From: a virus
Virus record (IMG/VR): IMGVR_UViG_3300023106_000028
Coordinates: 1-24,729 of that record
DNA length: 24,729 nt
Strand: one strand, 5' to 3'
Position 1 is the first letter of the stretch. Each line of letters opens with the position of its first letter. The notes beneath the pieces are model-generated. The model worked only from the letters and a program-made list of their open reading frames with translations, was not told the origin of the DNA and ran no database searches. Position numbers and translations under genes: made by a program. This document shows, piece after piece, positions 1-24,729 of the stretch.

Positions 1-581
1 CTTACAACGTTACCATCTTCATGGAAAGGCGAACCGCCGCCATCAAAAGTAAATCCATCAATCTTTAAACGATCAATATAAGTTCCTGATGAACCATTGT
101 AAATTACTTTATCCGAATTGTAGCAATTAATCTGGTAAGCATTTACATTTTTGAATGATGCGTTACGATATGAAACATTAATACTCTTTCCTGCAATCGT
201 TAAAGCTGAATTATTTAAATCCTGAACTATAACACCCGTTAAGTCGAAATCAACATTTACTAAATTTTCATGGTATGCGCCTTGCTTGTAAATACCTGGA
301 ATAACTTTGTACTTTTTATCAGATACATTTGAAAGGTTGGCATATTCGATGTAAGTAATTGTTTTAACGTCCGAAACAGGAGGCTTAACTTCGTCTTTAG
401 CTTTTAAATAAGCGGCTTTACGAATAGCAACAGTATTACTTCCAATTAAAGTAATTACAACACCGTCCGAGTAAGTTATTACGTGAGTTGTTTTGCTTAC
501 CGTAGAACTTATTGGAGGTATTGTTTGAGCCATTAAACCTATCGGAATAAGCAAGGCTATAAATAATATTAGTTTTTTCAT
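1..581 (-). CDS. Fibre/spike-type protein with signal peptide, probable beta-helix (partial, C-terminus off window)
   Basis: The reading frame is open from the ATG at 581 to the left edge, giving 193 codons of an incomplete protein. The N-terminus is a Sec signal peptide: KK at residues 2-3, a hydrophobic core LILFIALLIPIG, then LMA|Q with predicted cleavage after residue 18. A short spacer rich in Thr, Ser and Pro follows. From about residue 90 onward there are short alternating strands with recurring N, G, V and I (for example FDLTGVIVQDLNN, then SYRNASFKNV, then DRLKIDGFTFDGGG). This pattern suits a right-handed parallel beta-helix, as in phage tailspikes and pectate-lyase-like proteins. 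Its start codon shares one base with the stop of the preceding gene (TAATG), so it is likely translationally coupled. Role inferred: receptor- or glycan-binding spike. No catalytic residues can be assigned from the partial sequence. Confidence 0.75.
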   Translation of the reverse strand, partial: MKKLILFIALLIPIGLMAQTIPPISSTVSKTTHVITYSDGVVITLIGSNTVAIRKAAYLKAKDEVKPPVSDVKTITYIEYANLSNVSDKKYKVIPGIYKQGAYHENLVNVDFDLTGVIVQDLNNSALTIAGKSINVSYRNASFKNVNAYQINCYNSDKVIYNGSSGTYIDRLKIDGFTFDGGGSPFHEDGNVV

Positions 582-1093
582 TAGAACTTAATAATTAAGT
601 AATCAATTGTAATATTGTTTGTTCCTAAAATCGGAACGCTGGCAAAATTTACCGTAAAAGATGTAGAAGTAATGTTGCTTACCCATGACGGAACCGCAGC
701 GTTTGCCGACCTCGCTTGTATGTAAATCTGATTTGGAGCAAACGAAAGTCCATGATTAACTACATAAGCTGTTTGCAGAACTGCTGCGCTAAAAGTTACA
801 TTACCTTTAATTGTGTTTGAATTTGGCATTTTAAGCCATCTTCCAGTTGTTACGCTCGCTACTTTGATAACGGAAAGCCCATCATCTGTAGCCGTGCTTA
901 AATCATCCCACATATAGATTCCGCCGTTACCATCATTTATGGCATTCAAACCCTGCAATAATACCTGAGTATTTGAACTTCCGCTTTGTGACCTCAAATC
1001 TGATATTGTACCGAATGATTTAGATGCGACTGGCGTTAATTGAGCTTTAGCAAAAGCACTTACGAATAGCAATAAGATTAGTAATTTTTTCAT
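581..1093 (-). CDS. Small fibre/spike-cap protein with signal peptide
   Basis: This is a 170-residue protein. Residues 1-17 form a signal peptide (KK, hydrophobic core, AKA|Q). Residues about 25-90 (ISDLRSQSG ... INDGNGGIYMWDD ... GRWLKM) resemble the small N-terminal capping domain found before the beta-helix in many phage tailspikes, whose usual pattern is 'DLR...AINDGGGGxYxWD...GRWxR'. Residues about 93-170 (from NTIKG through VVNHGLSFAPNQIYI to GTNNITIDYLIIKF) resemble a beta-sandwich tip module. The same module, in diverged form, ends the neighbouring 431-residue protein. A cap domain is normally fused to a large helix; here it stands in a short protein, and the likely helix protein is the next gene. 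The gene starts 2 bases after the previous stop and its stop overlaps the next start. Function as a fibre or spike component is inferred from modules and position. Confidence 0.7.
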   Translation of the reverse strand: MKKLLILLLFVSAFAKAQLTPVASKSFGTISDLRSQSGSSNTQVLLQGLNAINDGNGGIYMWDDLSTATDDGLSVIKVASVTTGRWLKMPNSNTIKGNVTFSAAVLQTAYVVNHGLSFAPNQIYIQARSANAAVPSWVSNITSTSFTVNFASVPILGTNNITIDYLIIKF

Positions 1094-1095
1094 GG

Positions 1096-2391
1096 TTATT
1101 TAATTGAAACTGAATAAGCTAAATTATTTGTTCCCGAAGCAGGGGCGACCGAATATACAACATTTACGTTTGTAGCATCCAAAGTTACATAAATCAAACC
1201 TGCCGCAGCCGCATTGTTAGGCGTAACAATTACGCTATTTGCAGATGTAACACCAGAAACTCCATGAGCAAAACTGATTGTTGTTGCTGCTCCCGTTCCG
1301 CTTCCTGTTGCCGTAAATTGTTTACCTACAAAAGCCGTGGTAGCAAATTTAGTTGTGTTATCCTTTGCTGTTGGAGTTGTTCCCGATTGCTGAGCAGTCC
1401 AAGTATTTGCATTTCCTAAATTTAACCCTACTGTTCGTGCTGTAGTCGTATTATACGATCCTGAAAATGTTAAGGTTCCATTTGTGGCTGTTAAATTCAA
1501 TAGGGATGCAGGAGCCACAAAATCAGTTCCCGAAACCGCATTAATTACGTTTCTAGAAGCGTCTAATTTAAGTAGTGTAGAAGCTGTTAAAGGCGATAAG
1601 TTAAGTGAACTTTGAATAACCACATTGTTAGATGAATTAACCGAAAGCCCAGGATTAGGAGCGGCATTATTTCCATAAAATCTTATACCATTGCTTAATG
1701 TTAATGCCTGGAAGTACAAGGCATTATCATAAATACCATATTCTCCTGTTCCTGCTGTAGAAACAAAAGCATTAAAGTTGTCAGCATTAGACGAACTGAA
1801 TTTTGATAAATAATTAACATCTAAAGCAGAACCAATCGCAATCCTGTTAGATGCCGATAAGCCTCCAACTGTAGCGTTTTGAGTTGATGTGTTTCCGGTT
1901 GTTAAAACCTGATCTAAAGTTTGACTACCGCCACCCCCTGTCGCATAGTTTGGAATATTTAATGTTGATCCTATTAATGTAGCAGCCCCTGATGTACCTG
2001 TCGTAGTTAAAATAATGTTATTTTGTTTTGCATTTAAAGCCGTTTGTGTTTGCGCTAAACTTCTGCTATTTGCTACTGTACGATAAATAGTCGTGTCAGG
2101 AGCAGAACCGCCAACGGTACTTAAAATACCGCTTCCATCTATTGAAAGTCCTGTGCCAACTCTAAAAGCTCCCAAAAGAGAAGCTGATGCAATAGGTAAA
2201 GCTGTTGGTTTTATAGTAGAAACGCCTGAAGCGAAAACCTCTAGCCTTGCTATAGGAGTATCATCAGCTGATGAAGTTGGAACCAATATCCCGTTAGGCT
2301 TAACATTTAATTTGTTTCCTGCTTTCGGTACGTACTGGGCGTATGCAGAATACGAAACAAAAAAAGAAAGGATTAATAATATTTTTTTCAT
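1096..2391 (-). CDS. Tail fibre protein with signal peptide
   Basis: This 431-residue protein starts with a signal peptide (KK, hydrophobic core, AYA|Q, predicted cleavage after residue 18). The rest is a low-complexity S/T/G/N-rich stalk. Residues about 120-168 (ALNAKQNN ... GTSGAATLIGSTLNIPNYA ... LDQVLTTGN) form a module that recurs almost unchanged in the adjacent 1206-residue fibre. Residues about 325-355 (NTWTAQQSGTTPTAKDNTTK) match the 'A.QS..TP.A.DNSTK.ATT.FV' type of phage fibre segment. The C-terminus (ISFAHGVSGV ... SGTNNLAYSVSIK) resembles that of the next gene and is probably the distal tip. The stop of the fibre gene before it ends three bases from this ATG (TAATCATG). Tail fibre assignment rests on module type, composition and position downstream of the tail genes; an exported adhesin of the lysogen is an alternative because of the signal peptide. 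Confidence 0.75.
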   Translation of the reverse strand: MKKILLILSFFVSYSAYAQYVPKAGNKLNVKPNGILVPTSSADDTPIARLEVFASGVSTIKPTALPIASASLLGAFRVGTGLSIDGSGILSTVGGSAPDTTIYRTVANSRSLAQTQTALNAKQNNIILTTTGTSGAATLIGSTLNIPNYATGGGGSQTLDQVLTTGNTSTQNATVGGLSASNRIAIGSALDVNYLSKFSSSNADNFNAFVSTAGTGEYGIYDNALYFQALTLSNGIRFYGNNAAPNPGLSVNSSNNVVIQSSLNLSPLTASTLLKLDASRNVINAVSGTDFVAPASLLNLTATNGTLTFSGSYNTTTARTVGLNLGNANTWTAQQSGTTPTAKDNTTKFATTAFVGKQFTATGSGTGAATTISFAHGVSGVTSANSVIVTPNNAAAAGLIYVTLDATNVNVVYSVAPASGTNNLAYSVSIK

Positions 2392-2393
2392 GA

Positions 2394-5300
2394 TTATTTA
2401 ATTATGTATTGAAAATTAAACGTAACCCTATATGCTCCAGTAGTGCTTGTAAACAAAGCCCTCAGGTCTGCAACATCTAGTGATGGCGAACCAATGGCAA
2501 AACCATATTGAAATTGATCTCCGCTTACTATACCAGATAAATCAGCATCAGATATAAAGTCTGTAGCAGGCAAAGATGGCGGTAAAGAAACATGAAATCT
2601 TGTGTTTGTTGCGGATGTTGGTGTAATTGAAGCCGATCCGTAAACGGTTACTATATTTCCTTGTCTAGTATAAAAACATTGATTAGCTGATGAACTTGTC
2701 ACGTTAGTAGTATTGCTTATTGTAGGAACGTATGTTCCGCTTGATGAAACAGGCAGGTCTTGAAGCCTTACAACGTCTGTTGGATTTGTTGGGGCTGATG
2801 ACACTGTTGCCTTCCCTGTTATTTGCACTATATTAGCGTCTGTTAAGGTAATTTGATTTGTTTTCGTACCCGACACGACTTTACCAATTCCAAAAGAATA
2901 GCCCGTGTTATCTGTGTCATAATAAATACCATTAATTTGTGAAGGAGCCGAAACGTCGTTATCGATATAAAGAGGCCTCATAGAGCCAAACGTAGTCCTG
3001 CCGTACATAACTCTCATAGATTCAATATTCGTGTTTGCCGATGCAGGATTATTAGTTTGAAAACTTAGTCCTGTTCCAAAATTTGATGATAAACTATTTA
3101 TCCCTCTTATTTTTGAAACACTAGAGCCATCAACGCCATACCTTATGATATCTTCAAATACTGGACTGCCAGTTGTTCCGCTGGAACTTCTTGTAAAAAT
3201 GTTTCCTGCTGCTAAAACTTGATTTAAGTTTGTTCCAGTAGCCGAGCCCGAAATGTTACCGCTAACAATTGTTCCTGGTACATCGGTAACGGCAATATTT
3301 ACATTTGCGCTTCCGTCAAATGATGCAGGTGTTGATGATATACCTGTTGTTCCTATTAATCTTGGGGTTGACAATTTTGTTGCATTTCCCGATACTAAAC
3401 TAGATGCTGTTCCAGTAAGTCCTGTTCCTGCACCAGTGAAGGATAATCCTGTAATAATCCCGCTGGCATTTATTGTTGTTGCTCCTGATAAAGCACCGCT
3501 AACATTTGATGCACCATTAAAATTTTGCCCCCAAATCGATCTTGTTGAGCCTAATGTTGCTGCCGAACCTGTTGTATTTGCCCCTATTGTTTGTCCTGTA
3601 GCTATTGCTGCTGATGATAGATATGTGTTATTATCCAAAGAACCGTCAGCCTTTAAAAACTGTGCAGAAGTTCCCCCTGTCTTTTTAAAAGATTTACCTT
3701 CAACATCTCCTGCAAAGAAATTTTTAGCATTGATATCTTCCTGATATAGTCCATATAAATTTGTTATACTTCCTGCGTTAGAGGCTAAACCAGCAATCTT
3801 AATTCCATAAGCATTCCCGATTGTTACGTTAGGTGTTTCGTTTCTTATTTCCGCTAAAACCCCTATCGCATTATCAACTATTGCTCCTGTTTGCCCTCCT
3901 GTAGTTCCCCCAAAACCAGCTCGACCCCTTAAGCCAATTTGTGTGCCTAATCTGCCTGCAAATGTGTTCGCTTGCGAATACGCATCGCCAGTAATAGCTA
4001 CCCTCAAACCAGTGTCGTATACGCCAGATGGAATATTCTGATCGGTTGTTTGTGACGATATTCCAAAAACATCATAATAACCATTTGATGTAGCCGCAGT
4101 TTTAGTCGTAACGATAACCCCGTCTAGATTGTTTCCGTTAGTGATTGTACCCTCAAAAGTACCCATAATACCAAGAGGATCACGTCCTACAGATATCTGT
4201 TTTACTCTTACTGTTGATGCATCGATTTCTAATCCTTCTTCTACCCCGTTTCTTTTAGATATAAGCTTATTGTTTCCAGTTGAACCTTGTACGTCCACTA
4301 AAACGTTTGCTGCTGTTGAAATTCCAAACCTACTGTTACCATTAACCGTTAATGCATCTGAGAAACTACTTACATCGATACCTATTCTTTTAGCAGTGAA
4401 AAACCCATCTAAATCTAGGTTTCCAGTTTTCGATTCATTTCCAGTAGTGTGCAGGAAATTCCCGCTAGTAGTAGTTCCTCCATCCGCGGTTAATAAATCG
4501 GATGATGTACCCGCAAGCGTGGCAAAACCAACAGCTTTCACATACCCATCCGTTTCTATTTTTTCAGAGGTTGTCGCGGAACCTACTATGATTCTTTGAA
4601 GCGTTTTAATACCTGTGGCAGTTTCGTTACCTGTTTTATGCAAAACATTAACATCTAAGGCATAAGGAGCTAAATCTGCTATTACGCCGCTTCCGTTCCT
4701 TTTAACAATCTGATTTGCTCCTGTGCCGCTATTTAATGTTAATACAGGAGTAGTACTGGAATTAGTCACACTTATATCTCCGTTGGCACTGGTAACGCTT
4801 GTAACATTGCCAGAAGAAACCATGCTTCCACCTGATATTACGACAACAAAATTCCTACTACCCGTTTCGGGTGCCACATCAAATTTATAAGTAACCCCAT
4901 TATCATCTGAATACCAATTTGTAAATACTTGTCTGTCCCCTGTCGATGATAGTTCAATTAAGCTCAAATCTGTAGGGCTTACCCCGTATGTTGCCGAATA
5001 TGTAGCCCAAGTAATTGGTATAACAGTTGCTCCCGATGCCAAAGTAACTGGAACCCTTAAAGCTGAACTTCCTGCGCCACCGCCTGTTGCATAATTAGGT
5101 ATGTTTAAAGTATTCCCAATTAAGCTCGCTGTTCCGCTTGTTCCTAATGTTGTTAAAACTAATTGATTTTGTTTTGAGTTAAAAGTATTCCAATCAGAAC
5201 CACTTAATGCACCATTAACGCCACTAGATGATAAACCTATAGAAAGGACTTGTCCAGCTAACGAAAGTCCATTTGCTGTTCCAATAGTTACAGCACTGTG

Positions 5301-6014
5301 TCTTGCTGCTGTATTTGCTGCGACATCAGTATTAGCACTTACATCCGTTTGAAAAGTTCCTAATGTTTTGTTCCCTTTTATATACTGAGCTGCGCTGCCT
5401 GATGTGATTATCGGTTCATATAAAACATCTGTAGATGGTTTTATAACGCTAAAAGCTGTTAATGTTTTAGCGTACGCAGGAACAGTTGGATCTAACTCCG
5501 TAAAGCTTGTTAAAAAACCCGATGGGTTTCCTGTTAATGGATAATACAGTCCATCATTTTGAGTTTTCGTTCTGTAATTTGCAGATACACCACTCCAAAC
5601 AGGATCGGTTTCAGTCGTAATAAACGCAGGAACGCCCGTAATCTTTGAATAAGCCAAAGTGTTTATCCATGTTGGGTTATTGTAAGTTCCGACTAATAAA
5701 GGATAAAACGGGTCGTAATCTGATGATTGAGCAGTTACCGTTCCTGTTCTACCGAATACAGATGAAACCGCGCCACCTCCGCCGCCACTAAATTGCGAAC
5801 GAGGAACCTTTTTAAAAACACCATTATCAATAGTAACTACACTGTCTGTAATTGATCCTAAAGCCAAAAAAGGGAACTGAACATTTGAGCCCCTTAAAAC
5901 TATTTTACCTGTATTTGAATTGCCAATACGTATATCGGGATAATTCAATTGGTAGGTTTGAGCCGAAGCAAAGCCGCTTATTGCGAGTAAAAGTATGGTT
6001 ATTAATCTTTTCAT
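2394..6014 (-). CDS. Large tail fibre protein with signal peptide
   Basis: This 1206-residue protein is the largest distal tail gene. Residues 1-18 are a Sec signal peptide (KR, ITILLLAIS core, FASA|Q). The mature part is a chain of fibre-stalk modules widespread in Bacteroidota phages: SSVFGRTGTVTAQSSDYD near residue 80, ETDPVWSGV near 135, GALSGSDWNTFNSKQN near 275, the GTSGTASLIGNTLNIPNYA module near 295, and two 'HKTGNE/HTTGNESKTG' units near 460 and 525. A C-terminal domain at about 1105-1206 (GTYVPTISNTTNVTSSS, then FYTRQGNIVTVYGSA, ending FNFQYIIK) is like the terminal domain of many phage fibres. Composition is dominated by S, T, G and N with very few Cys. The start overlaps the previous stop as TAATG. 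It probably reads the host surface; the signal peptide is unexplained for a virion protein. Confidence 0.85.
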   Translation of the reverse strand: MKRLITILLLAISGFASAQTYQLNYPDIRIGNSNTGKIVLRGSNVQFPFLALGSITDSVVTIDNGVFKKVPRSQFSGGGGGAVSSVFGRTGTVTAQSSDYDPFYPLLVGTYNNPTWINTLAYSKITGVPAFITTETDPVWSGVSANYRTKTQNDGLYYPLTGNPSGFLTSFTELDPTVPAYAKTLTAFSVIKPSTDVLYEPIITSGSAAQYIKGNKTLGTFQTDVSANTDVAANTAARHSAVTIGTANGLSLAGQVLSIGLSSSGVNGALSGSDWNTFNSKQNQLVLTTLGTSGTASLIGNTLNIPNYATGGGAGSSALRVPVTLASGATVIPITWATYSATYGVSPTDLSLIELSSTGDRQVFTNWYSDDNGVTYKFDVAPETGSRNFVVVISGGSMVSSGNVTSVTSANGDISVTNSSTTPVLTLNSGTGANQIVKRNGSGVIADLAPYALDVNVLHKTGNETATGIKTLQRIIVGSATTSEKIETDGYVKAVGFATLAGTSSDLLTADGGTTTSGNFLHTTGNESKTGNLDLDGFFTAKRIGIDVSSFSDALTVNGNSRFGISTAANVLVDVQGSTGNNKLISKRNGVEEGLEIDASTVRVKQISVGRDPLGIMGTFEGTITNGNNLDGVIVTTKTAATSNGYYDVFGISSQTTDQNIPSGVYDTGLRVAITGDAYSQANTFAGRLGTQIGLRGRAGFGGTTGGQTGAIVDNAIGVLAEIRNETPNVTIGNAYGIKIAGLASNAGSITNLYGLYQEDINAKNFFAGDVEGKSFKKTGGTSAQFLKADGSLDNNTYLSSAAIATGQTIGANTTGSAATLGSTRSIWGQNFNGASNVSGALSGATTINASGIITGLSFTGAGTGLTGTASSLVSGNATKLSTPRLIGTTGISSTPASFDGSANVNIAVTDVPGTIVSGNISGSATGTNLNQVLAAGNIFTRSSSGTTGSPVFEDIIRYGVDGSSVSKIRGINSLSSNFGTGLSFQTNNPASANTNIESMRVMYGRTTFGSMRPLYIDNDVSAPSQINGIYYDTDNTGYSFGIGKVVSGTKTNQITLTDANIVQITGKATVSSAPTNPTDVVRLQDLPVSSSGTYVPTISNTTNVTSSSANQCFYTRQGNIVTVYGSASITPTSATNTRFHVSLPPSLPATDFISDADLSGIVSGDQFQYGFAIGSPSLDVADLRALFTSTTGAYRVTFNFQYIIK

Positions 6015-6424
6015 TATATGAATATTATTTTTATCGTATCAGTTGGCGAAACTCCAAATCCGCCCATTATCATACCGTTTTCATCGTAACCAATAGCCTG
6101 TAATCCAGCATATCCATTTATGTAAACTGTATAATTTGCGTTTGCTGGTATTCCCGTTTCTAAACTCAAATCTAAATTTCCAGAACCATCAACATCAGAA
6201 CCTAATTTATTTATGATTTTTTTAGTTAAACCCCCAGCTAATCCGATTTGATACATTACCTCTCCCAAATCTGGAATATCTCTGGGGTCGGTAAAGTTGT
6301 TCGGCTGATTGTATTTAAATTTACCGTAATTAACAGATATATCTTCTGGATTTGCTCCGTCACCTAAAGGGTGGCAAATTTCCTCTACCTTTAATTCTCT
6401 TAGTATTTCGTCTCTGTTTGCCAT
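6014..6424 (-). CDS. Unknown tail-region protein
   Basis: This 136-residue protein sits between the collar-domain protein and the large fibre. I chose the ATG at 6424 (MANRDEIL), which shares a base with the preceding stop (TAATG). An upstream in-frame TTG at 6451 would overlap the previous gene by 28 bases and is less likely. The N-terminal half is charged (DEILRELKVEE), followed by LGDGANPEDISVNYGKF. The C-terminal half (GNLDLSLETGIPANANYTV and YDENGMIMGGFGVSP) looks beta-rich. There is no signal peptide, unlike the four genes downstream. I do not recognise a family. Position suggests a baseplate or fibre-connecting protein, perhaps an adaptor for the large fibre, but this is inference only. 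Confidence 0.7.
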   Translation of the reverse strand: MANRDEILRELKVEEICHPLGDGANPEDISVNYGKFKYNQPNNFTDPRDIPDLGEVMYQIGLAGGLTKKIINKLGSDVDGSGNLDLSLETGIPANANYTVYINGYAGLQAIGYDENGMIMGGFGVSPTDTIKIIFI

Positions 6425-8040
6425 TAGTTTATTTTTATAACGTAAACACAAACTCTAGCTAAAGGATTGTTTGCAAGCGGCGTACCATCTCCCAAATTAG
6501 CAGATTTACCTAAATTAGCGGCTCCTGAGCCTTTTCTTAACTCATAAGCGAACGCGCCATTATTACTTCCTGCTCTTGCTACTGAACTATTTGCATCTGG
6601 AAGATCGCCAGGACTTGTATTTACCGTTGGCGATAATGTGGCTATTCCCTCCGCTGGCAAATTAGTTTTAGCGATTAGTAAAGTTGCGCTACCTGTTGGC
6701 GTTCCTATTGTTATTGGGTCTGCCCCATCCCATCCAATAGGTAGACGTCCAGACATATCTTGTGTTCCGTTTGTTCCTGCTAAACACCAGTCAGCCCAAT
6801 CAGTATTTGCTAACCCTAATCCAGTTGCTAAATTAAAAGATAAAGCTAAATCCCCTGCGTTTAACTCCTCGAAAAACATCTTAGCTCCTTTGCCTACTGG
6901 CGGTGCTGGCATTCCGCTACCAATGTTTATTGGCGGTTCATCTACTTGTTTCCATAAAGCATACATTAGATTATAATTTAACCCTGCGCCTGTAAGGTAA
7001 ACGTCTTGCGTAGAAGTAAAAGGCCAGTCAACTTCTAAAACATTTTCAGGCTGGTTAATATTAGCATTAGCCATTATTTCATTGCCGCCTGGAGTTGTTC
7101 CGATATTTAAAATATAATTTGCGCCTGTTTTATAAATAAGCAAATGTTCTAAAAACGATAGATTTTTAAATACGCCCGAAATCGTTTGATTTCCAGAACC
7201 GCTTGAAAATGGAGTTACTTTTTGCACTGGCGTAAATGTTACGCCCGAATTTACGGGCTGTGTTACAAATTTACTAAAATTATTATCTTTTGGCTGAATA
7301 TCTACTGTCGCGCCTAAAAGGTCGTAAAATTCGGGCTGTATTACCTCAAATTCTGCATCTGCAATGGGCTGATAAAATATTCCATCATAAGTTACTTGAT
7401 CGCATTGCTGTATCTGATTAACCTTATCTAAAGCCCATCTAGCAACACCTCTTTGACCCCCAACAACAAATGTAAATTGACTATAAGCGACAGAAAATAA
7501 TTGAGTTAAGTTCTGTTTTTGATCGTTGTAAACCTCTCTATCATTTTTTGGTCTGTAGTTTCTTATCTCAGATTCTATTCTAAATTCAAATTCAATGCCC
7601 GTATCAAAAACAGTAGAATAATTATTTTCTGAATTTTTGTACTTTAAAAGTATTGTTTTTGGTTGATCTACTTGAACGCAAATAGGCTCGGAAATAAAAT
7701 CATCAAAGTATAGTTGGTATTTACCAACAGGACAAGCCGAAAATTGATACTGAAGCTCGTAAATCGTTAATGTAGGAAAATTACTAAGAACTAATGTTGA
7801 TGCGGCCCAATTAATTGTATCTATTAATTTATTATTAATATCCCGAATTTCAACATCGGATGGCGCAACATCAGCAACAACTTGTAACTTAAGCGTATCA
7901 CTTTGGGCCCATTTTTGTAAGTAACATTTAGGATCGGTATAATTAGGTGTTTGATACAGGTAAAAATTGCCATCAAAACCCGCGTTAATATCCGTAGTGT
8001 CAATGAATCTAACAGGGTTGAGTTTTGATATCTGTATCAT
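6424..8040 (-). CDS. Distal tail / baseplate protein with tail-collar-like C-terminus
   Basis: This 538-residue protein lies downstream of the tail-tip gene. The first about 180 residues (SKLNPVRFIDTTDIN ... YLQKWAQSDTLKLQV ... CPVGKYQLYFDD) look like beta-rich phage-tail domains, with the CPVGKYQLYF stretch resembling an Ig-like fold that would bind neighbouring tail subunits. The C-terminal 110 residues read WADWCLAGTNGTQDMSGRLP, then IGWDG, then NNPLARVCVYVIKIN. This follows the phage tail-collar / short-fibre tip pattern, in which a 'GTNGTPDLRGRF' loop precedes a final strand near 'LxYIIKI'. The likely role is a baseplate or side-fibre protein contributing to adsorption. No enzyme motif is visible. 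A TATATTTG element lies 5 bases before the ATG. The collar domain call is from pattern memory, not a search. Confidence 0.75.
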   Translation of the reverse strand: MIQISKLNPVRFIDTTDINAGFDGNFYLYQTPNYTDPKCYLQKWAQSDTLKLQVVADVAPSDVEIRDINNKLIDTINWAASTLVLSNFPTLTIYELQYQFSACPVGKYQLYFDDFISEPICVQVDQPKTILLKYKNSENNYSTVFDTGIEFEFRIESEIRNYRPKNDREVYNDQKQNLTQLFSVAYSQFTFVVGGQRGVARWALDKVNQIQQCDQVTYDGIFYQPIADAEFEVIQPEFYDLLGATVDIQPKDNNFSKFVTQPVNSGVTFTPVQKVTPFSSGSGNQTISGVFKNLSFLEHLLIYKTGANYILNIGTTPGGNEIMANANINQPENVLEVDWPFTSTQDVYLTGAGLNYNLMYALWKQVDEPPINIGSGMPAPPVGKGAKMFFEELNAGDLALSFNLATGLGLANTDWADWCLAGTNGTQDMSGRLPIGWDGADPITIGTPTGSATLLIAKTNLPAEGIATLSPTVNTSPGDLPDANSSVARAGSNNGAFAYELRKGSGAANLGKSANLGDGTPLANNPLARVCVYVIKIN

Positions 8041-8045
8041 TGTTT

Positions 8046-8053
8046 CAAATATA
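8046..8053 (-). promoter_or_regulatory. Possible -7 promoter element (TATATTTG)
   Basis: The minus strand reads TATATTTG, matching the Bacteroidota -7 consensus TAnnTTTG, in the 32-base gap before the 538-residue tail gene. The sequence 19 bases further upstream is TTAG, a weak match to the -33 TTTG. The element ends only 5 bases before the ATG, so any transcript would be almost leaderless. It may equally be chance in AT-rich DNA. Confidence 0.25.
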
Positions 8054-8072
8054 GTAAATTATAGCTTAAAAA

Positions 8073-10109
8073 CTAAGGCGCAACGGTCGGCTGTTTATCA
8101 GTCAATAATAACTTAACTTCTCTTTCGGTATTTCTTGCTAAATCTACATCTAGCTCTAAAATATATCCTTGATAAACAAAACCATCCCATTCCCACTCTA
8201 AATAACCAAACGAATTGGCATCCATTTTACTCATAAAAAGTAAAGGTAATTTACATTGTAAAGTAGCAACAACAGGCTGAAAATATAAGCCATTTAATGA
8301 GGCTACAGGTATTGATTGAGATTGTTTAAGCTGAAAGTTTGGAGCAATGCCCTGTCCGCTTCTTACAAACTCTAAATCTTTATTCTTTTCCGCCGAAGCA
8401 AATTCGATATATCTGCTTTTATACCAAAAAAGCATAGATGATAAATAGCTATCGTGCCTTAATAGGTTTTCCTTTGGCGTTAATCTTAGGTTATAAGCGG
8501 CTAAATTCGCGGCTGCGCTTGACATTCCAGAAACACTTATATAGTCCGATGAACTCCCTTTAATCGGATTCCAGTTTGTTCCATCAAATTCACAATCAAA
8601 CATAAACACATCGTTATCGCTTGACGTGTCGTTTGTTTTTTTAATAAAGTCAACACGTAATTTTTCTATTCCGTATTGATCGGCTCTGTATGGAGAAACC
8701 CAATTTTCTTTCCTTTGAACTCTAACAATAGGCAAATCCCATTCCTGTTTCGAATTGTATTCGTATTGACCATCTGTATCGTCGGTGTTTCCGTCATTAT
8801 AACCAACGGAAACCGCATTAAATAAAGCTTCATTCCATACACTAAACTCACACGCCTTAACGCCTGTCAAAGTTTCAATTTTATATGGTCTAAAGAAAAA
8901 AGGTCTTTGTTCTAATCTTAAAATGCCTGTATCAAATCCCATTCCTACCGATTCTAAAGCGTTGCACGTTTTAAAGAAGTCGGCTAAAGTAGTTTGTATT
9001 GCCGCATCTGCAAGCTCACGAATAGCATTTCCGCAAGTAATAATTAATCCGTTCCATTGATTACGCAATAAGTAACTATCAACTGCTTGTTGTGGAACTA
9101 TTCGCCTTGCAATTCTTTTAAATAAATCTTCAATTCTAACGCCTTTACAGTTTGATGGATCAGAAACCTGAGTATAAGAAAGGGCTAATTGACCATCGCT
9201 TGAAAATCTGGCCCAATTCGGGCTACTTCCGCCGCTTCCATTTGATTTGCTTACGTAAAGAAATAAACGATCATCAGTAGCTAAAGCGATATTTGCATCT
9301 ATTGTATAGTTAAATGGCTTGGTTAAATCAGAAGTAGTTAATAAAACATTTCCGAATGTATATACAATTGCTCCCGATTGATTTCTTAATGAGAAAAAGA
9401 AATTCGTGCTTGTTGCTAATGGTTGCCTAAAAACATTACCTAAAATGGTTCCTTTAATGTTTACGCTTAATCCTCGATTAGCTTTTGCAAACCAATTTAT
9501 TGACGTTCCAAAGTTTGGATCTTCCTCGTTGCCCGTATTTTGCATCGTTACATATCCAGAATTAGTGTCATTATTCACTAAATCCATTGCGGCTATATAA
9601 TCATTCGTTAAATTATCAGTTTGAGCAGGAGTTATAAAATCAGCTTTCTCATTAAACACAACTCCTGGAATACGAATATTTACAACATCCAATCCAGTTA
9701 AAGGATATTCATATTTAGTATCTTCCTTTGCCCTTAAAGTAGCTGAAACACCAGATTCCAAAAGCATAACATTTGCCCGAATTCCAGTATCTTTATATTG
9801 ACTAAAATCTAAATCAGATGAAAAACGAGGTCTATAAATAAATGTTGAATGTTCTAATTGTTCGCATTCGAAAAATACCTCCGCTTCGTAACCGTCATTT
9901 ATAAACGCTTGTTTAACGATATTATAACCATCTAAAACGAAGCTAATCGGCAAGCTTAAAGTTCGCATTATTCCAGCCGTTTCTATATCCCTCGCAAACT
10001 TTCCTATCGTGTCTTTATCCCAATCCTCTGGAGCGGCATAAAATTGCGTTCTTACATTTTTATATGTTAAGAAATATCTAAACTCATTTTCTGGTAACAA
10101 ATTAGCCAT
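8073..10109 (-). CDS. Large distal tail protein (baseplate/tail-tip, follows tape measure)
   Basis: The product is 678 residues. I use the ATG at 10109 (MANLLPENEFRYF); an in-frame TTG two codons earlier is less likely. The gene directly follows the tape measure, where siphoviruses encode distal tail (Dit) and tail-associated (Tal) proteins. The N-terminal 150 residues (DWDKDTIGKFARDIETAGIM ... TLSLPISFVLDGYNIVKQAF ... VFFECEQLEH) look like the beta-rich start of a tail-tip protein. The middle section includes GVRIEDLFKRIARRIVP and RNQWNGLIITCGNAIRELAD. The C-terminal part ends in strands around GYLEWEWDGFVYQGYILELD. No peptidase, lysozyme or hydrolase motif is visible. It is most likely the tail-tip/baseplate hub, assigned by gene order and length; the family itself I cannot name. 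Confidence 0.7.
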   Translation of the reverse strand: MANLLPENEFRYFLTYKNVRTQFYAAPEDWDKDTIGKFARDIETAGIMRTLSLPISFVLDGYNIVKQAFINDGYEAEVFFECEQLEHSTFIYRPRFSSDLDFSQYKDTGIRANVMLLESGVSATLRAKEDTKYEYPLTGLDVVNIRIPGVVFNEKADFITPAQTDNLTNDYIAAMDLVNNDTNSGYVTMQNTGNEEDPNFGTSINWFAKANRGLSVNIKGTILGNVFRQPLATSTNFFFSLRNQSGAIVYTFGNVLLTTSDLTKPFNYTIDANIALATDDRLFLYVSKSNGSGGSSPNWARFSSDGQLALSYTQVSDPSNCKGVRIEDLFKRIARRIVPQQAVDSYLLRNQWNGLIITCGNAIRELADAAIQTTLADFFKTCNALESVGMGFDTGILRLEQRPFFFRPYKIETLTGVKACEFSVWNEALFNAVSVGYNDGNTDDTDGQYEYNSKQEWDLPIVRVQRKENWVSPYRADQYGIEKLRVDFIKKTNDTSSDNDVFMFDCEFDGTNWNPIKGSSSDYISVSGMSSAAANLAAYNLRLTPKENLLRHDSYLSSMLFWYKSRYIEFASAEKNKDLEFVRSGQGIAPNFQLKQSQSIPVASLNGLYFQPVVATLQCKLPLLFMSKMDANSFGYLEWEWDGFVYQGYILELDVDLARNTEREVKLLLTDKQPTVAP

Positions 10110-10112
10110 GCT

Positions 10113-10120
10113 CAAATATA
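10113..10120 (-). promoter_or_regulatory. Possible -7 promoter element (TATATTTG)
   Basis: A second exact TATATTTG on the minus strand lies in the short gap between the tape measure stop and the next gene's ATG at 10109. A TTTG is present at 10139-10136, but the spacer is about 15 bases, shorter than usual for a Bacteroidota -33/-7 promoter. As at 8046, the element sits only 3 bases from the start codon. It is weak evidence for an internal promoter. Confidence 0.2.
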
Positions 10121-10121
10121 A

Positions 10122-13100
10122 TTAAAATCTACGGCCAAATTGTTTGCCTATGTGTTCTGATATTTTGCCAACTGTTGAGCGATTCCGAATTAATCCTTTT
10201 TCGGTTAAAATAGTGCTGTTTATTGATTGAGATTTAAACGCTTTAACCATTGTATCAGTGCTTTTTCTTTGTTCTTTAACCAATAAATATAAATCAATTG
10301 CCGAACCACCCGAGGTACTGTTTAAATTTGGTTTAGCTAACATCCGTTTGAAATCTGGCCCCGAAATAATCTCCGTTCCCGAACCAACATTTGTTAATGT
10401 TGGCGTGCTTGGCGTTACCCACATCGAACCATTTGGCTCAATAACAAGCTCGCTCATGCCTCCATCGCCAACCCATGCAGAACCAGAGTAGTTATCGCCT
10501 TTGCCCTTACCGCCTTTGTAAGCAGGGATAGGTTGAGCTAATACCGTAGCTATTTGCAATGCGGCAGTAGCGGCTAAAATTGCATTTAAAGGCAAGCCTA
10601 AAAACCCTAATACACTTATGTTTTTAGAATAACCAACAGCATAATTGATAATTATAGAAGCAATTGCAGCGGCTTTATCCGCTTTTGCCTGTCTAATTTT
10701 TGTTTGCCTTACTCGTTCATCAATTTCAGCCTGTTTAGCCTCCTGTCTGGCGTTAATTAAATTTATCTGATTTGCTTTATCTTCTTCGCTTGCTACGCTT
10801 TCGTTAACATTTTCAATTTGGCGTTTAGTGTTTTTGTCTAAGGCTTTGCTTTCAGAATCTAAATCTTGTAATCTACTTTCAAAAGTTGAACTTGATAATC
10901 CTTTTAAGAAATCAAAAGCCTCTTTGGAGAAATCAATAATTGAATCCCTAACTTGCTTTTGTTTTTCAATCTCCCTATCTAAATCGCTAATTTTTGCATC
11001 AGTACCTAATTTGGATAACCTGATCTTTAAAGCCGTTAAATCTCTTTGATCTTTAGCTAATTTCTTATCATTTGAACTATCGAACTTTGCAAACTCTTTT
11101 TCGTTGTCAATTACTTGCTGTAATGCATCTATTTGAGTTTCTAAACTTTCCTTTGCTGCATCATTTGAAATACGTAAACTTTCGGCTTCGAATTGCTTTT
11201 GATTTATTAAACGATTGGCATAACTTTCGGTTAATTTTTGTTGAACTTCAGAGCGCCTGTTTTCAATATTCTCTAAAACCTCGTTTGTACTTTCAAGTAT
11301 TTTAGCGTTTTTATTGTTTTCTACATCAAGTTCACGTTGAGAATAAGACTTAATTAAGTCTAATAAATCCTTTCCAGCACGTTCGTTTATTTTGTACTTT
11401 CTTTCGGCTGCATCGCTTTCGACTTTTTCATCTTCGGTGTTTTGCTCCGCTCTTGCTTGACCTACGTTTTTTCCTTGTTTAATCTTCTTGGCTGCATCCA
11501 ATTCATTTAAACGTTCACTAAGATTAACAAAGTTATTTAATGCGGCTAATCGAGTATCTAAAGATTTTTGTTCGTCTTTTGCGATAGTATCCTGAGCATT
11601 TCGTTCGGCTTCAATTTCGGCACGCAAAGTATCGATGTATGAAGTGTCAATTTTTACTTTTTTATCTTTAGGCTCTTTGAAGTCATTAGTTATAGAATCT
11701 ATTAGATTGCTTTGTCCAGCATACTTAATTAAAAAATTAGCTTGCCCTTCCAATATTTTATCCTGTTCGTCCTGTATTTTTATGGCCGCCCCTGCTCTTT
11801 GTTGAGCAGGCTTAATAATATTATCGTTAATTAATTTATTAGTTGTTGCTACAGAGTTGCCAAATGCCTTTCTTTGTGCGTCAGTTCTTCCAGATTGAAC
11901 TTGCGCTTGTCTATTTAATTGGTCAGCTGTTTGGGCTGCAATCTCATTTTGCTTTGCATTATTTATCTTTTCTTTTTGAAAAGCGATATCGGAACGTTTA
12001 GATTCTATTTCTGCTAATTTATCCCTTACGGCCCTAGCTCTTGCATTTAAAAGAATTTCCTTAGTTAAATTTTTATAAGTTTCAGCCTCATTTCCGTTTA
12101 GAATAGATTGAGTAGTTGAGTTTTTAAATGAATCTGGATATTCTCTTTTTAATTCTTGCGCTGCTTTTACCCTTTCTCGCATCGAAAGCGTTACATCGGT
12201 AGCGGCCGCATAAAGTATTTTTAAACTCGTAACATCTTTTGCATAATTCTGAGATGTAGCCGCATTTACTTCGTTGTAAGCTCTTAGATTTTCTTTTAAC
12301 TGTGATATCTTTGTTTTGAATATTTCTAATTGAGCTACGTAATTAATAATCGGTTCAACTGCAAACCCTAGTAGGCCAGCCAATCCAACGCCAGGTAAAA
12401 TGTTAGCAACAAAGCGTAATGCTGAAAATGCTTTTCCTGCTCCTGCGGTTACTTTATCAAATGCACTGCCATAATTACCGACATTTCGTTGCGCTCTACC
12501 CGTTGACTTTTCAAGCGTTAAAACTTGTTCGTTTAGGCTCGGTATTAATTTAGAAAGTCTTTGACCAAACCTCGATTCTCTTTCTGAGACATTTAAGCCA
12601 TCGAAAACTGATTTTAAACGAATTAAAGCCGCTCGCCTCTGGTCTAAACTACCTTTTGCCGCATTAAGTTCTTTTGCTTGGTTTTTTAAAGCTAAAGCAT
12701 TCGCCTGTAAATTTAGCTTTTCCTGAGCAGCCATTAAAGCAAGCTGTTTTCTGGATAAAGTATTATCGTTATTTGCTTTGGTATTTTGTTTTACCGCACC
12801 TGTTTCAGCGGTAATAGCATTTATTGTGTTTGCTTTTGCTATATTCTGAGGGCTGACGGTTGGTCCTGTTGTGGCAATTACTCCGTTTGGGCTTGAATTA
12901 GCTAAATCTTGTTGAGTAGATGCAGAAACTATTTTAGCTCGTTTTTCTAAAGCCGCTGTTCTTGCGTTTGCTGCTTCGGTTAACTTTTGCTCATTTGCCA
13001 ATTCCTTTGCCGCTCTTGCATCCGCTTTGGTTTGTTCTGCAGCACGAAAAGCCGCAAGTTTTTCTTCTTGCAGTTGACGGGCAGCGGTTAATTTTGCTAG

Positions 13101-13304
13101 TTGTTCCTGAGCTTTTGCGGATGCAGCCGAATTTTTGTTGTAATCGGCAAATCCTTTTGATTGAGAAAGAACATCATTTAGCTGTTTGGCGGCTAAAATA
13201 TTATCTTGAAGTGCTTTGTTGTTTTTTTCTAAATCGCCTGTAAGCTGAATAACCTGCTTATTTGCCGATACATCAACTATGTCACGTATTAACTGTTCGT
13301 TCAT
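10122..13304 (-). CDS. Tail tape measure protein
   Basis: At 1060 residues this is the longest head-to-tail region gene, as expected for the tape measure that sets tail length and helps DNA pass into the host. I use the ATG at 13304 (MNEQLIRD); a TTG three codons earlier also lies in frame. Long Ala/Lys/Glu/Gln-rich coiled coils occupy about residues 30-280 and 560-870. A hydrophobic, Gly-rich patch (FVANILPGVGLAGLLGFAV) lies near residues 300-320. A second hydrophobic segment (VLGFLGLPLNAILAATAALQ) lies near 900-920. It is followed by PAYKGGKGKGDNYSGSAWVG and an ELVIEPNGSMWVTP motif, a C-terminal arrangement I associate with Bacteroidota-phage tape measures. The start overlaps the 208-residue upstream gene by 23 bases. 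At roughly 0.15 nm per residue the tail would be near 160 nm. Confidence 0.93.
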   Translation of the reverse strand: MNEQLIRDIVDVSANKQVIQLTGDLEKNNKALQDNILAAKQLNDVLSQSKGFADYNKNSAASAKAQEQLAKLTAARQLQEEKLAAFRAAEQTKADARAAKELANEQKLTEAANARTAALEKRAKIVSASTQQDLANSSPNGVIATTGPTVSPQNIAKANTINAITAETGAVKQNTKANNDNTLSRKQLALMAAQEKLNLQANALALKNQAKELNAAKGSLDQRRAALIRLKSVFDGLNVSERESRFGQRLSKLIPSLNEQVLTLEKSTGRAQRNVGNYGSAFDKVTAGAGKAFSALRFVANILPGVGLAGLLGFAVEPIINYVAQLEIFKTKISQLKENLRAYNEVNAATSQNYAKDVTSLKILYAAATDVTLSMRERVKAAQELKREYPDSFKNSTTQSILNGNEAETYKNLTKEILLNARARAVRDKLAEIESKRSDIAFQKEKINNAKQNEIAAQTADQLNRQAQVQSGRTDAQRKAFGNSVATTNKLINDNIIKPAQQRAGAAIKIQDEQDKILEGQANFLIKYAGQSNLIDSITNDFKEPKDKKVKIDTSYIDTLRAEIEAERNAQDTIAKDEQKSLDTRLAALNNFVNLSERLNELDAAKKIKQGKNVGQARAEQNTEDEKVESDAAERKYKINERAGKDLLDLIKSYSQRELDVENNKNAKILESTNEVLENIENRRSEVQQKLTESYANRLINQKQFEAESLRISNDAAKESLETQIDALQQVIDNEKEFAKFDSSNDKKLAKDQRDLTALKIRLSKLGTDAKISDLDREIEKQKQVRDSIIDFSKEAFDFLKGLSSSTFESRLQDLDSESKALDKNTKRQIENVNESVASEEDKANQINLINARQEAKQAEIDERVRQTKIRQAKADKAAAIASIIINYAVGYSKNISVLGFLGLPLNAILAATAALQIATVLAQPIPAYKGGKGKGDNYSGSAWVGDGGMSELVIEPNGSMWVTPSTPTLTNVGSGTEIISGPDFKRMLAKPNLNSTSGGSAIDLYLLVKEQRKSTDTMVKAFKSQSINSTILTEKGLIRNRSTVGKISEHIGKQFGRRF

Positions 13305-13908
13305 TCTGCTCAATCTTTAGGTTAAACCTACTTAAGTAACCGATGTATTGCATGACCGTTGTTTCCTTTGGGTTGATTGCAAAACCTATCGATTCCGAAA
13401 TATTAGCTAAATGTACGAAATAATCTTTTTCTGTGGCTTTCTCTGATTCGTTTTTATTAACGTCAGATAGTTGGCTTTTTAATTGATCTCTTTGGATGAT
13501 TAATGAACGGGCAGATTTAACGGTTCTGTTTAAGTCTGAATAAAGCGTTTCATTTGTGAATTGATAGCGAAATCCAAATGTTTTAAGCACGTTAATTGTC
13601 GGCTGGTAATCTTTAACGTCCGAAACATTTGAAAGCAATGTAATGCAATTCTGAATGATTTCAAGCTTATTTGAAATTACGCTTATATCCATTAGCAATT
13701 GAAGCATGCCTTTGCTTTTACTATCTCCAGATTCTTCGATGTATTCTAAAAAAATATCATCCCATATCTTTTGCAAATCAGCAGCTTTATACCAAGCTTT
13801 ATTTGGCCTGTTGTACAGCATTTCTTTTTTGTCGTGAATAAGAATCTGAATAAAGTTGTGTAAAGGTAAATCAGAGCATGATTTGTATGTTGAACGAGGT
13901 TTACGCAT
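13282..13908 (-). CDS. Putative tail assembly chaperone
   Basis: This is a 208-residue, mostly helical, charged protein immediately upstream of and overlapping the tape measure. That is the position of the tail assembly chaperone in siphoviruses, which binds the tape measure during tail building. Visible segments include KAWYKAADLQKIWDDIFLEY, SKSKGMLQLLMDISVISNKL, and a C-terminal INPKETTVMQYIGYLSRF that is Tyr/Leu rich. Many chaperones are made as two forms by ribosomal frameshifting. I looked for an XXXYYYZ-type slippery heptamer in the last 150 bases and did not find a canonical one, and no second short frame lies between this gene and the tape measure. It overlaps the preceding small membrane protein gene by 8 bases. 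The assignment is by position only. Confidence 0.55.
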   Translation of the reverse strand: MRKPRSTYKSCSDLPLHNFIQILIHDKKEMLYNRPNKAWYKAADLQKIWDDIFLEYIEESGDSKSKGMLQLLMDISVISNKLEIIQNCITLLSNVSDVKDYQPTINVLKTFGFRYQFTNETLYSDLNRTVKSARSLIIQRDQLKSQLSDVNKNESEKATEKDYFVHLANISESIGFAINPKETTVMQYIGYLSRFNLKIEQNERTVNT

Positions 13909-14155
13909 TAGACAATTGTTTAACTCTGTTTTCTAAGAAAAATATTGATGTTCTTAAAAGCTTTGCGTGCCTTGAATTGACTTTACTTTCATCTAAGCAG
14001 ATATGATAAAGTAGCTTTCTTGAACTTCTTAGCTTTTCCTTAACTTGATCGATTGAAAGTTTGTTAAACTGATAATCACGATACTTCATAAAAGCAAATA
14101 AGCTCATTGCTATTAAAAATATGATTGCCGATAAAATGACTATTAATTTTTCCAT
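13901..14155 (-). CDS. Small single-span membrane protein
   Basis: This 84-residue protein has an N-terminal hydrophobic helix at about residues 4-24 (LIVILSAIIFLIAMSLFAFM). A basic, partly helical tail follows (KYRDYQFNKLSIDQVKEKL, then SRKLLYHICLDESK). The long hydrophobic stretch without an A-x-A site indicates a membrane anchor rather than a cleaved signal. The start shares a base with the previous stop (TAATG), and the stop overlaps the next gene by 8 bases, so it is embedded in the tail operon. Possible roles are a lysis accessory (spanin- or holin-like) or a membrane protein that blocks superinfection. Nothing in the sequence decides between these. Confidence 0.7.
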   Translation of the reverse strand: MEKLIVILSAIIFLIAMSLFAFMKYRDYQFNKLSIDQVKEKLRSSRKLLYHICLDESKVNSRHAKLLRTSIFFLENRVKQLSNA

Positions 14156-14604
14156 TACGTAAATCTTAATCCAGTTTGCCTTGTTATGTATTCCCTAATT
14201 AAAGGCATGACGGTTGTGTCTAAATAAACTTTTCTATTATCTTTTGTTAAGCCAAATATTTCTTTGCCGTAGTCGCGCTCTAGTCTATCTGATTTAAAGT
14301 CTGTTGAGCCGAATATAATTGATTTGCCTGCTTTAACCTGGGCGTAAAAACCTCTTTGAAATGCGCCTGTAACGTACAAATCGGGATTAAATAACCCTGG
14401 CAAAGGATTGATTCTATTCTTATCCAAAGCGTATGCAGGCGACTGATAAGGTTTTAATCTTTCGTTTTCCGAATCAACACCTTTTTGGTATAATTGCGAT
14501 CTGTTTAACTTTACCATTTCATCCGAGGAGCTTTGAATAATGATCGGCACTTCCCTTTCGAGATTTACAGATTTCCATTTAGCAAGCATTTCGGGAATTG
14601 TCAT
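14155..14604 (-). CDS. Unknown protein between major tail protein and tape measure, possible tail/neck completion protein
   Basis: The product is 149 residues. The order MTIPEMLAKWKSVNLE, then YQKGVDSENERLKPYQSPAY, then NPDLYVTGAFQRGFYAQV, then STDFKSDRLERDYGKEIFGL, then PLIREYITRQTGL recalls a recurrent protein of Bacteroidota prophages. In that pattern a 'G.d..G..L.PYs' segment precedes 'pDLy.TGaF' and a closing 'stD.Ka..L...YG..IFGL'. I associate it with virion assembly, possibly tail completion, but I cannot name the family with certainty. It lies in the small-gene cassette downstream of the major tail protein, and its stop overlaps the next start (TAATG). There is no signal peptide or membrane segment. 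Confidence 0.7.
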   Translation of the reverse strand: MTIPEMLAKWKSVNLEREVPIIIQSSSDEMVKLNRSQLYQKGVDSENERLKPYQSPAYALDKNRINPLPGLFNPDLYVTGAFQRGFYAQVKAGKSIIFGSTDFKSDRLERDYGKEIFGLTKDNRKVYLDTTVMPLIREYITRQTGLRFT

Positions 14605-14617
14605 GAAGTAAAGTTAA

Positions 14618-14866
14618 CTATTCTAATGCATATCTAATGCTTCCTCCTAATGGATAAATAGATAACGCTTTTTTAAATCTTCTCATAGCCTTGAAAACTA
14701 CTAATCTTGTTTTAAGAGCATCGTTAATTATTCCATTTGGATCATCTGAAATTTTAAACTTAACTCTTAGGTTTTTGTAATCACACACAATAGTATGTTT
14801 CATGTTTAAAAAATCCTCGTTTTCCCATCCGATCTGCATGGTTATTTTTTCTGAATCTATATCCAT
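14618..14866 (-). CDS. Hypothetical protein, 82 aa
   Basis: This is a small soluble protein with no recognised family. The N-terminal half looks like beta strands (KITMQIGWENEDF, then HTIVCDYKNLRVKFKISDD). The C-terminal half is a basic helix (NDALKTRLVVFKAMRRFKKAL). The ATG at 14866 overlaps the previous gene by 10 bases, and the next gene begins 13 bases after its stop, which supports it as a genuine operon member. The layout, a small beta domain plus a basic helix, could suit a DNA- or protein-binding accessory factor, but there is no direct evidence. Confidence 0.6.
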   Translation of the reverse strand: MDIDSEKITMQIGWENEDFLNMKHTIVCDYKNLRVKFKISDDPNGIINDALKTRLVVFKAMRRFKKALSIYPLGGSIRYALE

Positions 14867-15054
14867 CCCTTTACTTTTTCTATTGATTTAATAATTTGTG
14901 AATTATTGTAGTTAAAATAATAAATACCTTTTTCAACTTCAAAATACCAAACTTTTGAATTTCTGTTTAACTCATTGATGCAAACTTGCCTTTTTGATCG
15001 AAAACTAACTTTATCTTCTATTCGCTCGGGCTTATTAAAAGTAACTTTAATCAT
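14857..15054 (-). CDS. Hypothetical protein, 65 aa
   Basis: This is a small Lys- and Asn-rich protein beginning MIKVTFNKPERIEDKVSF, with several Tyr and Trp in the second half (VWYFEVEKGIYYFNYNN) suggesting a compact beta-rich fold. I chose the ATG at 15054, which overlaps the preceding small gene by 8 bases. A longer frame from a GTG at 15111 would overlap it by 65 bases and is unlikely. It overlaps the following gene by 10 bases. No family is recognised. Confidence 0.55.
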   Translation of the reverse strand: MIKVTFNKPERIEDKVSFRSKRQVCINELNRNSKVWYFEVEKGIYYFNYNNSQIIKSIEKVKGWI

Positions 15055-15196
15055 TATCTGGCTTATTAAAATGTATCGGGTTAATATCGTTTTTATGACT
15101 AACATCGCCACTCATAATCATTGAAACCATAATGGCAATCATAGCAACGAACGCTATAACCCCAATTAATGCAAAAAAGTAAATTACGTAAATCAT
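15047..15196 (-). CDS. Very small single-span membrane protein, 49 aa
   Basis: The peptide begins MIYVIYFFALIGVIAFVAMI, so residues about 2-28 form one very hydrophobic span. It is followed by a short polar tail with SGDVSHKNDINP. The predicted topology is N-terminus at the membrane and a soluble C-terminal tail. It starts 7 bases after the 51-residue gene and overlaps the next gene by 8 bases, consistent with a real operon gene. Tiny phage membrane proteins of this kind can be holins, holin regulators or superinfection-exclusion proteins; the sequence does not discriminate. It is shorter than most gene-calling cutoffs and could be missed. Confidence 0.55.
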   Translation of the reverse strand: MIYVIYFFALIGVIAFVAMIAIMVSMIMSGDVSHKNDINPIHFNKPDND

Positions 15197-15203
15197 ATAT
15201 TTG

Positions 15204-15359
15204 TTATTTATCAATCTTGTTTATCAAATCTTTAACGCTCTTAATAAAAGCTTCTCCAATTTCTGGCTTGTAAACCTTACCTCTGACATCTATTTCAAAA
15301 CCACAACATTCCATGGCAGACAAGCACTGTTTTAGCTTACTTAAAAGTTCTTTTTCCAT
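15204..15359 (-). CDS. Hypothetical protein, 51 aa
   Basis: This 51-residue frame starts at the ATG at 15359 (MEKELLSKLKQCLSAMECCG) and ends at TAA 15204. It contains three Cys (residues 12, 18 and 19) and an amphipathic C-terminal helix (EAFIKSVKDLINKIDK). It is the first gene after the terminator-like hairpin, only about 17 bases below the hairpin's base, and the next gene begins 7 bases on. Tight packing on the same strand supports it; no function is assigned. Confidence 0.5.
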   Translation of the reverse strand: MEKELLSKLKQCLSAMECCGFEIDVRGKVYKPEIGEAFIKSVKDLINKIDK

Positions 15360-15361
15360 AC

Positions 15362-15401
15362 ACCAAAAATAAGAAAGCCTATCCGAATTAACGAATAGGC
15401 T
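15362..15401 (-). terminator. Terminator-like hairpin after the major tail protein segment
   Basis: On the minus strand AGCCTATTCG (15401-15392), a TTAATT loop and CGGATAGGCT (15385-15376) form a 10-bp stem with one G-U pair. It is followed by a T-rich run TTTCTTATTTTT. It lies between the 47-residue follower of the major tail protein and the small-gene cassette. It is the only clear intrinsic terminator I found in the window and probably lowers expression of the tail genes that follow. Confidence 0.7.
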
Positions 15402-15423
15402 AAGTAATGTTGTTGTTACAATT

Positions 15424-15567
15424 CTATTTTTTTGAATCTTCCCAAACTTTCACTAAGTCAATACCTTTTAAATGAGGTAATTCTTTGTGAACTTTTAGAA
15501 AATCCTCTTTGCTCATTGTGGCAATGTGAACCTTGTTCCATTTGATGCCGTCTTTGGCCTTTCCCAT
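15424..15567 (-). CDS. Hypothetical protein, 47 aa, coupled to the major tail protein
   Basis: This 47-residue frame starts at ATG 15567 (MGKAKDGIKWNKVHIATMSK) and ends at TAG 15424. The sequence is charged and probably helical, with EDFLKVHKELPHLKGIDLVK near the C-terminus. Its start shares one base with the stop of the major tail protein (TAATG), so it would be made by translational coupling at high level, and it is the last gene before the terminator hairpin. This TAG shows that the amber codon is used as a normal stop elsewhere in the window. Role unknown; a tail-tube accessory or a small regulator are possibilities. Confidence 0.6.
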   Translation of the reverse strand: MGKAKDGIKWNKVHIATMSKEDFLKVHKELPHLKGIDLVKVWEDSKK

Positions 15568-16511
15568 TACGCCACAACGATTGGAGGTGCAATTTCGTAA
15601 CCATCAACATCTGCCGCAACTAAAGCCGATACGCCTGCGCCTTTTACCGTGTAAGGCTGGCCAGATGTATAGTTTGGCGAAGTTGTATCTAAAGTGAATG
15701 TAAATCCTTTAGAACCTGGAGCAACAGCAACAGAAGTAATCGGAACAACCAATCCGTTTTTATTCAAAACTTCATAAATTGTTGCATCCGCTAAATCTGC
15801 AGAATATTGATCGTAAAGATTAACGCCCGCGCATCCCGCTTTAGCTTGTAAAACGAATACACCTGCCGTACGAGTACCAACTAATGAAAGATTGATATTC
15901 ATTAAGCCTGTAATGCTTAGCATATCAGCTAGGTTGCTTTCCACAAAAGCTATTCCCTCGTTAATATATGCTGCATCAAATACAACATTAAACGAATAGT
16001 TAGTGACCGTTGAATCTGTAGCAAAACGGAATGCTCTTGCATTAAAGTTATCCAAAGGAATACCTTTTAATTCATCCGCTACACCTGTTCTTGTGCCAAC
16101 TACTAATCCGGCTCCATCAACAATGATTAAGGCATAATTGCCGTTGTTGAACTTTCTTAATGCGTTAGAAACACAATTACCGCCTTTAACGTAGCGAGCT
16201 GTTAAGTTATATTTGCCATCCCTAACAAAGAAAGCTGTTCCGCCAATTGTTTCAGAAACTGGCTCCTCTGTATTATCAGTAACCGCTTCAATTGGAGGTA
16301 ATGGATAAATTCGATCACTTGGGCTATCTTCTTGCGCCGCTAATTGCATGAATTGCAAAAAGTCTGCCTGACTTCCTAAAGCAGAAGATGGTACCACAAA
16401 CGACAAAGGAACAAGAAAGCCATACCTCCAGTTCCTAACAATTACTGCGCAATCAGGGATGCCAGTGTTTCCCCCGCTTGTTGCGCAACTTGTTTGATTT
16501 AAAATACTCAT
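15567..16511 (-). CDS. Major tail (tube) protein
   Basis: This 314-residue protein is encoded after the neck genes and before the tape measure, where the tail tube subunit is expected. The opening MSILNQTSCATSGGNTGIPD followed by CAVIVRNWRYGFLVPLSF is a form I associate with tube proteins of Bacteroidota phages. Residues about 90-225 alternate short beta strands (FFVRDGKYNLTARYVKGG, then NYALIIVDGAGLVVG, then SFNVVFDAAYINEG). Residues about 235-314 (ATIYEVLNKNGLVVPITSVA ... GFTFTLDTTSPNYTSGQPYT) look like a separate Ig-like domain that would project from the tail surface, a common addition in tube proteins. It is separated by 12 bases from the neck gene upstream and coupled to the 47-residue gene downstream. 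Its position ahead of a terminator fits very high expression. Confidence 0.8.
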   Translation of the reverse strand: MSILNQTSCATSGGNTGIPDCAVIVRNWRYGFLVPLSFVVPSSALGSQADFLQFMQLAAQEDSPSDRIYPLPPIEAVTDNTEEPVSETIGGTAFFVRDGKYNLTARYVKGGNCVSNALRKFNNGNYALIIVDGAGLVVGTRTGVADELKGIPLDNFNARAFRFATDSTVTNYSFNVVFDAAYINEGIAFVESNLADMLSITGLMNINLSLVGTRTAGVFVLQAKAGCAGVNLYDQYSADLADATIYEVLNKNGLVVPITSVAVAPGSKGFTFTLDTTSPNYTSGQPYTVKGAGVSALVAADVDGYEIAPPIVVA

Positions 16512-16523
16512 AGTTTCTTTAAT

Positions 16524-17096
16524 TTATACCGCTGGTTTAGGGCAGTAGTTAGAATTAATTTTTAATCTCATATTATTAATCTCAATCGCATCAACCCAAT
16601 CGTTGAATATGTTCCCCTCTTTTCCGTACATCCCTTGCTTACCCCAATAATAACGGTTAGTTATTTTATGTGGAATAATCTCAGAACTTTGTAAGTTAAA
16701 AAGATCACCTCTATATCCAATCTGGTTTAACAACTCAATGTAAATAGGCGTTAAGATCGGAATAAAGTTAAACTGATCTCTTTCATTAGCTGTTTGGTTT
16801 GGATCTTTACAAGCTCTAATAATCGCCATGTTAATTTCCTGTTCGCCATACAGCCCTACTTCGCCTCTTGTTACTGTACTATCCAAAAAGAACGCAACCA
16901 AAGGGTATTTATCAAATCTTTTAGTTTCGCCTTTCGTAAACTCTCCTAATGTATTTATTATCTCTAAAGGGTGGCCAAACTGATAATGAACGCCTGTAAT
17001 TACATCATCTTTAAGTTTTAGTTGTGGGGTTAGCTTATCGCTTACCGCTTGAACTATCGCTGTAAATTCTCTATGCAAAAATACTGGCTGTATCAT
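16524..17096 (-). CDS. Neck protein, possible tail terminator
   Basis: This is a 190-residue protein. The core KYPLVAFFLDSTVTRGEVGL, then EINMAIIRACKD, then QTANERDQFNFIPILTPIYI recalls the neck/tail-terminator proteins of Bacteroidota phages, where 'YPLVwL' is followed by a beta strand and 'T...R...F.piL.PiY..LL'. The C-terminus (EGNIFNDWVDAIEINNMRLK) is the usual final strand pair. It lies between the DUF6712-like neck protein and the major tail protein, the place of the tail terminator that caps the tube and joins it to the head. Its start overlaps the previous stop (TAATG). The assignment combines position and pattern; no search was made. Confidence 0.65.
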   Translation of the reverse strand: MIQPVFLHREFTAIVQAVSDKLTPQLKLKDDVITGVHYQFGHPLEIINTLGEFTKGETKRFDKYPLVAFFLDSTVTRGEVGLYGEQEINMAIIRACKDPNQTANERDQFNFIPILTPIYIELLNQIGYRGDLFNLQSSEIIPHKITNRYYWGKQGMYGKEGNIFNDWVDAIEINNMRLKINSNYCPKPAV

Positions 17097-17611
17097 TAAA
17101 AATTAAGCGTGTTTTTAAAGTAAAAAATTTCATTAACAGGGCATCCGTAATGCCAATAATCGTAATTTCTCCACCATGTTCTAACAAATTCTGGATATAC
17201 TTCGGTATCTAAGTCGAATAATCTGGTCATAGAAGCCATTTCATTCCATGCCTTAACTTGTTTATCCCATGATTGAGCTGCTACACTATTTTCATTGTTT
17301 GGTTTTACTTCGCCTGTTCCAGCGGTTAAAGTGGTGTTATTTTGAGTATACCAATAATACACATAGCAAACCAACATTTCCTTTAATCCAAATTCATCAC
17401 GCAAAGCAATCCATTTAGGCAAAATAGTTTCTGGCTCAACTACCGCTAAGCCAGAAACAAATTCTTGATAAAGGACACTACCCAATAAGATATCCAAAAA
17501 CTTTGGCTCATATTTATCTATGAACGTTTGCAAGTTTTCGCGAGTTCCGATGTTTTCGGTTCCTGCAACATTTTGCTCGCCTTTAAAATCTGTATAGGTT
17601 ATGATGCTCAT
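17096..17611 (-). CDS. Head-tail connector (DUF6712-like)
   Basis: This is a 171-residue, helix-rich protein. Its signature is an N-terminal YTDFKGEQNVAG segment and then FIDKYEPKFLDILLGSVLYQ, matching the 'i..yEp.fL..lLG..Ly..f' pattern I recall for DUF6712 proteins of Bacteroidota phages. A Trp/Tyr-rich segment near residues 75-95 (EMLVCYVYYWYTQNN) and a final WWRNYDYWHYGCP are also visible. It sits two genes after the major capsid protein, the position of the head-tail adaptor that binds the portal. The next gene's start overlaps its stop. The alternative is another neck protein of the same complex. Confidence 0.7.
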   Translation of the reverse strand: MSIITYTDFKGEQNVAGTENIGTRENLQTFIDKYEPKFLDILLGSVLYQEFVSGLAVVEPETILPKWIALRDEFGLKEMLVCYVYYWYTQNNTTLTAGTGEVKPNNENSVAAQSWDKQVKAWNEMASMTRLFDLDTEVYPEFVRTWWRNYDYWHYGCPVNEIFYFKNTLNF

Positions 17612-17621
17612 TTTCGATTAA

Positions 17622-17906
17622 TTATTGAACAAGTTCTTTTTCGAATTTCTCCAATTCAGCTTTAATTTCTTTGGCTTTTTTATCTCTATCCACCTTTTTT
17701 TCGGTAAACTTCAATCCTTTAGCTTTAAATAATTCAGCTGTTGCAGGATGAATCTCATCCTTATCGCCTTTTTTGTAATATTTACTATCTTCAGTAAAAG
17801 TTACCTCTACTAAATCAGTAATTTCTTTGCCTTTATATTCGGCTTGCGATTTTTGGAGCGATTCAGTTGTCATCACTCCTTTTTTTACTTCTTTTTCTTC
17901 TGCCAT
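17622..17906 (-). CDS. Small head-associated protein
   Basis: The product is a 94-residue, strongly charged protein (many Lys and Glu). The central part LVEVTFTEDSKYYKKGDKDE, then IHPATAELFKAKGLKF, resembles a short beta domain often encoded just after the major capsid gene in Bacteroidota phages, with a 'yyKkGd...ih...A..L..kGl' pattern. The C-terminal 25 residues are a Lys/Glu coiled coil. It begins 11 bases after the capsid stop, with an A-rich leader rather than a Shine-Dalgarno sequence. Possible roles are head completion or capsid decoration; neither is proven by the sequence. Confidence 0.6.
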   Translation of the reverse strand: MAEEKEVKKGVMTTESLQKSQAEYKGKEITDLVEVTFTEDSKYYKKGDKDEIHPATAELFKAKGLKFTEKKVDRDKKAKEIKAELEKFEKELVQ

Positions 17907-17917
17907 CTTTTTATAGA

Positions 17918-19258
17918 TTATGGTGTAACGTCAAGCTCAATAGCAGTCTTAATTGAGGCTAAAGAGCCTTTTAAGAATGCGCTAACCTCATTTGTAAAAT
18001 TCCAGATATGGAAACGGCTTTCGCCAATCACAGTGTACATATTTGCCTCAAAATCAGAAACAATATTTGCAGCCGTTGAACTTCCTATAATACCTTGACC
18101 AATACGAACAGTAAAGCCTTTGTAGTTGTCTAAGTGCAATTTTCTCCAATCTCCAACGATAATATTGCCAGTCGTTAATGATGTTCCATCTGAAACTTCA
18201 ATAATTCTAACACCTTCAATACGAGATCCATCGGGCAAAACAAAAGGAGGGATAACATAATTATCGTTTTTATCTTTTGTAGCTCCCATTTCGTAAATAT
18301 CAGCCGAAGCCATTAATACGCCATTAGGAATAAAACGGCCTTTTGAAGCAATTTTAACAGCAAAAATTGCAGCTCTTACTGCATCCCAATTAGATGGGCT
18401 TACTGTTGTTCCTGCTAATGATCCAGCCACAAAAGAAGGGGCAATTGTATTTACTGCCGCCAATACATTCGCTTGTAGAGCGATAGAATGCTGATACATC
18501 AATTCGCTGCGAATCATTGACATCAACCATGGCAAATCATCTAAAGCCTCTTCAGAAATTTTGATACGACCAGCAATCTTTTTAGCTGTAGAATATTTAG
18601 TTACAAAGCTGAAAGATAATAAAGGCTTTAATGCCCCCTCAGCCGTAATTTCCATTGTTCCTTCAGTAGCAACTTTATCAACAATAGCTAAAGTAGCCTT
18701 ATTTGTATTACCACGAGAAACTAAAGATAAAATATACTCAATAGCTCTTACGTCTTCAGCTGGCCCAGCGAAATCACGTTGATAAACATATGATACTGGA
18801 GTTGTTACTGATTGAGCATTTGCAAATGCTGTAGTAAGCATATTTACAGCCGCCTTATCAACGTTAACCTCCATACTGAAAGGATTACCAGAAGATGAGT
18901 TTTTCTCTGCTAATTCCTTTAATTTAGGCATTACTAATTTTAATCCTTTTTCGATTGTTTCGAATAGGTCTGTGTTTTTTTCTGCCGTTTCAGAGTTTTC
19001 TTGAAGCTGGTTTAATTTTTCAACAACTTCATCAAATTCTGCTTTAGAAATACCTGATTCATTTTTCTCTAAACCATCAATTACAGTTTTAATAGCTTTT
19101 TGAATTTCGCCATCCTCTGCATTTGCAGATTCTTTAATTGCTTTTTGAATTGCCTTATCTTGAAGGTCTTTTTCGTAAGTGCGTTTTTCCTCGGCGTATG
19201 TGTTGCGCTCTTCGGCAGACATCTTACTTAATTCTTCATCATTTTTGTATTTAAACAT
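17918..19258 (-). CDS. Major capsid protein, HK97 fold, with scaffold-like N-terminal domain
   Basis: This 446-residue protein is made right after the prohead protease. Residues about 1-120 are highly charged, helical and coiled-coil-like (ELSKMSAEERNTYAEEKRTY, then KAIKTVIDGLEKNESG), equivalent to the delta/scaffold domain that the protease removes. The shell domain starts near residue 123 (SGNPFSMEVNVDKAA). It has a typical capsid segment TPVSYVYQRDFAGPAED, then GRIKISEEALDDLPWLMS and SELMYQHSIALQANVLAAV. These resemble the HK97-type 'iseElleD......i...l......aid.a.l' helix region. No separate scaffold gene exists in the window, so the fused N-terminus probably does that job. The ATG at 19258 follows an A/T-rich leader, 5 bases after the protease stop. 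Confidence 0.9.
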   Translation of the reverse strand: MFKYKNDEELSKMSAEERNTYAEEKRTYEKDLQDKAIQKAIKESANAEDGEIQKAIKTVIDGLEKNESGISKAEFDEVVEKLNQLQENSETAEKNTDLFETIEKGLKLVMPKLKELAEKNSSSGNPFSMEVNVDKAAVNMLTTAFANAQSVTTPVSYVYQRDFAGPAEDVRAIEYILSLVSRGNTNKATLAIVDKVATEGTMEITAEGALKPLLSFSFVTKYSTAKKIAGRIKISEEALDDLPWLMSMIRSELMYQHSIALQANVLAAVNTIAPSFVAGSLAGTTVSPSNWDAVRAAIFAVKIASKGRFIPNGVLMASADIYEMGATKDKNDNYVIPPFVLPDGSRIEGVRIIEVSDGTSLTTGNIIVGDWRKLHLDNYKGFTVRIGQGIIGSSTAANIVSDFEANMYTVIGESRFHIWNFTNEVSAFLKGSLASIKTAIELDVTP

Positions 19259-19263
19259 GATTT

Positions 19264-20091
19264 TTAAATTAAATTAATAAATGTATTTATTTTCTCTTGA
19301 GTGCCTGCTGGCGATTCGGTTTTATCTTCTTCTGAAAGTGAATTATCGAATTTCAGATTATTGTCTAATGTTGGTGTGACCCAGTTACTTCCAAATAACA
19401 CGGCAGAACCTTCAATTAATTTAGCTTCTAATACAGCCCAGAAATAACCGTCTGCGTCTGCCGATTCTTTGTTAGCGATCATTGGATAATACTTATCCCA
19501 ATTTTCCTTTTCTTCTTTGGCCCATTTTTCTTCACTATTGATGCAAACAACAAAGTCAACATATCCCATGCCTACCGAATGATTATTAACCCATCCGTTT
19601 TTATATTGCTCAAACATCAAGGGATTGCGAGAAGCAGTAACTACTGAATCAAAAATCAAAGCTTGCGTTTCCCCTTTTAATTCAGAACCCAAATCTTCGA
19701 GCATCAAATTTTTAGTATACGCTTTAGCTGTTGAGCTAATTACTTTATCAAAATCCCTTCTATGCTCTTGAAGATGTAATTTAATATTTGAATGCTGTAA
19801 AGTTCTTTTCCAAATGCCGTCAATATGAACATCGCCATGAGAATCTAAAACGTTTGTCGTGTTCATTACAACGCGAACTCTTATTTCGGTTGGATTACCT
19901 TCAACTTGCTCATTTGCTTTTGAAACAATTCCTTTGATAGTTTCATTGTCGGATAATAAACAAGAAAAACCCTCGGTAAATTTAACCGTTGATTTTTTTA
20001 ATGCTTTAATGCCTAATTTGTTTTCGACAATCGCCTTAAACATTTCTTGCTGACTGTTAAAGCTTTTGTTTAATTCCTTGCAAAATATCAT
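19264..20091 (-). CDS. HK97-type prohead protease (family S78)
   Basis: This 275-residue serine protease cleaves the capsid scaffold domain during prohead maturation. The opening strand pair carries EIRVRVVMNTTNVLDSHGDV. The probable catalytic His lies in LHLQEHRRDFDKVIS (H110, with H106 nearby) and the Ser in NNHSVGMGYV (S172). These are the expected order and spacing for the family, where 'hlwqHd...piG' is followed by 'lSvGf'. The third catalytic residue cannot be placed with certainty. A charged C-terminal tail (SLSEEDKTESPAG) is typical. The ATG at 20091 is the first available, because an in-frame TAA lies four codons upstream. The neighbours are the portal and the capsid protein, the classic portal-protease-capsid order. 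Confidence 0.88.
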   Translation of the reverse strand: MIFCKELNKSFNSQQEMFKAIVENKLGIKALKKSTVKFTEGFSCLLSDNETIKGIVSKANEQVEGNPTEIRVRVVMNTTNVLDSHGDVHIDGIWKRTLQHSNIKLHLQEHRRDFDKVISSTAKAYTKNLMLEDLGSELKGETQALIFDSVVTASRNPLMFEQYKNGWVNNHSVGMGYVDFVVCINSEEKWAKEEKENWDKYYPMIANKESADADGYFWAVLEAKLIEGSAVLFGSNWVTPTLDNNLKFDNSLSEEDKTESPAGTQEKINTFINLI

Positions 20092-20148
20092 TTGTATATC
20101 GGTTTATTGTTGTATTTAAGCTTTTCGTCGATGCTTTCTTTTAGCTTT

Positions 20149-21435
20149 TTATTCTTGGTTTTGCTCTTGATTTCCTCCAGTTTGCGCACTTTGTCCGCTT
20201 CTTTCTGCTCTGTCATAATCCAATTTACTAAATTTCGTGTCTAATATACGGTTTATTTCATCTATCTCAACCCCAGCCTTCATTAGGTTAAGTAAGCTTT
20301 GAGTGTTTTTATAGTTTACATCGGCTCTATCTTTAGCAAAAACTTGCATAAATGATAAATGCGACCAATCAAAGATAATGTTTTTATCGTAGTTGAAAAA
20401 TGATTCTAAGGATGATGATAATTGTTCGGCATCTGGAGTTAAACAATAATCAACAAAAGCTCCGCGGCCTTTCTCTTGATTTTCGAAAGTGCTTGAATTT
20501 AGAGCTTCTAAAACATCTTTTGGAATATCATAAAGCGAACCTATAACAAAATAATCATTTAAGTAACTATCATCTAGTTCGCCAACAATAGAGGCGTTTT
20601 CTACAAATCTTTTTATATCAACAAGGCTTTTCATTGCATGAACGTTTTTACGTCCATTCATTTTTTGCTCAACATCTGTTTTTTCTGTCTCTCCCATTGG
20701 GATTTTAGAAACATCATTTGTATCGGTTTTACCAGCGACAATGAATTTACCTGCGTAACGAACATTTATGTTTTTAGAATCTAAAGCGGCTTCTGAGTTT
20801 GAAACTACTTTATAAAGCGCATCTATACGGCTCGGTCCTTTAAACCAATTACCTACACCATTTGTTAAATCTGGAATATGGGCTATATCGCCCCATCGAA
20901 ATTGAGTTTTGCTCCCGTCCTTGTAGGTGTATTGAATATTGAAATTGTTTATTTTAGTCTCATTTGCAGCAGAAAGTATGATCTTATCCCTCATATCTTG
21001 CATTTCAACAGGCATAGTTATTTTGCTTGAATCAAGCCAATACATTTTAAGATTAGAATTTCCAGCTATATGACTATTTGCATATCCATAAGCATTGCCG
21101 ATCATCTTCCAAAACTTATAATCCCATAGCCATTGATTTCGTTGTTGCATTGGATTTGGCTTTTTCAACCAATTAACAAACGGGTCGTTTTTTTGCTCAA
21201 CATCATCTTTATAAGCAAAAGGCTTTGCCATCGAAAACATATTGCAAGAAATTTGGAAAACCTTTAATGCGGCTGGATTACTAAATACTACTTCTAACTT
21301 TCGGATATCATCTGAAAATTCAGTATAATCTGTTACAGGGTCAACGAATTGACTTGAATAACGCTCAAAGTAAATAGGATTGACAAATCTGTCATAGCCT
21401 AACCAGTTCGCAATGCCTTTCTGTATAAAGTTCAA
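20149..21435 (-). CDS. Portal protein (TTG start)
   Basis: This 428-residue protein forms the DNA entry ring at one capsid vertex. Family features are LKVFQISCNMFSMAKPFAYK near residue 57, then LKKPNPMQQ and WDYKFWKMIGNAYGYANSH near 88-122. These match the 'P.....f....f.....l.GnaY.y' portal pattern. Next come FRWGDIAHIPDLTNGVG and a long KNINVRYAGKFIVAG helix. The C-terminus is Gln/Glu-rich. The start is a TTG at 21435 (reading MNFIQKGIANWLG). No in-frame ATG lies between the preceding in-frame stop at 21478 and residue 67, so a non-ATG start is needed unless the gene begins inside the family core. It lies 42 bases after the large terminase and 57 bases before the protease. Confidence 0.85.
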   Translation of the reverse strand: MNFIQKGIANWLGYDRFVNPIYFERYSSQFVDPVTDYTEFSDDIRKLEVVFSNPAALKVFQISCNMFSMAKPFAYKDDVEQKNDPFVNWLKKPNPMQQRNQWLWDYKFWKMIGNAYGYANSHIAGNSNLKMYWLDSSKITMPVEMQDMRDKIILSAANETKINNFNIQYTYKDGSKTQFRWGDIAHIPDLTNGVGNWFKGPSRIDALYKVVSNSEAALDSKNINVRYAGKFIVAGKTDTNDVSKIPMGETEKTDVEQKMNGRKNVHAMKSLVDIKRFVENASIVGELDDSYLNDYFVIGSLYDIPKDVLEALNSSTFENQEKGRGAFVDYCLTPDAEQLSSSLESFFNYDKNIIFDWSHLSFMQVFAKDRADVNYKNTQSLLNLMKAGVEIDEINRILDTKFSKLDYDRAERSGQSAQTGGNQEQNQE

Positions 21436-21477
21436 AGTATATTGATTTTCTGCTAAAATACAAATTAAATAACAATA

Positions 21478-22752
21478 TCAAATGTTTTTTATTATTCCCT
21501 CATTGAACATCCATTGAACTCCATACGCTATACTATCCATTGCGTGGTTATCCTGGTCAACTGGTTTTTCTAATTGAACGCCTTTAGAATCTTTATCATA
21601 GCAGTATTCTTCTTGCTCAAATTCGATGTTTGGAGAATCATCTGTATAAAATATATTCAAACTGCTCAAAACACTAACCCTTACTTCTAAATCCATTTTA
21701 CGACCTACTGATTGAGCGTACTCCCACCCAGAATTACGTAATGAAAGTATTTTGTTTGGCCTGTTGCTATCGCAAATGATATGCGCATCGTAAGGTATGC
21801 CGAGCTTTCCGAATTGATTTGCAACTAAACCATCGTGGCCATCTACATCGCCTCTACGTATAGCTTGTAATTGTTCTGGCATCATACTTCGCTCTATTTC
21901 GTTTTCGCTTGCGTAATGTTTTTGCCTTACAAATAAATCTCCGTCATGATATTTAATTCCAGTAATTGCCCACGGATCAACCTTTCCCCAATCATTACCA
22001 AACACCTCCATAGAATCCATTGCAATGTATTTCTCCAAAGCAATTTTACCCCAGTTATAAATCCTGCCCTCAACTTGTCCGACTTCTCCAAGCCCATAAA
22101 CACGCCACATATTAGCCCAATAATTATTTATTATGACTAACTCGCCTTTTTCATTTACAGCAAAATCTCCTGTTTCTGTATCAAATAAATAGCCACGTTG
22201 CTTATATCTTAATATCTCGCTACGCTCTTGCCAGCTTAAAAACTCGTTATCCAGGAATGTTAGTTTAATGAAATCGCAATCATCACGAGTTAATACTTCT
22301 GTATGGAACCAAAACTTTTTGTTAGGATTAAAGTCGATGATTACTCGTTTTGCTCTTGATGTTAATTCTCTGTAAGTATCAAATTTTACTTTGTTCCCCT
22401 CGTTAATAAACATTATATCAGATCGCAAACCCTTACCTATATCAACTTTATCAAGTCCTATAAACTTAATAAAGCTGCCATTAGGAAATCTGTATAAAGT
22501 TCCGTCAACCCATCTTAAGCGTTCAAATATTCCGAACGAAACCATGATGTTAACGAAATCTTTAATTACGGTAATGCGCATCTTAGAAAGCTCTTCTGAT
22601 GCAACGAAAATTTCTTTATTTGGATTTGAACTGGCGTGATTGACTAATAGCTGAAGTATTCCGTATGTTTTACCTGCTCCCTGTCCTCCTTGAATGCCCC
22701 AAATTCGTTTTTTAAGGCCCGCTATTTTACGTAGTGCTGTCGTCGCTTGCAT
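21478..22752 (-). CDS. terL: Terminase large subunit
   Basis: This 424-residue DNA-packaging motor ATPase and nuclease is complete. Walker A is GGQGAGKT at residues 22-29. Walker B is DIMFINEG at 112-119 with the catalytic Glu at 118. The C-terminal RNase H-like nuclease has three acidic positions: the Asp in FGNDWGKVDPWA near residue 255, the Asp in HIICDSNRPNK near 320, and the Asp in HAMDSIAYGVQWM near 405. Length and motif order are standard. The gene overlaps the small terminase by 26 bases, which couples their translation. It ends just ahead of the portal gene. Confidence 0.95.
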   Translation of the reverse strand: MQATTALRKIAGLKKRIWGIQGGQGAGKTYGILQLLVNHASSNPNKEIFVASEELSKMRITVIKDFVNIMVSFGIFERLRWVDGTLYRFPNGSFIKFIGLDKVDIGKGLRSDIMFINEGNKVKFDTYRELTSRAKRVIIDFNPNKKFWFHTEVLTRDDCDFIKLTFLDNEFLSWQERSEILRYKQRGYLFDTETGDFAVNEKGELVIINNYWANMWRVYGLGEVGQVEGRIYNWGKIALEKYIAMDSMEVFGNDWGKVDPWAITGIKYHDGDLFVRQKHYASENEIERSMMPEQLQAIRRGDVDGHDGLVANQFGKLGIPYDAHIICDSNRPNKILSLRNSGWEYAQSVGRKMDLEVRVSVLSSLNIFYTDDSPNIEFEQEEYCYDKDSKGVQLEKPVDQDNHAMDSIAYGVQWMFNEGIIKNI

Positions 22753-23161
22753 TATCGGCTAATGGATCTATCTGCATTAACTGAATGTTTGTTTTCTTTT
22801 GGTCGTTGTCTTTGATGTAGACGCCGATAATTTTACCTAATTCGGAAGTAGCTTTGTTTGCGCCAGCGGAATCAAATTTATACTCTCCAGTAGGTTCGCC
22901 CATAACCATTACAGGCTCAACGGTCATGCATCTATCTGCTATTGCCTTAAACCTTTCTTGAACCCATTTAGCATCAACAACAGCATCTTCACTAAGTTTT
23001 ATCCTTTGTTGTTCGATGTATGTTTCAATTTCCTCAATACAAAGTAATTGGCTTGCTTTTACTCTAGCTGTTTTTACGCTATAACCAGCCTCAATAGCTG
23101 CTTTCGTGCCGCTGTTTAACCTTAAATAAGCATCTGCAAATTTTTGATGTTGTAATTTCAT
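22727..23161 (-). CDS. terS: Terminase small subunit
   Basis: This 144-residue protein recognises the phage packaging site and activates the large subunit. The N-terminus (LQHQKFADAYLRLNSGTKAA, then IEAGYSVKTARVKASQLL) is a helix-turn-helix of the Terminase_2 type, in which 'q..FvdeYl...n.t.AAi.AGYs...A...a..lL' is the usual pattern. A middle coiled segment (YIEQQRIKLSEDAVVDAKWV) drives ring assembly, and a C-terminal region (GANKATSELGKIIGVY) contacts the motor. It begins at ATG 23161, 33 bases below a promoter-like TATATTTG and directly after a GTTAAC repeat cluster. Confidence 0.9.
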   Translation of the reverse strand: MKLQHQKFADAYLRLNSGTKAAIEAGYSVKTARVKASQLLCIEEIETYIEQQRIKLSEDAVVDAKWVQERFKAIADRCMTVEPVMVMGEPTGEYKFDSAGANKATSELGKIIGVYIKDNDQKKTNIQLMQIDPLADNASDDSTT

Positions 23162-23166
23162 GGATT

Positions 23167-23192
23167 GTTAACTTTTGTTAACTAATAGTTAA
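23167..23192. repeat. Phased GTTAA repeat / palindromes ahead of the small terminase gene
   Basis: GTTAAC at 23167 and 23177 and GTTAA at 23188 are spaced 10 and 11 bases apart, one helical turn. GTTAAC-TTTT-GTTAAC is a hairpin (23167-23182), and TTAACTA-A-TAGTTAA (23178-23192) is a perfect 7-base inverted repeat. The cluster fills the leader between a promoter-like element and the small terminase ATG. It could be an operator, or a binding site for the small terminase. Confidence 0.7.
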
Positions 23193-23193
23193 T

Positions 23194-23224
23194 CAAATAT
23201 ACGAATTAAAACTACTTTTCTAAA
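23194..23224 (-). promoter_or_regulatory. Candidate promoter for the packaging/structural operon
   Basis: The minus strand has TTTA (23224-23221), a 19-base spacer and TATATTTG (23201-23194). This matches the Bacteroidota -33 TTTG / -7 TAnnTTTG layout with one mismatch. It overlaps the last codons of the resolvase gene, and a transcript starting about 7 bases on would carry the GTTAA repeats in its leader before the small terminase ATG. Confidence 0.45.
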
Positions 23225-23541
23225 CTTTCAATATTAAACCTGATAAACTCTTTGCCTTTTTCGACTTTAATCTTCTTAACATTCATTTCGTAAATCCGAC
23301 TATCATTGAATCCGTATTTCTTTTGAAGTATATCCAGAAATGGTTTAATCGAGTTATCAATATCATTTCCAGAGTTACTCAATCCAAATTCAAAACTGAT
23401 TTTAAGCTCGCCTAATGGAATAATTAATTTTGGCAATAGAAATAAGCATGAGCGTTCAAATGATTTGTATGTTGGTGTTTTAAAACGCTTTCCTTGGAAG
23501 GCCTCGTTAACAGACATCGGTTTGATTTGTATCTCAGCCAT
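23212..23541 (-). CDS. rusA: RusA-family Holliday junction resolvase
   Basis: This 109-residue protein is a structure-specific endonuclease that cuts branched DNA, clearing junctions and forks before packaging. The family motif is NDIDNSIKPFLDILQ: D60 and D62 with N63 and K66, then D70 and D80 (in FNDSRIYEM). This is the expected acidic set of RusA, which needs several Asp for metal binding. The N-terminus begins IQIKPMSVNEAFQGKRF, typical of the family entry strand. It lies just upstream of the terminase genes, as in many phages. A promoter-like element overlaps its 3' end. Length is close to the E. coli protein. Confidence 0.85.
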   Translation of the reverse strand: MAEIQIKPMSVNEAFQGKRFKTPTYKSFERSCLFLLPKLIIPLGELKISFEFGLSNSGNDIDNSIKPFLDILQKKYGFNDSRIYEMNVKKIKVEKGKEFIRFNIESLEK

Positions 23542-23577
23542 TCGTTCCCTTTTCTGTTTTATGTTCTATTTGCATAG

Positions 23578-23877
23578 TTAAATTAATGGATAGCGTTCTC
23601 GTAAATCTTTAGCTAATTGTGGTATAGTTGATTCAATTGCACCAGCGTAGGCGTGAACTCCGATTCTACAGGCTTTAATGTGATTAATATCCAACCCTTT
23701 CATATCAAGTCGAAGAACAAAATATTCAGCATCTTCCTCAACTTCTACTTCTACAATTTCATTAATATGATGCATTCTAACTTTTCCTTTATGATTAATT
23801 CTTCGTTCTTTTTTTACTAATTTACGAATTACATATCTCTGGTGTAATCCATTTGGATTTTCAATTTGCGTTTTCAT
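23578..23877 (-). CDS. Hypothetical protein, 99 aa
   Basis: This is a small, very basic protein with no recognised family. Segments include YVIRKLVKKERRINHKGKVR near residues 15-35, a Glu/Val strand EIVEVEVEEDAEYFVLRLD, and a C-terminal CRIGVHAYAGAIESTIPQL followed by AKDLRERY. Its ATGA overlaps the stop of the preceding broken frame, so translation was probably coupled to it. The sequence around its start (reading MKTQIE) is nearly identical to that around the start of the DUF551 gene (MKMEIE), part of a direct repeat. Early accessory function is likely; no role is assigned. Confidence 0.65.
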   Translation of the reverse strand: MKTQIENPNGLHQRYVIRKLVKKERRINHKGKVRMHHINEIVEVEVEEDAEYFVLRLDMKGLDINHIKACRIGVHAYAGAIESTIPQLAKDLRERYPLI

Positions 23878-23930
23878 AATCTTATTTTAAATTGTTTACA
23901 AGTTCTTTTAGGTACCCAAAATGTATAATC
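23861..23930. repeat. Direct repeat copy A (around the start of the 99 aa gene)
   Basis: About 65-70 bases here match 24425-24490 with a few mismatches and short gaps. The core TTTTCATAATCTTA and TTTAAATTGTTT is shared. Each copy spans the end of one small gene and the first codons of the next, including its ATG. Confidence 0.7.
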
Positions 23931-24059
23931 ATTGCAATTGCATAGATATTCCCATTCCTGCTCATCTTCAATAGATAGAACTGTTCCTTTTTTAATTAAC
24001 TAACCATCAGTAAGGTCTGACGATGTTGATTGAAAATCTTCTGTTAATTCTGCTTTCAT
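23874..24059 (-). pseudogene. Small gene interrupted by an in-frame amber codon
   Basis: A frame of 62 codons runs from ATG 24059 to TGA 23874 but carries TAG at codon 20 (24002-24000). The first part reads MKAELTEDFQSTSSDLTDG. The part after the amber continues for 41 codons (LIKKGTVLSIEDEQEWEYLC, then NDYTFWVPKRTCKQFKIRL) and ends in an ATGA overlap with the next gene. The downstream part looks like real protein: hydrophobic and aromatic residues in strand-like spacing with three Cys. No ATG, GTG or TTG follows in frame to restart it. Options are a nonsense mutation, amber readthrough, an assembly error, or two unrelated fragments. A related C-terminus appears degraded at 24438-24520. Confidence 0.6.
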
Positions 24060-24086
24060 ATAGTTTATATTAGTAATCCAGATTTT

Positions 24087-24239
24087 TTAAAGCTCATCAT
24101 ACTCTTCCTCTGTAAGAGTAACAAATCCTTTTTTGTGTAAATACATTCTTAAATGCATTGTTTCGATTTCATTTTCTAAACATAATTTTTCAATTAAATC
24201 GTGCTTAGATGACTTTGTTTTTGTTGCTTTATTTTCCAT
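24087..24239 (-). CDS. Hypothetical protein, 50 aa
   Basis: This small charged helical protein begins MENKATKTKSSKHDLIEKL and ends in an acidic TLTEEEYDEL. The ATG at 24239 lies one base after the DUF551 gene stop, and the next frame starts 27 bases on. The middle is probably one long helix (ENEIETMHLRMYLHKKG). No family is recognised; tight spacing on the same strand is the main support. Confidence 0.55.
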   Translation of the reverse strand: MENKATKTKSSKHDLIEKLCLENEIETMHLRMYLHKKGFVTLTEEEYDEL

Positions 24240-24240
24240 T

Positions 24241-24441
24241 TTATAGACTTATAATAGGCAATTCAGCCCAATGTGATATTTGGTATTTATTTGTTTTACT
24301 CCAAGACCAAGAGCCTCCTTCGAAAGCTACATCAGCAAACTGTATTTGAATCTTATTAGTTTTATTATTAAAGGTCAAAACATCAACTTTTAATTCTGGC
24401 TGTTTATCTTCAATAGAATGCCATTCAATTTCCATTTTCAT
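24241..24441 (-). CDS. DUF551 family protein
   Basis: This 66-residue protein has the DUF551 layout: an opening WHSIEDKQPELKVDVLTF (family pattern 'W.si.d..P..g..VL.f'), a middle strand KIQIQFADVAFEGG, and a closing ISHWAELPIISL (pattern 'iThWmpLP'). This small family is common in phage and prophage genomes; its molecular function is unknown to me. The start (MKMEIE) lies within a repeat copy that also surrounds the start of the 99-residue gene. The stop is one base from the next start. Confidence 0.8.
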   Translation of the reverse strand: MKMEIEWHSIEDKQPELKVDVLTFNNKTNKIQIQFADVAFEGGSWSWSKTNKYQISHWAELPIISL

Positions 24442-24490
24442 AATCTTACTTTAAATTGTTTCTAAATCTGTTAGGTTAAAAATGTCCTAT
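24425..24490. repeat. Direct repeat copy B (around the start of the DUF551 gene)
   Basis: This matches 23861-23930 across the first codons of the DUF551 gene and the end of the frame upstream. In the minus frame that encodes KQFKIRL in copy A, this copy also encodes KQFKVRL, but TAA and TAG codons lie just before it. This suggests a decayed duplicate of the same small gene. Confidence 0.7.
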
Positions 24491-24656
24491 AATGTTGGGT
24501 TGTATTTAATTTGAAGCATAGAAAATAATAACTTACGTTTTTTACCATTTGATGATCGTCGTATCTAAATATTCCAGATTCAATATAAAATCCCAATCCA
24601 AAAACTAGATGTAATTTAAAGTACATTTTTCCAGTTGCTATTCTTGTTTCTTTCAT
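24471..24656 (-). CDS. Uncertain small ORF, 61 aa, possibly a decayed relative of the amber-interrupted gene
   Basis: An open frame runs from the right edge region to TAA 24471. It can start at ATG 24656 (MKETRIATGKMYFKLHLVFG) or at a TTG at 24698 (LLQNRIELKG). The C-terminal part (SYYFLCFKLNTTQHYRTFLT) loosely resembles EWEYLCNCNDYTFWV of the amber-interrupted gene. The next codons after its stop, read in the same frame, return to that protein's last residues with another stop in between. It may be a diverged, truncated paralogue or not a gene. No family is recognised. The 31-73 bases beyond it show no clear promoter. Confidence 0.35.
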   Translation of the reverse strand: MKETRIATGKMYFKLHLVFGLGFYIESGIFRYDDHQMVKNVSYYFLCFKLNTTQHYRTFLT

Positions 24657-24729
24657 ACCTGTAAATTTACCTTTTAATTCAATGCGGTTTTGTAACAATG
24701 ATGTGATTAAAAATAACCTATGGCTTTAA

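Follow-up and report, generated by a model that had tools for sequence, protein, structure and literature searches.

What do the short, evenly spaced repeats between a promoter-like element and the small terminase gene of this phage do? The way in which small terminases recognise DNA at the start of packaging has been described as poorly defined (PMC4737164). The window, by which we mean the whole stretch of DNA that was analysed, is a complete virus record of 24,729 bases that is classed as linear, with end repeats absent, and its long open reading frames lie on the minus strand. The genes identified in it include those for TerL, a portal and a major head protein, together with a RusA-like open reading frame upstream of TerS. 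The small terminase subunit TerS (22727..23161, minus strand; PF03592, 144 aa) begins with a helix-turn-helix (HTH) DNA-binding domain (codons 1–60; 22982..23161, minus strand), and its end is overlapped by the gene for the large subunit TerL (21478..22752, minus strand; PF04466). The relatives of this TerL in cultured phages are mostly from phages of Bacteroides, Flavobacterium, Polaribacter and other Bacteroidota. A megablast of the region against phage records gave no match and the genome collections searched for TerS and TerL relatives contained none. Taking sequence comparison, a structural model and analogy together, we consider the repeats to be probably the recognition site of the TerS encoded just downstream, serving pac nucleation, autorepression or both.

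On the plus strand, GTTAA occurs at 23167, 23177 and 23188, that is, at a spacing of 10 and 11 bp, and these words fill the stretch from the promoter box TATATTTG to the TerS gene. This is as the original prediction had it, apart from the leader length, which was given as 33 bases and measures 32 nt from promoter box to start codon. The coding-strand leader reads TATATTTG-ATTAAC-TATTA-GTTAAC-AAAA-GTTAAC-AATCC-ATG. Unit 1, ATTAAC (23188..23193, minus strand), adjoins the promoter and lies 11 bp from unit 2, GTTAAC (23177..23182, minus strand), which lies 10 bp from unit 3, GTTAAC (23167..23172, minus strand), adjoining the start codon. The exact phased triple occurs once in the window record; allowing up to two mismatches, 0.21 occurrences are expected and two are found, one of which is the same site read in a shifted position, and GTTAACNNNNGTTAAC has no further copy at 0 or 1 mismatch in the 24.7-kb record. 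As a separate matter, GTTAA is over-represented across the window record (130 observed versus 95 expected, with no shuffle reaching 130). We rejected the bare 16-mer GTTAACAAAAGTTAAC as a marker of the site, because among the 47 viral stretches that contain it exactly, many of them coding, a window-type TerS follows only in the direct relatives L003 and L026.

The nearest relatives show how the units change. Those with the most similar TerS (L003, 97%, and L004, 89% identity) keep GTTAAC three times, unit 1 included, with unit 3 in the same place, and the next two (L005, 74%, and L006, 63%) carry GTAAAC three times with the 11 + 10 spacing unchanged. The loss of the repeats in close relatives, which the original prediction had set as its refutation, did not happen; the repeats were kept, with concerted changes. 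Between the window and L005, DNA identity is 96% in the promoter block, 58% in the leader, 67–69% in TerS codons 1–62 and 94% at the TerS C-terminus, and for this reason the leader and the DNA-binding domain look like one exchanged cassette.

We then compared 14 different alleles of PF03592 TerS for which the whole leader was available, all from metagenomic contigs of related phages (the window, L005, L056, L121, L083, L118, L077, L078, L085, L140, L136, L075, L172 and L169). The set was drawn from TerL relatives, TerS relatives and an HMM search over all fetched contigs, and it includes all non-redundant matches with an E-value of 6e-29 or better, leaving out L074, which is truncated at its start, and near variants of three types (window, L005 and L056). 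Within the 36 nt before the start codon, a perfect hexamer repeat at lag 10 is found in 13 of the 14 alleles, with L118 matching at 5/6, so that the 10-bp pair formed by units 2 and 3 is common to all 14 at 5/6 or better and the claim of a phased protein site on one face of the DNA is supported. Dinucleotide shuffles gave a mean of 0.30 alleles and a maximum of 3 in 2000, and none of the other lags from 7 to 20 exceeded two alleles. The mean identity reaches 0.53 at lag 10, compared with ∼0.3 at most of the other lags; it rises again to 0.42 at lag 21, which corresponds to the third unit (11 + 10). A third unit placed 11 bp upstream can likewise be recognised plainly in L005 and L056, and less well (4/6) in L083. 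Since the hypothesis was built on the window, L005 and L056 and the pattern was then noticed by eye in L083, L077, L078 and L085, the alleles examined afterwards (L075, L118, L121, L140, L136, L172 and L169; n = 7) are given separately: six are perfect and one is 5/6. The word itself varies by allele (GTTAAC, GTAAAC, GTTTAG, CTAAAC, CTTTAC, TACACA and others), and the repeat unit of L172 is ambiguous because it has two different lag-10 pairs.

The pattern is confined in its range. It was seen in 0/14 TerS leaders of phages from other phyla, a few of which have uncertain start codons, and is therefore no general property of PF03592-like TerS, a rule that we rejected on this sample; the lag-10 repeat is also absent in Polaribacter phage P12002L, whose TerS is a weak homologue. 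Two short TerS-like proteins that lack a Pfam match have lag-10 repeats of their own, AATAGG at 6/6 in L080 (before 3748) and TCAAT at 5/6 in L060, so the principle may extend beyond PF03592.

To which element does the word belong? In the sequences compared it changes with the DNA-binding domain of TerS rather than with promoter, upstream gene or TerL, which agrees with the proposal of a recognition site for the adjacent small terminase. Near-identical domains with GTAAAC units occur in L005, L053 and L065 (L053 and L065 have GTTAAC as their first unit), and their TerLs differ, being of the window type (98%), of the L056 type (97%) and one ∼50% identical to the L056 type. Conversely, one TerL type (L053, L056 at 97%, and L118 at 89% over the part available) is paired with three domains and three leaders. 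The word is retained between TerS proteins of moderate similarity: L083 and L118, at 56% TerS identity, both have TAAAC cores, and L056 and L121, at 67%, both have GTTTA cores. As the leader and the domain adjoin, linkage alone could transmit them together; linkage does not account for the finding that, in every allele, the word is present in two or three matching copies with one common helical register.

The box TATATTTG (23194..23201, minus strand) agrees with TAnnTTTG, the −7 promoter element of Bacteroidota; it is invariant among the relatives and is predicted to act as a promoter. A −33 element is uncertain. A scan with GTTTTAATTCGTATATTTG returned 13 stretches, of which 11 run into TerS or TerS-like genes and two (L061 and L062) into other genes. 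The promoter is followed by the GTTAAC-type TerS, the GTAAAC-type TerS, a third PF03592 TerS (L056, L058 and L059) whose leader, GTTTAG-N5-GTTTAG-N4-ATTTAG, is again spaced 11 + 10, the short TerS-like gene of L060 mentioned above, and two gp3-like TerS genes (PF16677; L055 and L057) whose start codon follows the promoter by 3–5 nt. No repeats precede the gp3-like TerS genes of L055 and L057, and since the promoter is the same, the repeats belong to the TerS type and not to the promoter. The near-invariant promoter block (window 23194–23219; L003, L026, L053–L060 and L006) precedes terminases of at least three families and has at least three different upstream genes, and it looks like a fixed joint for the exchange of packaging modules.

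Window TerS scores 57.5 bits against PF03592 (gathering cut-off 26.1), and the other 13 alleles are also above the cut-off, directly or via a near-identical sequence (L005 via L065/L053, which have the same domain). In an AlphaFold2 monomer model built from 19 TerS sequences, confidence is confined to the N-terminal domain, with a pLDDT of 86–90 over residues 1–50 and low values elsewhere, and helices are predicted at 3–15, 18–24 and 32–41. The best PDB match of the predicted domain is the SF6 TerS DNA-binding domain, 4ZC3 (TM 0.92 by target length, rmsd 0.7, E 7e-3), followed by full-length SF6 TerS, 3ZQQ, and the model thus points to an N-terminal HTH with the SF6 fold. The alleles differ at the predicted recognition helix, ∼32–41. 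By inspection of examples, ARVKASQLL goes with GTTAAC, ARSKASQLL with GTAAAC and ADQIAYNLL with GTTTAG, a suggestive pairing; the alignment of diverse TerS proteins was too variable for a motif search. At the other end of the protein, TerS proteins accompanying the window-type TerL (those of the window, L077, L078, L075, L081 and L091) are otherwise different and have in common a tail like QLMxxDPLxD (22727–22765 in the window), while those with an L056-type TerL end differently, in NIINLGGGxDPNxATS. The tail may dock to TerL, or the association may reflect linkage, as the tail adjoins the TerL start. In L075, an open reading frame starting GIYKITSPSGKVYIGQS (L075:3366–4004) lies between terS and terL and may encode a GIY-YIG homing endonuclease.

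Several other explanations for the repeats were weighed against these data. The original prediction had offered an operator of the late operon. If such an operator were read by a phage regulator other than TerS, its place at a promoter would be suitable; this reading fits poorly because the same promoter is free of repeats before the gp3-like TerS genes, and because the window and L005, with promoter and upstream gene in common, differ in word and TerS domain together. We consider it quite improbable. Control at the RNA level, by a 5′ leader hairpin or RNA repeats acting on TerS translation, would draw on a leader that is probably transcribed and on a possible GTTAAC/GTTAAC hairpin beside the window start codon (−4.9 kcal/mol, z −2.1). 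The hairpin and the inverted repeat that had been described are indeed present in the window leader, because GTTAAC is a palindrome, but they are not conserved across alleles: the window-type hairpin has no predicted counterpart in five other alleles, whose leaders fold otherwise or not at all. At the level of sequence, then, it is the phased direct repeat that the relatives conserve, not the hairpin or the inverted repeat, and the 10/11-bp period matches the DNA helix, so that an RNA element is very improbable. Scarcely credible is the view that the repeats are functionless duplications, produced by replication slippage in an AT-rich leader and carried along with the TerS allele. A tandem 10-bp duplication would also yield lag 10, and in some alleles the match extends to 9 bases, yet matching hexamers mostly have differing spacers, the distance to the third unit is 11 bp, enrichment occurs at lag 10 only, and other gene starts mostly lack such a pair (a perfect lag-10 hexamer at 5/314 in related contigs).

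A closer alternative keeps TerS as the binding protein and makes the site an operator only, through which TerS represses its own late operon while packaging starts elsewhere. In its favour, a protein bound to the repeats, downstream of the −7 box and ahead of the start codon, would block transcription. Against it, the searched records gave no further copy of the paired word that might serve as a separate pac site, although such a site would not have to contain the word again, and the well-studied relative SPP1 has its pac at the same place (PMC6316719); we regard a purely regulatory role as unlikely. In the phages of L083, L077, L118 and L169, each searched record contains the paired word a single time, as expected for a pac site or a single operator. 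In the L169 record, GTTTACCTTTGTTTAC (G005:C1:36283–36298), ∼1.8 kb upstream of the leader repeat (G005:C1:38052), repeats at 10 bp a word that belongs to other alleles, which may be chance or a further operator.

Returning to recognition by TerS for packaging and/or autorepression, comparative evidence supports that part of the original prediction, a phased TerS site on one DNA face; an operator read by another repressor is disfavoured, and neither hairpin nor inverted repeat is conserved. Computation shows the direct repeat with its phasing, the allele-specific word, the association of this word with the DNA-binding domain of TerS, and for that domain a predicted fold like that of SF6; as a ring could read the 10/11-bp register, we infer that TerS binds through two or three adjacent HTHs. 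TerS would form a probable ring that presents its HTH domains about one DNA turn apart, and two or three neighbouring domains would each read one hexamer on successive turns of one DNA face. Because the site lies approximately at the putative terS transcription start, bound TerS would repress its own operon, and it may also mark the spot to which TerL is brought in to start packaging, a dual pac and repressor role as reported for SPP1 G1P. The repeats come straight after TATATTTG, so that the site overlaps the TerS promoter or this putative start, as an autorepression operator does, and it lies over promoter and gene start with direct repeats, as an SPP1-type pac does.

A wider proposal has about an even chance of holding: that these Bacteroidota phages use a packaging code in which every TerS domain is matched to a hexamer of its own. 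Adjacent HTHs of the ring would read the hexamers in register, their sequence-specific and not shape-only recognition would determine which DNA is packaged, and domain and site would be swapped as a cassette across phages that differ in TerL. In vitro, the best-studied SPP1-like domain appeared non-specific, which led to a model of ‘conformational selection’ (PMC4737164). No report of spaced repeats at the packaging sites of small terminases came up in a literature search, a limited test of novelty. The related phages supply a natural series of matched pairs of TerS domain and DNA word in a fixed helical register, and if binding is as predicted, these would be evidence for sequence-specific, register-dependent recognition, would show which HTH residues set the word, and would provide minimal substrates (∼30 bp) for structures and swap experiments.

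Among known systems, the cosB R sites of lambda are small repeated sites bound by gpNu1 near its own gene, and they differ from the window leader by their spacing, by the presence of an IHF site and by having fixed cohesive ends. Pseudomonas phage PaP3, like the window, has an HTH-type TerS, which forms a ring, is reported to bind DNA sequence-specifically and was modelled with two HTHs on ∼20 bp; PaP3 is a cos phage, the window model is only weakly similar in fold to 6W7T, and the portions of the PaP3 report consulted describe no phased repeats (PMC7672466). The closest likeness in layout is to SPP1/SF6, where pac lies over the TerS promoter and gene start and has direct repeats (PMC6316719, PMC4737164): SPP1 pac overlaps the beginning of gene 1 together with its RBS and the late promoters (PMC6316719), and SPP1/SF6 G1P, like the modelled window TerS, has an N-terminal HTH (fold match 4ZC3, 3ZQQ). 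In HTH-type rings, adjacent motifs lie about one B-DNA turn apart (PMC4737164). The SPP1 TerS–pac complex downregulates its own operon (PMC4737164), and a publication cited in PMC6316719 reported that SPP1 terminase represses its own synthesis; for the window, such repression, like pac cleavage, is predicted. The boxA repeats of SPP1 are absent from SF6, and the isolated SF6 domain was reported to bind with hardly any sequence specificity and not to prefer the SPP1 boxes (PMC4737164). In contrast, the units described here are short, six bases each, set exactly 10 (and 11) bp apart, and vary with the TerS domain, and the site would thus differ from SPP1-like TerS recognition sites in being an allele-specific word held in a fixed helical register.
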